From Pyrinomonadaceae bacterium (GTDB lineage Bacteria; Acidobacteriota; Blastocatellia; Pyrinomonadales; Pyrinomonadaceae), in contig JAIBCB010000001.1 in the NCBI GenBank assembly GCA_019694355.1, forward strand, positions 835,001 to 899,000: a stretch of 64,000 bases of DNA, written 5' to 3'. Shown in pieces: positions 1 through 64,000 of this stretch; the first letter of the stretch is position 1, and the number at the start of each line of letters is the position of its first letter. The notes beneath the pieces were generated by a model, which saw only the letters and a list, made by a program, of their open reading frames with translations, ran no database searches and was not told the origin of the DNA. Made by a program: the position numbers and the translations under genes.

Positions 1-49
1 CGGACTCTTAATCCGCGGGTCACAGGTTCGATCCCTGTTCGGCCTACCA
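1..49 (+). tRNA. tRNA-Lys (CTT), 3' part only
   Basis: The window starts inside a tRNA. The anticodon arm has the stem remnant CGGA, a loop CTCTTAA with anticodon CTT, and the closing arm TCCGC. A variable loop and a T-arm follow, with stem ACAGG/CCTGT and loop TTCGATC. The 3' acceptor strand TCGGCCT, discriminator A and an encoded CCA end at position 49. The D-arm and 5' acceptor strand lie outside the window. CTT decodes the lysine codon AAG. Confidence 0.9.
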
Positions 50-79
50 TTTTTGGTAGAAAAAGACGCTGCCCGGATC

Positions 80-104
80 AACGCCGTGCGGCGTTCCTTT
101 TTTT
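80..104 (+). terminator. Rho-independent terminator of the tRNA
   Basis: A short perfect stem AACGCC/GGCGTT with loop GTGC is followed by CC and a run of seven T. It lies 30 bases after the tRNA CCA end and fits as the terminator of that transcript. Confidence 0.7.
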
Positions 105-170
105 AAAGTTTCAGATCTGTCCGGTTTACCCACTCAGCAGAACGAAGATCTTCGAAGATCACAATGCGTT

Positions 171-376
171 GCCGCAAGCCCGCACATTCGTAAATGCGTT
201 CAGCGTTAGCCAGATTCCAAGCCAGCGTCACAGACGGCCAGGCCCTGTCAGTACCACCTGCGGTAGCGGGTGGTCTTGTCAGAACCGCCTGCGTGAGCGG
301 GCGGTCAGCGTGCCGAAGCCCGCACGGTAGTAAGGGCGTTCAGCGTTGCCGCAAGCCCGCACGTTAGTAAGGGCGT
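171..376. repeat. Three units of a GCCGCAAGCCCGCAC-type repeat
   Basis: Units at 171-207, 312-347 and 348-376 share the order GCCG(C)AAGCCCGCAC, four to six variable bases, GTAAGGGCG (or GTAAATGCG) and, in the first two, TTCAGCGTT. The last two are directly adjacent. They alternate with the 31-base hairpins, so the two families may travel together. Confidence 0.65.
278..308. repeat. 31-base hairpin repeat, copy 1
   Basis: The unit begins and ends with GTCAG/CAG. It holds the arms ACCGCC and GGCGGT around a ten-base loop. An identical 31-base copy lies at 434-464, and a diverged copy with arms ACCACC/GGGTGGT lies at 247-275. It resembles REP-type extragenic palindromes in size and structure; the family itself is not identified. 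Confidence 0.75.
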
Positions 377-433
377 AACACTCAACGCAGCTTCTCCCGA
401 ATTGCCCCGGCATTTATGCCGTGGAGCCCTGTG

Positions 434-464
434 GTCAGAACCGCCTGCGTGAGCGGGCGGTCAG
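434..464. repeat. 31-base hairpin repeat, copy 2
   Basis: Identical over 31 of 31 bases to the copy at 278-308, including both arms ACCGCC/GGCGGT and the loop. Identity in loop as well as stem suggests recent spread rather than chance palindromes. Confidence 0.75.
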
Positions 465-575
465 TTCCGCCGGCAGACTTGCCTTTCTTGGCTCCATCGG
501 AGCCGCATATTTGTAGCACACCACCACCGTCAATGCATTCTCGGAGGCGGCTCGCCGCCGACAATGGCCATCGTT

Positions 576-654
576 TGTCCCAGCCAAGACGCCCCTGGGA
601 CAGCTCTTGGGACAAATAAGTGATGTGTTCTCAATCACTTACGCGATTTGTCCC
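576..654. repeat. Two adjacent hairpins sharing a GGGACAAA word
   Basis: The first hairpin pairs TGTCCCAG (576-583) with CTGGGACA (595-602). The second pairs GGGACAAAT-AAGTGAT (609-624) with ATCACTT and ATTTGTCCC (634-654), with a small asymmetric bulge. The same word is thus used four times in 80 bases. There is no T-run, so a terminator is unlikely. Confidence 0.6.
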
Positions 655-873
655 AGAATTTCGCAAAAAAAATCGGACCACATTTTCCATTCTCAATTCT
701 CCGTTTTCAGTTCTCTTTGGAGGCAGTCCGCCGCCGACAAAACCTAGAACATCTTCCGGGCTTGCCCCTTAGCAGTGCGGCGGAGCCGCCATATGGTCGC
801 CACGAATGCACGAATCGGAAAGCCCGATCGATCGCAAATCTCAGATCTGAAATTTGAAATTCGAGATGCAAAT

Positions 874-970
874 CTCTGCGATCTTTGCGGGGTTTCGCTT
901 GGCGTTCTTTGCGTTTTCAAACAAGATCGTAACCGCAAAGAGCGCGAAGCAGACGCAAAGTTCGCAGAGG
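874..970. repeat. Long imperfect inverted repeat
   Basis: The left arm starts CTCTGCGATCTTTGCG and ends CTTTGCG near 913. The right arm starts CGCAAAG near 934 and ends CGCAGAGG at 970. The two arms of about 37-40 bases are imperfect reverse complements. Words of the type CGCAAAG/CGCAGAG form widespread intergenic repeats in several bacterial phyla. Confidence 0.6.
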
Positions 971-1229
971 AAGAAGGCCACTTGCTTCACGGGCTTGCCC
1001 CTTGGCAGTCCAACATGATCTCCTGATTTGTTCGTGCTTCGCACTCAGTGCGGACGAGGGCGTCCGTCCGCGTTCCGGAGGAAGAACCACCCCGTCAGCC
1101 GAGGCGGCTGCCACCCCTCCTTCGTAAGGAGGGGAGCTTTTGCTTCGCCATTAACCATTAACCATTCACTATTCACCATTCACATTTTTTCAAAGACCAA
1201 CCGGCCGTTTTCGGCCGTGTTGTAAGCAT

Positions 1230-1300
1230 AGCGAACCGACGCGCAGGTTTGAAGCACAAACCGCACAAAACGTATCAAACCGCACAAAATGTATCAAAGT
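1230..1300. repeat. Dispersed CACAAA-type repeat, copy 1
   Basis: From 1249 to 1289 the sequence matches 39183-39223 with two differences in 41 bases, and a shared TAGCGAAC lies just upstream in both. Internally it is a tandem of AACCGCACAAAA-type and GTATCAA words. It lies about 100 bases after the end of the FHA-PrsW gene. Confidence 0.75.
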
Positions 1301-1396
1301 GTACGAATTGCACAAATCGACACAGGCCGGCGCCGCCTGACCGTGGCGTTAAGGAATGTTTATGAACAATGAAATACGGCTTGCTCCCGACTCGAC

Positions 1397-2935
1397 CTAC
1401 ACCAGGTCGCGAAGCCGCAGGACCTCGTCTCTGAGAAGAGGATTTTGCTGGAAGCTTGCGGTCTCGCCTTTCGCCTTGGTCGCACGCTGAATGTGCCAGT
1501 AGCTAAGGCCGAGTTTTCCGACCGCACGAAGATATTTGGTTCTCGCTCCGAACTTACCCTCGAAAAGCCCTTGAACGACCCAGCCAAATCCGCGAAATGC
1601 AGACGTGGCGATCCTTTCGAGTTCGGGTGAAATGAGGCCTCGGGCGACATCGATGGCAAGCATCTCTTTCAAGATCTTTCCTTGCCGCCGCATGATGAAA
1701 AGCGTAAAGCCGACGAAGATAAGGAAGAACGGTATCTCCGCAACCAAATATCCGAGCAGGAAGCCCTGGGTGCCGCCAAGCACTGCCATGCCGTTCCAGA
1801 TCGCGTGCAGAAGCACCGCACCAAAATACCCGACGACAGGCATAATGATCCGCACGGCCTTATTGTGCGACTCACGAGCGATACCGCAGCCGATGCCGGT
1901 CATTGACGTGAAGGTTGCGTGAGCAAAAGGCGACATTATCCCTCGCAGAACAAAGAGCAGCATCAATCCGCCGAAGCCGCCGCCGAGCAGGCCTCGACCG
2001 TAATAGAGCACGTTCTCGACGGTCGCGAATCCGAGGGCGATCACGCTCGCAAAGACGATGCCGTCCAAAATGTCGTCAAAATATTTGCGGAAAAAGATCA
2101 AGAGAATAATGACACCAAGGCCTTTTGAGCCTTCTTCAAAGATCGGTGCAGACATTACCGCCCCGGCAGCCTGCCCGACATCCGGCGAGATCGCCATCCC
2201 GACCGCGATACCGAAGACCGTATTGACCACGAACGAAAAAATGACGGCGACCAATGCTCCCCAGGCAAACGCAAGGGCGAGCAGCCAGATCGGCTCCGGG
2301 TCATATCTATCAAGCCAGAGAACCGGCATCAGGTAGATCATCGCAGGAACAAAGGCAACGACCGCCGCGATCACTGCCGCGACCGGCCCGATACTCAAGA
2401 AAACGATCCCCATAACGATCAGGATCAGAAAGACGAGGGCAAAGAGCGTCACGCCGATGCCGATGTATTTTCCTGTCGAGCTCGGCTCGGGCTTTACGAC
2501 GCTTGCCGCATTGAGGCCGAAATTGCCGATCGAACCCTGAAGCGTCTGCGGCGCTTCGACCTTTCTGTTGAATTCATCGACCTGCATCTCGCGAAATTCA
2601 TCGCGAGGAATGGTCGGGACGGAATCACCCGCGAGCGAGACGAACGCCGTAATGCCGTTGCGGCCAAATTGGATCTTGTCGCCATTGGACAAAATTGTCG
2701 GCGCGGAGATGCGTGCGTCATTAACGAACGTCCCATTCGTGCTCTGATTGTCCGTAATGTAGTATCCGTCGAATTTGCTCTCGATGAAGGCGTGCTGTTT
2801 CGAGGCGGCCGTTTCGACCAGCGGATTGAACCTGATGCTGCAAGAATCGGCTCGTCCAATGGAAAGGAATCCGTTCTCGAGCTCAAACACCTGGCCTGCG
2901 AGAGATCCGTCGTTGATCGTTATTCTAAGCTTCAT
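1397..2935 (-). CDS. FHA domain fused to PrsW-family intramembrane metalloprotease
   Basis: 512 residues. Residues 1-100 form a forkhead-associated domain, which reads phosphothreonine on partner proteins: it has GRADSC near 27, S45/H48 and STNGTF at 65-70. From about 156 the protein is a multi-pass membrane domain of the PrsW/CPBP type, with EEGSKG at 267-272, FATVEN at 303-308, HATFTS from H339 and HAIWN at 377-381. These are the glutamate, asparagine and histidine motifs expected of this metalloprotease family. PrsW cleaves anti-sigma factors in Bacillus. Here a cytosolic FHA sensor before the protease suggests cleavage controlled by a Ser/Thr kinase (inference). The start is ATG with a good GAGGAAG site. 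It is the last gene of the minus-strand run. Confidence 0.88.
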   Translation of the reverse strand: MKLRITINDGSLAGQVFELENGFLSIGRADSCSIRFNPLVETAASKQHAFIESKFDGYYITDNQSTNGTFVNDARISAPTILSNGDKIQFGRNGITAFVSLAGDSVPTIPRDEFREMQVDEFNRKVEAPQTLQGSIGNFGLNAASVVKPEPSSTGKYIGIGVTLFALVFLILIVMGIVFLSIGPVAAVIAAVVAFVPAMIYLMPVLWLDRYDPEPIWLLALAFAWGALVAVIFSFVVNTVFGIAVGMAISPDVGQAAGAVMSAPIFEEGSKGLGVIILLIFFRKYFDDILDGIVFASVIALGFATVENVLYYGRGLLGGGFGGLMLLFVLRGIMSPFAHATFTSMTGIGCGIARESHNKAVRIIMPVVGYFGAVLLHAIWNGMAVLGGTQGFLLGYLVAEIPFFLIFVGFTLFIMRRQGKILKEMLAIDVARGLISPELERIATSAFRGFGWVVQGLFEGKFGARTKYLRAVGKLGLSYWHIQRATKAKGETASFQQNPLLRDEVLRLRDLV

Positions 2936-3063
2936 ATCTTCCTCGGGTATGCGAATACAAAAAGCCTAAAGGCAAGAGCGGATATTTTGGGCCGCCTGCC
3001 GCCTGCTGATCTTATCGAAAGTCAATGTAACTGCTTAAAAAATTGGCTAGATTTTAGCACACA

Positions 3064-3104
3064 ACAGAAAAGGAACAAGCTTCTGAAAGCAGAAAGCTTG
3101 CTCC
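3064..3104 (-). terminator. Terminator after the HARE-HTH gene
   Basis: Reading the minus strand, an 11-base stem (3094-3104 with 3072-3082, core AAGCTTG) closes over an eleven-base loop and is followed by TTTTCTGTT. It lies about 35 bases after the stop of the HARE-HTH gene and before the FHA-PrsW gene, so the two genes probably have separate transcripts. Confidence 0.6.
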
Positions 3105-3139
3105 TAGTCTTCCCGGAAAATCGGTGCAACGGAATTTTT

Positions 3140-3754
3140 TTAAGTGCCTGTCTGAGCGGCCTCGCGCATTATGAGATCAAAAGTGCCGGGATCGACCTTG
3201 CGGAACCGACGGTTTCGGTTGAGAGAAACTGCGATCGAGATGGTCGGGTTATTGCCTTTGAACTTCATTCCGCCGGAGATAAGCAGATTGTAAAGTTCGT
3301 TTACGTGAAGCGGACGTCCCGCCTCGCGTAAAAGCAGTGTGCACGCCTGGGTGATCGTGCGATCCGAAAATCGGTTCGTAAGCGGCTCGATATTTTGTGA
3401 GATCGAAGGAACGCTGCGGTGGTGACTAAGGTACGAAACCGTCGAACTGCGCGTTTCGCGGCCGATATCGCTCGGAAGGACATCGGGTTTGTGCATCGAG
3501 ACCGAACCGTTCTCATCAGAGATGTGAATATTGCGGCCTAGGAGCCGACCGCGCGATCCGCTACGCATTGTAACGAGCAGGCTGTCGATCGCCTGTTCGG
3601 TCTGTGAAGCGCTGTTTTCTAAAGCAGTTATTTCTTGCCTAAGCACTTCAACCTCGCCTTCCGCCTCGCGCAAACGCCCCATCAAACGGTTTTGAGCGTT
3701 GCGGGTTTGACGCAAACTTTGTTCAAGTGTTGCTATAAGATTTTCGTCTAACAT
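3140..3754 (-). CDS. Coiled-coil protein with C-terminal HARE-HTH winged helix
   Basis: 204 residues. Residues 1-60 are a heptad-rich coiled coil rich in E, L, R and Q. A variable middle follows. Residues from about 128 to 197 match the HARE-HTH (ASXL/RpoE-delta) winged-helix pattern: a helix with LLREAGRPLHVNELYNLL, then GNNPTISIAVSLNRN, then FRKVDPGTFDL. In known proteins this domain is linked to DNA-modification readout and to RNA polymerase delta, so a DNA- or polymerase-associated role is likely, but the target is unknown. It follows the polyprenyl synthase gene by 59 bases on the same strand and ends in its own terminator. Confidence 0.65.
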   Translation of the reverse strand: MLDENLIATLEQSLRQTRNAQNRLMGRLREAEGEVEVLRQEITALENSASQTEQAIDSLLVTMRSGSRGRLLGRNIHISDENGSVSMHKPDVLPSDIGRETRSSTVSYLSHHRSVPSISQNIEPLTNRFSDRTITQACTLLLREAGRPLHVNELYNLLISGGMKFKGNNPTISIAVSLNRNRRFRKVDPGTFDLIMREAAQTGT

Positions 3755-3813
3755 ACTGATCTAGCGGTACTTAAGATGCGTTGAGAGATTGCTTTAAGTT
3801 GTTGCGTGCCGGT

Positions 3814-4833
3814 CTAGCTTCGACGTTGGATAACAAATCGGGGAATCTCTTCCAATGTTTGACGATACAAGGTTTTGCTTAAAACATCAAGCACTTTTTT
3901 TGCGGCTTCGGCATGTGCATAAGCGCGCTCCCTTATGCTGTCAACAATGCCGTGGAGGTAAAGGCGATCGATGATCATCGCTCTGGAGAAGTCATCATAA
4001 GCACCGGAGAGCATCATTTTCTCGAATTCGGGTCGAAGTTCAGGTTCGACCTCAAGGAGTTTGATGAGCGGAAGGGTGAGCTTGCCTTCGAGCAGATCGA
4101 CGCCCGCGGCCTTGCCCAGGCTTTCGTCATCAGCGGTCAGGTCAAGAAGGTCATCGGCTAGCTGAAAAGCGATACCGAGATCAAGGCCGTATGACCGCAT
4201 CGCCGCGACCGCCGCTTGATCCGCACCGGCGGCCATCGCACCGATCTCGCAGCATGCAGAGAATAGATACGCGGTCTTGCGCTTAAGAATGTCAAAATAC
4301 TCGGCCTCGGTAATATCAAGGCGGCCGATCATCGTCATTTGGATCAGCTCGCCCTCGGTCATTTTCCGCGTCAGGCGAGTAAGCACGTCGAGGATCTCAA
4401 GCCGACGCTCGGCAAGCGAGGTCTCGAACGCCGACATATAGAGCCAGTCGCCCATCAGCACCGACGTTTGGTTACCGAATCGGGCGTTGATGCTCGGCCG
4501 CCCGCGTCGCGTATCGGCGTTGTCGATGATGTCGTCGTGGACGAGCGTCGCGGTATGGAGCATCTCCATGACCGTCGCCAGCCGAATGATATTCTCGGCA
4601 TCGCCTTGCCCGCCGCAAGCGTAATTCGTAAGGATCAAAAGGGCGGGGCGAACCCGTTTGCCGCCCGAAGCGCGTAAGTAATCGCTGAGGAAATTTACGA
4701 CACGAATATTCGAACGCGCCTGAGCCTCGAACTCAGCTTCGACGAGTTTCAGTTCATCTTTTACGACGTCGAAGACCTTGCGAGCCGAATTCTTCGAAAT
4801 GACTTCCCTTTTTGCGTACGCGAACGTCTGCAT
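3814..4833 (-). CDS. Trans-polyprenyl diphosphate synthase (long-chain type)
   Basis: 339 residues. It condenses isopentenyl diphosphate onto an allylic primer to make the polyprenyl tail of respiratory quinones or a related lipid. The first aspartate-rich motif is DDIID at 100-104, followed by the R-R-G substrate loop; the second is DDLLD at 227-231; GGKRVRP near 57-63 binds isopentenyl diphosphate. Length and motifs fit the IspB/HepT/GGPP synthase family. Small residues such as TAT before the first motif favour a long product, but chain length cannot be read with certainty. It starts two bases after the DUF1444 gene ends, so the two are co-transcribed. The ubiE/menG gene elsewhere in the window acts in the same quinone pathway. 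Confidence 0.9.
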   Translation of the reverse strand: MQTFAYAKREVISKNSARKVFDVVKDELKLVEAEFEAQARSNIRVVNFLSDYLRASGGKRVRPALLILTNYACGGQGDAENIIRLATVMEMLHTATLVHDDIIDNADTRRGRPSINARFGNQTSVLMGDWLYMSAFETSLAERRLEILDVLTRLTRKMTEGELIQMTMIGRLDITEAEYFDILKRKTAYLFSACCEIGAMAAGADQAAVAAMRSYGLDLGIAFQLADDLLDLTADDESLGKAAGVDLLEGKLTLPLIKLLEVEPELRPEFEKMMLSGAYDDFSRAMIIDRLYLHGIVDSIRERAYAHAEAAKKVLDVLSKTLYRQTLEEIPRFVIQRRS

Positions 4834-4835
4834 AT

Positions 4836-5690
4836 CTAATTATTCTCGGCCCCATCACTATTTGGGTTCGATTTGGCGAACTCGCTGATATCGCCATTCG
4901 CTGACACTTCGAATACCGACGCACTCAACGGATAAGGCTGTTCGTCATGATCTTGGGTCAACTGTGCGCGTATATTAATAACGAAATCCTGCTCGCAACT
5001 GTTAGCCCAACAGATCAAAAAGTCCCTGTTGGGTATACCAAAATAAAAGGGAGTTCCCAAGTATTCGGCAAGCATCCCCCTTACTTCCGGAAGGACGACC
5101 CTGACGGCATCAAATCCGTCGAGCAGACTGATTACCCCGAATTGATTCGGCCCCGGGAACAGTTGCATCTGCAAGTCTTGACACCCTTCCCAAAGATTAG
5201 CCGTAGCACGCTCGTGCACGGTTTCGGTAGAAATCCCCCAACGGGCGAGATCTTCACCCAAAATATACGTATAGGTGTCAGCAGAATCGATCACGTAGGC
5301 GAGTAGCACCCCACCTCCGAACGGAGACGAAAGTATTGATAGTTTTTCGGCAAACTGAGCGGGCATCAACTGCGGTTTAACCGCAGCCGCTACAACGTCC
5401 CAAGACGTATTTTGGGAATCAACCGTTTCGAGAATACCCGCCAACCGCCCAAAGTGCTCGACCACAAGCTGACGCAAGGACGACTCGTTTTGAGTTCCCA
5501 ATAAGAAGGCGGAATGGATGTTGGTCAAGCCCAACGTATGCCCGTCCAATTTGATCGTCAACGGATCCTGGCAAGCCTCGTACGAAGACTCAGGGTAGAG
5601 GTCGTCGAGGAGCGAGATGACCCTTGCCTGAAAGGCTCGAAGTTCATCAAGATCGGTCTTCTTAAACAGTCGCGCAAACCGTGAGATCAT
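4836..5690 (-). CDS. DUF1444 family protein
   Basis: 284 residues, no signal peptide or membrane segment, so cytosolic. The sequence fits DUF1444 (Bacillus YtpQ-like): a central region with VKPQLMP, a conserved ATANLWE segment in the middle, VVLPEVRG and a PNRDFLICW stretch near the C-terminus. No catalytic motif is evident and the molecular function of the family is not established. It lies between yajQ (20 bases upstream) and the polyprenyl synthase (two bases downstream), in one transcription unit with them. Family assignment is by motif memory only. Confidence 0.6.
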   Translation of the reverse strand: MISRFARLFKKTDLDELRAFQARVISLLDDLYPESSYEACQDPLTIKLDGHTLGLTNIHSAFLLGTQNESSLRQLVVEHFGRLAGILETVDSQNTSWDVVAAAVKPQLMPAQFAEKLSILSSPFGGGVLLAYVIDSADTYTYILGEDLARWGISTETVHERATANLWEGCQDLQMQLFPGPNQFGVISLLDGFDAVRVVLPEVRGMLAEYLGTPFYFGIPNRDFLICWANSCEQDFVINIRAQLTQDHDEQPYPLSASVFEVSANGDISEFAKSNPNSDGAENN

Positions 5691-5710
5691 AGCGGTAGCG
5701 GCCTTCCCAG

Positions 5711-6208
5711 CTAATTGCTCCTGTAATTATCGAACTGCATATCTATGCCGAAATCCGTTGCCTTTAGCCGTGCGATCACGTCCTGCAGCGTGTCACGGTC
5801 TTTGCCTGACACGCGGACGGTGTCACCCTGGATCGAAGCCTGCACCTTGAACTTCGCGTCCTTGATGAACTTCACGATCTCTTTTGCTTTGTCGCCGGGA
5901 ATGCCGGATTGGATCTTTACAGCCTGACGAACAGTGCCGCCGGCCGCAGGCTCGATCTTTTGATAATCAAGAGCCTTTAAGGAAACGCCGCGTTTTAGGA
6001 GTTTGCCCTGCAGAATATCGTTCATATTCCTAAGCTTTGTCTCATCCTCGGCAGAGAGAACAAGATCTTTGTCAACGAGCTCGACCGTCGCCTTGCTTCC
6101 CTTAAAATCAAAACGCTGCGACACCTCTTTCGTCGTTTGATGAAGGGCGTTCGTAACTTCTGCATAATCCGTCTTTGAGACGATATCGAATGAATTCTCT
6201 TTTGCCAT
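5711..6208 (-). CDS. yajQ: YajQ family cyclic-di-GMP-binding protein
   Basis: 165 residues, the normal family length. It has the hallmark N-terminus NSFDIVSKTDYAEVTNAL, the RFDFKG strand, and the C-terminal DFGIDMQFDNYR. YajQ proteins consist of two ferredoxin-like folds. They bind nucleotides or RNA, and in Xanthomonas and Pseudomonas act as c-di-GMP receptors that partner with transcription factors. There is no SD upstream of the ATG. The intergenic stretch before tatD holds the word repeat ATCTGCG/ATCCGCG, which runs into the tatD stop. Confidence 0.92.
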   Translation of the reverse strand: MAKENSFDIVSKTDYAEVTNALHQTTKEVSQRFDFKGSKATVELVDKDLVLSAEDETKLRNMNDILQGKLLKRGVSLKALDYQKIEPAAGGTVRQAVKIQSGIPGDKAKEIVKFIKDAKFKVQASIQGDTVRVSGKDRDTLQDVIARLKATDFGIDMQFDNYRSN

Positions 6209-6289
6209 AGTTTAATAGTCATTTTACCGCATCAACGCAAATGACGCAGACAAAAGCTGCCTATTTCGCGCCGATCTGCGATATCCGCG

Positions 6290-7177
6290 TCAATCTGCGG
6301 CCAAACTCAATTTGAATAGATCAAGAAAATTTCGCGTCGTGTGTTCGGCGATCGCGGCGGGCGAAACTCCGTAAAGTTCGGCAAGAAACTCCGCCGTATG
6401 AACAACGAACGCAGGCTCGTTACGCTTCCCCCGAAAAGGAACGGGCGTTAGGAATGGGCAGTCGGTTTCAACCAACAATCTTTCGAGTGGGACGATGCGA
6501 GCAGCCTCACGCAGGTTTTCGGCCTTTTTGAACGTAACATTTCCTGCGAACGAGATAAGAAAACCAAGATCGAGACAAGCTTTCGCCATCGCGGGCGTCC
6601 CGCCAAAGCAGTGCATTATGCCCGGCCTTGGCTCATAGCTGATAGCTGACGGCTGATAGCTGCTCTCTAAATTACAGCCGTCAGCTGTCAGCTGTGAGCT
6701 ATCAGCCAAAGGTTTCGCGATGTCTGTCGAGGTCGAGAATTCCTCCGCCAGTATCTCGACCGTGTCAGCATCAGCGTCGCGGCTGTGAATGATGATCGGC
6801 AGTCCAAGGCCTTTTGCGGTGCGGATCTGGCGGATAAAAACTTCACGCTGGACGTCTCGCGGACTGTGATCGTAGTAATAGTCAAGGCCGATCTCGCCCC
6901 ACGCGATCACCTTTTCGTATTTGGCAAGATCTGTCAGATGAGCTTCTGCCGCATCGTCGTAGAGCTTTGCGTCGTGCGGGTGAACACCGACGCTTGCGAA
7001 AACATTCTCATAGCGTTCAGCAACCGCGACCGCGCGTCGAAAATCATCAGAGTGCGGATCACCCGTTCCGACATTCAGCATCGCCCCAACGCCGGCCGCC
7101 TTCGCACGCGCAACTACCTCGTCCCGATCTTCATCAAAACTTTCCCCGTCAATATGACAATGAGAATCGATCATCAT
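6290..7177 (-). CDS. tatD: TatD family metal-dependent hydrolase/deoxyribonuclease
   Basis: 295 residues, about 30 more than usual. TatD enzymes are TIM-barrel hydrolases with 3'-5' exonuclease activity in DNA repair and turnover. Metal ligands are visible: H6 and H8 (SHCHID), E95 (GEIGLDYYY), H131 (IIHSRDA), H189 (MHCFGG) and D239 (VETDCPF). The surplus lies at residues 154-184, where a palindromic repeat has been translated in frame between two barrel elements. All ligands lie outside it, so the enzyme may still be active. The start is the first of two ATG codons (MMIDSH). The original neighbour upstream was metG; a toxin-antitoxin cassette now lies between them. Confidence 0.9.
   Translation of the reverse strand: MMIDSHCHIDGESFDEDRDEVVARAKAAGVGAMLNVGTGDPHSDDFRRAVAVAERYENVFASVGVHPHDAKLYDDAAEAHLTDLAKYEKVIAWGEIGLDYYYDHSPRDVQREVFIRQIRTAKGLGLPIIIHSRDADADTVEILAEEFSTSTDIAKPLADSSQLTADGCNLESSYQPSAISYEPRPGIMHCFGGTPAMAKACLDLGFLISFAGNVTFKKAENLREAARIVPLERLLVETDCPFLTPVPFRGKRNEPAFVVHTAEFLAELYGVSPAAIAEHTTRNFLDLFKLSLAAD
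6626..6718. repeat. Palindromic AGCTGATAGCTGA-type repeat inside tatD
   Basis: Words of the type AGCTGATAGCTGACGGCTG (left arm, from about 6634) and CAGCCGTCAGCTGTCAGCTG (right arm, from about 6675) form an imperfect inverted repeat around a short loop. It is in frame with tatD and codes for the low-complexity stretch ADSSQLTADG and SYQPSAISYEPR. Repeats of this kind are normally intergenic. Confidence 0.8.
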
Positions 7178-7191
7178 TGCAGAAATTACGA

Positions 7192-7304
7192 CTATTTTAA
7201 CCTTGCGCCGATCTCGACGTCTTCGAGGAATGTCGCGAGTGAAGGGTTCGGCCCTGAGTTATCTTCGAGCGAAGCGGCGCAGATCGTGCCTTGGGATTCG
7301 AGGC
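7192..7304 (-). pseudogene. Duplicated 3' end of metG
   Basis: 113 bases including the TAG stop match the true metG end (7832-7944) at 106 positions, at a constant offset of 640. Of the seven differences, six are silent in the metG frame (TTG/TTA, GAT/GAC, ACC/ACA, GCT/GCG, TCG/TCA, GGG/GGC) and one changes Met to Thr. Similarity fades between 7305 and about 7329. The fragment follows the antitoxin gene and lacks a start, so it is a non-functional remnant of a metG C-terminal tRNA-binding domain. Confidence 0.9.
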
Positions 7305-7338
7305 TCGAATGTTGCTGGATCTTAGGTAGTAATGATGC

Positions 7339-7566
7339 TCATCGCCGGGCAATTTCAAGATCCGGATTTCGGGTTATTCGTATATACTCGCGCAATGCAT
7401 CATTGACGGCGTCTTCGGTCGGAAATTCAGCAGCAACGTCCGGTGCCAAACCAACCCGCCTGACCATCCGGTTATATTTCTCCGCAAAACGATTAGGCTT
7501 AGATTTTGAGAAATCAAGATCGTATTCGGGGAGCAGATCGTCTTTCTCGTCAAGTTTGATTTGCAT
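7339..7566 (-). CDS. BrnA-type antitoxin of a type II toxin-antitoxin pair
   Basis: 75 residues. The gene overlaps the end of the BrnT-like toxin gene by 17 bases, the usual toxin-first order of BrnT/BrnA modules. The N-terminal half carries a DLDFSKSKPNRFAEKY segment like that seen beside BrnT toxins. The C-terminal half, with TEDAVNDALREYIR, could be a ribbon-helix-helix style dimerisation and DNA-binding part. Expected role: bind and neutralise the toxin and repress the operon. The exact antitoxin family is uncertain; the call rests mainly on size, overlap and partner. Confidence 0.65.
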   Translation of the reverse strand: MQIKLDEKDDLLPEYDLDFSKSKPNRFAEKYNRMVRRVGLAPDVAAEFPTEDAVNDALREYIRITRNPDLEIARR

Positions 7567-7831
7567 ATCTTCTAGCTTCTTTTGGGGTAGCCGGCCTCGC
7601 GCTAATTATCCTTATCGTATCATTTTCTCTCTCGGTGTAGCTGACAATTAATAGGCGGTTCTGATCCGAATGGCCGAAGATTGCGTTTCGCTTTTCTCCG
7701 TGCGAATGTGCGTCATCTTCAAATATACGAGCTAACGGGTCGCCAAATACAGACTCCGCCTCCTCGAAAGTCACGCCCATATGCTTTCTGATGTTAGCTC
7801 CAGCCTTTTCGTCGTCCCAGTCAAAACGCAT
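7550..7831 (-). CDS. brnT: BrnT family ribonuclease toxin
   Basis: 93 residues, the normal BrnT size. It shows the family landmarks FDWDDEKAGANIRKHMGV, the FEEAESVFGDP segment, HGEKRNAIFG, and the C-terminal SYTERENDTIRIISAR. BrnT is a RelE-fold ribonuclease that stops growth by cutting mRNA until bound by BrnA. The ATG directly abuts the metG stop (TAGATG), so its expression may be coupled to metG; no own promoter is evident. The module is bracketed by duplicated metG 3' ends. Confidence 0.85.
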   Translation of the reverse strand: MRFDWDDEKAGANIRKHMGVTFEEAESVFGDPLARIFEDDAHSHGEKRNAIFGHSDQNRLLIVSYTERENDTIRIISARPATPKEARRYANQT

Positions 7832-9868
7832 CTATTTCAACCTTGCGCCGATCTCGACATCTTCGAGGAAGGTAGCGAGCGAAGGGTTCGGCCCTGAGTT
7901 ATCTTCGAGCGAAGCGGCGCAGATCATCCCTTGGGATTCGAGGCCGCGCATCTTGCGTGGTTTTAGGTTTGCGACGACCACGACCTTACGCCCGATAAGC
8001 TTTTCGGGTTCGTAATACTCGGCAAGGCCGGCGAGTATCTGTCGAGGCTTTTCTTCGGCAAGGTCGATCTCGAAGCGAAGGAGCTTGTCGGCGTTCGGGA
8101 TACGCTCGGCGACCTTTATCTCGCCGACACGAAGCTCAACCTTTAGAAAATCGTCTATCGTGATGAAGCTCTCCTCGGCTAACGGCGTCTCGACATCGGC
8201 CGATGACCCGGTCGCTATCGCTCCCGGTTCGGACCTTGACGGCTGCTCATTGCTAACTGCTGACTGCTCATTGATCTCATTCATAACTTTTGTCTTTTCG
8301 ATCCTTGGAAACACTGCTTCGCTCGCGCCGATCGCCGTGTCCGCGACAAGGCCGCCCCATTCGATCGCCGCCGGGTCGCACGATCTAAGTTCATCTTGCA
8401 AGCCCAATTGGCGATAGATCTTTTCGGTCGAACTCGGCATTACCGGATAAAGCATCACGCACAGCCAGCGAAGAGTTTCCGCCGCCTGGTAGAGCACATT
8501 GTCCAACTCCTGCGACTGCGCCGGATCTTTTGCGAGCAGCCACGGCTTTGAGTCCGAGATCATTTTGTCGGCCGCAGCAATGATCGCCCACGCCGATTCA
8601 AGCGACTGACTCAACTCAAGGCTGTCGAAATGCCCGGTGAATTTCGTGCGGTTCACCTCGGCGACATCCGCGAGCTCGCCTCGTTGACCGAAAGGGATCC
8701 TGCCTTCGCGATATTTCTCGATCATCGAAAGCGTACGGCTCGCAAGATTGCCGAGACCGCTCGCAAGGTCTGCATTCGCACGGTCGATCAGATTCTCGTA
8801 ACCGAACTTTCCGTCCTGCCCAAAGACCATTTCACGGAGGACAAAATAACGCACTGCATCGACCTGAAAATGTTTAAGTAATACATCAACTTCAATGACG
8901 TTACCTATTGTCTTGCCCATCTTTCGCCCGTTCGCGTCGAGCCACATTCCGTGGGCGAAAACCGTCTGCGGAAGCTTCAGTCCGGCGGCAGCGAGAAATG
9001 AGAACCAATAGACGGTATGAAATCGAAGGATGTCTTTGCCGACAAGATGCGTTACGTTCTGCCAATACTTTTCAAAGACCGACGTATCGTCCGTGCCATA
9101 ACCGAGAGCCGTGATGTAATTCGACAAAGCATCGAGCCAAACATACATCACATGGTCGTCGTCGCCGGGAACCGGAATTCCCCACGAGACCGCCGACCGC
9201 TGCCGACTGATTGAAAGATCTTGAAGGCCGCCGCGGACAAATGAAAGGACCTCATTGCGACGAGCATCGGGACGAACGCGTGCGGGGGCGGCCTCGATCG
9301 TCTCGATCAGCCATTCCTGATAGTCCGAAAGTCGGAAAAAATAGCTCTCTTCCGCGATCTTGTCCAACGGACGCTCGTGTATCGGACAGTGCGGTTGATC
9401 GGAACCTTCCGGAATGACGTATTGCTCGTCGGTCTTGAACTCTGCACACGGGGCGCAGAACCAACCCTCGTAGAAGCCTTTATAGATCGTCGAATTCCCT
9501 TTCGGCGTCTTGTTCTTTGCGATATCGAGCCAGAATTTCTGCGCACCGGCGTAATGGAACGGTTCGGTGGTACGCATAAAAATATCGTACCCGTCGTTTT
9601 CCGTATCCAGTCCGAAGGACGCGAACATTCGCTTGAGTTCGGTAGAGATGATATCTACCTGCTCCTTTGGCGTTCGCCCTTCTTTTTCGGCAGCACGTTG
9701 GATGTTGATGCCATGCTCGTCCGTGCCGGTAAGGAAGAAGGTCTCAAATCCGCGTTGCCGCTTATATCTGCGAATTGCGTCCGCGACGATCGTCGTGTAC
9801 AGATGCCCAAGATGCGGCAAACTGTTCGCATAATAGATCGGGGTTGTGATGTAAAAGGTTTCTGGCAT
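7832..9868 (-). CDS. metG: Methionyl-tRNA synthetase with C-terminal tRNA-binding domain
   Basis: 678 residues from the ATG; a TTG six bases upstream is possible but less likely. It charges tRNA-Met with methionine. The class I motifs are HLGH at 19-22 and, in place of KMSKS, KMGKT at 316-320. A zinc knuckle uses C138, C141, C161 and H164. The alpha-helical anticodon-binding domain is near 360-500, and a Trbp111/EMAP-like OB domain runs from about 570 to the end. The linker between the last two holds an in-frame repeat insert (about 531-558). It starts 11 bases after the M28 peptidase gene. Its last 113 bases are duplicated beyond the toxin-antitoxin pair. Confidence 0.95.
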   Translation of the reverse strand: MPETFYITTPIYYANSLPHLGHLYTTIVADAIRRYKRQRGFETFFLTGTDEHGINIQRAAEKEGRTPKEQVDIISTELKRMFASFGLDTENDGYDIFMRTTEPFHYAGAQKFWLDIAKNKTPKGNSTIYKGFYEGWFCAPCAEFKTDEQYVIPEGSDQPHCPIHERPLDKIAEESYFFRLSDYQEWLIETIEAAPARVRPDARRNEVLSFVRGGLQDLSISRQRSAVSWGIPVPGDDDHVMYVWLDALSNYITALGYGTDDTSVFEKYWQNVTHLVGKDILRFHTVYWFSFLAAAGLKLPQTVFAHGMWLDANGRKMGKTIGNVIEVDVLLKHFQVDAVRYFVLREMVFGQDGKFGYENLIDRANADLASGLGNLASRTLSMIEKYREGRIPFGQRGELADVAEVNRTKFTGHFDSLELSQSLESAWAIIAAADKMISDSKPWLLAKDPAQSQELDNVLYQAAETLRWLCVMLYPVMPSSTEKIYRQLGLQDELRSCDPAAIEWGGLVADTAIGASEAVFPRIEKTKVMNEINEQSAVSNEQPSRSEPGAIATGSSADVETPLAEESFITIDDFLKVELRVGEIKVAERIPNADKLLRFEIDLAEEKPRQILAGLAEYYEPEKLIGRKVVVVANLKPRKMRGLESQGMICAASLEDNSGPNPSLATFLEDVEIGARLK
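8194..8278. repeat. Repeat-like insert in the metG linker
   Basis: The stretch contains CATTGCTAACTGCTGACTGC and related words of the intergenic type. It is read in frame as INEQSAVSNEQPSRSEPG and a Gly/Ala/Ser tail. It lies between the anticodon-binding domain and the C-terminal OB domain, where extra residues are tolerated. The same kind of translated word repeat occurs in the neighbouring tatD. Confidence 0.6.
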
Positions 9869-9879
9869 TTCCAAACTGC

Positions 9880-11532
9880 TTACGGCAACCGTTTCCTATC
9901 TGGTGCCGAAAATTCATCCGTCGCTTTGTATCTCGGCACCTTTGGTGCATTGGCGATCTTTATGCCGAACGAGAGAGCAAACTCTGCCTCCTGGACCATT
10001 GCGGACATATTCCACCAATCGTGATATTCGTCGCCGACCTGGTGATAATACTTCTCAGTGTAATCCGAGAGGAACTTCCCTGCGTCCTTATTGGCACCGG
10101 CGATAAAATGGTCGCCGTGCGAGAAGTTGACCGCCGGCACGCCGACCTTCGCGAACGGAAAATGGTCTGAGCGAAAAAAGAATCCTTGTCCGGGATCCGG
10201 ATCGTCCTTGATCGTGAACTTCCTCTCTTTCGCAGCCTCTTCAATGAGATCGATCATCGACGAACGATTGGCCCCGAGTGCTATAAAATCATCGACCTTA
10301 CCGACAAAATTCACGCCATCGAGGTTAATGTTCGCAGCGGTCTTTGCGAGCGGCACAAGCGGATGCCTTGAATAATATTCAGCACCGAGCAAGCCTTGCT
10401 CTTCGGCCGTCGGAAAAAGGAAGTAGAATGACCGCTTCGGCCGCTGCTTGATCGGCACCTTCGCGAGAGCCTCCGCAATGCCGAGAACCGCGCTCACTCC
10501 TGATGCGTTATCGTACGCTCCGTTATAGATCTTATCGCCGTCTTTGTTCGGTTCGCCCACGCCCAAATGATCGTAGTGAGCAGAATAGACCACGTACTGA
10601 GAACGCAGTTTCGGATCACTGCCCAACACGCGTCCGACCACATTTGGCGACGAGACGTGCTTCGTTTCGCTCTCAAGATCGAGAGAGACGGTAAGGCCGG
10701 TCTTCACCGGTTTGAAATCGCGACTCTTTGCGGCCTTCGTAAGCTCCTTGAGGCTTAACCCTGCCTGTTCGAGGATCTTGCCTGCGGCATCCTCGGTCGC
10801 CCATGCTCGGACATCAAGATAAGGCGTCTTGTCGCCCTTCGTCCGTAGGATCTCGTATCGCCAACTTCCGTTCGAGCTCCGAATAACGTTCCATCCGTAA
10901 CCGGCGGACTTGTCCGTGTGAACGAGGATCACGCCTGCGGCTCCGCGACGGGCTGCCTCTTCGTATTTGTATGTCCAGCGGCCGAAGTACGTTAGAGCGT
11001 CCCCGCCGAACAGGTCGGGTTCGTCCTTTGTTGCGGGCGGATCGTTGACAAGGATCATCAGATACTTGCCGCGAAAATCATTTGCAGAGCCTTTGTAATC
11101 GTTCCATTTATAAAGCGGTGCGTCGATCCCGTAGCCGACAAAGATCACCTCGGCCGTCGTCTTTATCGACGCCTTTTGTGCACCGGTCGAAGCAACGAAA
11201 TCATTGAGGAAGCGATAATTTTTCTCGCCTTTCGCACCCGAAACCTTAAGCTGTGTATTCGGATCGACCTTCAGGCCGATGAAGTCGATCGGCTGAAAAA
11301 AGCTCTTGCCGTTCCCCGGCAGAACACCTGCGGATCGCATTTGATCGGCGATATACTTCGCGGCCTTCTGACCGCCGGGAGTTCCCGGCCCGCGGCCTTC
11401 GAACGCGTCAGACGAAAGCGTTTTCACGCGATCGCGCATCTTTGCTTCGCTAAATCTGGAGGTATAGTCCTGAGCAAAAGCGGCGATCGCCAGCAGCGAC
11501 GCCAACGACAAAAGAACGAGTAGTTTTTTCAT
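9880..11532 (-). CDS. Secreted M28 family zinc aminopeptidase with PA domain
   Basis: 550 residues with a signal peptide of about 20 residues ending AFAQ. It should remove N-terminal residues from peptides outside the cytoplasm. Residues 130-290 form a protease-associated insert. The M28 two-zinc site is complete: H319 (SAHYDHLG), D341 (GAYDNASG), the catalytic pair E377-E378 (TAEEQG), D405 (NLDG) and H457 (RSDHFPF). It sits between folE (two bases upstream) and metG (11 bases downstream) in a likely operon, with no obvious functional link to either. Confidence 0.9.
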   Translation of the reverse strand: MKKLLVLLSLASLLAIAAFAQDYTSRFSEAKMRDRVKTLSSDAFEGRGPGTPGGQKAAKYIADQMRSAGVLPGNGKSFFQPIDFIGLKVDPNTQLKVSGAKGEKNYRFLNDFVASTGAQKASIKTTAEVIFVGYGIDAPLYKWNDYKGSANDFRGKYLMILVNDPPATKDEPDLFGGDALTYFGRWTYKYEEAARRGAAGVILVHTDKSAGYGWNVIRSSNGSWRYEILRTKGDKTPYLDVRAWATEDAAGKILEQAGLSLKELTKAAKSRDFKPVKTGLTVSLDLESETKHVSSPNVVGRVLGSDPKLRSQYVVYSAHYDHLGVGEPNKDGDKIYNGAYDNASGVSAVLGIAEALAKVPIKQRPKRSFYFLFPTAEEQGLLGAEYYSRHPLVPLAKTAANINLDGVNFVGKVDDFIALGANRSSMIDLIEEAAKERKFTIKDDPDPGQGFFFRSDHFPFAKVGVPAVNFSHGDHFIAGANKDAGKFLSDYTEKYYHQVGDEYHDWWNMSAMVQEAEFALSFGIKIANAPKVPRYKATDEFSAPDRKRLP

Positions 11533-11534
11533 TA

Positions 11535-12131
11535 TTATCCTTTGATATGTGCCATTGCCTCGGCCCGAGTACGTGGGTCGCTGCGGAATCCTCCGAGAAC
11601 GGCAGATGTTACCGTAACCGAACCGGGCTTTCTAACGCCGCGGAGCGTCATACACGTATGTTCGGCCTCTATTACTACCATTACGCCCAACGGTTTTAGA
11701 TTCTCGAACAGAGTATTTGCGATCTCCTGCGTGAGCCTTTCCTGCACCTGCAGACGCCGCGAAAAAACCTCCGCAAGCCTTGCAAGTTTTGAGAGCCCGA
11801 CGATGCGTCCGTCCTTCGGAATATAGGCGATATGGCATTTGCCGGTGAATGGAGCGAGGTGATGCTCGCAGATCGACGAGATCGAAATGTCCTTCACGAG
11901 CACCATTTCGTCGTGCGAATCTCCCGGAAGCGGCACAATGAACTCGCTTGGATCGATCCACATTCCTTCGGTCAGTTCAGCGTAAAAATCGGCCACGCGT
12001 TCGGGTGTTTTCACAAGGCCGTCGCGATCAGCGTCCTCACCGATGCCTTCAAGGATCAACCGCACGCCGGCGGCAATCTTCTTTAGATCGACCGATCTTT
12101 TTTTGTTCTTTTTCTTCGTCTTTGTCGCCAT
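11535..12131 (-). CDS. folE: GTP cyclohydrolase I
   Basis: 198 residues. It converts GTP to 7,8-dihydroneopterin triphosphate and formate, the first step to tetrahydrofolate, and may also feed queuosine. The zinc ligands of the family are present: C88 and H91 in SICEHHLAPF and C160 in EAEHTCMTLRG. The GLSKLARL and QERLTQEIA signatures lie between them. The N-terminus is a short Lys-rich tail. Its ATG directly follows the larC stop, which implies coupling. Confidence 0.95.
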   Translation of the reverse strand: MATKTKKKNKKRSVDLKKIAAGVRLILEGIGEDADRDGLVKTPERVADFYAELTEGMWIDPSEFIVPLPGDSHDEMVLVKDISISSICEHHLAPFTGKCHIAYIPKDGRIVGLSKLARLAEVFSRRLQVQERLTQEIANTLFENLKPLGVMVVIEAEHTCMTLRGVRKPGSVTVTSAVLGGFRSDPRTRAEAMAHIKG

Positions 12132-13346
12132 CTAGCCTTTCGCAGCGGCCTTCGACAAGGCCTCGTCCTTCTCGTCCAGTATTTTCTCGATCTTTGCGGC
12201 GATACTTCTAAGCGGTTCACCCGTTTCATTAGCAATACGCTTCAGATCGTCGAATTCAGCCTTGCGTGTCAATACTTTACCGTCTAATTGTGAAACTTTT
12301 ACTCGAACTTCTCCGAACTCGGTCGAGAGCGTTTCTGATGTCCTTTCGAGGCTAACTCGCTCGACCTCACGCTTCCGAATGCCGAGCGTTGTCGTCTCGC
12401 GGAACAAGATCCGCTGGATACTCTCGACATCGGACGGCTCGCACAATACCGACAACAGCGTCGCGGGTCGATCCTTCTTCATCTGTATCGGCGTGAACCA
12501 GCAATCCAAAGCATTTGCCTCAAAGGCCTTTTCCATCGCGAAACCGAGCGTTTGAGGCGACGCGTCGTCGATATTCGATTCAAGCACGACGAGCCTCTCT
12601 GCACTCCTGCCCGGCGATACCGTCTTGCCAATGGTCTCGCCCAACATCAGACGAATGACGTTTGGCGACCCTTTACGATCATGCGTGCCAGCACCATAAC
12701 CTACGTATTCAAGTTGCATCTCAGGTAACACACCGTAACTTGTACATAGAGTTGAGATTATCGCCGCACCTGTCGGTGTTACCAGCTCGCCCGAACCTTC
12801 GCTCGCATAGACCGGAATTCCGCGAACCAGCTCAGCGACCGCCGGCGGCGGGACAGGAAACTTTCCGTGAGCGATCTCGATGGTCCCGCTCCCAAGATTG
12901 AGTGCCGAGGAGACGAAACGCTCGACGCCAAGCATTTCAAAGCCGATACACGCTCCGACGATGTCAACGATCGCGTCTAACGCCCCAACCTCGTGAAAAT
13001 GCACCCGTTCGACCGAAATTCCGTGAACCTTTGCTTCTGCCTCGGCCAAACGTGTAAATATCGCCACCGCTCGCCCTTTTATCGTGTCGTTGAGCGAGCT
13101 CTCGCTGATGATCTTTACGATGTCCTTCAAATGCCGATGTACGTGCTCGTGCGGATATTTGACCTCGACGTGCGTCGAATTAATGCCTGAGCGGTCAACT
13201 TTCTCGATCACTAGCTCGATCCCCGACAAGTTAAGTTTTGCGAGTTCCGCCCGCAAAGCGTCGGCATCAACGCCAAGCTCAAGAAGAGCGCCGAGGATCA
13301 TATTTCCGCTTGCGCCCGAAAAACAGTCAAAATAGAGTGTCCTCAT
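12132..13346 (-). CDS. larC: LarC-like nickel insertion protein
   Basis: 404 residues in one uninterrupted frame. LarC inserts nickel into the pincer cofactor of lactate racemase in a CTP-dependent step. Family landmarks are the N-terminal CFSGASGNMILGALLELG, HVHRHLKDI, the HFHEVGALDAIVDIVG motif, FPVPPPAV, VTPTGAAI and YGAGTHD, then the C-terminal NIDDASPQ segment. In some lactobacilli larC is split by programmed frameshifting; here it is not. No larA, larB or larE lies in the window. It heads a minus-strand operon with folE, the M28 peptidase and metG. Confidence 0.92.
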   Translation of the reverse strand: MRTLYFDCFSGASGNMILGALLELGVDADALRAELAKLNLSGIELVIEKVDRSGINSTHVEVKYPHEHVHRHLKDIVKIISESSLNDTIKGRAVAIFTRLAEAEAKVHGISVERVHFHEVGALDAIVDIVGACIGFEMLGVERFVSSALNLGSGTIEIAHGKFPVPPPAVAELVRGIPVYASEGSGELVTPTGAAIISTLCTSYGVLPEMQLEYVGYGAGTHDRKGSPNVIRLMLGETIGKTVSPGRSAERLVVLESNIDDASPQTLGFAMEKAFEANALDCWFTPIQMKKDRPATLLSVLCEPSDVESIQRILFRETTTLGIRKREVERVSLERTSETLSTEFGEVRVKVSQLDGKVLTRKAEFDDLKRIANETGEPLRSIAAKIEKILDEKDEALSKAAAKG

Positions 13347-13413
13347 CGGTCTTGATTTTAGCTATTTCGCTGCAAAATAAAAAGTTCGGGCGATTTGCAG
13401 TAGGCTGCGTCGC

Positions 13414-13442
13414 TGTTATTTTTGCTTTCGGAACGATATAAT
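13414..13442 (+). promoter_or_regulatory. Promoter of argS
   Basis: A perfect TATAAT at 13437-13442 with a weak -35 TGTTAT 17 bases upstream. Transcription would start near 13449, giving a leader of about 15 bases before the argS ATG. It also argues against the longer in-frame start at 13422, which would lie within the promoter. Confidence 0.6.
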
Positions 13443-13463
13443 TTGGCGTTTATCTTGACTGTC

Positions 13464-15464
13464 ATGACGCTATTAGAACTACGGGCTTTGCTCGACGAAA
13501 AGGTCAAAGCCGCCGCTGAGACGCATTTTTCTGTAAAACTTGAGAATATCGCCGCTGAAGTTCCGCCAAAAACGGAACTTGGCGACCTGGCGTTCCCGGT
13601 CGCCTTTGAGCTCGCAAAGCTCATCAAACAGCAGACCGGCGAGAAGGCCAACCCGCGTGCGATCGGCGAAGGCTTGAAGACCGCGATCGAGGGCCTTCCA
13701 GGCGTCGCTCGTGTTGACGTCGCGGGAGCGGGCTATTTGAATATCTTCTTCGACCGCGCAGATTTTCTATCACAGAATGTCCAACTCGATCCTGCAAAGA
13801 ACCTTGCCGCGGCGGATCGTGCAAAGGTGTGTATCGAGCATACTTCGGTCAATCCCAACAAGGCCGCGCACATCGGCCACGTGCGAAATTCCGTGCTCGG
13901 CGACACATTTGCCCGCATCTTGACGAGCACCGGCAAGGACGTCGAGATCCAGAACTACATCGACAATACGGGCGTTCAGGTGGCGGATGTTGTCGTCGGT
14001 TTTTTATATCTCGAAGACCGCGACCTCGATTCTGTAAAGGCTTTGGACAAAGAGCTTACCGCCGGAGGTAAGCGTTTTGATCACTATTGTTGGGATCTGT
14101 ATGCGAAAGTTGGTCAAACCTTCCAGACGGACAAATCGTTGAAGGAACGTCGTGCCGAAGTGCTCCACGCTCTTGAAGAAGGCGGCAATGCGACCGCTGA
14201 ATTTGCCGAGTTCGTAGCAACACGTAACGTCGAGTGCATCCTCGACACGATGGAGCGCTTGTCGATCTATTACGACCTGCTGCCGCGGGAATCCGAGATC
14301 CTTCATCTGCATTTTTGGGACAAGGCTTTCGAAAAAATGAAAGAGCTTGGCGTCGTTCGTTTTGAGACTGAGGGAAAACACGCAGGCTGTTGGGTGATGC
14401 CTTTCGAAGAGCATTCCGGAACCGACGAGCACGAGGCCGACAAGATCCTCGTCCGGTCGAACGGAACCGTGACCTACACGGGCAAGGACATCGCGTATCA
14501 GATGTGGAAGCTCGGCATTCTCGGCCTCGATTTTAACTACCGGCCTTTCCGCAACGACGCGAACGGCGAAGTTTGGATAACTACGGCCGGTGAAGGTTCT
14601 GCCGCTCATCCAAAATTCGGCGGCGGCGAGAAGATCTATAACGTCATCGACACCCGGCAGTCTTACCCGCAGGAGATCGTAAAAAAGGGCGTTGCGGCGA
14701 TCTCGCCAGAACGCGGACTCTCGGCGAGCGTTCATCTTGCGTATGAGATGGTCGCGCTTTCTCCATCAGCGGCGGAAGAGCTTGGTTTCAAGCTGTCTGA
14801 CGATGACCGCAAGCGGTCCTTTATCGAGATGAGCGGACGCAAAGGCCTCGGCGTAAAGGCCGACGATCTGATCGACCGTCTCGAAGCGAACGCGTTTGCC
14901 GAGGTTGGATCGCGACATCCGGACGAGAGCGAAGGGGAAAAGCGGCACATTGCGCACCAACTCGCGATCGGAGCTCTTCGATATTTTCTCCTCAAATTTA
15001 CGAGAAACACTGTGATCGTCTTCGATTTCAAAGAAGCACTTTCATTTGAAGGCGAGACCGGCTGCTTCTGTCAATATTCTGCCGTTCGTGCGAATTCGAT
15101 CTTCCGGAAGCTCGCTGAGAAAGGCGAAAGTGTCGATTCCCTTTTGCCGAACCTTGCCGACAAGGGGAAGGTCAACGATGTTTTTGCCGGTGAAGGCGGC
15201 GATGAGATCTGGGCGTTGATCGCACTTGCTTCACGCCTTGAAGAGACGATCCGGCAGGCGGCGAATGCCAACGAGCCTGCGATCCTCGCGAAATACACAT
15301 TCAATCTCGCGAAGGCCTTCAACCTCTTCTACCACAACCACAAGATCATCGCAGAGGCTGATGAAACGCGGCGGGCGGTGTTGGTCTCTGCGGCATTTTT
15401 TGCCTCGAGGAGCCTAAAGGCCGCACTCGCAGATCTTGGCATTGAAGTGCCCGCAAAGATGTAG
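13464..15464 (+). CDS. argS: Arginyl-tRNA synthetase
   Basis: 666 residues from the ATG chosen because a TATAAT lies between it and the upstream alternative. It charges tRNA-Arg. It has the N-terminal Add-1 domain that reads the tRNA D-loop. The class I signature reads [18 protein letters not shown]. The KMSKS loop is degenerate (EMSGRKGLG), as is common in ArgRS. A C-terminal DALR anticodon-binding domain has [15 protein letters not shown] at its start. It is slightly longer than typical ArgRS (about 560-600), with extra residues in the catalytic half. It stands alone, divergent from larC and upstream of the trp leader. Confidence 0.95.
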
Positions 15465-15490
15465 CGTTGAAAGTTTTTTCACGAAAGCGG

Positions 15491-15521
15491 TTGACACGCC
15501 CGTTGGCCTTTGTGCTATCGT
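15491..15521 (+). promoter_or_regulatory. Promoter of the trp operon
   Basis: A consensus -35 TTGACA at 15491-15496 and a -10 TATCGT at 15516-15521 (19-base spacing; GCTATC at 17 bases is the alternative). The start would be close to 15528, almost at the leader-peptide ATG. Confidence 0.55.
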
Positions 15522-15529
15522 AACTCTCG

Positions 15530-15619
15530 ATGAAGTTCTCCGGAGCGATCTATAACGCGTTTAACCTGAACACCTTTTATTGGTGGCAGTTTAATGGCGC
15601 GTCCCATGATCGCATCTGA
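15530..15619 (+). CDS. trpL: trp leader peptide
   Basis: A 29-codon frame, ATG to TGA, coding for a peptide with tandem tryptophans at codons 18-19 (FYWWQF). It lies between a strong promoter and a terminator hairpin upstream of trpE. Ribosome stalling at the Trp-Trp pair when charged tRNA-Trp is scarce would prevent formation of the terminator. This is the classical attenuation layout; the reading frame and terminator are seen directly, the mechanism is inferred from known trp and his leaders. Confidence 0.85.
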   Translation: MKFSGAIYNAFNLNTFYWWQFNGASHDRI

Positions 15620-15620
15620 T

Positions 15621-15694
15621 CGGTTAAGAACTAGATAAAACTCAGATCTATCAAAAGACGCCGCTTGACACATACCGTTCAAGCGGCGTTTTTT
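15621..15694 (+). terminator. trp attenuator: terminator hairpin with candidate antiterminator
   Basis: The terminator pairs ACGCCGCTTGA (15658-15668) with TCAAGCGGCGT (15679-15689), a perfect 11-base stem over a ten-base loop, followed by six T. A candidate antiterminator strand CGGTTAAG (15621-15628), just after the leader stop, can pair with CTT and ACCG in the 5' arm and loop. That alternative pairing is weaker and is inference. The hairpin lies about 50 bases before the trpE start. Confidence 0.9.
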
Positions 15695-15740
15695 CGTTTG
15701 AATTTTGAATTTTGATCTTCAAACTTTTGTTTTTTCTTCA

Positions 15741-17120
15741 ATGAATTCGAGTCCGCAACAAAGAATATTGCTCAAGCCGGTGGTCGCCTCGATTCCCGCC
15801 GACCTCCTGACGCCGCTTGCCGTTTACCTGACATTAGCCGCAAATTCGACACACTCATTCCTGCTCGAAAGCGTCGAAGGCGGCGAGAATCTCGCTAGAT
15901 ACTCGTTCATAGGCGCCGATCCGATACAAACGATCGAAGGCGGAAGCGAAGCTTTTGACCGGCTAAGGCGGATCTTTGCGGAAAGCAGATCTGTTGATGA
16001 AAGCGGCCTTCCGGCGTTCATCGGCGGAGCGATCGGCTGCATCGGTTTCGACGCTTGCGAAGGTTTCGAGCCTTCGCTCAAGCGAAACGAAGCTCTGACC
16101 TCGTCGCTGATGATATATCGCTCGGTGATCGCGTTCGATCACGCACAGCAAAAGATCAAGATCGTAACACTCGCTCCGGAGCACGAACTCGATCAGGCAA
16201 AGCTGCGAAATGCAGAGATCCGTTCGCTTCTTGAAAGTGACAAGACCGTCTCCCTTGCACGCTCAGAAAAGAGCGGATCTCAACCTGCCGAGTCGAACCA
16301 AACTCGTGCTCAATTTGAGGCCGCGGTCGATCGGATCAAGGAATACATCAAAGCTGGCGACTGCTATCAGGCTGTCTATTCGCAGCGTTTTACGCGATCG
16401 ACGAATGCTTCGCCCATCGCGATCTATCGAGCCTTGCGGTCGCTGAATCCTTCGCCTTATATGTTCCTGATGCAGATCGGCGAACGCAGCGTTATCGGTG
16501 CTTCGCCCGAGATGCTTGTCCGCTGCACGAACGGCAAACTCGAATATCGCCCGATCGCCGGAACTCGTCCTCGCGGTGCGGACCCAGCGGAAGATGAGGC
16601 TCTCGCCATCGAGATGAAGGCCGATGCCAAGGAAGTTTCTGAGCATATGATGCTCGTCGATCTTGGCCGCAACGACCTCGGCCGTGTGTCCGAATTCGGC
16701 TCCGTGAAGGTGGATTCGCTCATGGCCGTCGAAAAGTATTCGCACGTTCAGCATCTCGTAAGTTCCCTTTCATCCACGCTTGCCGGCGGCAAGGATATGT
16801 TCGACGCGTTTGCCGCCTGCTTCCCTGCGGGCACTGTTTCGGGGGCTCCGAAAGTGCGTGCGATCGAGATCATACGCGAGCTGGAGCCGACGCCGCGAGG
16901 CGTTTACGCCGGTGCGATCGGCTATTTTGACTATCGCGGAAATATGGACACCTGTATTTCGATCCGCACGCTCGTTCTTGAGAACGGTGTTGCAACGATA
17001 CAGGCAGGAGCAGGAATTGTCGCTGATTCAGTTGCGGCATCGGAGTTTGAGGAAACGATAAATAAAGCAAAAGGTCTTTTGCGGGCCATCGATCTCGCCG
17101 AGACTGGAGAACTGGGATGA
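15741..17120 (+). CDS. trpE: Anthranilate synthase component I
   Basis: 459 residues from the ATG; an upstream in-frame TTG at 15705 is less likely. It turns chorismate and ammonia (from a glutaminase subunit) into anthranilate. The chorismate-binding half shows IKAGDCYQAVYSQR, IGASPEMLVR, PIAGTRPRG, the DLGRNDLGRV metal-site motif, and FPAGTVSGAPKVRA. An N-terminal LLESVEGG segment matches the feedback tryptophan site (LLES). No glutaminase domain is fused. The stop overlaps trpD by four bases. Confidence 0.95.
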   Translation: MNSSPQQRILLKPVVASIPADLLTPLAVYLTLAANSTHSFLLESVEGGENLARYSFIGADPIQTIEGGSEAFDRLRRIFAESRSVDESGLPAFIGGAIGCIGFDACEGFEPSLKRNEALTSSLMIYRSVIAFDHAQQKIKIVTLAPEHELDQAKLRNAEIRSLLESDKTVSLARSEKSGSQPAESNQTRAQFEAAVDRIKEYIKAGDCYQAVYSQRFTRSTNASPIAIYRALRSLNPSPYMFLMQIGERSVIGASPEMLVRCTNGKLEYRPIAGTRPRGADPAEDEALAIEMKADAKEVSEHMMLVDLGRNDLGRVSEFGSVKVDSLMAVEKYSHVQHLVSSLSSTLAGGKDMFDAFAACFPAGTVSGAPKVRAIEIIRELEPTPRGVYAGAIGYFDYRGNMDTCISIRTLVLENGVATIQAGAGIVADSVAASEFEETINKAKGLLRAIDLAETGELG

Positions 17121-18136
17121 ATGAATTAATACATACAACGATACTTGGAATGAAACGCGGGACAGACGTTTCGGTAGAAGATGCCGAAGCGGTGCTCGAC
17201 GAAATTCTCGCGTGTGAAGACCGCAGCCTGCTTGTCGATCTTCTCTCTGCATGGAACGAGAAAGGTATTACCGAAGACGAGATCTATGGCTTTGCAAGCA
17301 TCCTTCGCAAGCGATGCCTTCGCGTTCACGGCCACGAGGACAGCGTCGATATAGTCGGCACGGGCGGAGGTTCGCAAAAGCCATTCAACGTCTCGACCGC
17401 TGCAGCCATCGTCACTTCGGCCGCTGGGTTGAAGGTCGCTAAACACGGAAATCGTGCCGCGACCAGCCGGTCGGGTGCGATCGACGTTCTATCTGCCCTT
17501 GGCCTCGAACCGTCACTCGGCCCGGCCTCTGCAGAAATGAACCTTCGCCGCCACGGACTCGCCTTTCTCTTCGCACCCGCGTTCCACCGCCTTTCGCCAA
17601 AGCTTGCCGATGCCCGGCGAAGCCTCGCTTTCCCGACGATCTTCAATTGCATCGGGCCGCTCGCAAACCCCGCGTTTGCGGAATATCAGGTCATCGGCAC
17701 ATGGTCTGCCGATCTTGTCCCAAAGGTGGCAAATGCACTTTATCGGCTTGGCACAAAGCGTTCGATCGTGGTGAACGGAAGTGGCGGCCTCGACGAAATA
17801 TCTACCAACGGCACCACGATCGTTGCAGAGGTAACGCCCGATGGCATTAGCAATTACGAACTCGCAGCCGACAGTTTTGGGCTTGAGCCGGGCAAGACTG
17901 CGATGACGCGGGTCGAAGATCCTGCCGAGAGCGCCGCAAGGATCCGATCGGTCTTCGAAGGCGAACGAGGTGCGGCCCGTGATACGGTCATCGCCAACTC
18001 GGCCGCCGCCATCTTTGTCGTCGGCAAGGCCGCGTCACTGGTCGAGGGCGCCGAACTTGCCGCCGATGCGATCGATTCGGGAAAGACGACCAGGAAGCTG
18101 AAACTACTTTCTGCGGAGGTCGCACTTGCCGCATGA
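17117..18136 (+). CDS. trpD: Anthranilate phosphoribosyltransferase
   Basis: 339 residues, the normal length for the stand-alone enzyme. It transfers phosphoribose from PRPP to anthranilate. The PRPP-binding GTGGG motif lies near residue 78 (DIVGTGGGSQ), followed by NVSTAAAIV, KHGNRA, TSRSGAIDVL and later the metal-binding-type HRLSP and NPA segments. It overlaps trpE and trpC by four bases each, so translation is coupled. Confidence 0.96.
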   Translation: MNELIHTTILGMKRGTDVSVEDAEAVLDEILACEDRSLLVDLLSAWNEKGITEDEIYGFASILRKRCLRVHGHEDSVDIVGTGGGSQKPFNVSTAAAIVTSAAGLKVAKHGNRAATSRSGAIDVLSALGLEPSLGPASAEMNLRRHGLAFLFAPAFHRLSPKLADARRSLAFPTIFNCIGPLANPAFAEYQVIGTWSADLVPKVANALYRLGTKRSIVVNGSGGLDEISTNGTTIVAEVTPDGISNYELAADSFGLEPGKTAMTRVEDPAESAARIRSVFEGERGAARDTVIANSAAAIFVVGKAASLVEGAELAADAIDSGKTTRKLKLLSAEVALAA

Positions 18137-18945
18137 CAACATTTCTAGACAAAGTGGTCGCTGAAACCCGCGAACGTCTCGCCCGACGTGCGGACGAATT
18201 CGACATTGCAAAACTCCGCGACGAGGCAGAATCTTTTCGATCGGGCCGCGAAAGCTTCCGGCTGCATGCTGCCCTCTCGGTAAAAGATCGCGTCAATATC
18301 ATCGCCGAGATCAAGCGAGCCTCGCCCTCGAAGAACGATATCGATCCGACCGCAGATGCGGCCGAGCGTGCAAAGACCTATGAAACTAGCGGTGCCGCCA
18401 CGATCTCGATCCTAACGGAGCCAACCTATTTCAAAGGCTCGTTGGACGATATTCGGGACGCGAGACGGGCCGTCGATATTCCGCTTCTCCGCAAGGATTT
18501 CATAGTTGATGAAGTTCAGATATACGAAGCCGCGATAGTAGGAGCCGATGCCGTCCTTCTGATCGTTGCCGCTCTCAGTGAGGCCGATCTCGCATATCTT
18601 CTGACGGTCGCTGACTCACTAGGACTAGACACACTTGTCGAAACGCACGATCTTGATGAAGTGAAGATCGCGGCGACCGCCGGAGCAAAGATCATCGGCG
18701 TTAACAACCGAGATCTTCACACGCTGGCGGTCGATCTTGCAACATCTTTTGAGCTCGCGGCGCACAAACCTGACAACACGCTGTTCGTCGCAGAAAGCGG
18801 TATTCGATCCTCCGAAGAGATCGAGAAGCTTCGTAATGCAGGATTTGACGGATTTCTTATCGGCGAGGCGTTGATGGCGTCGTCCGACCCGGCGAATAAG
18901 CTCGCTGCTTTGGCAAAGGCCGGAGGTTCGCATGGTCAGAGTTAA
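18133..18945 (+). CDS. trpC: Indole-3-glycerol phosphate synthase
   Basis: 270 residues. It closes the indole ring from CdRP. The TIM-barrel signatures are present: AEIKRASPSK with the catalytic Lys, SILTEPTYFKGSLDDI, LLRKDFIVDEVQIYEA, VNNRDLHT and AESGIRSSEEI. It starts inside the trpD end (ATGA overlap) and its last 14 bases overlap trpF, which remains a separate gene rather than fused as in enterics. Confidence 0.96.
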   Translation: MTTFLDKVVAETRERLARRADEFDIAKLRDEAESFRSGRESFRLHAALSVKDRVNIIAEIKRASPSKNDIDPTADAAERAKTYETSGAATISILTEPTYFKGSLDDIRDARRAVDIPLLRKDFIVDEVQIYEAAIVGADAVLLIVAALSEADLAYLLTVADSLGLDTLVETHDLDEVKIAATAGAKIIGVNNRDLHTLAVDLATSFELAAHKPDNTLFVAESGIRSSEEIEKLRNAGFDGFLIGEALMASSDPANKLAALAKAGGSHGQS

Positions 18946-19561
18946 GGTTTGCGGGATCACAACCATCGCGGACGCACGTCACGCCGTCGCGTGCGGAGCG
19001 GACGAGATCGGATTGAATTTCTATTCGAAAAGCCCGCGCTTCATTTCGACGAGTGTCGGGCAAGAGATCGCGAACGCCATCGACGCATCTGTGAAATTGG
19101 TCGGCGTTTTCGTCAATGCCGCGGAACGCGAGATCGCTTTGACAGCAAAGCAATGCGGCCTCGATGCAGTTCAGCTTCACGGCGACGAGACCATCGAGTT
19201 CGCACGTAAGATCGCTCAGGAGAATCAACTCCGCGTTATCAGAGCGGTCGAAGGCGTTAAGGCCATCCGGATCTTAGACGAATTAAAGGGGAGCGGCCTT
19301 AGCTTGCTGATCGACGCACCGGCAAAGGGTGCTTTCGGCGGGACGGGCAGCGTTTCGGATTGGAATCTTGCGGCAAAGGCAGCATCGATCTATGACCGCG
19401 TATATCTTGCCGGCGGACTCGGCCCCGACAACGTGGCGGACGCGATCCGAAACGTGCGTCCATTCTGCGTCGATGCTTGCAGCAAATTGGAATCTGCAAA
19501 AGGAAAAAAGGACCCGGCAAAGGTCGCGGCATTTATCGAAGCCGCAAAGAATGTTCTATGA
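18932..19561 (+). CDS. trpF: Phosphoribosylanthranilate isomerase
   Basis: 209 residues. It carries out the Amadori rearrangement of PRA to CdRP. Visible signatures are [11 protein letters not shown] with the catalytic Cys, [25 protein letters not shown], the catalytic Asp in [15 protein letters not shown], and [16 protein letters not shown] site lies ten bases before the ATG, inside trpC. It overlaps trpB by four bases. Confidence 0.96.
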
Positions 19562-20757
19562 ATTTTGAACCCGACAATAAAGGATATTGGGGCGAGTTTG
19601 GCGGGCGATTTGTACCGGAGACGCTCGTTGCTCCGCTTGACGAATTGAACGACGCGTTCCTTGCCTCGCGTGACGACCCTGAATTTCACGCTGAACTAGC
19701 GACCTTGCTTCGGCATTATTCCGGTCGGCCAACGCCTCTTTATTTTGCGAAAAGGCTCGGCGAAGAACTCGGCGGAGCACAGATCTTCCTGAAACGCGAA
19801 GACCTGAACCACACCGGTGCTCACAAGATAAACAACTGTCTCGGCCAGATCCTGCTTGCTCGCCGGATGGGAAAGACACGTATCGTCGCGGAAACAGGTG
19901 CCGGACAGCACGGCGTCGCGACCGCTACCGTTTGCGCCCTTTTCGGGTTGAAATGCGTTGTCTATATGGGCAGCGAGGACATTCGTCGTCAGGAATTGAA
20001 TGTCTTTCGGATGCAGCTTCTGGGGGCCGAGGTGCGGGCCGTCGATACAGGTTCGCGAACGCTCAAAGACGCGATAAACGACGCTCTGCGTGATTGGGTT
20101 ACGAATATCGTAGACACATATTACCTTCTCGGTTCCGCTCTCGGGCCTCATCCGTATCCGTTGATGGTTCGCGAATTTCAAAGCGTCATCGGCCGAGAAG
20201 CACGCAAACAGATCGTCGAACATACGGGGAAACTCCCTGACCAACTCGTCGCATGCGTTGGCGGCGGCTCGAACGCGATCGGCCTTTTCCATCCATTCCT
20301 GAATGACGAAGGCGTCCGTATGACCGGCGTCGAGGCCGGCGGTCGAGGCATCGGACTCGGAGAACACGCTGCCCGTTTTGCGAAAGGCGCTTCAGTCGGC
20401 GTGCTTCAGGGCACACGCAGCTACGTCCTGCAGGACGACGACGGCAATATCGCGGCAACGCATTCGGTTTCGGCAGGGCTGGATTATGCGTCGGTCGGCC
20501 CCGAACATTCATATCTGCGCGACGCAGGCCGCATCGAGTACGCGTCCGTTAGCGATTCCGAGGCTCTCGAAGCCTTCCAGATGCTATCGCGAACGGAAGG
20601 CATCATTCCGGCGCTTGAGTCGGCACACGCCATCGCTTACGCGGCCAAAATTGCTCCGAAAATGTCGCAAGACCAGATAATGATCGTCAATGTCTCCGGC
20701 AGGGGCGACAAGGACGTTGACTCCGTTCGACAACTCATAAATGGAGGTGGAAGATGA
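19558..20757 (+). CDS. trpB: Tryptophan synthase beta chain
   Basis: 399 residues from the ATG that overlaps the trpF stop; a longer in-frame start at 19477 would run deep into trpF and is rejected. It joins indole and serine with PLP. The PLP lysine is K90 in HTGAHKINN. Also seen are [24 protein letters not shown], the phosphate-binding GGGSNAIG and a C-terminal SGRGDKD. It works as a heterotetramer with TrpA. Confidence 0.97.
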
Positions 20758-21572
20758 GCGACCGAATAACGCAAAGCCTAAAGAACGGCCGCGGCTTCAT
20801 TCCGTTCGTAACTGCCGGTGACCCCGACGACGCATCATCGCTTGAGATCTGCAAGCTGCTTGCGGAACGCGGCGCCAGCGTGATCGAACTCGGCGTGCCA
20901 TTCTCCGACCCGATGGCGGACGGCGTTGTCATTCAGCGTTCGTCTCAGCGAGCGTTGGAAAATGGTGTCAACCTCACACGCGTCCTGTCGCTTGCAAGCA
21001 AGCTTCGAGCATCGTCTGACGTACCTGTTGTCCTCTTCAGCTACCTAAACCCGATCTTGCGATTCGGTATCGAAGAATTATGCGCCGAGGCGAAGAGGAG
21101 CGGCATCGACGGCGTTCTGATCGTCGATGCCGTCGATTCGGAAGCTCGCGAGTTGAGCGAAATGTTCGCAAAGCACGATATTTCCCTGATCTCGCTTGTC
21201 GCCCCAACAACGTCCGATGAAAGGCTGGAAAAGATCTGCCGAAACGCTCGCGGTTTTATTTATGCCGTCTCGACCGCCGGAGTTACCGGAGCGAGAGGTT
21301 CCATTTCCAACGACGCGGAGAGACTCGTTGCGAGAGTGCGGAAATTCACCGATCTGCCGATCGCCGTGGGCTTTGGCATCTCGACGCACGAACAGATCGA
21401 AGCTGTTTGGAAATTTGCGGATGCGGCGGTCGTCGGCTCCGCGATCGTGGCCGAGATCGAGGCATCGCTTGAGACGCAGGATGCCGTCTCCCGCGTCGAA
21501 GCCCTGATAGATCACTTATTGCCGTTGCAAATGGCGACACATACTCATAAAGTTGAAGGTTCACAGTTGTGA
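20754..21572 (+). CDS. trpA: Tryptophan synthase alpha chain
   Basis: 272 residues. It cleaves indole-3-glycerol phosphate and channels indole to TrpB. The catalytic glutamate E45 ([10 protein letters not shown]) and aspartate D56 (MADG) are present. Further barrel motifs are [33 protein letters not shown] and VGFGIST. It has a GGAGG ribosome site within the end of trpB and overlaps it by four bases. Confidence 0.97.
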
Positions 21573-22627
21573 AGAATATGTTAATCGTAATGAAGCCCGG
21601 TGCCACCACCGGAGAGATCGAAAAGGTCCTCGAAGTTATTGAATCACTTGGTTTTCGAGGCCATTCAATGCCCGGCGAAACTCGTACTGCGATCGGCATT
21701 ACCGGCAATCGCGGTTCTGTTGATCCGACAAATTTTGAAAATTTGGCCGGCGTCGCGGAAACGATCCGCGTAACTCAGCCGTATAAGCTCATCCTTCGCG
21801 ACGCAAGACCCGAGCGTTCTATCGTCAAGGTCGGAAATGCAACGATCGGCGGCTCCGAACTTGCGATCATCGCCGGCCCTTGCGCTATCGAAACCCGAAC
21901 TCAGCTGACGACCGTCGCCCGCGAGGTTGCCGCAAGCGGCGCTAAATTCCTTCGCGGCGGTGCATTTAAGCCGCGAACTTCGCCTTATGCCTTCCAGGGT
22001 TTGGGCGAAGAAGGCCTCAAGATGCTCGCCGATGTCCGTGAAGAGACCGGACTGAACATCGTGACCGAAGCAATGGATGAACGCGGTGTCGATGCCGTCG
22101 AAAAATACGGCGACTGCATTCAGATCGGTGCCCGCAATATGCAGAACTACTCGCTTCTGCGGTACGTCGGGAAAACGAGAAAACCCGTGCTCTTAAAACG
22201 AGGCCTTTCCGCGACGCTTGAAGAATTCCTGCTCGCGGCCGAATACGTAATGAGCGAAGGCAACTACGACGTGATCCTTTGCGAACGCGGCATCCGCACT
22301 TTTGCAAATCATGCACGCAATACGATGGATCTTTCGGTCGTCCCGGTCGTCCATCGAATGACGCATTTGCCGATCATCGTCGATCCTTCGCACGCAACAG
22401 GCCATAATTATATGGTCGCTCCGCTTGCAAGAGCCGGTGTCGCGGTCGGTGCCGACGGACTCATCATCGAGGTGCATCCGCGGCCTGCCGAAGCTCTTTG
22501 CGACGGAGCTCAGGCATTGACGCTTGCCCAATACCGCGATCTTGTCGAACAGCTCAATGCGATTCGCGAGGTCACTGTCGAAGCGACGAGAGGCACGACT
22601 CTTTACGCCGAATCGTTCGCCCGCTAA
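21569..22627 (+). CDS. aroF: 3-deoxy-7-phosphoheptulonate (DAHP) synthase, ferredoxin-like-domain type
   Basis: 352 residues, starting GTG within the trpA stop. It makes DAHP from phosphoenolpyruvate and erythrose 4-phosphate, the entry to the shikimate pathway. Residues 1-70 form the regulatory ferredoxin-like/ACT-type domain of the Thermotoga-type enzymes. The barrel shows [59 protein letters not shown] and [11 protein letters not shown]. Being the last gene of the trp operon, it is under the same attenuation control, so chorismate supply is tied to tryptophan demand. Confidence 0.94.
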
Positions 22628-22650
22628 GGGAATTTCGAGCCAAGAAAAAG

Positions 22651-22708
22651 GATCCGCGTTCCCTGCCATCCCGAAAAACAGGCAGTAGAAACGCGGATCT
22701 CTTTTTTT
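22651..22708. terminator. Bidirectional terminator after the trp operon
   Basis: GATCCGCGTT (22651-22660) pairs with AACGCGGATC (22690-22699), with a second inner helix CTGCC/GGCAG. On the plus strand CTC and a seven-T run follow; on the minus strand CTTTTTC follows. It ends the trp operon and the oppositely directed membrane-protein gene. Confidence 0.85.
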
Positions 22709-22739
22709 CGAAGCTGTTTGCGGCCTTGGTGCCTTTTGC

Positions 22740-23093
22740 CTATTTCACCAACCGCAGCTTCAAAAGTCCGTAAATGTGAATGTAGGAGCTGATAACGGCA
22801 GAAAGTATCAGGAACGTCATCGGCAGATGGCCTATCGACGCCGGTGCTGAGCGAAAGATCACGCCAACGCCGATCCCAACGCCCGCAAATGCGAGCCTGG
22901 GTCGCAGCCATTTACCGAACGCGGGCACACCGTCGATCTCGATCAAAAGATAGGGCAGAACGAGCACCACTAGGGCGGTGATCGTCAATAATAGTGTGTC
23001 GAGCCCAAAGAACGTCGCCGAACGGGCAAGCTCGGCCGTCAAGAAGAATAACAAAACGCTTGTGTCCAGTGATCGATAACGATTGTGTGTCAT
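22740..23093 (-). CDS. Small multi-pass membrane protein
   Basis: 117 residues from the ATG with AAGGG before it; a longer frame upstream has no ribosome site and overlaps the XRE gene. Three or four hydrophobic segments are seen (about 15-30, 35-55, 65-80, 88-108). No recognised family. It follows the XRE regulator by 40 bases on the same strand, so the two are likely co-expressed and possibly work together, as in repressor/membrane-effector pairs (inference). Confidence 0.6.
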   Translation of the reverse strand: MTHNRYRSLDTSVLLFFLTAELARSATFFGLDTLLLTITALVVLVLPYLLIEIDGVPAFGKWLRPRLAFAGVGIGVGVIFRSAPASIGHLPMTFLILSAVISSYIHIYGLLKLRLVK

Positions 23094-23133
23094 ATATTTG
23101 CCCTTAGCTTCCTGAGAATTTACTTTAATGTCT

Positions 23134-23529
23134 TCACTTGCCCTTTCCGCCGCTGAACTGCGAGTAGGCAACACGGAAAAGCTCTGAGAGAGCGTCCGCG
23201 GTTTCGGCCGAAAGGTTCTTGTCGGCACGCAAATGGGCCGAAACGATCTCCGGCGTCGATTCGTGCGGGTAATAAACGACCGGCTCGACGTCCGCTCCCG
23301 CCTGCTTTTTCATCACGCGATCGACCGGCATATCGAGCCACTGGGTGATCCGGGCGATATTCTCGGCATCCGGCCTTCCCTTTCCGCTCTCGATACGCGA
23401 AAGCGTCGAAGCAGATACTTGCGTAACGTCGCCCACATCCCGAAGGCTGAGCTTCAATTCCTGCCTGCGCCGGCGGATAGCTTTGCCTAATTCATTTGTG
23501 TCAATAAGACTGTCGTTCTTGAAGACCAT
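23134..23529 (-). CDS. XRE-family helix-turn-helix regulator
   Basis: 131 residues. Residues about 13-70 form a Cro/C1-type HTH: LGKAIRRRRQELKLSLRDVG, SASTLSRIESGKGRPDAENI, ARITQWLDM. The C-terminal half has no recognised sensor domain and ends in a flexible GGKGK tail. A strong GAGGAGAA site precedes the ATG. The gene is divergent from the Rad52-family gene, and three matching dyads lie in the shared region, so it is probably the repressor of itself and of that gene (inference). Confidence 0.88.
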   Translation of the reverse strand: MVFKNDSLIDTNELGKAIRRRRQELKLSLRDVGDVTQVSASTLSRIESGKGRPDAENIARITQWLDMPVDRVMKKQAGADVEPVVYYPHESTPEIVSAHLRADKNLSAETADALSELFRVAYSQFSGGKGK

Positions 23530-23575
23530 AGGTTCTCCTCATCCTCCATGAGTGTTCGTGCAAAGATGCACAATG

Positions 23576-23679
23576 TGTTTCACGTATAAAACATAACACA
23601 GGAAAATTTTAATTGCAACACCTTGTTTCGTGCTTGCAACAAATAAATTTATCTGATACGATGTTTCATAGATGCAACG
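23576..23679. promoter_or_regulatory. Three 18-base dyads between XRE and Rad52 genes
   Basis: TGTT-N10-AACA occurs at 23576-23593 and 23624-23641, and TGTT-N10-AACG at 23662-23679. All three also share TGTTTC at the left and two share TGCAAC or TTGCAAC at the right. The second covers the -35 and the third the -10/start of the plus-strand promoter. Position and regular form suggest operators of the neighbouring XRE protein. Confidence 0.6.
23634..23662 (+). promoter_or_regulatory. Promoter of the Rad52-family gene
   Basis: A -35 TTGCAA at 23634-23639, a 17-base AT-rich spacer and a -10 TACGAT at 23657-23662. The start would be near 23669, leaving a leader of about 200 bases before the coding start. 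Confidence 0.55.
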
Positions 23680-23872
23680 GCTGCAAAGCGAATGTATCAA
23701 TGAAGAGAGTTGAAAAGCTGAGCGAGACCCGATGCCTGTGGGACCTCGCGAACAGGGTCAGAGGTTTGAGGACGACGGTATTCCATTCGGGCGGCAGGCG
23801 GCCCGATATTGTGGAAGCTGAAACGAACGTCGAGATCCGAAGACCGAACAACACACTAGGAGAATTCACACA

Positions 23873-24574
23873 ATGAAGAACAACACTATCCAAAAGAATA
23901 GAAGCGTGCAGGAAGCAGAGGCCGAGGCATCGAACGTCGTCGATTTTTCGACGACGCTTAAAGGGTTGAGCGAGACGGTCGATCCGCACCTGATCCGCAA
24001 GCGTGCTGGAATGCGCGACCGCAACGGCCATACAAAGATGGTCGATTACGTCGAATGGCACACGGTTGCCGACATTCTCGACGAAAAGGCACCGAACTGG
24101 CAGCACGAGATCCGCGACCTTCGCCCGATCGGCGACATTATGACCGTCACGGTTGCGATCACGATCGATGGCGTTACCCGCGAAGGCATCGGAACCGGGC
24201 GTGCGACGAGCGAGACCGGAATAAAAAAGGCCGAACACGACGCCTTAAAGCGTGCGGCCGTGAAATTCGGCATCGCGCGTGAACTGTATAAAAAGGAATT
24301 TGACGAGATCGCCGAAGCCGAAAGCGAGCCTCAAACTACCGCGATCACCGATCCGATCGCCCGCAGTCTTGGCGATATGATCACCGCAAAACAACTCGGA
24401 ATGATCCGCTCGATCGGCAGGAATTCGAACATCAATGTTGAGGATGAGTGCAAGGAGATGATGCGTTGTTCGGTCGAAGAGCTTTCAAAGCGTGCGGCAT
24501 CCGATCTGATCGATCATCTGCAGACGATCTCGCATCGCGGCGGCACGGTTCAGCCAATGCGTCGGGCCAGCTAA
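23873..24574 (+). CDS. Rad52/Rad22-family single-strand annealing protein (DdrA-like)
   Basis: 233 residues. The central region (about 50-145) has the Rad52-family pattern: a YVEWHTVADILDEKAPNW helix, strands ending VTVAITIDGVTREGIGTG, then KAEHDALKRAAVKFGIARELY. Bacterial members such as Deinococcus DdrA and phage Sak bind single-stranded DNA ends and promote annealing in repair. The C-terminal 60 residues form a separate helical tail. It has an AGGAG site before the ATG. Divergent pairing with an XRE regulator, and absence of phage genes around, suggest a chromosomal damage-response gene rather than prophage recombination (inference). Confidence 0.82.
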   Translation: MKNNTIQKNRSVQEAEAEASNVVDFSTTLKGLSETVDPHLIRKRAGMRDRNGHTKMVDYVEWHTVADILDEKAPNWQHEIRDLRPIGDIMTVTVAITIDGVTREGIGTGRATSETGIKKAEHDALKRAAVKFGIARELYKKEFDEIAEAESEPQTTAITDPIARSLGDMITAKQLGMIRSIGRNSNINVEDECKEMMRCSVEELSKRAASDLIDHLQTISHRGGTVQPMRRAS

Positions 24575-24684
24575 GGTTCAGCCACAATGTTTTGGGTTGC
24601 GGTAAAAAAGCGCGTCATGCCGCTCTCCTCCATGGGGCGGCAAAAAAAACTCCCACAACGCCGCAACTCAAAACTCCCCGCTCT

Positions 24685-26058
24685 TTACTGCGGTTCGATC
24701 ATGTTCCCGTCCGTGTCGAAGATCTCGACCGTCGGTGCAAATTCCTTTATCTGAGGGACGACGGAAGCGGCATCGCCAACAACAACGATCGCCATCTCGG
24801 CCGGACGAACATATTTTTGGGCGGCATCCATCACCTGATCTGCCGTCACCGCCTTGACCCGTTCACGATACGTCTCCAAATAATCTTCCGGCAGGCCGTA
24901 GAGTTCACGATTTATCAGAAGCGATGTTAGGCCCTCCTGAGTTTCGGCCCGGATCGGAAAGACGCCGGTCAGAAAGCTCTGGGCATCGGAAAGCTCTTCC
25001 GCTTCGACCTTTTCATCGCGAATTCGCTCGAATTCCTTAAAGAATTCGGCGATGCTTTCGCCCGTTACATCGTTGCGAACTTCGGCGGTCGCTTCGATGT
25101 CGCCCGCAAAAGATCGTGCGTCCATCCGCGTGTATGCGCCGTATGTGTAGCCCTTTTCCTCGCGTAGATTCATAAAGACCCGCGATGATGCCCCGGCACC
25201 GAGCACCTGATTCATCACAAGCGAAGCAAAGTAATCCGGCGACGATCGGTCGAAACCGGAGTTTGCAATGACGATGTTCGACTGGCTCGAACCGGGACGA
25301 TCGACGACCGTGATCGAACGCTGTTCACGCTTCGGCACTTCCGGAAAATTCCTAACCGGAGCCGTTCCCGGCTGCCAACCGTCAAGATGCTGTTCGAGCT
25401 CCTTTATGACCTCGTCACGCCGTACGTCGCCGACGATCAGCATAACTGCGTTGTTCGGGATCAAGACCTTGCGATGCGTCCGCTGGAGGCTTTCGCGGTC
25501 GATGCGCTCGACATCCGCGGGCTTGAGCGAGACGTGCGAATACGGATGCTTTCCGTAAATAAGCCTCGCGGCCTGTTCCGAAGCAAGAAAAGGCGGCTGC
25601 GACCGCTGGAACTTCAGATTCTCAAGGAGATTTCGCTTGTAGAGATCGATCTCGCTTTCGGGAAACGTCGGCTTCAGGATGATCTCGGAAAGCATCTCGA
25701 AGATCGCCGACGTGTAGAACGACAGCGATGAGGCCGAGATGGTCGTAAAGTCGAACGATGAATGGGCCGAAAGGCTTGCACCGAGACGCTCGATCTTTTC
25801 GGCAAGCTGCTGGCTCGAATAATTTTCGGTACCTTCGGTCAGCAGCAGTGCCATCGCGGACATAAGCCCGCGGCCGTTCTCTGTTTCGTCGATATCACCT
25901 GCGAAGAATGCGAGCCGATAGCTCACAAGCGGCAGTCGCTCGTTCTCAAAGATCACCACTCGAAGGCCGTTCGAGAGCGTCGTTTCAAAAGGCCTCGGTA
26001 TGTCGAATGGGATCGAGCCGAGCGATTCAGGCGGATGTTTTCTAAATTCCGGGTTCAT
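24685..26058 (-). CDS. M16 family peptidase-like protein, non-catalytic subunit
   Basis: 457 residues from the ATG lying 19 bases after the partner gene; a longer frame would overlap the partner. It has the two-domain M16 fold with LSNGLRVVIFEN at the start and the typical RPGSSQSNIVIA and GAYTRMD features. Where the catalytic HxxEH should stand it reads GLMSAMALLLTEG, so zinc cannot be bound. In M16B pairs such a subunit complements the active one: the conserved Arg/Tyr of its C-terminal half help bind substrate. No signal peptide is evident. Confidence 0.88.
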   Translation of the reverse strand: MNPEFRKHPPESLGSIPFDIPRPFETTLSNGLRVVIFENERLPLVSYRLAFFAGDIDETENGRGLMSAMALLLTEGTENYSSQQLAEKIERLGASLSAHSSFDFTTISASSLSFYTSAIFEMLSEIILKPTFPESEIDLYKRNLLENLKFQRSQPPFLASEQAARLIYGKHPYSHVSLKPADVERIDRESLQRTHRKVLIPNNAVMLIVGDVRRDEVIKELEQHLDGWQPGTAPVRNFPEVPKREQRSITVVDRPGSSQSNIVIANSGFDRSSPDYFASLVMNQVLGAGASSRVFMNLREEKGYTYGAYTRMDARSFAGDIEATAEVRNDVTGESIAEFFKEFERIRDEKVEAEELSDAQSFLTGVFPIRAETQEGLTSLLINRELYGLPEDYLETYRERVKAVTADQVMDAAQKYVRPAEMAIVVVGDAASVVPQIKEFAPTVEIFDTDGNMIEPQ

Positions 26059-26077
26059 TAAGATTTTACTCTGGCGA

Positions 26078-27358
26078 TTATGCAGCGCTGCCTGCCGGAA
26101 CGACGTCCAACAGGGCACGATTATCTGTATTTAGGAACTTTGCGGCGGCCAATTTTATTTGCTCGGCCGTTATCTTCAACAGGCTGTCGAGTTCCGAATT
26201 AAAAAGGCCGGGGTCGTTATCGTAGAGAGCGAATTCCGCGATCTGCTGTGTCCTCGCAAGCGACGACTGCCGCGTGCGGACCGCATCGTTTAAAAGCTGA
26301 TTCTCGATCTTCTCCATCTCCGACGCCGTCGGGCCGTGGACCGAAAGATCGCGTATCTCATTCATTATAGTTTCGCGGATCGCGCTCAGATCTTCGTCGG
26401 GTTTTGGTATCGCACCAACAAAAATGCTCGAAGGTCCGCGTCTTTCATCTGTAAAACCAAAGAGCTGGATCACGGATTCGTCGCCTTTTACGAGCTTCTG
26501 ATAGAGCCGCGAACTGTCGCCGTCGTAAAGCACCTTGCCGGCGAGATACAGAGCCTTGAATTCGTCCGTGCCTCGCTTTGGTATCTTCCAGCCGATCAGG
26601 AATGCCGGAAAAGGTGCAAGTGGATCTTGCCATTCGCTGTAGTTGGAGGCCACCTCGACAGGTTCTTCGACATCGATCGCGGGCGGTGCCGGCTGACTCG
26701 GGATGTCTCCAAAGAACTTCTCGATCAGCTCTCTCGCTGTCTTTGGATCAAATGCCCCCGAAAGCACCAGCACCGCGTTATTCGGTGCGTAATAGATGCG
26801 GAAAAACTCCTGCACATCTTCGACAGACGCGGCATCAAGATGCTCCATCGAACCGATCGTCGAATGGGAGTTTGCATTGTTCTTGTAGATCATCGAGCTT
26901 ATCAGGTCGAAGATCTGCCCGTAAGGCTGATTGTCGTAACGGAGACGCTTCTCTTCCTTTACGGCCTCGCGTTGGTTGTCGAGATTCTCTTGCGTTACCG
27001 CAAGCGAACGCATTCTGTCAGACTCGAGCCAAAGTCCAAGCGGAAGCTGATCGGCCGGCAGCGTCTCATAGTAATTCGTGCGCTCGCTCGAGGTCGTTCC
27101 GTTCATCGTGCCGCCTGCCTTCATTATGTATTGAAAATGCCCGGCCTTTGGCACGTTCTCCGAGCCCTGGAACATCATATGCTCGAAGAGATGAGCGAAA
27201 CCCGTGCGGTCGTCGCGTTCATTGCGTGAACCGACGTCGTAATACACGGCCATCGAAACGACCGGGATCGAATCATCGCGATCCAAAACGACGCGAAGGC
27301 CGTTATCGAGCGTAAATTGTTCAAGCCGCAAAGGCGGCAGTTTGAATGAATGAGGCAT
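26078..27358 (-). CDS. M16 family zinc metallopeptidase, catalytic subunit
   Basis: 426 residues. The inverted zinc motif is intact: H56-L-F-E59-H60 within GFAHLFEHMMFQGS, and the downstream glutamate is in a helix of the EEKRLRYDNQPY type. TLDNGLRVVLDRD is the usual start of the family. The enzyme degrades peptides in a closed two-lobed chamber formed with the non-catalytic partner encoded directly downstream. No signal peptide, so cytosolic or exported by another route. Confidence 0.93.
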   Translation of the reverse strand: MPHSFKLPPLRLEQFTLDNGLRVVLDRDDSIPVVSMAVYYDVGSRNERDDRTGFAHLFEHMMFQGSENVPKAGHFQYIMKAGGTMNGTTSSERTNYYETLPADQLPLGLWLESDRMRSLAVTQENLDNQREAVKEEKRLRYDNQPYGQIFDLISSMIYKNNANSHSTIGSMEHLDAASVEDVQEFFRIYYAPNNAVLVLSGAFDPKTARELIEKFFGDIPSQPAPPAIDVEEPVEVASNYSEWQDPLAPFPAFLIGWKIPKRGTDEFKALYLAGKVLYDGDSSRLYQKLVKGDESVIQLFGFTDERRGPSSIFVGAIPKPDEDLSAIRETIMNEIRDLSVHGPTASEMEKIENQLLNDAVRTRQSSLARTQQIAEFALYDNDPGLFNSELDSLLKITAEQIKLAAAKFLNTDNRALLDVVPAGSAA

Positions 27359-27623
27359 AAAAATGTACAGATACCTGCAACAGTTCGGTCAATTTCAATA
27401 AAAGCATTTAGCCCCCGAAAAATCAATGAAACGGCACGCAAAAGAGCCTCACGAAACTTGGATATCGTGCCGCTTGCATCTTTCGGAAAATATTATCTTC
27501 GGGAAAGCTCTTTCTTTGTCGTCCGGATTACCCTCTTTACCTAAAGTGGTGCTAAACTTCAGAATAGGGCGAAATATATTCACCCATCATAAGAGTATTC
27601 AAGGGAATGGGAGGACCCACACA

Positions 27624-28010
27624 ATGCAATCAAATTCAGCAACAACGAAGCGACGCGGTGGGCGAAACCGCGTCTCCTTATATCTATTGCTCGGCGCAGG
27701 TATCGGCGCCGCTGCCGCTCTTCTTGCCGCTCCATTAAAAGGCTCCGAACTTCGACGACTGATCGCTAAAAAGGCAAAGGAAAAGAATCCAAAACTTCCC
27801 TCTTCCGATCGTCCGCGCAAGATCGGTTCCACGGCCGGAAACGGCGTTGCCGGCCGTCCAGCAAAGATCACCGTCACAAAAATGCCGCTGATCGCCGAAC
27901 GGAACGTTCAAAGACGTGAGGCTCGGGCGGCATCCCGCTCCGATATGCGGATATCCGAACAGCGTTATCGTATCGCTCACAGCGGACGGCGTCCGTCAAA
28001 CATTCTCTAG
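27624..28010 (+). CDS. YtxH-like membrane-anchored protein
   Basis: 128 residues from an ATG with GGGAGG at good spacing; a longer frame upstream has no ribosome site. A single glycine/alanine-rich membrane segment (LLLGAGIGAAAALLAAPLKG, residues about 20-40) followed by a basic region ELRRLIAKKAKEK matches the YtxH pattern of small general-stress proteins. The rest is basic and disordered. It leads a two-gene unit with the DUF6335 gene (17-base gap). Confidence 0.7.
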   Translation: MQSNSATTKRRGGRNRVSLYLLLGAGIGAAAALLAAPLKGSELRRLIAKKAKEKNPKLPSSDRPRKIGSTAGNGVAGRPAKITVTKMPLIAERNVQRREARAASRSDMRISEQRYRIAHSGRRPSNIL

Positions 28011-28026
28011 CAGGAGTAAGAGCAAA

Positions 28027-28389
28027 ATGACACAAAACAATAATTTCGACGGTGCAGAGCCCGATCCTGAGATAAAAGAGATCTTTGCGGACGCGGAAAA
28101 GGTGAATCAGGGGGCGCAGGAACAGCTTATTGAGAAGCTCGAGCAGCACACCTCCACCTCGCCTGCCCTTTCGGGCGGCGACATTGACGCAAATTGGGAA
28201 GACGCCGACGACGTCGGTGATGAGGCCGCCGGCGGGAGCAGTCCGACCCCTGACCAGGATGTCGTCGAGGAGATCGGCGAGGCCTACGGCATTACTTTCC
28301 AGGACAACGAGCCGCTGGATGTGCTCGGCAAACTAGAGAAGCGCGACGAAGACCGCTGGGAACTCGACCAAGCCTCCGCCGACGAATGA
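28027..28389 (+). CDS. DUF6335 family protein
   Basis: 120 residues, strongly acidic. The N-terminal half is disordered. The C-terminal part EEIGEAYGITFQDNEPL, then KLEKRDEDRWELD, is the signature of a family mostly known from cyanobacteria. Function unknown. A GGAG site lies before the ATG. It is followed by a clear terminator, so it ends the unit begun by the YtxH-like gene. Confidence 0.72.
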   Translation: MTQNNNFDGAEPDPEIKEIFADAEKVNQGAQEQLIEKLEQHTSTSPALSGGDIDANWEDADDVGDEAAGGSSPTPDQDVVEEIGEAYGITFQDNEPLDVLGKLEKRDEDRWELDQASADE

Positions 28390-28410
28390 CCCTGCACACA
28401 GCTTTATACG

Positions 28411-28457
28411 AACCGGCCAATATCTCTTCCGTCAGAGGTGCTGGCCGGTTTTGTTTG
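28411..28457 (+). terminator. Terminator after the DUF6335 gene
   Basis: AACCGGCCA (28411-28419) pairs with TGGCCGGTT (28442-28450), followed by TTGTTTGG. It lies 22 bases after the stop. Confidence 0.8.
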
Positions 28458-28478
28458 GTTTGTGTGTCGAACGGGGCC

Positions 28479-28515
28479 TGTTTGTGCTTGCAAACGAACA
28501 AAATGTGTGTAGAAT
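28479..28515 (+). promoter_or_regulatory. Promoter with dyad upstream of the SBBP-repeat protein
   Basis: A -35 TTGCAA (28488-28493), 16-base spacer and -10 TAGAAT (28510-28515). A dyad TGTT-N10-AACG (28479-28496) overlaps the -35. The word GTGCTTGCAA is identical to that in the Rad52-gene promoter. The leader of about 150 bases contains a hairpin GCCCGTAA/TTACGGGC (28517-28549). Confidence 0.55.
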
Positions 28516-28672
28516 CGCCCGTAATCAAGGTGTACGGGAACTTACGGGCTAATTGCCCCATCTACATTAAACGGCGATGCGGACGGGCTTGGCATAGATG
28601 GTCTTCGGTGCCCAAGGCTTGGCACTTCAGGATTCCGGAACACGATCGTTTCGGACTTATGAGGAGAGTAAA

Positions 28673-31600
28673 ATGGGAGCTCCCAGGAATCTTTTTGAAA
28701 GCAGGAAGCGGTCTGTCTTAAGACAGCTTCTAGGAATATTGGCGGCCACGGGTTTGGCTGCTTTTGGATACTTTGTCTCGTTCGGCGACTCGGAGACAAA
28801 GGTTAGGGCCGCAGCAGCACCGGAAGGAGGTGTTTCGTCTGAGAGCGTAAAGCAGCAGCCAAAGGCGGATCTTGGGAACATTCCGGTCTATTTTGAGGAG
28901 AATCAGGGGCAGTTCGACAAACGCGTACGGTACTTTGCACGCGGGACGAGCGGTTATGACCTCTTTGTAACGGCGACGGATGCGGTCTATGTCGTACACG
29001 AAAAGATGCCCAAGGAGGATGTGAAGGCAGAGGCTGACAGGCTCTCGGGCCATCCCGACCTTCGAACACGATCCGCACAGAAACGCCCTTCAAAGGCGAC
29101 GGCGGTCTATATGACGCTTGAAGGGGCAGACCCGAATGCCGCCTCTTCCGGATCAAATATGCTCGATGGCCGAACGAACTATTTCAAGGGCACAGAAGAG
29201 AACTGGCATACGAACATCCCGAACTATCAAGGCCTGAGGACGAACAACATCTATCCCGGCATCGATATGGTGTGGCACGGCAAGGAGAAAGGCGGCGTGC
29301 AGTATGACTTCGTCATAGAGCCGAACGCTGACCCTGCACAGATCGAATGGAAGATCGAGGGTGCAAGATCATTCTCGATCACCGACGAAGGCGATCTCCT
29401 TATACACACGGATCAGGGAGACATATCGCAAGAGAGGCCTTTCTCGTATCAGGACGGAGCGGACGGACAACGGCAGGAGATCGAGAGCCGTTTTGTGATC
29501 GACGGAGGCAACCGCGTGCGTTTTGATGTCGGTGAATACGACCGCACAAGGCCGCTCACGATCGACCCTTCGGTCAACTTGAGCAATCTTGCGTTTTCGA
29601 CGCTCCTCGGCGGTAGTGGTTCCGACCAAGGCAACGGCATCGCGGTCGATGGTGCAGGGAATGTGTATATAACAGGGCAGACCAATTCCCCCTTATTCCC
29701 GAAGACACCCGGAACATTCGATACGGGCCATAACGGTCTTTATGATGCATTTGTCACAAAGCTGAATGCGGCAGGCACAGGGCTCATCTATTCGACATTC
29801 ATCGGCGGAAGTGGTGCTGACTACGGCCGCGGTATCGCCGTCGATACATCAGGCAACGCTTATGTGACGGGAGTTACCACCGATGACACGACCGACTACC
29901 CGACAACTCCGAGTGCGTATGACATGACCCATAATGGCGGCAATGACATATTTGTGACAAAGCTGAGTTCTGACGGATCGGCCCTTGTCTATTCGACATT
30001 CCTTGGCGGAAGCGGTGCCGAGCAAGGCAAAAGCATCGTCGTTGATGCGTCTGGGGTTGCTTATGTGACAGGAGAAACCTTAGATCACACGACCGACTAC
30101 CCGACGACCACAGGAGCGTTCGATACAACCCCCAACGGGAATTTTGATGTATTTGTCACAAAGCTGAATGCAGCGGGCAGTGCCCTTGCCTATTCAACAT
30201 TCCTCGGCGGAAGCAACTACGACTACGGCTACGGCATCGCCGTCGATACATCAGGCAGCACCTATGTGACGGGATATACCGTTTCGGCCGATTATCCGAC
30301 AACGGGTGGAGCGTACGATATGGGCCATAACGGCGCTTCTGACGTATTTGTCACAAAGCTGAACGCAGCGGGCAGTGCCCTCGCCTACTCGACATTCCTT
30401 GGCGGAAGCGCGAGCGACTATGGCAACGGCATCGCCGTCGATGCGTCAGGCAACGCCTATGTGACAGGAGAAACCTTCGATGACACGACCAATTACCCGA
30501 CAACGGGTGGAGCGTTCGATACCAGTCATAATGGCGGTTCTGACGTGTTTGTCACAAAGCTGCATGCGTTAGGCACGGCGCTCATCTATTCGACATTCCT
30601 TGGCGGGAGTAATATAGACAGAGGCAACGGCATCGCCGTCGATGCCTCAGGCAGCGCCTATGTGACGGGAAATACCTTTGATACCCTGACCGATTATCCG
30701 ACGACGGTGGGAGCTTATAACGTATCGCCGAATGGTTCGTATGATGCCTTTGTCACAAAGCTGAATCCGATTGGCAATGCCCTCACCTATTCGACATTCC
30801 TTGGCGGAAATGATGCCGACTTCGGCTACGGCATCGCGATCGATGCGTCAGGGAACACTTATGTGACCGGAATTGCCCATGACAACACCGCGACCGATTA
30901 CCCGACCACACCGGATGCGTTCCAAACGCAGAATAACGGCGGTGATGACGCATTCGTCTCAAAGCTCGGTGACTATTCGATCTCAGGCAGAACGGTCAAT
31001 ACCATCGGCGACCCGCTTGTGAGCATGGCCATCGGCTTAAGCGGCGACGGCGACGGCTTTGTCCTCACCGATCAGGAAGGCTACTTCGCATTCACTGATA
31101 CAGTCGCGAACGGTACATACTTGACCGCCGCTCTTCACGACGGTTTCAATTTCAACCCGTCGAACTATGAGATAAACACTCTCAACCGCAACAAGCGTGT
31201 TACGTTCATCGGGCGTCTTGTAGGTGCGGGGCCGACGGTGGCGTTCGCAGACCTCGGCGGCGGCGTAACAAGCACAGCAGGCAACATCGGGCTGCCCTTT
31301 ACGACGCTCCGCCTTATAGACGTATATGGCAATATACGCACGACAACGACCGATTCGAACGGCAACTACCGCTTTGACGAGGTCCGCACAGGTGCGGCAT
31401 ATGTAGTTACGGCATCCCGTGAAGGCTTTGACATCACGCCCGGTGCGGCCCACATAAACTTCTTTGACGAAGACCTCAACCTGAACTTTACCGCACGGCC
31501 GAGCAGCCCAAGGCCTGTGCGGGACTTCGATGGCGACGGAAAGACCGATCTTGCGGTATTCCGCCCCTCAAGCGGCGTCTGGTACATACTCGACTCGCAG

Positions 31601-32323
31601 ACCAATGCCGTAAGGGCCGTTCAGTTCGGCGTCAACGGCGATATACCGCTTGCAGAGGATTATGACGGTGACGGACGTACGGATCTAGCGGTTTACCGCC
31701 CGTCAAACTCTGTCTGGTACCGCCTGAACTCATCTGACGGAGCGTTCACGGCAATGAGCTTCGGCCTCTCAGGAGACATCCCTGTACCTGCCGATTATGA
31801 CGGTGACCGACATACGGACATTGCCGTATATCGTCCATCGACAGGAGTGTGGCATATGCTCGGCTCACAGAACGGATACTCTGCCGTCCAATGGGGCATC
31901 GCAACTGATCGCCCCGTCCCTGCGGACTTCGACTCTGACGGAAAGGCAGACATTACGGTCTATCGTGACGGCACATGGTATCGCCTGAACTCTTCGGACT
32001 ATTCGATGTCCGTATCACAGTTCGGCACGGCGGACGACAGGCCTCTTGCCGCAGACCTTGACGGCGACGGGCGTTCGGACACGGCAGTGTTCCGCCCATC
32101 GACAGGCGTCTGGTACTGGATGGACACGATCGACTCGGAGTTCCATGCGATGCAGTTCGGGATCTCGACCGATACACCCGTCCCCGCAGACTACAACGGC
32201 GACGGACGTATGGAGCAGGCCGTCTTCCGCAGCGGCACGTGGTACATCCCGTACCCGAACGGCACCCTCAACGTCGGACAGTTCGGCACCAACGCCGACC
32301 TGCCCGTGAATTCCATCCGTTAG
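28673..32323 (+). CDS. Large secreted protein: SBBP propeller, two carboxypeptidase-regulatory-like domains, FG-GAP repeats
   Basis: 1216 residues from an ATG with GAGGAG at good spacing. A signal peptide (about residues 14-45) is followed by a conserved region of about 250 residues (YFEENQGQFD, YFARG, LTIDPSV) typical of this class. Seven SBBP repeats of about 66 residues then occur, each with STFLGGS, GIAVDASGNAYVTG, DYPTT and VFVTKLN; seven blades fit a closed beta-propeller. Two transthyretin-like domains (VSMAIGLSGDGDG, then IDVYGNIRTTTTDSNGNYRF) follow. Six DxDGDGxxD calcium-type FG-GAP repeats end the protein. Probably an extracellular or surface adhesion/binding protein; no enzyme motif is seen. 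Followed by a terminator. Confidence 0.88.
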   Translation: MGAPRNLFESRKRSVLRQLLGILAATGLAAFGYFVSFGDSETKVRAAAAPEGGVSSESVKQQPKADLGNIPVYFEENQGQFDKRVRYFARGTSGYDLFVTATDAVYVVHEKMPKEDVKAEADRLSGHPDLRTRSAQKRPSKATAVYMTLEGADPNAASSGSNMLDGRTNYFKGTEENWHTNIPNYQGLRTNNIYPGIDMVWHGKEKGGVQYDFVIEPNADPAQIEWKIEGARSFSITDEGDLLIHTDQGDISQERPFSYQDGADGQRQEIESRFVIDGGNRVRFDVGEYDRTRPLTIDPSVNLSNLAFSTLLGGSGSDQGNGIAVDGAGNVYITGQTNSPLFPKTPGTFDTGHNGLYDAFVTKLNAAGTGLIYSTFIGGSGADYGRGIAVDTSGNAYVTGVTTDDTTDYPTTPSAYDMTHNGGNDIFVTKLSSDGSALVYSTFLGGSGAEQGKSIVVDASGVAYVTGETLDHTTDYPTTTGAFDTTPNGNFDVFVTKLNAAGSALAYSTFLGGSNYDYGYGIAVDTSGSTYVTGYTVSADYPTTGGAYDMGHNGASDVFVTKLNAAGSALAYSTFLGGSASDYGNGIAVDASGNAYVTGETFDDTTNYPTTGGAFDTSHNGGSDVFVTKLHALGTALIYSTFLGGSNIDRGNGIAVDASGSAYVTGNTFDTLTDYPTTVGAYNVSPNGSYDAFVTKLNPIGNALTYSTFLGGNDADFGYGIAIDASGNTYVTGIAHDNTATDYPTTPDAFQTQNNGGDDAFVSKLGDYSISGRTVNTIGDPLVSMAIGLSGDGDGFVLTDQEGYFAFTDTVANGTYLTAALHDGFNFNPSNYEINTLNRNKRVTFIGRLVGAGPTVAFADLGGGVTSTAGNIGLPFTTLRLIDVYGNIRTTTTDSNGNYRFDEVRTGAAYVVTASREGFDITPGAAHINFFDEDLNLNFTARPSSPRPVRDFDGDGKTDLAVFRPSSGVWYILDSQTNAVRAVQFGVNGDIPLAEDYDGDGRTDLAVYRPSNSVWYRLNSSDGAFTAMSFGLSGDIPVPADYDGDRHTDIAVYRPSTGVWHMLGSQNGYSAVQWGIATDRPVPADFDSDGKADITVYRDGTWYRLNSSDYSMSVSQFGTADDRPLAADLDGDGRSDTAVFRPSTGVWYWMDTIDSEFHAMQFGISTDTPVPADYNGDGRMEQAVFRSGTWYIPYPNGTLNVGQFGTNADLPVNSIR
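29583..30979 (+). repeat. Seven tandem SBBP-coding units of about 200 bases
   Basis: The propeller blades are repeated at the DNA level too. Words such as TATTCGACATTCCTTGGCGG and TTTGTCACAAAGCTGAATGC recur nearly unchanged, which makes the stretch prone to unequal recombination and blade number change. Confidence 0.8.
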
Positions 32324-32334
32324 CACAAACCATG

Positions 32335-32369
32335 CGGAGAGATGCCCACACGTCTCTCCGTATTTTTTT
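32335..32369 (+). terminator. Terminator after the SBBP-repeat gene
   Basis: CGGAGAGA (32335-32342) pairs with TCTCTCCG (32353-32360), followed by TA and seven T. It ends before the convergent subtilisin gene. Confidence 0.85.
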
Positions 32370-32375
32370 GCCTAC

Positions 32376-33164
32376 TTAGTCCGGATCTATGCTATTGCGG
32401 CGGGCGATGGCATAGAGGGCGGATTTTGCCTGGAATGGTGTCAGTTCGGGATGCGTTTCTACGAGGCGTGCGAGGAGGCCCGTGATGTGCGGACAGGCAA
32501 AGCTGTTGCCAGTGAGAGTTCGATAACCGCCGCCGACCCACGGCGTCCGAATACTCACTCCCGGCGCCGTAAGCTCGATCACCTCGCCATAATGAAATCC
32601 GAATTTCAGCGGATCTGTCTCCTCACTTTTTACCACCGAGATGAGCGACGACGAGAAGATCGAAGGGAAACTCGGCTGCGGCAGATTGTTGGCCGCCGCG
32701 ATGACGATGCAGCCCGCCTGATACGCCCGATCAAGCAGATCGTGAAGCGGCGCAAAGAATTGCGGCTTCGTTGTGCCGAGCGATAGATTAATGATCTTAT
32801 AGCGTTGCTTTACGGCGTATTCAAGGCCTGCGAGAAAGACCTGCGCATCACCCGAACCGCTCGCACCGAGCACTCGAATGCTAGCGACCTTCGCCTCGGG
32901 AGCAAGCTGCGTTATGATGCCCGCGCAAGCCGTTCCATGCCCCGCGAGATCGCCGTCATCAACGGGCGAGAATGTGACCTTCTTGCCTTCGATCCGCGCA
33001 CCGACCTCCTCAGCAATTCGCCCTCTAAGGTCAGGATGCGCGGCATCAACGCCGCTGTCGATCATCGCGACCGTTACGCCGCGGCCCGTGGCGGAAAGCC
33101 ATTCGGGATCAGGCAAAAAATTCGACGCAGCGTCTTGGGAAATTGGATCGATCGGCTGTGTCAT
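32376..33164 (-). CDS. Subtilisin-like serine protease (S8), short intracellular type
   Basis: 262 residues from the ATG that directly follows the GAF gene stop. The catalytic triad is complete: D36 (MIDSGVD), H76 (GHGTACAG) and S221 (GNSFACPH), with the oxyanion Asn in AAANN near 159. There is neither a signal peptide nor an inhibitory pro-domain, and the protein is almost only the catalytic core, so it should be cytosolic. Gene order, one base after a GAF-domain gene, suggests that the GAF protein controls or targets it (inference). Confidence 0.9.
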   Translation of the reverse strand: MTQPIDPISQDAASNFLPDPEWLSATGRGVTVAMIDSGVDAAHPDLRGRIAEEVGARIEGKKVTFSPVDDGDLAGHGTACAGIITQLAPEAKVASIRVLGASGSGDAQVFLAGLEYAVKQRYKIINLSLGTTKPQFFAPLHDLLDRAYQAGCIVIAAANNLPQPSFPSIFSSSLISVVKSEETDPLKFGFHYGEVIELTAPGVSIRTPWVGGGYRTLTGNSFACPHITGLLARLVETHPELTPFQAKSALYAIARRNSIDPD

Positions 33165-33165
33165 A

Positions 33166-33933
33166 TTAGGCGAGGTCCAACCGTCCCGTTGTCGATGATG
33201 AATAGCCGATGAGGCTTTCGAGTAAAGTGCGGCAAAGTTCGACCTCGGCATCGCCCTTTTCAGAGAGTTCGCTTACGAGAGCCGCAAGTTCGATGGCACG
33301 TGCGTGCGTGGAATTCTCGCGCATCGAGTGCAGCCACTCTCGAACATCCGATTCCTCTGAGTTGTCGCGTATGATCCGGCGGCTGAGATCGCACATCAGG
33401 TCGGCGCCGATGTGTGCGTTAACAAGGGCCGCGACGGCCTCGGCATACACCGCGGCTATATCCATTTCGGCCGGCGTGAACGGCTCGGAGAACGGCTCGC
33501 TGTTCCGATTGACGTATTCGAGCACGCCGATCACATCATCGCGAAAACGCAGCGGCACGGCGAGCAGCAATTTCGTCGAGAAGCCCGTCGTCTTATCGAC
33601 CTCTGCGTAAAATCCGCTCTCATCGTCCGGCTCCGAAACGACAAGCGGCTGGCCGGACATCAGAACAAAACCTGCAATTCCCTTTCCGGCCGGGATCTCA
33701 AGCCCGACGATGCGGTCGGCGACCTCGCCTGTTGCCGCGAGGAATTTGAGGTCGCCCGAATCCGCCGTACGCACGAGCACCGATGCAGCTTCAGCACGAA
33801 GCCGAAGGGCCGACGCGGCCAGCAGTTCGGTGATCGCCTCCTTGACCGGATCGGCCAGGAGGCGTTCCGTATCGGCGATCCGAAACAGGCCCTGAATGCG
33901 TTCGAGGAACTCGTCTGTGCGGTTTTCGGACAT
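33166..33933 (-). CDS. GAF domain protein
   Basis: 255 residues from the ATG; an upstream TTG would add 23 residues. Residues about 30-185 form a GAF domain: LLAASALRLRAEAASVLV, IPAGKGIAGFV, PLVVSEPDDESGF, LLAVPLRFRDDVIGVLEYVN. GAF domains bind small ligands such as cyclic nucleotides or haem. No kinase, cyclase or DNA-binding output domain follows; the C-terminal 70 residues are helical (ARAIELAALVSELSEKG). It pairs with the subtilisin gene downstream. Confidence 0.85.
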   Translation of the reverse strand: MSENRTDEFLERIQGLFRIADTERLLADPVKEAITELLAASALRLRAEAASVLVRTADSGDLKFLAATGEVADRIVGLEIPAGKGIAGFVLMSGQPLVVSEPDDESGFYAEVDKTTGFSTKLLLAVPLRFRDDVIGVLEYVNRNSEPFSEPFTPAEMDIAAVYAEAVAALVNAHIGADLMCDLSRRIIRDNSEESDVREWLHSMRENSTHARAIELAALVSELSEKGDAEVELCRTLLESLIGYSSSTTGRLDLA

Positions 33934-34035
33934 AGACGCGATTTTCCGCGAATTTTCATCAGTTTTCAACTGCGGTACTTCTTTGCTGGAACTTTTCGGC
34001 AATTAGTGCTTTAATGCCTTCAAACAAAATTCAAA

Positions 34036-34089
34036 CGGGGCGGCAAAAGGCAGTGCCGAGCAAAGGCGCCCCGCTTTTTCGAGAAACGG
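34036..34089 (+). other. Terminator-like structured element upstream of the S41 protease gene
   Basis: CGGGGCG (34036-34042) pairs with CGCCCCG (34077-34083), followed by CTTTTTC. The 34-base loop holds an inner hairpin GGCAGTGCC and a GCAAAGGC word. It lies 60 bases before the coding start on the same strand, so it could be an attenuator or small RNA rather than the end of a gene. No riboswitch class could be assigned. Confidence 0.5.
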
Positions 34090-34150
34090 AACAAATAGAA
34101 TGCCCATTCTTGCGTGTCCGCTTGTGCTCGATGAGTGTCGTTGGCAGCCT

Positions 34151-35728
34151 ATGAGAACTCTACTCGCAGTTGGTTTTGTGCTTGGCCTCTTGACCGCAGC
34201 TTTCGGACAGATCTCGATCTTGCCGGAGAAGCCGGAGCCTTTTAAGCTGACCGAAGGTTCATCATTCTCCGCCTCCGGCAACTCGACATCACGCAAAACA
34301 CGCAGCATTTCCGCCGAGATCTACGAGGCAGAAGCCTTGATAAAGGCTAACTTCGCCGGCTCCATTCCGACCGACCCGCAGCTGACGAAAGGCGCCGCGG
34401 TCGGTGCACTTCGCAGCCTCGACCCGCACTCGAATTTCTTTGACAAACGCGAATGGCAGGACCTCCTCGATCAGGAAGACAGCGCGTACACGGGCATCGG
34501 CGCAACGATCCAAAGTTATAGCAAGGACGGCGTGTTATCGACCTACATTCTCGACGCGATCCCGGGATCTGGTGCCGCGGCATCGGGCCTGAAGTATGGT
34601 GATCGGATAATCTCGATAAACGGACGGTCTGCCGTTGGGCTTAGTACGGACGAGGTTCGGGATATGCTTCGCGGCCCGGATAGATCGACCGTCGCCCTCA
34701 AACTCGAACGCGCTGCCACGGGCCGACTCGACACGATCATCCTAAAGCGTGCGAGCATTCGACAGCCCTCGATCCCCGACTTCTACATCCTAAGGCCGGG
34801 CATCGGTTATATCGACCTTTCCGAAGGCTTTAATTTCACGACCTCGGACGAAATGGACCTCGCCCTTCGCGGGCTGAAGCGCCAAGGGATGACGTCGCTC
34901 ATTCTCGATCTGCGTGGAAATCCGGGCGGCATCGTTCAGCAAGCGGTCAAGGTGGCGGAAAAATTTCTGCCTGCGGGAACGCTGATCCTAAAGCAGCGGG
35001 GGCGTTTCACAAGCGATTCGCGTGATTGGTATTCAAAGAACACGACGCCCGAAACGATGCCGCTCGTCCTGCTTGTGGATCAGGATACTGCCTCGGCATC
35101 CGAGATCGTCGCGGGAGCATTCCAGGACAATGACCGCGCAATGATCGTCGGTACACGCACTTTCGGCAAAGGCCTCGTACAGAGCGTTATCGACCTGCCA
35201 TTCGGCACAGGCGTAACGATCACCGCCGCGAGGTATCTGACCCCATCGGGACGCTCAATTCAACGAGACTACACTCGCATCGGCCTTTACGAATACTACA
35301 AACATGTTTCACCGGCCGAAGGCATACAGAACACATTTTTCGAGGCTCGAACCGCCACAGGGCGCCGTGTTCTTGGCGGAAACGGCATCGAACCCGACAC
35401 GGTCGTGCCTGCGTCAGAGATGACGCCCTCGCAGGCCGAACTTCTTACACCACTATTCTTCTATGTGCGGGCCAGATCGATGACCTCAGGACAGCTCGAA
35501 AAGATCTCATTGAAAGAGAAACGGGCGGACTCGGTCTTCCTCGAAAGGCGGCTCAAATATGAGATCGCCGTCGCCGAGAACGGCACGGTCAAGGCCAAAC
35601 GCGTTCTGAACGAGACAGACCCGCAGGTCGATGCCGGGATCAACGCTTTGTCAGGTGCGAAAAAGCTCTATCTCGCGACTCAGAATCTGGTCCAGGACTC
35701 CGTCGCGAAGGCTAACGCGAATAAGTGA
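34151..35728 (+). CDS. S41 family C-terminal processing peptidase
   Basis: 525 residues from the ATG that starts a clean signal peptide (MRTLLAVGFVLGLLTAAFGQ); an in-frame ATG 51 bases earlier lacks this feature. A PDZ domain lies near 130-215 (IPGSGAAASGLKYGDRIISING). The protease core has DLRGNPGGIVQQAVKVAEKF, the serine in TASASEIVAGAFQD and the lysine in FGKGLVQS. Such enzymes trim or degrade envelope proteins from the C-terminus. Its last 17 bases overlap the convergent YCF48-like gene. Confidence 0.93.
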   Translation: MRTLLAVGFVLGLLTAAFGQISILPEKPEPFKLTEGSSFSASGNSTSRKTRSISAEIYEAEALIKANFAGSIPTDPQLTKGAAVGALRSLDPHSNFFDKREWQDLLDQEDSAYTGIGATIQSYSKDGVLSTYILDAIPGSGAAASGLKYGDRIISINGRSAVGLSTDEVRDMLRGPDRSTVALKLERAATGRLDTIILKRASIRQPSIPDFYILRPGIGYIDLSEGFNFTTSDEMDLALRGLKRQGMTSLILDLRGNPGGIVQQAVKVAEKFLPAGTLILKQRGRFTSDSRDWYSKNTTPETMPLVLLVDQDTASASEIVAGAFQDNDRAMIVGTRTFGKGLVQSVIDLPFGTGVTITAARYLTPSGRSIQRDYTRIGLYEYYKHVSPAEGIQNTFFEARTATGRRVLGGNGIEPDTVVPASEMTPSQAELLTPLFFYVRARSMTSGQLEKISLKEKRADSVFLERRLKYEIAVAENGTVKAKRVLNETDPQVDAGINALSGAKKLYLATQNLVQDSVAKANANK

Positions 35729-36680
35729 TCACCTGTCCGCGTTCGCCTACCGCGCAGCCGTATTTCTTCGCCATGAACAGGCCGTAAAAATCGCCTTTCA
35801 CACCGCTGTTCTCAAGCACCCAAGTTTTTCCCTTGTCATAGGTTCTGATCAGCAGGCCGCGAAATCCGACGGCAAAACCATTCTTGTCGTCCGCGAAATA
35901 GACGCGCTTCAAGGTCTCGGGAGCCGGTGACGCCACCTTTTCCCACGTTGCACCGCCATTGGTGGTCCTTATGATCGAACCGCCGCCGCCGACCGCGAAC
36001 CCGTCCGTTTCATCGCGAAAATCGACCGCGAACAATGCCCTCTCGATCCCTGTCTTCTGTATCGACCACGAACGTCCGCCGTCTTCCGTCACCATCACAA
36101 GGCCTTTATCGCCGACGATCCAACCGCGTTGCTTCCCGTCAAAATCAAGATGAAAGATCTCGGCCTTGGACGGCAGCGGGACGCGATTCCACGATTCGCC
36201 CCCATCTTCGGTCAAGAGCAAAAGCGAATCGACGATCTCATCGCGTGCGTTGACGATCGAGCCGATGATCAGCCCGCGATCTTTTCCCGCGAATCGAATG
36301 CTTGTGAATTCAGGCGTGCCTTTTGTGAAATCGCCTGCGCGGTAGATGCGTGTCTGCTTCCACGTCTCGCCGGCATCGTCCGTCTTGAACATCACCTTTC
36401 CCGCAACGAGATAACCGTTCTTCTCATTTCGAAAATAGATCTCGCTGATGGATTCGGTCGTGTTGAGCGGATACTTCTGCCAGCTCGCCCCGCCGTCCCT
36501 CGTCGAGGCCAAAAATCCGTTGTCGCCTGCGATAAAACCGCGCAGTTGAGACGTAAAATAGACCGCCACAAGATCCTCGGTCGTCCCGCTGTTCCGCACG
36601 GTCCAGGTTCCCTGTGCCGAAGCGATGCAGACGGCCGCGAAGAGAAGAAAAATTGTAAAAAAAGATCTCAAGGTACTCAT
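35712..36680 (-). CDS. Secreted YCF48/BNR-type beta-propeller protein
   Basis: 322 residues from the ATG beginning a signal peptide (FFTIFLLFAAVCIASAQG). Six or seven repeats with the pattern DGGxSW or GGATW, each followed by a strand and a GF-x-VG turn (for example TRDGGASW, TEDGGESW, TEDGGRSW, TTNGGATW), match the YCF48/photosystem-II-stability-factor-like propeller. In non-photosynthetic bacteria its role is unknown, probably an assembly or binding scaffold. It lies 95 bases downstream of the VIT-vWA gene, on the same strand. Confidence 0.88.
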   Translation of the reverse strand: MSTLRSFFTIFLLFAAVCIASAQGTWTVRNSGTTEDLVAVYFTSQLRGFIAGDNGFLASTRDGGASWQKYPLNTTESISEIYFRNEKNGYLVAGKVMFKTDDAGETWKQTRIYRAGDFTKGTPEFTSIRFAGKDRGLIIGSIVNARDEIVDSLLLLTEDGGESWNRVPLPSKAEIFHLDFDGKQRGWIVGDKGLVMVTEDGGRSWSIQKTGIERALFAVDFRDETDGFAVGGGGSIIRTTNGGATWEKVASPAPETLKRVYFADDKNGFAVGFRGLLIRTYDKGKTWVLENSGVKGDFYGLFMAKKYGCAVGERGQVITYSR

Positions 36681-36775
36681 TAGTATCTGACGCATTCCAG
36701 AAATGTTCTTTGCGGTAGGATACCGTTTGAACCGGCGAAATGCACCCCGTGAGCACCTTGAGACGTCTGCCATCG

Positions 36776-39037
36776 TTACTTCACGATCCTATAAACCTTG
36801 TCTTTCCAGACAATTACGACCTGTTCGCCAAGCGAAAGATACTTTGCGAGTTCAGGCTTCTGCGTTACAAGATCGAAGTACTCGTCCGAGCCGAACGTGA
36901 TCTTCGTTTCTGAAAGTCCGGCCTTCGGATCGAATTCGCCGTCGGTCCAAACTTCACCGAGAAGGTAGAACGTCTTTAGATCGACCTTTCGGATCGCGCG
37001 GCTAGTATCCTTTTCGTCGTCGGCGAGCGAACGCTTGTCCTTCGCCTCCTGTGCACGAACGCTGTCGGCGACGGCCTGCCGTCCGCTAACTTCCATAGCA
37101 GCGGTCGGTGCAGCATTTTTCTGCCGCGCGATCCCTGCCATCGATGAAGGCGGGACGAGGCCGGTTCCGTTTCCGCTGCCCGAACCATCCAGTTGAAAAC
37201 TGCCGTCGGTCGCAAGATACGATGTGTAAGGCGTAACTATGCCGTAACGCGTGCCAAGCTCGACGATCTCGTCGCGCAGTTCCTTGTTCTCGCCGTTATT
37301 GCGTATCTGTTCGACGAGCCAGCCGACGCGGCGATTTGCCCAAAGGCGGGCAAGAAACGTGTTCGTTTCCGTGCGTTCAGGAAAATCAAGGTTGTTGTAT
37401 GTGAACGTCTGTCTTTTACCGGCGAACGTACCCGAAAGTTTGATGACCGCATTATTCAGCGAATCATCATTCTTGTATCGGCCGATGATAGTGATCTGAT
37501 CGCCTCGGAAAAGATCCGAGATGTTACGCGGATAGACGAGATCCGCCTGCACGCTGCCCATATCAAGTTCGATGCCCGTCATCACCGGCGAATTCACTTT
37601 CGCGAAGAATTTTGAGACCTTGACCTCGATATCTTCTTTCGGCTGTATGTAGTCCGCAACACCCGAATTCTCCGCCGCGAGTTTGTCGAGCAGGCGAGTG
37701 TTAACGTCATAACCAACACCGAAGTTGAACAAATGCAGGCCCGGCACTTTGATCGCGGCCGCATTCTTAAGAATGTCATCCGCATTCTGAACGCCGACCG
37801 TCGGCAGGCCATCCGTCATGAACACCATCATCTTCGGACGGTTCGATGAGTCGAACTGCCGCAAACCCGCACGCAGAGCATCGTTGATATTCGTGCCGCC
37901 CGAGGGACGCAGAGCTTCGACGAACGCAAGGCCGCGTTTTTTGCCCGCATCATCCGCCTTTATTAACCCTTTCTCCATCAAATGCTCTTCACCGGCAAAG
38001 TTGATGACATTGAATCGGTCGCCCGGACGTAAGCCTCGTATCCCGAAAAGCAGCCCGGCCCGAGCCTTGTCCATCTTCCCTTCGTCGGCCATCGAACCTG
38101 ACGTGTCGATCACAAAAACGATGTCTTTGCTAGCGATCTCGCTCTCGCGGATGTCGGCCTTCGGCGAAAGCTGGAGCATAAAATAGCCGTCCTTTCCGGT
38201 CTCGCGATAGGTGATCAGCGAGAGGCCGAAATCATCGTCGGAAACGGTGTAGAAAAGCTCAAGATCCTTGTTGTTTCCGCTTGTCTCGAAAGTGGCCTTC
38301 GCAGAACGTTCGGTGATCGTCTTGATATCGATCGAGTGCGATGGCGAGTAGATATTTCGTATCGAATTCCTCGCTTCGATCTCGATCGTCCCGGAGATCG
38401 TGCCGAACTGCTGATCCGGCATTTCTCGACGAACACCCGACGGCGGCACAGGGCGATCGATCATGATCGGTCCCTGGCGCCAGAGATTGTGGCCCGTGCC
38501 GAGCGGATACCGATAAGCGACCGTTCCCGAATCCGCCTTGAGAACCTGCGTGTATGTGAGTTCGAGTTTCTTGTCGGAATTCGGTGGTATCGGAAAGATC
38601 GACGCCTGAAGCAGATTCTGCCCGGCGTATTCGAGCAGGCCCGGATCACGCTGCCGCCTGACGATCGAATCGTAGATCTGCCGTGCCTGTTCACGCGTGC
38701 GAACCTCACCGACAAGCTTCTTGCCGTTTTCCCAGATCGCGAATTCCGAGATCGACGCGCCTTCCGGTATCGGGAAAAAGTATGTGCCTTCGAGCGTGTA
38801 CGGCGTGTCGTTGCGAAAGACCTGTTCGACGTGCGTCGTTGCGACCTGATTCGCGATCTTCGTGTCGAGCTTGATCGACTTGACAGGCAACGCGTTCGGC
38901 AGCGGCTGAGGCCGCGGTATCGGCCTGCAAGGCCTTACGTCACAGACAATGGGAACGATAACTCCCTGAGCCCTCGTCACGATCCCTCCAAAGAGAAAGA
39001 TCAGCGTTAAGGGAAATGCGATTGCTAAGAACTTCAT
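36776..39037 (-). CDS. Secreted VIT and von Willebrand factor A domain protein
   Basis: 753 residues. A signal peptide (about 1-24) and a proline-rich stretch precede a VIT domain near 50-180 (VEQVFRNDTPYTLEGTYFFPIPEGASISEF, shortened here to its key part TYFFPIPEGA). A vWA domain starts near 305 with a full MIDAS, DTSGSM, and later MTDGLPT. The remaining 250 residues resemble the C-terminus of inter-alpha-trypsin-inhibitor heavy chains. Such proteins bind other proteins at the cell surface in a metal-dependent way. No sortase signal or membrane anchor is obvious at the end. Confidence 0.9.
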   Translation of the reverse strand: MKFLAIAFPLTLIFLFGGIVTRAQGVIVPIVCDVRPCRPIPRPQPLPNALPVKSIKLDTKIANQVATTHVEQVFRNDTPYTLEGTYFFPIPEGASISEFAIWENGKKLVGEVRTREQARQIYDSIVRRQRDPGLLEYAGQNLLQASIFPIPPNSDKKLELTYTQVLKADSGTVAYRYPLGTGHNLWRQGPIMIDRPVPPSGVRREMPDQQFGTISGTIEIEARNSIRNIYSPSHSIDIKTITERSAKATFETSGNNKDLELFYTVSDDDFGLSLITYRETGKDGYFMLQLSPKADIRESEIASKDIVFVIDTSGSMADEGKMDKARAGLLFGIRGLRPGDRFNVINFAGEEHLMEKGLIKADDAGKKRGLAFVEALRPSGGTNINDALRAGLRQFDSSNRPKMMVFMTDGLPTVGVQNADDILKNAAAIKVPGLHLFNFGVGYDVNTRLLDKLAAENSGVADYIQPKEDIEVKVSKFFAKVNSPVMTGIELDMGSVQADLVYPRNISDLFRGDQITIIGRYKNDDSLNNAVIKLSGTFAGKRQTFTYNNLDFPERTETNTFLARLWANRRVGWLVEQIRNNGENKELRDEIVELGTRYGIVTPYTSYLATDGSFQLDGSGSGNGTGLVPPSSMAGIARQKNAAPTAAMEVSGRQAVADSVRAQEAKDKRSLADDEKDTSRAIRKVDLKTFYLLGEVWTDGEFDPKAGLSETKITFGSDEYFDLVTQKPELAKYLSLGEQVVIVWKDKVYRIVK

Positions 39038-39163
39038 AAACTTTTTCTACCGTCGTGCGGTCTCCTACTTAGTATTTTCTCGACGATAGAACGTTGTCTT
39101 GACGCCCAACTTGCAGGAAATAGTGATCTGCGGCCAGTTCTGCCCGCTCACCTTCATTATCGT

Positions 39164-39262
39164 AGCGAACAACTTCGGCCGCTTGAAGCACAAACCGCAC
39201 GGAACGTATCAAACCGCACAAAACGAACAAAACGAACAAAACGCACAAAATGCACGTTCGGC
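39164..39262. repeat. Dispersed CACAAA-type repeat, copy 2
   Basis: The stretch 39183-39223 matches 1249-1289 with two differences in 41 bases. It continues in a short tandem of AACGAACAAA-type words up to AATGCAC. It lies in the 288-base gap between the VIT-vWA gene and the coiled-coil gene, which otherwise shows no gene; a second word repeat (CTTCTGACTTCTAACTTCTT) ends near 39285. Confidence 0.75.
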
Positions 39263-39325
39263 CTTCTGACTTCTAACTTCTTACTTTTCCCTTATTTCGG
39301 ACCGGATGTGTAGGTAATTGCGGGG

Positions 39326-40039
39326 TTATTGCGGCCTAGTGGGAGTTTCGGGGTCGAGGCTGTCGTCGATATCCTTCTCGATCTTGGCGCGCAGTCTTTC
39401 AACAAGCTGTTCACTGCGTTCGAGGCCGGCTTCAACGCGCGCCTTGGCGGACTGGATCTCGGCAAGGAGATTCTGCTGACGAGTCTGTTCGGCCGCCAAA
39501 GACTGGGCTTTTGCTTCGCGAACCTCCTCAGGTTTCATCGAACCGCCCATTTGCGTCGTTACGCGATTGATCATTTCCGGCCGCATCTCATACGCAAGCT
39601 GATCGAGCTTTGTCTGGACAGCAGCTTCCTTCTCCATCAGCTCAAAAACCTGTTTGCGAAGGTTCTCGCTTCTCTGCTCGGCACGCGTCAGGATGTCGAG
39701 ATTCATCAGCAGCCGCTTCTGCTGTTCATCGTATCTATCGGAACGCGAACTCTCGAGGGCTTTGATCCTGGCAAGAAGAGCTTCTGTCGAAGGCGAACTC
39801 GTTTGCGGAGGCTGCTCGGATGTGTTTGCATCCGGTGTTTGTTCGACATCTTGCGGAGTAACGAGCGGCCGGCCGGGCTCCTGCCCGATAATTTGGTCGG
39901 TGGTGACCTGAATGGGCACGGGCGTCGGCGTCGGCCGCGGAACTTGTCGCGGGCTGCGGGTCGGCCGCTGAGCAGCGACGACGCCCGCAAATGCAGCGAT
40001 AATAACGACCAATGTCAACAAGCTGATCCTACCGTTCAT
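39326..40039 (-). CDS. Secreted or periplasmic coiled-coil protein
   Basis: 237 residues from the ATG that begins a signal peptide (LLTLVVIIAAFAGVVAAQ); the upstream extension is rejected for lack of one. A proline- and threonine-rich region (about 24-80) precedes a long heptad coiled coil (about 85-235) with repeated EQQKRLLMN and LVERLRAKIEKD type segments. No known family. Its start overlaps the end of the small gene upstream by 11 bases. Confidence 0.65.
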   Translation of the reverse strand: MNGRISLLTLVVIIAAFAGVVAAQRPTRSPRQVPRPTPTPVPIQVTTDQIIGQEPGRPLVTPQDVEQTPDANTSEQPPQTSSPSTEALLARIKALESSRSDRYDEQQKRLLMNLDILTRAEQRSENLRKQVFELMEKEAAVQTKLDQLAYEMRPEMINRVTTQMGGSMKPEEVREAKAQSLAAEQTRQQNLLAEIQSAKARVEAGLERSEQLVERLRAKIEKDIDDSLDPETPTRPQ

Positions 40040-40307
40040 TGTTCTTCTCTCTTGGTTCTTTGTCCGCAATAAAATCACCGCGAAACAGCTCGATGCCATT
40101 CTTTGCCAATCCGACGATCGGGATCGCGTCGATACCCGAATTGATCAGCCCCTTAACGACGCCCTTTCGTTTGATGTCTGAACCGACCAGAACGACGACG
40201 ACCGCAGTGCCGCCGAACGGAAGCATCTTGGCAGCGCGTTTAACGACCTGCCAACCGCCGGCGCGCAGAAGTTTCCGTTTTATCGATCGCTCCATTTTCA
40301 AGGTCAT
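40029..40307 (-). CDS. Small conserved hypothetical protein
   Basis: 92 residues from the ATG; a second ATG 12 bases further in is possible. The N-terminus is very basic (RSIKRKLLRAGGWQVVKRAAK). It is followed by a hydrophobic segment (GTAVVVVLVGSD) and a KGLINSGIDAIPIVGLAKNG segment, then a charged end. This looks like a small membrane-associated protein. The C-terminus overlaps the next gene by 11 bases, which supports coupled expression. No known function. Confidence 0.5.
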   Translation of the reverse strand: MTLKMERSIKRKLLRAGGWQVVKRAAKMLPFGGTAVVVVLVGSDIKRKGVVKGLINSGIDAIPIVGLAKNGIELFRGDFIADKEPREKNNER

Positions 40308-40396
40308 CTTATCGCTCGTCAATAAACTTGCAAAGCTCAGATGACAAAAGCATACTCGACTTTGCACGAAAACTCCTTCAAAAAGGTTGCAAAAGT

Positions 40397-41317
40397 ATGT
40401 CGTTGAAGATCGACCACCTTTCCAAACGTTTTGGACATAATACCTGGGCATTGCGAGATGTCGATCTCGAGATCGAGGACGGCGAGACGTTCGGGATACT
40501 CGGTGAAAGCCACGCCGGCAAATCGACGCTCCTCAAATTGATCGCCGGAATAGAGAAACCGACGACCGGCGAGGCCCACGCTGGATCGACGCCGAATTTT
40601 CGCTTCGTCAGCGGCTCTGAACCAGCACGCAAAGGCTTTTTTAGCCGTGCTACTGAGGCGCCGAGCAAAACCCTTGTGCAGGACGCTCTTGCCGCCGGAA
40701 ACGGTTCTATCGCATTCGATGACTGCTTTCAGCATCTTGACGGCTTTGAGAAACGGAAGGCCTTTGACGCAATTCGGAATGCCGCAGATCGGACCATCCT
40801 GATCGCATCGTGCGATTTTCAGGACCTAGCTGAATGCTGCGATCGGATCGCAATTCTTGTCGGCGGCTATCTCGCGCAGGTCGGAACTCCGAACGAGATA
40901 TATCAGAAACCTGCAAATTCCGGAGCTGCGTTTGCGACCGGCGAACTCAATCGGTTCGACGCAAGACGCCTGACATCGACGGATGCGGGGATTCCTGAAT
41001 TCTATACCGTTGTCGGCGGGCATCGCTTGTTCGCTCAACCGACAGCAAAGGCCGGGCTTGGCCCGCTAAATCAAACGATAAACCTCGCGATACGGCCGGA
41101 GCACATTTCGATCACAACGGGAGCCTCATTCCCGGAAGACAATCTCCTGAAAGCGATCGTCCGCGACATCAGGTTTCTCGGCCCTTCGACACGAGTGATG
41201 CTCGATGCCGATGGCCTTGAGCTAAGCGCGTCGGTGCCGAGGGTCGTCGGGCTTGAGGTCGGCGAAGAGTGCATGATCGCTCTCCCGCCGCCCCGTGTCC
41301 ACGTTTTTAAGTCTTAG
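40397..41317 (+). CDS. Degenerate ABC transporter ATP-binding protein with TOBE-like C-terminus
   Basis: 306 residues from the ATG beginning MSLKIDHLSK. Walker A is intact (GESHAGKST, about 39-47). The usual Q-loop/helical region is shortened and no LSGGQ signature is present; the sequence goes straight to IAFDDCFQHLD, a Walker B in which the catalytic Glu is Asp. An H-loop-like position near SCDFQD lacks the histidine. The last 110 residues resemble the TOBE region of MalK/PotA/CysA proteins (LAIRPEHISI). No permease or binding protein is adjacent. It probably binds ATP, but hydrolysis is doubtful. Confidence 0.75.
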   Translation: MSLKIDHLSKRFGHNTWALRDVDLEIEDGETFGILGESHAGKSTLLKLIAGIEKPTTGEAHAGSTPNFRFVSGSEPARKGFFSRATEAPSKTLVQDALAAGNGSIAFDDCFQHLDGFEKRKAFDAIRNAADRTILIASCDFQDLAECCDRIAILVGGYLAQVGTPNEIYQKPANSGAAFATGELNRFDARRLTSTDAGIPEFYTVVGGHRLFAQPTAKAGLGPLNQTINLAIRPEHISITTGASFPEDNLLKAIVRDIRFLGPSTRVMLDADGLELSASVPRVVGLEVGEECMIALPPPRVHVFKS

Positions 41318-42858
41318 CTGCGAAGGGTCAGAACGATCAGAACGCGCCGATTCTTTGCACGATTCTTGACCGTCGTATTCGGTGCGATCGGAAGCGAAGC
41401 GCCCAAACCTTTTGCCGACAATCTGGAATCAGCCACGCCTGCCGAAGAGAATCTTGATGATATTGCCCTCGCTCGTCCATCCGTAACCGCCTGGATCGTT
41501 TCCGGCTTGCCAGAATTATCCGTATGCGATTCGATCGCGATATCGTACGCAGTATTGTCGGCAAACAAGGCAGCGAGTGCCTCAAGCTTTTGAGTTCCCT
41601 TCAACGAAAAGTCCGTCGAACGCGAATTTGCCCAGTAGTTTTCGGGCAACGTGATCTCAATTCCACGCTGAGTCTGCGAAACAGCACCAAACGATCGCAG
41701 CACCTGGATCAAGGCTGGTTCTGCGGCCTTGATCTGTGCCATTCGCTGGTCATCGGCGCGCTGTTCTTCGAGTTTCGACTTCTCTGATTGAAGGGCCGCA
41801 AGCTGACGTTTTGCCGTCTCTGCTTCGATCTTTGTGCGTGTGAGTTCTTCGCGCAGTTTTGCATTCTCGTCGCGTAGATCACGCACTAAATTTGACGAAT
41901 TTTGCACGTCGCGTTCCGAAAGCTCGCGGTTCCGAGTTTCGCGTTCAAGCTCGGCCTTCAGATCGGCGATCTCAGCCTGAGCGTCCGAATACTTCCGCTC
42001 GGCCTGACGTATCTCTGCGTCGGAACGCGACCTTTCATTTCGTTGCTCGCGAGCCTGCTTTCGGACACCGGCGGTCTCCTCTGCTTTAACGGCGGCGGAG
42101 ATCGCCTTTCGTGCGGTTATATCGACGTCCTCTTCGCGGCGTCCCGCACGCCAACCGGCTTCCGCATTTGCAAGCAAGGTCGTTGCCTCAGCGAGTTCCT
42201 GCGTAGCATCGCGTTCGGCACCGGCAAACTTCGCAAGAGCGACCGCCTGTCTTCCCTGCAAGATCGTCGAAGGCATTTTCGAATAATCGAGCTCGGCGAT
42301 CTCAGGTGTACGCGAGTCGCGGAAATAGTCGCTTGAATTTCCAAAATACTGCGCCGTTGAAACCGTTCCGATCGTCTTGCCGCTCACAGAATACGGATTC
42401 AAATTCTCGAGCATCACCTGCTGGCTCGGACGCCGAACAAGGAAGTGCGGCTCTGCGGTAATGATCAACGCAAACGTCTGGAGCGGCGTCGTCACCGAGA
42501 TCTTGGAGTCAAATTCGAAGAAGCCGCGTCGCTTGATCTCGCCTAGATTATCGGCACGGCCGTCGGGCGAGATCGCCCAAAGCACATACGTCGCGTAGCC
42601 TGCACCAAGCTCAAAAGGCCGAGGCATTTTCGATACACTAAGCTCGATCTCGGTGCCGTTACGCTTCGTGCGTCTGATCCGTGCCTCACCTTTCATTCGC
42701 GGAAAGCGCGTTGTCCCGCGAAAATTGACCATCACGACCTCGTCAAGCGGATACGTGATCGCCGTCGTGTGTCGTGCGACATCAAGCTGAGCGAACGCCG
42801 CCGTCGCAAAGGTTGAAATAACAAAAAGAGCGACCGTAAGGTTGAATAGCTTCTTCAT
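41314..42858 (-). CDS. OmpA-family outer-membrane or peptidoglycan-associated protein
   Basis: 514 residues. A signal peptide (about 1-23) is followed by an N-terminal beta-rich region of about 160 residues, then a long coiled coil (about 215-385, with alanine-rich start). An OmpA-type peptidoglycan-binding domain lies at about 400-514: LKGTQKLEALAALF, SHTDNSG, DGRARAISS, GLGASLPIAPN, and NRRVLIVL. It would link outer envelope and cell wall. Its stop overlaps the convergent ABC gene by four bases. Confidence 0.9.
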   Translation of the reverse strand: MKKLFNLTVALFVISTFATAAFAQLDVARHTTAITYPLDEVVMVNFRGTTRFPRMKGEARIRRTKRNGTEIELSVSKMPRPFELGAGYATYVLWAISPDGRADNLGEIKRRGFFEFDSKISVTTPLQTFALIITAEPHFLVRRPSQQVMLENLNPYSVSGKTIGTVSTAQYFGNSSDYFRDSRTPEIAELDYSKMPSTILQGRQAVALAKFAGAERDATQELAEATTLLANAEAGWRAGRREEDVDITARKAISAAVKAEETAGVRKQAREQRNERSRSDAEIRQAERKYSDAQAEIADLKAELERETRNRELSERDVQNSSNLVRDLRDENAKLREELTRTKIEAETAKRQLAALQSEKSKLEEQRADDQRMAQIKAAEPALIQVLRSFGAVSQTQRGIEITLPENYWANSRSTDFSLKGTQKLEALAALFADNTAYDIAIESHTDNSGKPETIQAVTDGRARAISSRFSSAGVADSRLSAKGLGASLPIAPNTTVKNRAKNRRVLIVLTLRS

Positions 42859-42954
42859 AATGATTTTTGTCTTTTTTGACGGAAGATCGGGGCTTCCACA
42901 AGCGCGTTATTTGAAAAGATGACACATTGCGTGTTCGAGTTGCAAACAAAGGGC

Positions 42955-42985
42955 TTGGACACCTATGCGGAATCTAAAGTATATT
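42955..42985 (+). promoter_or_regulatory. Promoter of the MsbA-type exporter gene
   Basis: A -35 TTGGAC (42955-42960) and -10 TATATT (42980-42985), 19 bases apart. The start would be about 40 bases before the coding ATG. A dyad-like TGTT-N9-AACA with TTGCAA lies just upstream (42932-42948). Confidence 0.45.
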
Positions 42986-43032
42986 CAAGAGTTTGCTGGT
43001 GCAGAATGTTCGCAAGCCGGTCGGCTTTTGCA

Positions 43033-44835
43033 ATGGAAGAATTTAAGCGTCTCATTTCCTACGTAAGGCCCTATTGGGCGACCTTTGCCATCGCGCTTTT
43101 CTCGATGGTGATGGTGGCTCTGTTTGAGACGGCGACGCTTGGCCTGCTTGTCCCGATCGTCGATCAATTCGTCAAAGTACCGGGAAATGCGTCCGCAACG
43201 ATCTTCGACCTTCACAAGCTGATCCCGCAGGATGACTGGTTCAAGGCTTGGCTCACCATCTCCGGCCTATTGTTCGTCTTTACGATCGGCAAGGGGATCG
43301 CGGAGTATTTCTCGTCGTATCTGATGGCAAAGATCGGGCAGTCCGCGATCTTGAATCTGCGTGAACAGCTCTACGATCATCTGCTCAAGCAGTCATCTTC
43401 TTTTTTCGAAAAGCACAGGACGAATTTCCTCGTTTCGCGCCTCGTCCAAAGCTGTTCGCTCATCGAATATGCCGTCACGGGCAACCTACGCGATGTACTG
43501 CGTGAGAGCTTCATCCTGATCGGCTGTTTTGCGACAGCGTTCTATTACAACTGGCGGCTGACGCTCGGTGCCATTATCGTTGCACCGATCATCGGATTCC
43601 TGACAACAAAATTCAGCAAGCGCCTTCGCCGCTATGCTGAAGATTCGGTCGAGGGCAACAAACTCCTTACCGATACCGCGCAGGAAACGCTCTCGAATCA
43701 GATGATCGTCAAGGCGTATGGCGCCGAGACACGCGAGCGTTCACGTTTTTCTCGCGTTGCACACTTCATCGCCAACGCGAACCTTAGATCCAGCCGCACG
43801 GCCGCTCTATCGCCGCCGACGATCGACATCATCGGCGTTTTGATGATCATCCTCCTGATCTTCTTCGGCCTTCGAGAGATCAATGCCGCTAGAATGGATG
43901 CGTCGCAGTTCTTCGCTTTCCTGTTCGCGTTGTTCCGGAGCTATGACCCGATGCGTAAGATCTCGCGTCAACATAACGAGATCTCGCGGGCCTTTGCCGC
44001 CGCACGCGACGTTTGGGACGTTCTTGACGAAGATGAGCAAATCCCCGAAAAGGCTGAGAGCATTACGCTTTTGCCGCTTCGAGAAAAGATCGAGGTTCGC
44101 GACGTTTCGTTCAACTACAAGGGCCATTCCAAGCAGATCTTGAAACACATCGACCTTACGATCCCTCGGAATTCGATCGTTGCTCTGGTCGGAGAAAGCG
44201 GCGGCGGAAAATCGAGTCTTATAAAACTTCTGCAGAGAATGTATGACGTAACCGAGGGCGAGATCCTTTGGGACGGCATCGATCTGCGCGACGCTGACCT
44301 TGCATCCTTGCGCAAGCAGATCGCCCTTGTTACCCAAGAGACCGTACTTTTCAACGACACGGTAAAGTACAATATCTCTTACGGAAGGCCGGACGCGACC
44401 GACGCACAGATCGCGGAGGCCGCACGTATCGCTTTTGCAGACGGTTTTATTGAACAGCTGCCCGAAAAGTACGATACAAGGGTCGGCGAACGCGGCTCGC
44501 TTCTCTCGGGAGGCCAACGCCAGCGTATTGCCATCGCCCGGGCGGTACTTGTCGATGCACAGTTGCTCATTTTCGATGAGGCAACGTCTGCTCTCGACAC
44601 CGAAAGCGAAATGCTCGTGCAAAAGGCTATCGCCAATATCACAAAGGACCGAACGACCGTTGTGATCGCACATCGGCTGTCAACGATCCGCCGGGCCGAC
44701 AAGATCGTCGTGATGGAGAAAGGCGAGATCATTGAGGTCGGCACACACGCCGAACTCATCGCGGCCGAGGGCAAATACAAAAAGCTTTACGAATATCAGT
44801 TCGCCGAAGAGGCCGAACATTCAGCAAATTTATGA
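43033..44835 (+). CDS. MsbA-type ABC exporter (membrane and ATPase domains fused)
   Basis: 600 residues from the ATG (MEEFKRLISYVRPYW); a longer frame crosses the promoter. Residues about 15-310 carry six membrane segments, and about 345-580 the ATPase: GESGGGKSS, LSGGQRQR, LLIFDEATSAL and AHRLST are all intact. The family flips lipid A or other lipids and amphiphiles across the inner membrane as a homodimer. The substrate cannot be read from sequence. Its stop overlaps yicC by four bases. Confidence 0.9.
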   Translation: MEEFKRLISYVRPYWATFAIALFSMVMVALFETATLGLLVPIVDQFVKVPGNASATIFDLHKLIPQDDWFKAWLTISGLLFVFTIGKGIAEYFSSYLMAKIGQSAILNLREQLYDHLLKQSSSFFEKHRTNFLVSRLVQSCSLIEYAVTGNLRDVLRESFILIGCFATAFYYNWRLTLGAIIVAPIIGFLTTKFSKRLRRYAEDSVEGNKLLTDTAQETLSNQMIVKAYGAETRERSRFSRVAHFIANANLRSSRTAALSPPTIDIIGVLMIILLIFFGLREINAARMDASQFFAFLFALFRSYDPMRKISRQHNEISRAFAAARDVWDVLDEDEQIPEKAESITLLPLREKIEVRDVSFNYKGHSKQILKHIDLTIPRNSIVALVGESGGGKSSLIKLLQRMYDVTEGEILWDGIDLRDADLASLRKQIALVTQETVLFNDTVKYNISYGRPDATDAQIAEAARIAFADGFIEQLPEKYDTRVGERGSLLSGGQRQRIAIARAVLVDAQLLIFDEATSALDTESEMLVQKAIANITKDRTTVVIAHRLSTIRRADKIVVMEKGEIIEVGTHAELIAAEGKYKKLYEYQFAEEAEHSANL

Positions 44836-45710
44836 GATCAATGACCGGCTTTGGCCGCGGCTCGGCTTCGAACGACAAGACGAACGCGACCGTCGAGCTC
44901 AAGACAGTAAACAATCGCTTCCTCGATGTGAACATTAAGCTTCCATCTGACCTTCAGCACCTCGAAGCGGCACTAAAACGTTCGATCATAGCAAGACTCG
45001 GCCGCGGCCGCGTCGATGTCAATCTTCAGATCGAGCGGACGGAAGATGTGATCTACGAAGTAAATCGCGGCTTGATCTCGGGATTCCTTAACGCGATGAG
45101 CGAGCTGAAGTCCGAATTCAACCTTGCAGGCGAGCCGGATGTGAACGTCATCGCTCGCATCCCGAATATCATCTCTGCAAAGCGTGCCGAAATGACCGAC
45201 GAGGTCGAATCTGCTGTCCAAAACGCCATCGAACGCGCCCTCGACGATCTCGAAAAAATGCGATCGACCGAAGGCGCTTTGCTTGGCCATGAACTCGAAG
45301 ATCGGCTCGCTGGGATCGAAGGCCGCTTGGTTCCGATCGAAGCGTCTGCGGCAGAGGTAGCAGATGAATTCGCAGAGCGGTTAAAGAAGCGGATCGACTC
45401 GATCCTTGAAAAGCTCGGAACCGCCGCGGAACCTGATCCGGGGCGTTTGGCTCAGGAGATCGCATATCTTGCCGACCGCGTCGATATTTCCGAAGAGATC
45501 GCACGTCTTAAGGCACACATCGATCATTTTCGACAAATAATGAAGGAAGAGAAGGACGTCGGGAAGCGTTTGGATTTCTTGACCCAGGAACTGAACCGCG
45601 AGGCGAACACGATCACGTCAAAGACCAACAACCTGACGATCAAGGAGAATGCACTCGCAATAAAGAGCGAGATTGAGAAAATTCGCGAGCAAGTACAAAA
45701 TGTTGAATAG
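44832..45710 (+). CDS. yicC: YicC family endoribonuclease
   Basis: 292 residues. It has the family start MRSMTGFGRGSA, the VELKTVNNRFLDVNIKLP strand region, and the C-terminal metal-binding helix GKRLDFLTQELNREANTI. YicC/YloC proteins are single-strand-specific endoribonucleases that take part in RNA turnover. The order yicC-gmk-rpoZ is conserved in many bacteria and supports the call. Confidence 0.93.
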   Translation: MRSMTGFGRGSASNDKTNATVELKTVNNRFLDVNIKLPSDLQHLEAALKRSIIARLGRGRVDVNLQIERTEDVIYEVNRGLISGFLNAMSELKSEFNLAGEPDVNVIARIPNIISAKRAEMTDEVESAVQNAIERALDDLEKMRSTEGALLGHELEDRLAGIEGRLVPIEASAAEVADEFAERLKKRIDSILEKLGTAAEPDPGRLAQEIAYLADRVDISEEIARLKAHIDHFRQIMKEEKDVGKRLDFLTQELNREANTITSKTNNLTIKENALAIKSEIEKIREQVQNVE

Positions 45711-45740
45711 AGCAACGCGAAATCAGTTACGTAAAACCCA

Positions 45741-46382
45741 ATGATCGGCAATCTTCTTATCATCAGCTCTCCGTCAGGAGGCGGCAAAGGCACCCTCATT
45801 CGGGAAGTGCTGCAAACCACGCCGGACATCACATTCTCGGTCTCATACACGACGCGTGAAATGCGGAAAGGTGAGATGGACGGCCGCGAATATTTTTTTG
45901 TTTCCGTTGAGAAATTTCAGGAACTTGTCGCAAAAGATGAATTCCTTGAACACGCAGAGGTTCATGGCAATTTTTACGGAACGTCACGTTCCCAGGTCAA
46001 TAAACTTACAGAATCCGGCAAGGACGTACTCCTCGAAGTCGATGTTCAGGGTGCAAAGAACCTTCTTGCGAAAGTTCCCGATGCTGTAAGTATCTTCATC
46101 CTGCCGCCGTCATTTGCGACACTCGAAACGCGATTACGCATGCGCGCGACCGAATCGAGCGGCGATCTTCAGGTCAGGCTGCGTAACTCTTTTCAAGAGG
46201 TTCTCGAATACGACAAGTTCAGATTCGTCGTCGTAAACGACGATCTTGAGACCGCCGTCGAACAGATACGCACGATCATCAACGCCGAAAGGCACCGGAC
46301 GAATAGACAAGATGCCGCAATTCAGGGTATTCTAGATGGTTTCGACGCTGCGATGCACCGATTCGAGAAGGAGCCGAACTAA
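45741..46382 (+). CDS. gmk: Guanylate kinase
   Basis: 213 residues. It phosphorylates GMP to GDP with ATP. The P-loop reads SSPSGGGKGTL, slightly unusual in its GKG in place of GKS/GKT. The GMP-binding segment has VSYTTREMRKGEMDGREYFFV and YGTSRSQV. The ILPPS and lid Arg residues (RMRATESS) follow. The C-terminal helix region is normal. Confidence 0.94.
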   Translation: MIGNLLIISSPSGGGKGTLIREVLQTTPDITFSVSYTTREMRKGEMDGREYFFVSVEKFQELVAKDEFLEHAEVHGNFYGTSRSQVNKLTESGKDVLLEVDVQGAKNLLAKVPDAVSIFILPPSFATLETRLRMRATESSGDLQVRLRNSFQEVLEYDKFRFVVVNDDLETAVEQIRTIINAERHRTNRQDAAIQGILDGFDAAMHRFEKEPN

Positions 46383-46387
46383 AAGAT

Positions 46388-46642
46388 ATGGTTGACGAGA
46401 CCCAGGACGAGAACATAGAGACCGAAGTAGAAGCTTTCGATCCGCCAGAGATCGATTCAAAATACAGGATGATCATCCTCGCAGCCCAGCGAAGCAAACA
46501 GCTGCAACGCGGTGCGGACGCACGCGTCGATGTTGACCGCCGCAAGGTAAAGCCCACACGTATCGCCATGCGCGAGATCGGCGACCGCAAGGTGAATTTC
46601 AAGTTCACCGATCAGGAAGAGGAAAGCACTGCGGCCTCCTGA
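46388..46642 (+). CDS. rpoZ: RNA polymerase omega subunit
   Basis: 84 residues. After an acidic N-terminal tail of about 20 residues, the core DSKYRMIILAAQRSKQLQRG and KPTRIAMREI match the omega fold, which helps assemble beta' into RNA polymerase. The five-base gap from gmk and the conserved neighbourhood support the call. The gene is followed by a terminator. Confidence 0.88.
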   Translation: MVDETQDENIETEVEAFDPPEIDSKYRMIILAAQRSKQLQRGADARVDVDRRKVKPTRIAMREIGDRKVNFKFTDQEEESTAAS

Positions 46643-46668
46643 TAGACTGCCGCTCCCTTAAAGACATA

Positions 46669-46711
46669 AAGAACCTCTGCTCGATGTTCGGGCAGAGGTT
46701 CTTCGATTTTT
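46669..46711 (+). terminator. Terminator after rpoZ
   Basis: AAGAACCTCTGC (46669-46680) pairs with GCAGAGGTTCTT (46692-46703) over an 11-base loop, followed by CGATTTTT. It separates rpoZ from the convergent ETF-QO gene. Confidence 0.8.
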
Positions 46712-46729
46712 GGCCAAAAAGAGTGGCCG

Positions 46730-48460
46730 TTACATTCCTTTGTAGGTCGGGCCGCCACCGCCTTCCGGTGTGACCCAGTTGATGATCTGATACGGGTCGG
46801 CGATATCGCAGGTCTTACAGTGGACGCAGTTCGAGAAATTCACCTTTAGTTCGCGACGCCCGCTCTGCGGATCCGCCTCCATTTCATAGACCGCGGCCGG
46901 GCAAAAACGCTGGCACGGATTGCCGTATTCAACAACGCAGCGCGTTGCGCAGATCTCGGTATCAAGTACGTGCAGATGGCACGGCTGATCTTCGTCGTGA
47001 GCGACGCCGGCGTGGAAAACATCGGTGACCTTATCGAACGTCAAATTCTTGTCGAACGGCACTTCTTCGTAGCGTTCGGTCTTCACATGGTCGGTCGGCC
47101 CGAAGGTTCCGCTGATCTCACGGTCGCGCAGCTGCTGCATCCGTTCATAGCCCGGAACATGATGCTGCTTCGGCATAAAGCCCCACGCAAGGCCGCCTGT
47201 TACGAACTGCAGGCCGGTGTTGATGAGCGCCGGCCAACGACCGCTCTGAAACGCTCCGTGAAAGTTGCGAACGCTGTGGAGCTCGTCGTAGATCCAGCTG
47301 AACGTCACTTTTTCCGTGTAAGCGGCGAGCGTCTCGGATGAGAAATCTCCCTTCTCGAACGCGTGAATGATCGTTTCGGCAGCCAGCATTCCGCTCTTCA
47401 TCGCAAGGTGAATTCCCTTGATCCGCTGGCCGTTCAGAAACGCGGCACATTCGCCGACGAGCAGCACGCCGTCAGCATAAAGCTTTGGCATTGTGTTCCA
47501 GCCGCCGGTATTGATCGTCTTGGCACCGTATTTGACCATCTTGCCGCCTTCGAGAACGGCTGCGACCATGGGATGCGTCTTGAATTTTTGAAACTCTGCG
47601 TGCGGATCGATGAGCGGGTCCTCATAATCCAGCCCCGTAACATAGCCGATGCTGACCATGTTGTTCTTTAGGCCGTAGATCCAGCCGCCGCCGTACGTGC
47701 GTGTGTCTGAAGGAAATCCAAGTGTGTGAACGACCTTGCCTTCAGGAAAATTGCCGGCGGGCAGTTCCCAAAGCTCCTTTACACCAAGCGAGAAAGCCTG
47801 AGTCTCGCTGTCTTCGTCAAGCCCAAGGCGGGCGGTCAACTGCTTTGTTAGCGAGCCTCTAGAACCTTCGCCAAGTACCGTAACCTTCGCGAGAATATCA
47901 ACGCCCGGTTCATAGTTCGGCTTCTTCTTGCCGTCTTTATCGATTCCCTTGTCGCCCGTTCGGATGCCGATTACGGCATTATTCTCATCGTAAAGGACCT
48001 CGGCAGCAGGAAATTCGGGGAAAATGTTGACGCCCGCAGCTTCGCATTTCTCCGCGAGCCATTCGCAGACGCGGCTGAGGCTTACAATGTATTTTCCTTT
48101 GTTCTTAAGCGGCGGCGGGACGAGCGGTGAGTTAAAACCTCTCTTTTCACCAAGATACCAGAACGCGTCTTCCGTCACTACCGAATCGACCGGACAGCCT
48201 TCGCCAAGAAAATCCGGCATCAATTCGCGCATCGCGCGCGGATCCATCACCGCACCCGAAAGGATGTGAGCACCGACGGCCGGCCCTTTTTCAACGATCG
48301 CGATCTCTAGGTCATCGACGGTCTTGCCGAACTTCAAGTTCTTTTCGACCATTTCGTTGTGCAGTTTGATCTGCATCTTTAGATGCAGCGCCGCCGCAAG
48401 GTTCGCCGGCCCCGCACCAACAAACACAACATCCATCGGAACCTGTTCTCGTTCACTCAT
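46730..48460 (-). CDS. Electron transfer flavoprotein-ubiquinone oxidoreductase
   Basis: 576 residues. It passes electrons from reduced ETF (fatty-acid and amino-acid oxidation) to the quinone pool at the membrane. The FAD site GAGPANLAAALHLK lies at about 15-28, and a second nucleotide-site motif and a GGGWIYGLKNN segment lie in the middle. The C-terminus holds the 4Fe-4S ferredoxin-like domain: CQRFCPAAVY, then CVHCKTCD. ETF subunit genes are not in the window. Confidence 0.94.
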   Translation of the reverse strand: MSEREQVPMDVVFVGAGPANLAAALHLKMQIKLHNEMVEKNLKFGKTVDDLEIAIVEKGPAVGAHILSGAVMDPRAMRELMPDFLGEGCPVDSVVTEDAFWYLGEKRGFNSPLVPPPLKNKGKYIVSLSRVCEWLAEKCEAAGVNIFPEFPAAEVLYDENNAVIGIRTGDKGIDKDGKKKPNYEPGVDILAKVTVLGEGSRGSLTKQLTARLGLDEDSETQAFSLGVKELWELPAGNFPEGKVVHTLGFPSDTRTYGGGWIYGLKNNMVSIGYVTGLDYEDPLIDPHAEFQKFKTHPMVAAVLEGGKMVKYGAKTINTGGWNTMPKLYADGVLLVGECAAFLNGQRIKGIHLAMKSGMLAAETIIHAFEKGDFSSETLAAYTEKVTFSWIYDELHSVRNFHGAFQSGRWPALINTGLQFVTGGLAWGFMPKQHHVPGYERMQQLRDREISGTFGPTDHVKTERYEEVPFDKNLTFDKVTDVFHAGVAHDEDQPCHLHVLDTEICATRCVVEYGNPCQRFCPAAVYEMEADPQSGRRELKVNFSNCVHCKTCDIADPYQIINWVTPEGGGGPTYKGM

Positions 48461-48590
48461 AAATCGTTGTTGAAATTCCGTAACGGAGAATTATAACAGA
48501 CTAAAAGATAGCTGTATATTTCCTCGGAGAAGCCAGTCAGCGAAAGGAAACGTAACTCGACGCCGATCTAAGTCCTGCCGCTATCACATT

Positions 48591-49646
48591 TCACGACTCA
48601 AACTGGGCTTTCAAACTTTCAGTATACGGTGCTCGTGCGACGCCTTTTTCGGTGATGATGGCGGTTACGAGATCGTTGGGCGTCACGTCGAAGGCGTAGT
48701 TGGTGATGCCGACGCCGTCGGGAGCAAGTTGGTGATCTCTAACGTGTGTGATCTCGCTACGGTCACGTTCTTCGATCGGAATGTCGTCGCCGGTCGGACA
48801 GTTAAGATCGACCGTCGAGAGCGGTGCCGCGACGTAGAACGGAATGTTGTGCCGCTTTGCGAGGACGGCGACCATATAGGTGCCGATCTTATTGGCGACA
48901 TCGCCGTTCGCAGCGATTCGGTCGCTGCCGACGACGACGGCCTGCACGCGGCCTTTCTTCATTACGTGGCCGCTCATATTGTCCGTGATGAGCGTGACGG
49001 GAATGTCGTCTTCCATCAATTCCCACGCTGTTAGACGTGCACCTTGCAGGTAAGGCCTCGTCTCGTCGGCGATGACCGAGATGTGTTTGCCTTGATCGAT
49101 CGCTCCGCGAATCACGCCAAGAGCAGTTCCCCAAACTCCGCCCGTCGCGAGTGCTCCCGCGTTGCAATGCGTCAGAACAGTGGAATTGTCAGCGATCAGT
49201 TCCCCGCCGAATTGTGCGATGAGCCGCTGAGCTTCGATATCTTCATCGTGGATCGCTTTTGCTTCAGCTTCTAGGATCTGCTTTATCTCGATGACCTGTC
49301 TGCCTTCGGCCTTTGCCTTCTGAAATGCGGCCTTCATCCTATCGATCGCCCAGAAAAGATTCACCGCGGTCGGACGTGTCTTTCCGAGAACGTCACCCGC
49401 GAAATCAAGTTCTTCTTCGAGATCGGCGACCGTCGTACCGACAAATGCGGTTGCGGCCAACGCCATTCCGTACGCAGCTGAAACACCGATAGCCGGTGCA
49501 CCACGCACGACCATATCCTTGATGCCCTTTGCGACATCGTCGTATGTCTTTAGGAGCAGCCATTTTTCTTCGGTCGGCAACAGTCGCTGGTCAAGCATTT
49601 CAACGCCCGCATCGGTTCGTCTGACAGGAATGATATTAAGTTTCAT
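48591..49646 (-). CDS. mtnA: S-methyl-5-thioribose-1-phosphate isomerase
   Basis: 351 residues, normal length. It isomerises MTR-1-P to MTRu-1-P in methionine salvage. The fold is eIF2B-like. [16 protein letters not shown] is the substrate loop, the catalytic cysteine is in [13 protein letters not shown], and the catalytic aspartate in [19 protein letters not shown]. No other salvage gene is adjacent. It is divergent from the DoxX-like gene. Confidence 0.95.
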
Positions 49647-49779
49647 AAAATTTCGGCTTTCCTGGTGGAGAAGGTTCTCGCGTCTTGATCTCGGTCAAAC
49701 TAAGAATCTTACCGAAAAAGACGTGCACTCAAAAGGTTGGCGGAACTTTTTACACACGCCCCGGCGTTATAGTTTGCAT

Positions 49780-50460
49780 ATGCGGATCGAACACACATTG
49801 GATGAACTTCACTCTGCCGTTACGCAGAGATGGTGGATGCAGCTCTTTGCAGCGTTTACGCGGTGCATCATCGCGGTCGGATTCATTCCGCCGAGCATCC
49901 CGAAAATACTCCACAAGCCGTTCACAAGCCTGCCGGACTCAAACCCTGTCGGCCATTACTTCAATGCGTTGCTTGGAACCGGTTACTATTACGAGTTCAT
50001 CGGGTGGTCGCAGCTGATCGCTGCGATCCTGCTCTTGATACCGCGGACATCGCACATCGGAGCACTGCTTTTTTTCCCCATAATAGTAAATATCGCCATT
50101 CTGACAAATGCGGTCGGGTTCGCGGGAACGTGGCTCGTGACCATCTTTATGTCGCTCGCCGGTGTATTTCTGGTCGCTTGGGAATACGACCGTCTGAAGC
50201 CGATCATCTTTTTCACGCGAAGATCGAGGACACGCAAGTTCAGATTCCAATTCATTCTGATCCCGTTGGCGTTTGCCGTCGGCGGTGTCGCATTCGGGAT
50301 CCTCGCTTGGTCGATCCGGCTTGGGAATTTGCCGAATTACCTAGCCACGACCGGAGTTCTGGCGGTGATCGGAGCGGTCTTCGGACTTGTTGTCGCAATT
50401 CACTATTGGCTGATGCCGACCGGGACATTGACGAACGCGGCCGATTCTGCGCCAAAATAA
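49780..50460 (+). CDS. DoxX-like membrane protein
   Basis: 226 residues from an ATG seven bases after a TATAGT; the longer frame would run into mtnA and has no support. Several membrane segments (about 20-40, 62-80, 86-106, 112-130, 155-178, 190-212) and the region FTRCIIAVGFIPPSIPKIL plus YYEFIGWSQLIAAILLLIPRT match the DoxX/DoxD family. These are small quinone- or redox-linked membrane proteins of unclear activity. It lies four bases before the macrodomain gene. Confidence 0.7.
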   Translation: MRIEHTLDELHSAVTQRWWMQLFAAFTRCIIAVGFIPPSIPKILHKPFTSLPDSNPVGHYFNALLGTGYYYEFIGWSQLIAAILLLIPRTSHIGALLFFPIIVNIAILTNAVGFAGTWLVTIFMSLAGVFLVAWEYDRLKPIIFFTRRSRTRKFRFQFILIPLAFAVGGVAFGILAWSIRLGNLPNYLATTGVLAVIGAVFGLVVAIHYWLMPTGTLTNAADSAPK

Positions 50461-50464
50461 CAGA

Positions 50465-51007
50465 ATGACCGCATCATTCCTCGACGGCAGAGTAACTGCT
50501 CTCGTTGGTGACCTTACGAAACAAGCGACGGACGCGATCGTAAACGCCGCAAACTCGTCTCTGCTTGGCGGAGGCGGTGTCGATGGTGCGATACATCTCG
50601 CCGGCGGACCCGACATCCTTGCCCAATGCCGCGAGATCCGAGCAACGCAATATCCCGATGGACTGCCGGTCGGCAAAGCTGTTATCACGACGGGCGGCAA
50701 ACTTCCGGCCAAGTTTGTGATCCACACGGTCGGCCCGCAATACGGTTTGAATCATGGTGCCGATGACGAACTGCTTGCTGCCGCCTACACAAATTCTCTT
50801 GCTCTTGCGGTTGAAAATTCGCTTACCTCGATCGCCTTCCCGTCGATCTCTACGGGCGTCTATCGCTTCCCGAAGGAACGTGCCGCATGCGTCTCTTCGG
50901 CCGCAATAAAGACCTTTCTTGATAGCGATTCGGCCATCACATCGGTCAACTTGGTCTTCTTTCATCAGCCCGATCTGGAGACGTTTCTCAAATTGAACTC
51001 GTTCTAA
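50465..51007 (+). CDS. Macrodomain protein (O-acetyl-ADP-ribose deacetylase / ADP-ribosyl hydrolase type)
   Basis: 180 residues, a single macrodomain. Ligand-binding motifs are GDLTKQATDAIVNAANSSL, LGGGGVDGAIH, PVGKAVITTGGKLPAKFVIHTVGP and PSISTGVYRFPKE. The pattern is the MacroD/YmdB type, which removes ADP-ribose from proteins or the acetyl group from O-acetyl-ADP-ribose. Near-contact with the DoxX-like gene indicates co-transcription. Confidence 0.93.
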   Translation: MTASFLDGRVTALVGDLTKQATDAIVNAANSSLLGGGGVDGAIHLAGGPDILAQCREIRATQYPDGLPVGKAVITTGGKLPAKFVIHTVGPQYGLNHGADDELLAAAYTNSLALAVENSLTSIAFPSISTGVYRFPKERAACVSSAAIKTFLDSDSAITSVNLVFFHQPDLETFLKLNSF

Positions 51008-51024
51008 ACGTCAACTGACCAATC

Positions 51025-51053
51025 TTGCTCTTCACTTTCGCGTCCGTTATATT
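51025..51053 (+). promoter_or_regulatory. Promoter of glgP
   Basis: A -35 TTGCTC (51025-51030), exactly 17 bases, and a -10 TATATT (51048-51053). The start would be near 51060, 20 bases before the ATG. Confidence 0.6.
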
Positions 51054-51079
51054 CGTTCAATACCCTTCAAGCCAGAAAT

Positions 51080-53257
51080 ATGAGCGAAACCGCGCAAGAA
51101 GCACAGCAAGATACTCCAACTGTTAATTTTAGAGAGGATTTCAATATAGACCGCCGGATCCCGGAAGCGCTGCGGCCGCTGTTCGAGATCTCGATGAATT
51201 TTTATTGGTCGTGGCAGCCCGAAGGTGTCGCGTTGTTTCGCGACCTGGACTCGCGTTTTTGGGATAAAAGCGAGCAGCGGCCAAGGGTCTTCCTTGAGAA
51301 TGTTGAAAGTTTTCGCCTCTGGCTTCGGGCTTGCGATCCCGCGTATGTCGAGCGGCTGAATCAGTTCGCGGCCCGCCAAGCGGCGTATCTTTCGGTTCCC
51401 GCCGACGAAGGCACGGCACTAGCACCAACTCCGAAGATCGCTTACTTTTGTGCGGAATATGGCGTGCATAATTCCCTGCCGATCTATTCGGGCGGCCTCG
51501 GCATCCTGGCCGGTGACCATTTGAAGTCAGCGAGCGATCTGAATCTTCCGCTGACGGCGATCGGGCTTTTTTATCGTTACGGATTTTTCCGCCAGCACGT
51601 AAATCATGAAGGCTGGCAGGAAGAGACGTACAATGACCTCTTTGACACAGAGCTCGCCCTTTCGCCGGTCGTCAAAGAAGATGGCTCTCGTCTGACCGTC
51701 TCTGTCCACATTCGCGGTCGTGAAGTTGTCTGCCGAGCCTGGCTTGCAAAGGTTGGCCGCATATCGCTTTATCTGCTTGATACCAACGTTCCTGAAAATT
51801 CCGAGGTAGATCGTCTCATTACGGGCCATCTTTACGGCGGAGATTCCGAGACGCGCATCGTGCAGGAAAAGGTGCTTGGGATCGGCGGTGTGCGTTTGCT
51901 GCGTGCTCTTGGGATCGGGGCCGATGTTTATCACTTGAACGAAGGCCATGCAGGATTCTCGACGCTCGAGCTTGCATCGGAATTTCTCGCCGCAAACCCA
52001 GATAAAAATTTCGCGGACGCTATCCAAGCCGTGCGTGAGAAGTGCGTCTTTACGACGCATACGCCCGTGGCGGCCGGAAACGACGCATTCGAGCCGAACT
52101 TGCTTCTTGAATGTTTTAGTCAGGAATATCTGCGGTCCCTCAAGATCACGGACAGCGAATTTCTCGCCCTCGGTCGCGCAAACTTGTCTGACGACAAAGA
52201 ATATTTCGGGATGACGCCGCTTGCGATCCGAATGTGCCGCTCTTCGAACGGCGTGAGCGAAAAGCACGGCCACGTGTCGCGCCAGCTCTGGCTGAAGATG
52301 TTCCCGGGCCTTGCCGACGCCGAAGCGGTGCCGATCACCGCGGTTACGAACGGTGTTCATGCCCCGACATGGATCTCGCCATTGCTGCAGAGTCTTTACT
52401 GCCGAGAGCTTGGGGCAAATTGGCACGAGGCCGTTTGTGATGTGAGCAAATGGGGCTCTGCGGTCTGGAACATCCCGGATGAAGATATCTGGAGAGCTCA
52501 TCAGGCTCTCAAGGGCCTTCTCATCTCGTATGTCCGCAGGCGAACCGCTACAAAAGACGCGGGCACGGTCGAGACCATTCATGAAAATGAAGATACGGCA
52601 ACGCTCTTTTCGTCTGAGGTGCTCACGATCGGGTTTGCTCGGCGCGTCGCCGAATACAAACGTTGGGATCTGATCTTCTCCGATCTCCCAAGGCTTTTGA
52701 AGATGGTCGATGACGAAGAACGTCCTGTCCAATTCGTTTTTGCGGGCAAAGCACACCCGCAGGATAAGGTCGGAAAGTCGGTGCTGCAAGAACTGCTCCG
52801 CATCAACAGCGACTCGAATTGGCAGCGGCGTGCCGTCTTTATTGAAGACTACGATCAGGAGGTCGCACGATATTTGGTCCGCGGCGTTGACGTCTGGATG
52901 AACGTCCCTCGCAGGCCGATGGAGGCCAGCGGCACCAGCGGAATGAAGGCCGCGATGAACGGCGCACTCAATTTCTCGATCCTCGACGGTTGGTGGATCG
53001 AGGGTTACAACGGCAAGAATGGTTTTGCGATCGGCGGACTCGAGGCAACGGGAACCGACGAGGAGATCGACAAGCAGGACGCAGAGTCTCTTTACAGCAC
53101 GCTCGAAACTGAGGTCATCCCGGCATATTACGAGTTCGAAGACGGTATTCGGAAGCGTTGGATAGGAATGATGCGCGAGGCGATCGGCACCCTAACGCCG
53201 CAATTTTCGACGGATCGGATGGTCGGCGATTATCTTGAGCGAATCTACAAACATTAG
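51080..53257 (+). CDS. glgP: Alpha-glucan (glycogen) phosphorylase with DUF3417 N-terminal domain
   Basis: 725 residues. It releases glucose 1-phosphate from alpha-1,4-glucans using PLP. The N-terminal 100 residues are the DUF3417 domain of the short bacterial/archaeal phosphorylases (PLFEISMNFYWSW). The catalytic part shows AYFCAEYGVHNSLPIYSGGLG, HLNEGHAGF, TTHTPVAAGND, VTNGVHAPTW, RVAEYKRWD and the PLP lysine in SGTSGMKAAMNG. It begins a four-gene plus-strand cluster ending at the zinc-ribbon gene. Confidence 0.94.
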   Translation: MSETAQEAQQDTPTVNFREDFNIDRRIPEALRPLFEISMNFYWSWQPEGVALFRDLDSRFWDKSEQRPRVFLENVESFRLWLRACDPAYVERLNQFAARQAAYLSVPADEGTALAPTPKIAYFCAEYGVHNSLPIYSGGLGILAGDHLKSASDLNLPLTAIGLFYRYGFFRQHVNHEGWQEETYNDLFDTELALSPVVKEDGSRLTVSVHIRGREVVCRAWLAKVGRISLYLLDTNVPENSEVDRLITGHLYGGDSETRIVQEKVLGIGGVRLLRALGIGADVYHLNEGHAGFSTLELASEFLAANPDKNFADAIQAVREKCVFTTHTPVAAGNDAFEPNLLLECFSQEYLRSLKITDSEFLALGRANLSDDKEYFGMTPLAIRMCRSSNGVSEKHGHVSRQLWLKMFPGLADAEAVPITAVTNGVHAPTWISPLLQSLYCRELGANWHEAVCDVSKWGSAVWNIPDEDIWRAHQALKGLLISYVRRRTATKDAGTVETIHENEDTATLFSSEVLTIGFARRVAEYKRWDLIFSDLPRLLKMVDDEERPVQFVFAGKAHPQDKVGKSVLQELLRINSDSNWQRRAVFIEDYDQEVARYLVRGVDVWMNVPRRPMEASGTSGMKAAMNGALNFSILDGWWIEGYNGKNGFAIGGLEATGTDEEIDKQDAESLYSTLETEVIPAYYEFEDGIRKRWIGMMREAIGTLTPQFSTDRMVGDYLERIYKH

Positions 53258-53271
53258 CGTGTAAAAACCTT

Positions 53272-53967
53272 ATGCAGCCGCAATTCACCACCGGACAGAT
53301 ACGCCCGATCGATTGTGTCAAAGAGGGATTTCGCCTCATCAAGCAGGACTATTGGCTCCTTTTCGCGATCACGATCATCGGTGCCTTCATCGCCGGCTTT
53401 AGCCTTTACGTGCTCGCAGGCCCGATGGTGTGCGGAATGATGCTCGCGTATTTTCGCGTTTTTGACGGCGGCAGAGCGGATTTTGACGACCTTTGGAAGG
53501 GGTTTGACTATTTCGGGAAAAGCATTCCGGTAGTCATCGCCGTCGTGCTCCCGATCGTGATCTACATCGTTGCCGCCTTCATCACGCTGTATCTGCCGAT
53601 CGTGTTAATGGCCGTATCCGGCGGCAAAATAAGCCCTGATGAGATACTGCCAGCATTCTTCATTGGAATCATCGTCGATGTCGTGATCGCTCTCATTATG
53701 GTCACGATCCATTCGTTCCTGATATTCGCATTTCCGCTGGTTGCTGACCGTGGGCTTTCGGGATGGGAAGCAATGAAGCTCAGCGCACGTGCGACGCTGA
53801 AGAATATGGCGGGTGTTGCTGGGCTGATCGCCGTTAATATCGCGCTCAGCATCGCAGGTTATCTTGCGTTCTGTGTTGGAGTTTACCTTGTGATCCCGAT
53901 CCTTATGGCAACGAACTTGGCCGCGTATCGCCAGGTCTTCCCAAGAAGCGCACCGGCTTTAAGCTAG
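53272..53967 (+). CDS. Integral membrane protein of unknown function
   Basis: 231 residues, about six membrane segments (roughly 28-60, 85-115, 125-150, 180-205). The pattern, with an amphipathic start PIDCVKEGFRLIKQDYWLL, a DFDDLWKGF loop and GWEAMKLSARATLKN before the last segments, is like the large group of YIP1/GDPD-membrane-domain-type proteins. No catalytic motif. It follows glgP by 14 bases. Confidence 0.7.
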   Translation: MQPQFTTGQIRPIDCVKEGFRLIKQDYWLLFAITIIGAFIAGFSLYVLAGPMVCGMMLAYFRVFDGGRADFDDLWKGFDYFGKSIPVVIAVVLPIVIYIVAAFITLYLPIVLMAVSGGKISPDEILPAFFIGIIVDVVIALIMVTIHSFLIFAFPLVADRGLSGWEAMKLSARATLKNMAGVAGLIAVNIALSIAGYLAFCVGVYLVIPILMATNLAAYRQVFPRSAPALS

Positions 53968-53974
53968 ATTCAAA

Positions 53975-54265
53975 ATGATAGAACCAATTCAAATCGTTGA
54001 AGAATCCGATACCGAGTTTACCATCAAATGGTCTGATGACAGTGAGACTCGCTACAATGCCCTTTTCTTACGCCGCAGATGTCCATGTGCGATGTGCATC
54101 AATGAATGGACGGGCGAAAAGATGCTCGTTGACGATTCGATACCGGAGGACATCAAGATCAGCTCGACCGCCGTCGTCGGCCGATACGCTCTGAACTTCG
54201 TCTTCTCGGATCAGCACGACTCCGGGATCTTCAGTTTTCAATACCTTCGCGAGATCGCCGAATAA
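53975..54265 (+). CDS. DUF971 family protein
   Basis: 96 residues. The family signature is present: KWSDDSETRYNALFLRRRCPCAMC, then VVGRYALNFVFSDQHDSGIFSF and YLREI. The fold is that of the N-terminal domain of gamma-butyrobetaine hydroxylases; bacterial single-domain members are suspected to handle iron-sulphur clusters, which the CPCAMC cysteines would fit. It lies seven bases after the membrane-protein gene. Confidence 0.85.
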   Translation: MIEPIQIVEESDTEFTIKWSDDSETRYNALFLRRRCPCAMCINEWTGEKMLVDDSIPEDIKISSTAVVGRYALNFVFSDQHDSGIFSFQYLREIAE

Positions 54266-54305
54266 CCTCATTTTTCATGGGCTCGGACGTGTTAGAATAG
54301 AGCCT

Positions 54306-54578
54306 ATGAATGAGCGTGAGATCTTTAATGAGCGTCAGGAAATAAAGAGTGCAAGCTTTTCGTGCCCGTATTGCAGGGAACGGCAGGATTATGATGTCCG
54401 TTGGCTCAAGCGAACAAAGAAGAAAGACCTGCCCCGCGGCCTGAACGAGCAGCAGAAAGCTCAGTTCGCGAAATCGCGCGACTACATGGTTCGCGTTGAC
54501 GATGTGCTGGTTTGCCGCAATATTCGCTGTCGAAAGCGTTTCGACATTCCTTCGTCACAGACCGTCGTTTTCATCTAA
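54306..54578 (+). CDS. Small zinc-ribbon protein, hypothetical
   Basis: 90 residues. Two cysteine pairs, CPYCRE near 20 and CRNIRC near 70, could form one zinc ribbon around a basic middle (KRTKKKDLPRGLNEQQKAQF). No known family. A TAGAAT element lies eight bases before the ATG (54293-54298), so it may have its own promoter. It is followed by a bidirectional terminator. Confidence 0.6.
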   Translation: MNEREIFNERQEIKSASFSCPYCRERQDYDVRWLKRTKKKDLPRGLNEQQKAQFAKSRDYMVRVDDVLVCRNIRCRKRFDIPSSQTVVFI

Positions 54579-54582
54579 ATAG

Positions 54583-54618
54583 AAAAAGAGGCCGCCTTTT
54601 TCAGACAGCCTCTTTTTT
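54583..54618. terminator. Bidirectional terminator
   Basis: AAAAAGAGGC (54583-54592) pairs with GCCTCTTTTTT (54608-54618). T-runs exist on both strands, so it ends both the zinc-ribbon gene and the convergent TonB-like gene. Confidence 0.85.
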
Positions 54619-54635
54619 GTTTGTCCGGATCCCGA

Positions 54636-55922
54636 TCAATAGATCGCGAAAGTAAATTCTACGGTTTTCGTTGTATCTCTGCGAATACCGTTTACCATCG
54701 CCGGAGTGAACCGCATCGAACGGGCCGCCGCGATCGCCTGTTCGGTCAAACCGTATGGTAGCCCCTTGATCGTCGAAACTCCGCCGATACTTCCCGACGC
54801 CAGGAACGTAACACGCAGTGTGACCTTTCCTTGAACCTGATTCTGGCGAGCCGCGTCGGTATAGCTCGGCTTCGGCTTATATGTTACCTGCAGGCCTGAA
54901 GAAGGACCGGCTTTTGGCGGAGCTCCCAGCCCCTGATCGCCGTCACCTTCGCCGTCTCCATTGCCGTCTCCTTTGCCGTTGCCAAACCCGTTACCGTCTC
55001 CGTTGCCGGCACCGCCGCCTCGCCCATTGCCTTGTCCCAGGCCGTTTCCACTACCTATTCCACCACCTGTACCGTCGCCATTGGAAAGCGTTGTGTACTG
55101 GCTGTTCGGATCGCCCCAAACGCCGTTCGTCTTATCAAACTTCTTGTTGCCTTTGGTCGAAGGCGGAGGAAGGACCAACGCCGGATCATCAAGCCGCGGC
55201 ACCTTTGCGTCAGGAGGACGGATCGGGTTCTGGGTTTGATCTGCGAGATCGCCCTTCGATGCAGGAGTTTTTTCCTCACGACCGCCGCCGCCTCCGCCGC
55301 CAGCGTCATCCTTATCTTTCTTTTGCTGCTCTTCCTCGACCGTCATCGGGTCAAGGTCGATCAGGCTCGCACGCGAGATCTCATCGTTGATCGCGGCGAT
55401 ATCTAGGCTTTGGCTGAAGAGGTTGGCGATGATGCCGGTCAGTAGCGTCGCGGTTACGAGAAATGTCGCCCCGAGGAGAAGCCAATTCCGTTTCGCAACA
55501 TCCTTCTCTTCGATCACGGTCACGTGAAACAGGCCGTCATCGACGTAACCCGCCGAGGCTGTTTCGACCGAACGCATTCCATCCGCATCAAGCGGTTTCG
55601 AGACATAGACCGGCGCCGGTGCGATGATCTTGTGCTCGGGCTCGGCCGGCGATTCGACTTCGAGTACAGGTTCCGGCTCCGGAGCAATGATCTGTGGGGC
55701 CGCTTCAACTGCCGGTGCAGCAATGAACGCCGGCGGTTCAGGTTCGGGCATTTCAAGAGGCCCGGTGATCCTCGCCCTGCCCTCCGTTGCCTGAGGTTTC
55801 GCAGTCTCCTCAACTGGTTTCAATTCAAATGCTTGTAGTGTTGAGCCGCAAGTCGGACAAAAGCCGAATTTCTCGGCCCAATCTGCATCACAAGCGCTGC
55901 AATATTTGACGATCTTTCCCAT
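54636..55922 (-). CDS. TonB-like protein with N-terminal zinc ribbon and Gly/Asn-rich linker
   Basis: 428 residues. Residues 1-30 hold a zinc ribbon (CSACDADW and CPTCGS). A proline- and glutamate-rich acidic region follows, then one membrane segment at about 148-170 (WLLLGATFLVTATLLTGIIA). A long periplasmic linker has GGGGGGG and a GNG/GDG-type low-complexity stretch near 285-335. The C-terminal 85 residues form a TonB CTD (KPSYTDAARQNQVQGKVTLR, then FTPAMVNG). TonB proteins transmit energy to outer-membrane transporters. No ExbB/ExbD genes are adjacent; the cytoplasmic zinc ribbon is unusual. Confidence 0.82.
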   Translation of the reverse strand: MGKIVKYCSACDADWAEKFGFCPTCGSTLQAFELKPVEETAKPQATEGRARITGPLEMPEPEPPAFIAAPAVEAAPQIIAPEPEPVLEVESPAEPEHKIIAPAPVYVSKPLDADGMRSVETASAGYVDDGLFHVTVIEEKDVAKRNWLLLGATFLVTATLLTGIIANLFSQSLDIAAINDEISRASLIDLDPMTVEEEQQKKDKDDAGGGGGGGREEKTPASKGDLADQTQNPIRPPDAKVPRLDDPALVLPPPSTKGNKKFDKTNGVWGDPNSQYTTLSNGDGTGGGIGSGNGLGQGNGRGGGAGNGDGNGFGNGKGDGNGDGEGDGDQGLGAPPKAGPSSGLQVTYKPKPSYTDAARQNQVQGKVTLRVTFLASGSIGGVSTIKGLPYGLTEQAIAAARSMRFTPAMVNGIRRDTTKTVEFTFAIY

Positions 55923-56195
55923 CTCTAACCTAGTAACCTCCGCACTCTTTTACAAACGCGAGATCAACTTTCAATTATAACCCGTTTTCCTTGAATGTTT
56001 AAGCCCTATTTTGCTTAACCTAAAACGCTTACACCTCAGGCGTTTAAGCCCGATGTCTTGATAGATGCCTTATACGTTTGACGCGATGCCTGCTCCCTGT
56101 CAAAATTTTACTGGAAGCTTCCCCAAAATTGGCTTAGCGGGCCGCCGCTACGGGCTCTTGCAACGTCAGACAGCTTTTTTGGCAACTAAGTCTTA
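55923..56195. other. Intergenic region between divergent TonB-like and M16-like genes
   Basis: 273 bases without a gene. It holds two GTTTAAGCCC words near 55996 and 56041 and a related GCTTAACC/CGCTTACAC stretch. No convincing promoter pair was found, although both flanking genes start here. Confidence 0.4.
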
Positions 56196-57503
56196 ATGAG
56201 CCGCGTTTATCCGATGAAATTTGCAAAACATCTACGAAAACTTACGACCATTCTGACCGCAGGGCTAGCAATTTGCATAGCCAGCGTCGGAATCGGTGCT
56301 CAAACGCTTTCCGATTCGCCAAAGACCGACACGCTGCTGAACGGCCTGAAGGTGTACATCTGGAATCGCGTTGCATCGCCGCTGGTGCAGGTCAAATTGC
56401 GCATCCACTCCGGTGCCGCATTTGATCCGCAAAAGCATGAAGGCGTAATGCGGCTTCTTGCCGAGAACATCTTCCCGAACGAGGCCGCCCGCGAATTCTT
56501 CAAAGAGGATCTCGGCGGCGAACTCAAGATATCCACGAACTACGATTACATCGAGATCTCGGCGTCCTCTACCCCGGATAAGTTGCTTCAACTGCTCGAA
56601 ACCCTCGGGACGGCCGTGAACGCGGTCGAGGTCGATAAGGAGACGACCGCCAAGCTAAAAGCGAACTTGCTCGCCGAAGTGAAGGCCGAGGAAGCGGACG
56701 AAGCAAAGACCGCGGACCAACTCGTGCGGGCGAGGCTTTTTGGCACGTTCCCTTACGGCCGTCCGGTCGATGGCTCAGAGCAGAGCCTCACGCAGATCGA
56801 TTTTGCCGATCTCATCGACGCAAGAGAGCGTTTTATGAGGGCGGACAATGCCTCGATCGCGATCGCCGGAAATATCGACGCGGCACTCACAAAGAGAGCG
56901 ATCCGCAGATATTTCGGAGCTTGGGAGAAATCGGACAAGCGAGTGCCATCGACGTTTCGTCAGCCCGATCCGCCCGCCGCGGACACGTTGATCGTCGATT
57001 GGAAGACCGGAACGACCGCTGAGGCCCGCACCGCCGTTCGCGGCGTTGCAGTCTCCGATAAGTCGGCACCGGTTGCAGCGGTCTTCGCCAAAGTTCTCGA
57101 AACAAAGCTCCGCGATCGTATTCCTCAGGCTGTCGCAAAGGGAGTTTTCGTACGGTCGGAGTCCCACATTCTGCCCGGTGCATTCGTTGTTGGGCTTACC
57201 GCCGACCGGAACGATATCGGCAAAGAGAACGGCAAGATCAATTCGCCTGAGCTCGTCGCAAATACGATGGCCGAACCGATCTCCGACACCGAATTTGCGA
57301 AGGCATTGTCCGCAGTTCTCGACGGTTGGAGAAAGCGTGATGTGTTGAGCTTATGGCTCGATGTTGATACATACAGAACGGCGGAGCCGAAGGCTCGCCT
57401 CGACGCTCTGTCGAGCGTAACGATCGACGATGTCCGTGCTCTGGCAAAGAAACTCCACGGTGAGCCCGCCGCCGTCGTTGTCGTAATGCCATCCGCAAAA
57501 TGA
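56196..57503 (+). CDS. Secreted M16-like protein lacking the zinc motif
   Basis: 435 residues (429 from a second ATG 18 bases on). A signal peptide (TTILTAGLAICIASVGIGAQ) is followed by LLNGLKVYIWNR and an M16-like two-domain fold. At the position of HxxEH it reads GVMRLLAENIF, so it is a pseudoprotease. Unlike the other pair in the window it has no catalytic partner beside it. Its end overlaps ubiE/menG by four bases. Confidence 0.8.
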   Translation: MSRVYPMKFAKHLRKLTTILTAGLAICIASVGIGAQTLSDSPKTDTLLNGLKVYIWNRVASPLVQVKLRIHSGAAFDPQKHEGVMRLLAENIFPNEAAREFFKEDLGGELKISTNYDYIEISASSTPDKLLQLLETLGTAVNAVEVDKETTAKLKANLLAEVKAEEADEAKTADQLVRARLFGTFPYGRPVDGSEQSLTQIDFADLIDARERFMRADNASIAIAGNIDAALTKRAIRRYFGAWEKSDKRVPSTFRQPDPPAADTLIVDWKTGTTAEARTAVRGVAVSDKSAPVAAVFAKVLETKLRDRIPQAVAKGVFVRSESHILPGAFVVGLTADRNDIGKENGKINSPELVANTMAEPISDTEFAKALSAVLDGWRKRDVLSLWLDVDTYRTAEPKARLDALSSVTIDDVRALAKKLHGEPAAVVVVMPSAK

Positions 57504-58234
57504 GTTCATTAGAGACCAGCAGACCTTTGCGCGAGGCCGAGCATTCGCGTGCTGTCCGAGAAATGTTCGGCGGCATCGCATCGCGTTATGATCTTCTCAA
57601 CCATCTTCTATCGCTTAATATCGACAAAGGCTGGCGCCGAAAGGTGGCCAAGGAACTCCGCCCAATACTCGACAACGCTGACGCTACAGTGCTTGACGTT
57701 GCATGCGGTACGGGCGATCTGTCGCTCGAACTTGCATCCGGTGCGAAAGCATCGATCACAGGCACCGATTTTTGCCGCCCGATGCTCAAATTCGCGAAAG
57801 AGAAGATCGACGCTGCAAATAGAACTATTCCGCTCGTCGAAGCCGACGCAATGGAGTTGCCGTTCCCTTCTGAGAGCTTTGATGCCCTAACCATCGCCTT
57901 CGGCCTTCGGAATCTTCCGAACGTTGAGAACGGCCTCGCTGAGCTTCTGCGAATTTTACGTCCAAAAGGCAAACTCGTCGTCCTCGAGTTTTCCCAGCCG
58001 GTGATCCCGGGCATTCGTGAGGCGTTCAACCTCTATTTCACACGGATTTTGCCGCGTATCGGCGGTCTTGTCAGCGGATCCCGTTGTGCTTATGAGTATC
58101 TTCCGGATTCGGTGCGGGGCTTTCCGCCGCAAAAAGAACTGGCGGCAATGATGCAGAAGATCGGCTTTTCGAACGTGCAGTATCGGAATCTCACGGGCGG
58201 CATTGCTGCCCTGCACATCGGCGAACGGCTCTAA
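57500..58234 (+). CDS. ubiE: Demethylmenaquinone/2-polyprenyl-benzoquinol methyltransferase
   Basis: 244 residues. It methylates the ring in menaquinone or ubiquinone synthesis using S-adenosylmethionine. The SAM site is LDVACGTGDLSLELA, and the UbiE/MenG signatures are SRYDLLNHLLSLNIDKGWRR, FDALTIAFGLRNLPN and LEFSQP. The bacterium probably uses menaquinone, in which case menG is the apt name; this cannot be decided here. Confidence 0.93.
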   Translation: MSSLETSRPLREAEHSRAVREMFGGIASRYDLLNHLLSLNIDKGWRRKVAKELRPILDNADATVLDVACGTGDLSLELASGAKASITGTDFCRPMLKFAKEKIDAANRTIPLVEADAMELPFPSESFDALTIAFGLRNLPNVENGLAELLRILRPKGKLVVLEFSQPVIPGIREAFNLYFTRILPRIGGLVSGSRCAYEYLPDSVRGFPPQKELAAMMQKIGFSNVQYRNLTGGIAALHIGERL

Positions 58235-58308
58235 TTGCTTTGAGTTGAACCGCCGCACGTTATAAAATTCATTTCGTTCTCGTCCGACGCGCTCGATCCG
58301 ACCTTGGA

Positions 58309-59289
58309 ATGAAAAAACGCCTTTTTAGCTTCGCCCGCCAACTAGCGTTGATGCTGCTGGTCATTTGGACCGTGGTGTCGCTCGTAACGTTGTTGATGGA
58401 GCTTGTTCCGGGCGACCCGGCAACGACCATTCTCGGCGAAACTGCGACGAAGGAACAGATAGATAATTTCCGAAAGACGCACGGGCTCGATCGTCCCGCG
58501 TTCTTCTTTTCGTATGCGGACGACACCGGCTTCGTTTGGAACGGAGCTGAGAATCGCTATCTCGACTATTGGCGTGGCCTGCTGCGTGGCGATCTCGGAG
58601 TCTCTTTCCGAACCGGCCAACCCGTGACGGAAATGATCGCGGAACGTTATCCAAAAACGATCTTGCTCGCGACGGCCGCGATGCTCGTTTCGATCTCGAT
58701 CGCGATACCGCTTGGCGTTGTAGCGGGCACGAACAAGAACAAGTTCACCGACAACGTCGCTTCGTTCGTTGCTCTCCTCGGCATCTCGCTTCCGACGTTC
58801 GTTCTCGGCCCGTTTCTTGTCTATATCTTCTCGGTGAAGCTCGGCTGGTTCGCCCCGACCGGCAGTGCATACGCAGAAGATATCGTGCTTCCCGCGATCA
58901 CGCTCGGCGGCGCACTATCCGCGATCTTGACGCGTATGGTGCGTTCGAGCGTTATCGAAGAACTCGGCGAGGATTACGTCCGCACGGCGCGTGCAAAGGG
59001 CCTTAGCGAACGCGTCGTCGTTTATAAGCACGTCCTGAAGAACGGCCTGATACCGGTCGTTACGATACTAGGCCTTCAGCTCGGCGTACTGCTTGCCGGC
59101 TCGATCATCACGGAAAAGATCTTCAACTGGCAAGGCCTCGGCCTGCTCCTGCTCGAAGACGGCATCAACAAACGCGATTATCGCCTTGTTCAGGGCTGCG
59201 TTCTCGTCATTAGCGTTACGTTCATTCTCGCGAATTCGCTGACCGATTTTGTTTACAGGAGGCTCGATCCGCGGATCCGACTTTCTTAG
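58309..59289 (+). CDS. Dipeptide/oligopeptide ABC transporter permease, DppB type
   Basis: 326 residues. Six membrane segments, with the first near 12-30 followed by the large periplasmic loop (PGDPATTILGETATKEQID, YWRGLLRGDLGVSF). The cytoplasmic EAA loop is EELGEDYVRTARAKGLSE. Together with the next gene it forms the membrane channel of a peptide or nickel importer. No binding protein and no ATPase lie beside it, so they must be encoded elsewhere. Confidence 0.92.
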   Translation: MKKRLFSFARQLALMLLVIWTVVSLVTLLMELVPGDPATTILGETATKEQIDNFRKTHGLDRPAFFFSYADDTGFVWNGAENRYLDYWRGLLRGDLGVSFRTGQPVTEMIAERYPKTILLATAAMLVSISIAIPLGVVAGTNKNKFTDNVASFVALLGISLPTFVLGPFLVYIFSVKLGWFAPTGSAYAEDIVLPAITLGGALSAILTRMVRSSVIEELGEDYVRTARAKGLSERVVVYKHVLKNGLIPVVTILGLQLGVLLAGSIITEKIFNWQGLGLLLLEDGINKRDYRLVQGCVLVISVTFILANSLTDFVYRRLDPRIRLS

Positions 59290-59290
59290 G

Positions 59291-60106
59291 GTGAATCGTC
59301 TCTTTTACATCGGTGCGTTCATCGCCGTGACCTTTGTTTTGGTCGCGATCTTTGCCCATTGGATCGCTCCCTCTGACGGCACTGTTCCTGATCTCCTCCA
59401 CCGTTACGCGAGCCCGAGTTCGGCCCATTGGTTCGGCACCGACGCTCTGGGTCGCGATGTCTTTTCGCGTGTAGTATTTGGTGCAAGGATCTCACTTGAG
59501 GTCGGCATTTCGGTCGTCACGGTCTCTTCGGTGATCGGAATCTTGATCGGCGCCTTCGCGGGCTATTTCGGCGGCATCGTCGATAAATTCCTGAACGGTT
59601 ACGTCTTTAACGTCTTTCTCGCGTTTCCCGGCCTACTTCTCGCGATCGCACTCGTCGCATTCCTCGGAGCCGGTCTCGGCAAGCTCATTCTCGCACTCTG
59701 CGTGATCGGTTGGGTCGGTTACGCTCGCGTGATGCGCGGGCAGGTTTTGAAGGTCCGGGAATATGATTATGTTCAGGCAGCAAAAGCTCTCGGGGCGTCA
59801 AACACGCGGATAATCTTCACGCACATTCTGCCGAACGCCATACAGCCGCTGATCGTTCAGGCGTCGCTCGGCATGGCCGGAGCCGTCCTTGCCGAAGCCT
59901 CGCTCTCATTTCTCGGCCTAGGAATTCCGCCGCCGGCGCCAAGCTGGGGCACAATGATCGAAGAATCACGCGGATTTGACATTCTCACCTCCGCACCGCA
60001 CGTAATGTTCTTTCCCGGCCTTGCGATCGCCTTGACCGTGCTCGCATTCAACTTCATCGGCGATGGCCTCCGCGAGTGGCTCGACCCGAAGCAACGCTCT
60101 CGATAG
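59291..60106 (+). CDS. Dipeptide/oligopeptide ABC transporter permease, DppC type
   Basis: 271 residues from a GTG one base after the dppB-type stop; an in-frame TTG inside the upstream gene is less likely. It has HWFGTDALGRDVFSRVVFGARISL, the standard DppC N-terminus, and the EAA loop KVREYDYVQAAKALGASNTRI, then LSFLGLGIPPPAPSWGTMI. It pairs with the preceding permease. Confidence 0.92.
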   Translation: MNRLFYIGAFIAVTFVLVAIFAHWIAPSDGTVPDLLHRYASPSSAHWFGTDALGRDVFSRVVFGARISLEVGISVVTVSSVIGILIGAFAGYFGGIVDKFLNGYVFNVFLAFPGLLLAIALVAFLGAGLGKLILALCVIGWVGYARVMRGQVLKVREYDYVQAAKALGASNTRIIFTHILPNAIQPLIVQASLGMAGAVLAEASLSFLGLGIPPPAPSWGTMIEESRGFDILTSAPHVMFFPGLAIALTVLAFNFIGDGLREWLDPKQRSR

Positions 60107-60120
60107 CTCGATTTTCAGGC

Positions 60121-60150
60121 TTCACAATAACACCGTAAAACCGCTACACT
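60121..60150 (+). promoter_or_regulatory. Promoter of the VWFA protein gene
   Basis: A -35 TTCACA (60121-60126), an 18-base spacer and a -10 TACACT (60145-60150), about 20 bases before the GTG start. Confidence 0.45.
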
Positions 60151-60168
60151 GGATTTAAGGAAGAAGTT

Positions 60169-61305
60169 GTGGAGCGGCTTGATCTGAGAAACCTGCTTTA
60201 TTCTGCATTCATCGTCTTACTCGTGTTCGTCGCGACGAGCCTTGCTCAGTCCGGGCGACGAACTACTCCGACACCGACCCCAACGCCTTTTCCACAGCCT
60301 GCCCAGTATTCCGAATCGCGCTCATTGCCGACGCGGGGCCGACGCTTGACGCCAAAACCTCTCCAGCCTTCGACGTCCGCAACTCCGACACCTGAATCTT
60401 CTCCCGCCACGACCGACGGCGAAGATGTCCTACGCGTCGAGACCGACCTCATCACGGTTCCGGTTTCCGTCTTTGATCGGAACGGCGTTTATGTCGCCGG
60501 TCTTACGAAGGATGATTTCACGATCTTCGAGGACGGCAAGGAGCAGAAGATCGAGTATTTCGGCTTGGCAGACAAACCTTTCACGGTCGTTCTGCTGCTC
60601 GACACATCGCCGTCGGCCGAGTATCAGATCGAAGAGATACAGGCGGCCTCGCGAGCTTTCATAGATGAACTGAAACCGGAAGACAAGGTCATCGTTATCG
60701 AGTTCGACGGCAATGTCCATGTCCTGACCGAAGCAACAAATGACCGCGAGCGTCTCTACAAGGCTATCTCAAAAGCGGATTTCGGCAGCGGCACTTCCCT
60801 TTACGAAGCCGTTAATTTCTCTTTGAAAAAACGTCTCGACAAGATAACCGGCCGCAAGGCGATCGTTCTTTTCACCGACGGCGTTGACACGACGTCTCGA
60901 AAGGCAAGCTACGATTCGACGGTCGATCTCGCCGAAGAATCGGACACGCTGATCTTCCCGATCTACTACAACACCTATTCTCAGAATCAGGCTCGAATGC
61001 GCGGTTCCATCGGCATTTACAGTCCGGTCGGAACATCAGCCGAAGAGTATGCGGTCGGGCGAAAATATCTGCAGGAACTTGCCGATTACACGGGCGGACG
61101 TGTCTTCCGACCGGAGGCTGTCCCCGGCGGGCTCGAGGCCGCATTTCGCGGCATTGCGGTCGAACTTCGCCGCCAGTACAACGTCGGCTACATTCCCGCC
61201 GACCACGGAAAACCCGGCCAGCAAAAACGCATCAAGGTCCGCGTCGATCGCCCGAACCTCATCGTCCGCGCCCGCGACAGCTACGTCGTCGGCAGCCCGC
61301 AATAA
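60169..61305 (+). CDS. Secreted von Willebrand factor A protein of the acidobacterial type
   Basis: 378 residues, GTG start with AAGGAAG at good spacing. A signal peptide (about 8-27) precedes a Thr/Pro-rich linker. A short beta region (LITVPVSVFDRNGVYVAGLTKDDFTIFEDGKEQ, key part GLTKDDFTIFEDGK) leads into the vWA domain with MIDAS DTSPSA. This architecture is the 'VWFA-related, Acidobacterial type' family, whose function is not known. It is one of the better hints to the host phylum. Confidence 0.9.
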   Translation: MERLDLRNLLYSAFIVLLVFVATSLAQSGRRTTPTPTPTPFPQPAQYSESRSLPTRGRRLTPKPLQPSTSATPTPESSPATTDGEDVLRVETDLITVPVSVFDRNGVYVAGLTKDDFTIFEDGKEQKIEYFGLADKPFTVVLLLDTSPSAEYQIEEIQAASRAFIDELKPEDKVIVIEFDGNVHVLTEATNDRERLYKAISKADFGSGTSLYEAVNFSLKKRLDKITGRKAIVLFTDGVDTTSRKASYDSTVDLAEESDTLIFPIYYNTYSQNQARMRGSIGIYSPVGTSAEEYAVGRKYLQELADYTGGRVFRPEAVPGGLEAAFRGIAVELRRQYNVGYIPADHGKPGQQKRIKVRVDRPNLIVRARDSYVVGSPQ

Positions 61306-61333
61306 ATAGAACGCCGGTTGCCTACGAATCCGC

Positions 61334-61705
61334 TCACTCGATCTCAAGTGCCTTTTTGATCGCCTTGAGATCAGCCTTGATGTTCTCTTGCTCTTCGTTG
61401 GTGAACGCGTTCTTATCCTCAATTACGGTGTTCAATAGCCGAGCTACGATCAGCGGGATGATGATAAGCGGGACCGCATGCATTAACCCGATGGCCACGA
61501 TCTTGCCACCCACCGTGACGGGGTACAGATCGCCGTATCCGATCGTAAGGCCGGTGACGCATGCCCACCAGAATGATTCGAAAAGCGGCTTGTCTTCGAA
61601 ATATGAGAACAACGCCCCCGACAGCGTGAGGATCGCAATATAAAAAGAAAGGATCTCGACAAAGCTATCGGTCGCACGGGAAATAAGTCTGTTTATTCTG
61701 CTCAT
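61334..61705 (-). CDS. Two-segment potassium channel protein
   Basis: 123 residues. Two membrane segments (about 17-35 and 66-92) flank a pore helix and the selectivity filter TIGYGD. The C-terminal 30 residues are helical and charged. It has the minimal Ion_trans_2/KcsA design and would work as a tetramer. No RCK or cyclic-nucleotide domain is attached. Confidence 0.93.
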
Positions 61706-61767
61706 TATGGGATTTTCTCGAACCTATCGTAAATCCCACTCGCTCAAAATGCCAAGAGACTAAGCAC

Positions 61768-61795
61768 AAAAAAATGGCACCTATACAGATGCCAT
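61768..61795 (-). terminator. Terminator after the antiporter gene
   Basis: On the minus strand ATGGCA (61790-61795) pairs with TGCCAT (61774-61779), followed by six or seven T. It lies about 75 bases beyond the antiporter stop. Confidence 0.7.
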
Positions 61796-61871
61796 CGCTT
61801 CGATCAAATAATGGTGATCCGACCAGTTTGCTCGATGCAGGAATGTTGGCTGCCGATCTCCGTCAGCGTTT

Positions 61872-63494
61872 CTATTCTATGGCCTCCGCTGGTAATTGTT
61901 TTTCGTGGACCTTGTATTCCTCGATATCGATCAGCGCCTGGTATTTCCTGATCAGTTCCTCGTCGAATTCGTGCAGGTGATTCATTTCGTTGAGTTTCTT
62001 TCGCTGCCTGTCGAGCATTTCCAGATAGATGGCATAGAATCTATCTAGTGAGTCGTCTCGCTCGTCACTTTCTCGGGTGCATTCTTGTAAAAAGTACTTT
62101 AGATCAAGCTGCAGCCGGTCATAGAGGTTCTCGAGATGCTTGTTCCCGGACCTTTCATCGGCGCATCTTTCATTCAGAAATTCCAGCGAAGCGTGTGCGA
62201 CCTTCTTTTGCATCATGACTTCCTGCGTTCGTTCCGGGATGGTTGAGGGTCCGTCCTCGGGCTTGACCATGCGGATCAACCAAGGCAACGTCAGGCCCTG
62301 AAAGACCAGTGTTACCAAGATCACAACGAAGGTGATAAACAAGATCAGCTCGCGGTGCGGAAACGGCCGACCTTCGTTGATCACCAATGGAATAGAGAGG
62401 GCCATCGCGAGCGAGATCACGCCTCGCATCCCGGCCCACCCGGTGATGACCGGATTTCGCCATCCGGGATGCGGATCGGGGACGGCGATAAATAGGCCGA
62501 TGATGAACGTAGTTACAGCTGATGACCCGAGCGTGCACGCCATCCGCGTCACAATGAGAAGCAACGAGATAAGAATGCCGTACGATGTAGCTGTCCCCAA
62601 TCCGATGTCTCCTAACTGACCGGCGATCGCGGGCAGTTGGAGGCCAATAACAAGAAAGATGATTCCATTGAGAACAAAGATGAGGCTGTTCCAGACGTTG
62701 ACGGCTTCGACGCGAGTCCGGTAGTTAAGCATCTTGTCGCGTTGGCTGGACAGAAGTAGTCCACCGCTGACAACCGCCAAAACTCCGGAGAAGTGAAAGT
62801 GTTCGGCAAGGTAATACATGAAGTAGGGTGTGACGAATGACAAAACAACATCAATGCCGGTTGTGGTAGGAAGCCATCGGTGGACCGCATAGAAAACCAG
62901 CGCGACCAGAAGGCCGACGAGCGTTCCCATCACGACGGCGAGCACAAAGCTGGCAGCGGCTTCGCTGAGATAGAACTGTCCGGTGATGACCGCCGCCAAT
63001 GCAAATCGAAATATGATAAGCGAGGAAGCGTCGTTAAGCAGGCTTTCGCCCTCGGTGATGCTGACGATCACCTTCGGCACCTTAACGCGTCGCATTATGG
63101 TGGTTGCGGAAACGGCATCAGGCGGCGAAACGATCCCTCCGAGCAGGAATCCGAGAGCAAGCGAAAAGCCGGGGATTAGCCAGCTCGAAAAAATAGCGAC
63201 GACGAATGCATTGATGAATACTATTGGAAAAGCAAAGGTGACGATGGCTCGACGCCATTTCCAGAACTCCTTCCAAGAGACCTGCCACGCGGCTTCGTAA
63301 AGCAGCGGCGGAAGAAAGATGAAAAACACCAACTCGGGATCGATGCCGATGTTCGAGAACAGTCCCGTAAAGCCAAGTGCAAGCCCGCCCAAAACCAGTA
63401 CGATCGGATACGCCAGCCTCAACTTGTTCGCCAGCATCGCCAGCGCCAGAATGATGACTACCAGCAATATGTACTCAATGAAAAGGTCTTGCAT
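61872..63494 (-). CDS. Na+/H+ antiporter, CPA1 family (NhaP type)
   Basis: 540 residues from the ATG opening the first membrane helix; a longer frame upstream is rejected. About twelve membrane segments. Key motifs are FLPPLLYEAAWQ near 70, GGIVSPPDAVSA with the transport aspartate, and EGESLLNDASSL with the second acidic pair. The cytoplasmic C-terminus of about 130 residues is helical. It exchanges protons for Na+ (or K+) and helps pH and salt balance, fitting the neighbouring K+ channel. Confidence 0.93.
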   Translation of the reverse strand: MQDLFIEYILLVVIILALAMLANKLRLAYPIVLVLGGLALGFTGLFSNIGIDPELVFFIFLPPLLYEAAWQVSWKEFWKWRRAIVTFAFPIVFINAFVVAIFSSWLIPGFSLALGFLLGGIVSPPDAVSATTIMRRVKVPKVIVSITEGESLLNDASSLIIFRFALAAVITGQFYLSEAAASFVLAVVMGTLVGLLVALVFYAVHRWLPTTTGIDVVLSFVTPYFMYYLAEHFHFSGVLAVVSGGLLLSSQRDKMLNYRTRVEAVNVWNSLIFVLNGIIFLVIGLQLPAIAGQLGDIGLGTATSYGILISLLLIVTRMACTLGSSAVTTFIIGLFIAVPDPHPGWRNPVITGWAGMRGVISLAMALSIPLVINEGRPFPHRELILFITFVVILVTLVFQGLTLPWLIRMVKPEDGPSTIPERTQEVMMQKKVAHASLEFLNERCADERSGNKHLENLYDRLQLDLKYFLQECTRESDERDDSLDRFYAIYLEMLDRQRKKLNEMNHLHEFDEELIRKYQALIDIEEYKVHEKQLPAEAIE

Positions 63495-63625
63495 TTGCAG
63501 ATTCGCGAATTCAATTTTCGGCCGGGTACAGTAGTAAGGATCAGAATATAAGGGATCTACCGAAAACCCATGACTTGCCAGCAAAAGTACCGCTGACTAA
63601 CAAATTGGTCAAAGGCACCGTCCGG

Positions 63626-64000
63626 CTATTCCTTGTTACCGCGATATTCTTTGTCGGTAACGGGTTTGAGCCAAGTTACGCCTTGACCGTCTTTGATGTT
63701 CGTGATCGCAATGTGCGTCATTTGGCTGTCGGGCGAAGCTCCGTGCCAGTGTTCGATGTTTTTGTCGCAGATGACGACCTCGCCTTTTTTGATTGTCCGA
63801 ATAGGTTGTCCCTTTTCCTGATAAAGCCCGATCCCGTTGGTGACGAGCAGAGTTTGTCCCGCCGGATGCGTGTGCCAATGTGACCTCGCACCGGCTTCAA
63901 AAGTCACATTGCCTATGGAAAAATTATTGTTTTCGGTTGTCGGAGCGAGCATTTGCACATAAACCGTTCCCGTAAACCAATCCGCCGGACCTTTTTCGCC
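63626..64000 (-). CDS. Cupin-domain protein, 5' end beyond the window
   Basis: At least 125 residues; the frame is open to the right edge (upstream residues read GPADWFTGTVYVQML), so the start is outside. The cupin metal-binding motif is present: HWHTHPAGQTLLVTNG with two His, a Gln and later HWHGAS. The family includes small metal-dependent enzymes such as mandelonitrile-lyase-type and cupin isomerases. The exact activity cannot be named. Confidence 0.85.
   Translation of the reverse strand, partial: GEKGPADWFTGTVYVQMLAPTTENNNFSIGNVTFEAGARSHWHTHPAGQTLLVTNGIGLYQEKGQPIRTIKKGEVVICDKNIEHWHGASPDSQMTHIAITNIKDGQGVTWLKPVTDKEYRGNKE

Follow-up and report, generated by a model that had tools for sequence, protein, structure and literature searches.

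A probable LexA-independent, SOS-like regulon under a CapH/DdrO-type XRE repressor in Pyrinomonadaceae-like acidobacteria

The window, i.e., the whole stretch of 64,000 nucleotides analysed here, comes from a genome that close relatives and taxonomy identify as that of a Pyrinomonadaceae-like acidobacterium. In this window, a gene for an XRE-family regulator and a gene for a Rad52/Rad22-family protein (hereafter xre and rad52) are arranged divergently around an intergenic region of 343 nucleotides. The locus contains the following features:

22740..23093, minus strand: small membrane protein, 117 aa counted from ATG, third member of the gene trio, directly 3' of the XRE gene in 34 relative loci
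23134..23529, minus strand: XRE-family regulator, 131 aa, predicted repressor (HTH_3, E 5.8e-13)
23558..23571, no strand: weaker, degenerate fourth dyad GTGCAAAGATGCAC (in relatives AGTGTCAC-GGATGCACT), from the intergenic alignment
23576..23593, no strand: operator dyad TGTTTCACGTATAAAACA, adjoining the xre -10 element (23.6 bits; alignment footprint)
23590..23618, minus strand: predicted xre promoter, TTGCAA-17 bp-TATGTT, beside the first dyad and conserved in the genus
23624..23641, no strand: operator dyad TGTTTCGTGCTTGCAACA, over the predicted rad52 -35 element (20.1 bits; footprint)
23634..23662, plus strand: predicted rad52 promoter, TTGCAA-17 bp-TACGAT; CTTGCAAC and TAC--TGT are invariant in 37 aligned intergenic regions
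23662..23679, no strand: operator dyad TGTTTCATAGATGCAACG, over the end of the predicted rad52 -10 element and +1 (23.1 bits; footprint)
23712..23765, plus strand: RNA hairpin, CUG-A-stem-CCUG loop-stem-GAA-CAG, supported by covariation
23873..24574, plus strand: Rad52/Rad22-family protein, 233 aa, predicted single-strand annealing protein (PF04098, E 7.6e-11)

The initial annotation described an XRE gene and a small membrane protein gene reading away from a Rad52-like gene, in agreement with the HTH_3 and PF04098 matches and with the conservation of the membrane protein frame. The PF04098 match of the Rad52 protein (42.6 bits) lies above the curated cut-off of 20.3 bits. This protein also matches the Erf-like/SSAP group in PHROG, and 37 of its orthologues could be aligned; a PADLOC search returned no match for it, and its structure model was poor (pLDDT 56). 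The XRE protein has Pfam domains of the HTH_3 type only, without an S24 peptidase domain. Alignment of 41 orthologues shows a helix-turn-helix (HTH) domain followed by a conserved C-terminal module with the motif AHLRAD-NL, and a structure prediction from a shallow alignment of 5 sequences gave an HTH domain plus two C-terminal helices. It matches the capH profile of PADLOC over residues 12-116 (E 2e-7) and, judged by its sequence, passes as a CapH-like protein, whose C-terminal module would serve dimerisation.

The locus is flanked by trp/aro biosynthesis and M16 peptidase genes, and no phage relative of XRE or Rad52 was found at E 1e-5. We therefore rejected a prophage or phage origin; the initial annotation had likewise placed the genes outside a prophage. 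An 87-aa frame starting with TTG (23613-23876), which spans much of the intergenic region, had no family match and was not taken as a gene, because the conserved features in this stretch are operators and RNA.

Rad52 and XRE are present in nearly all genomes of the genus, and in 34 of 37 they share a contig in divergent orientation, a count that includes one genome (G023) with a longer gap between them. This 2.3-kb gap holds operator pairs at 2888-2943 and 4878-4943 (L046), which suggests a local duplication or insertion. The xre-rad52 pair also occurs in other families of the class. Among 297 genomes sampled from the phylum, 23 contain an XRE protein of this type, every one of them in the same class. 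The initial annotation had suggested looking for the trio and its dyads in related genomes, and had named a lack of conservation as an argument against its reading. Gene trio, gene order and dyads proved to be conserved, so this argument falls away.

Some features of the other families are worth recording. In family f2, the Rad52 frame is longer, ~325-346 aa (L047:2565-3605, L048:2415-3452, L049:2504-3481), and includes a stretch rich in Cys and His (CSCAQFQER...), SWIM-like on visual inspection. Families f2, f4 and f6 share a small conserved gene with the motif KKSQILELF-G-T-IGEIA next to rad52 or xre (L047:1850-2434, L048:1816-2367, L050:1667-2266, L055:1500-1976); in f4 this gene is divergent from xre.

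The pattern TGTT-N10-AACA/G occurs three times within 104 nucleotides of the intergenic region, as the initial annotation had noted, on or near a rad52 promoter that is itself predicted. None of 20,000 mononucleotide shuffles of the 343-nucleotide region contained three such dyads. The alignment of 37 intergenic regions shows a strong footprint of ~115 bp. The dyads had also been described as phased, which does not hold for neighbours: their centres are 48 and 38 bp apart, or 4.6 and 3.6 helical turns, so that neighbouring dyads are out of phase and only the first and third are nearly in phase. This 48/38-bp spacing is invariant across the genus, and the 38-bp step is found in other families and genera as well. 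The second and third dyads cover the predicted rad52 promoter, which has 8 of 12 matches to the sigma-70 consensus and was therefore missed by a consensus scan. Since neither the rad52 nor the xre promoter reaches the generic consensus scan, both are treated as predictions.

Downstream of these elements, the rad52 leader contains a hairpin whose stem covaries, with 99.5% of cells paired and 15 two-sided changes, a level reached in none of 500 shuffles. In most species a CAGGC/CAGAC segment farther downstream could pair with the loop, a likely pseudoknot. A covariance model of the hairpin gave 21 hits in 20 genomes, all in rad52 leaders (homologues L321-L340), and an Rfam search with the leader RNA gave nothing meaningful. 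The hairpin is absent from three species with a short intergenic region. Possibly, though this is a guess, it plays a role in translation control or message stability of rad52.

The dyads are not confined to this locus. A position weight matrix (PWM) built from the dyads of XRE-rad52 intergenic regions only (108 sites, 18.5 bits) describes an 18-bp palindrome with the consensus TGTTTCA-N4-TGAAACA. At a cut-off of at least 9 bits, all 30 genomes tested had a site before recA (-54 to -125), as had all 31 genomes tested before the mutagenesis gene imuA (-33 to -72), at similar distances from the start codon across the genus. At the same cut-off, no site was found upstream of the control gene, M78 type 1 (0 of 20), the reversed matrix gave no sites at recA, imuA or M78, and after base shuffling ~3% of the recA and imuA upstream regions reached the cut-off. 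Across the genus (37 genomes), a strict pattern matched at roughly 90 sites and its reversed control at 2. Four of the strict sites are in the window genome, at rad52/xre, a DinB-superfamily gene, imuA and recA. Sites picked in relatives without regard to the genes lie before ruvA, SRAP, DinB-like, recA and imuA genes, and some at genes of unclear role. The ruvA site, present in 9 of 24 genus genomes and absent from the window genome, touches the start codon. A second M78 gene (type 2, with HExxH) has an upstream site in 18 of 30 genomes, the window genome included. The xre-rad52 region has three clustered sites, versus one, occasionally two, at other genes.

The ssb gene has only a weak site (5.4 bits), and we do not claim it as a target. 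Elsewhere in the window genome, conjugation-like and Rhs-like frames surround a strong operator, TGTTTCATGCTTGAAATA (23.4 bits; L094:2283, G000:C8:48782). In several relatives, an operator separates a cluster containing SRAP from the divergent gene of a DUF3854 (zinc-finger, primase-like) protein (L255, L276, L270). Upstream of recA in f2, f4 and f6 we found no good site, only a single weak one (9.8 bits), and the wide regulon is therefore described for this genus only.

A candidate for the sensor comes from gene order. An M78 (IrrE-like) gene comes after xre in f2, f6 and two further genera of the family. The window genome has an orthologue of this gene, M78 type 1, which is unlinked to xre (G000:C1:195343) and matches the PADLOC profile capP. 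All 29 linked or orthologous copies have the zinc motif EExxH (EE[VIC][SC]H) rather than HExxH; with the first zinc histidine missing, the cleavage step is weakened as part of the explanation. Copies with this motif were located at L087:1595-2194, in L205-L224, and in L047-L049, L051, L053, L054, L056, L312 and L316, and these proteins show a C-terminal HTH-like hint in Pfam. M78 type 2 is likewise unlinked to xre (L088 ~2155-2598, orthologues L175-L204). It is predicted to be an inducible peptidase inside the regulon, and would be an alternative to the EExxH protein for cleavage of the repressor. On plasmids, full-length homologues of XRE are encoded next to canonical HExxH ImmA/IrrE peptidases or in divergent orientation to multiubiquitin genes. 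A plasmid homologue that shares the layout of XRE was aligned to it by hhalign over both the HTH domain and the C-terminus (prob 98.8). CapH/CapP has been reported beside multiubiquitin operons (PMC13373217), and ssDNA has been reported to activate PprI and CapP (PMC10904395).

Our preferred explanation, which we regard as probable, is a LexA-independent, SOS-like regulon under an autoregulated XRE repressor of the CapH/DdrO type that is relieved by DNA damage, likely via the M78 partner. At the sequence level, the analysis establishes that the operators are conserved and lie in predicted promoters, which genes they precede, and that the partner is linked to xre in relatives. From these findings we infer that the XRE protein binds the dyads and acts as a repressor, that DNA damage triggers the switch and that derepression comes from the M78 partner. 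XRE would bind the 18-bp palindromes and repress its own gene, rad52, recA and imuA(-imuB), and, depending on the lineage, also the DinB-superfamily gene, ruvA, SRAP and the inducible HExxH M78 peptidase. DNA damage would lift this repression, most likely via the IrrE/CapP-like M78 partner, and the additional repressor then made would reset the switch. We favour a DNA-damage alarm because the three-part switch recurs in front of other repair genes, recA and imuA among them, and does so even in genomes without a detected LexA. The initial annotation had envisaged a self-contained module controlled by damage or stress. Control by damage through XRE seems likely from the sequence data; self-contained the module is not, because the same operator precedes recA, imuA and other repair genes.

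It is unlikely that another regulator with the same sequence preference, LexA-like or a second XRE, acts at the recA and imuA dyads, which would leave XRE in control of only itself and rad52. Within the genus, 11 of 37 genomes do have a LexA-type domain, one genome in f6 has both XRE and LexA, and one genome of the genus (G014, assembly 92% complete) lacks XRE, rad52 and M78 type 1 while keeping operators at recA, imuA and the DinB-like gene (L129, L156, L246), which may reflect recent loss, an assembly gap or another binder. However, the window genome and most of its genus gave no LexA match in Pfam, and the recA and imuA sites are also present in genomes without such a match, that of the window included. 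In f2, XRE-bearing genomes are without a good LexA match and XRE-less genomes have one. Moreover, the matrix was derived from the XRE locus only, and the xre genes of f2, f4 and f6 are preceded by the same motif, partly without rad52 alongside, which ties the motif to XRE. XRE is thus the likely binder of the dyads.

We consider it very unlikely that XRE represses rad52 as a purely local, CapH-like module related to stress or phage, with secondary or unused sites at recA and imuA. Such a module would fit the clustering of three sites at this locus compared to one or two elsewhere, and CapH/CapP pairs usually control an adjacent operon (PMC13373217); yet, every genus genome tested has recA and imuA sites at a similar distance from the start codon, and neither XRE nor Rad52 has a phage relative that we could find. 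Least likely is that XRE acts as an activator. This role has been proposed for DdiA of Myxococcus, an XRE protein that resembles it in size and layout, belongs to a damage response independent of LexA and would activate dnaE2 directly or indirectly (PMC12288472). Against this reading, the sites lie over the predicted -35, -10 and +1 of rad52 and at the xre promoter, and DdiA reportedly does not regulate its own gene (PMC12288472).

If the regulon under the XRE repressor is real, a soil lineage would obtain a concrete and testable answer on how recA is controlled, in which the repressor is named, the operator defined, the targets listed and a sensor proposed. To our knowledge, recA control in LexA-less bacteria outside Deinococcus is largely open. 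It would also place a bacterial Rad52 at the centre of an SOS-like response, and it suggests a link between regulators of immune operons (CapH/CapP) and the core SOS-like response. A bolder and rather doubtful extension is that the whole class of soil acidobacteria has its damage regulon under a CapH-type XRE instead of LexA, with the signal passing through an M78 protein that lacks the HExxH site. Derepression would then depend on a non-classical peptidase or a non-proteolytic antirepressor. We found no description of this regulon in the literature on Acidobacteria, in which subscription journals were covered in part.

DdrA of Deinococcus is a Rad52-like protein. Its gene is controlled by the XRE repressor DdrO via two RDRM sites (PMC8533742), so that the suggestion of the initial annotation that no such control circuit for a bacterial Rad52 homologue had been described was too strong. 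Similar to DdrO/IrrE(PprI), the system described here has a small XRE repressor whose own gene is inside the regulon (PMC8533742, PMC8072749, PMC5552922). As in the Deinococcus RDR regulon, a palindromic operator precedes recA and the gene of an annealing protein (ddrA there, rad52 here), the gene set extends to a Holliday-junction gene (ruvB in Deinococcus, ruvA here), and the gene of the M78 protein is without an operator. In contrast, the operator is TGTTTCA-N4-TGAAACA instead of the RDRM, the M78 protein has EExxH instead of HExxH, and imuA is part of the predicted regulon. The similarity of the XRE profile to DdrO is confined to the HTH domain. The best Foldseek match of the XRE model was DdrO (6jq1), but at E 1.1e-3 and TM 0.38, and a second aligner covered mostly residues 4-78.

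The targets recA, imuA-imuB, ruvA and SRAP and the (here predicted) autoregulation of the repressor resemble the LexA-controlled SOS response, although LexA combines a winged HTH with a self-cleaving S24 domain, whereas the repressor here has an XRE fold without S24. DdiA of Myxococcus xanthus, likened here by description, shares the XRE type, the LexA independence of the damage response and the HTH domain with two C-terminal helices, but it is reportedly not autoregulated, activates dnaE2 directly or indirectly and has no known peptidase partner (PMC12288472).

CapH/CapP consists of an XRE repressor and an ssDNA-activated ImmA/IrrE peptidase (PMC13373217, PMC10904395). Our XRE protein matches capH along nearly its whole length, the linked M78 protein matches capP, XRE and M78 form a gene pair in sister lineages, and plasmid homologues of XRE lie beside multiubiquitin operons. 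Conversely, the targets here are core DNA-repair genes (rad52, recA, imuA and others) rather than an adjacent immune or anti-phage operon, and the partner is unlinked in this genus and has EExxH instead of HExxH. Because of the unlinked partner, the EExxH motif and the different targets, we file the system under neither CapH/CapP nor DdrO/IrrE; by analogy, it would work like both of them, applied to an SOS-like gene set.
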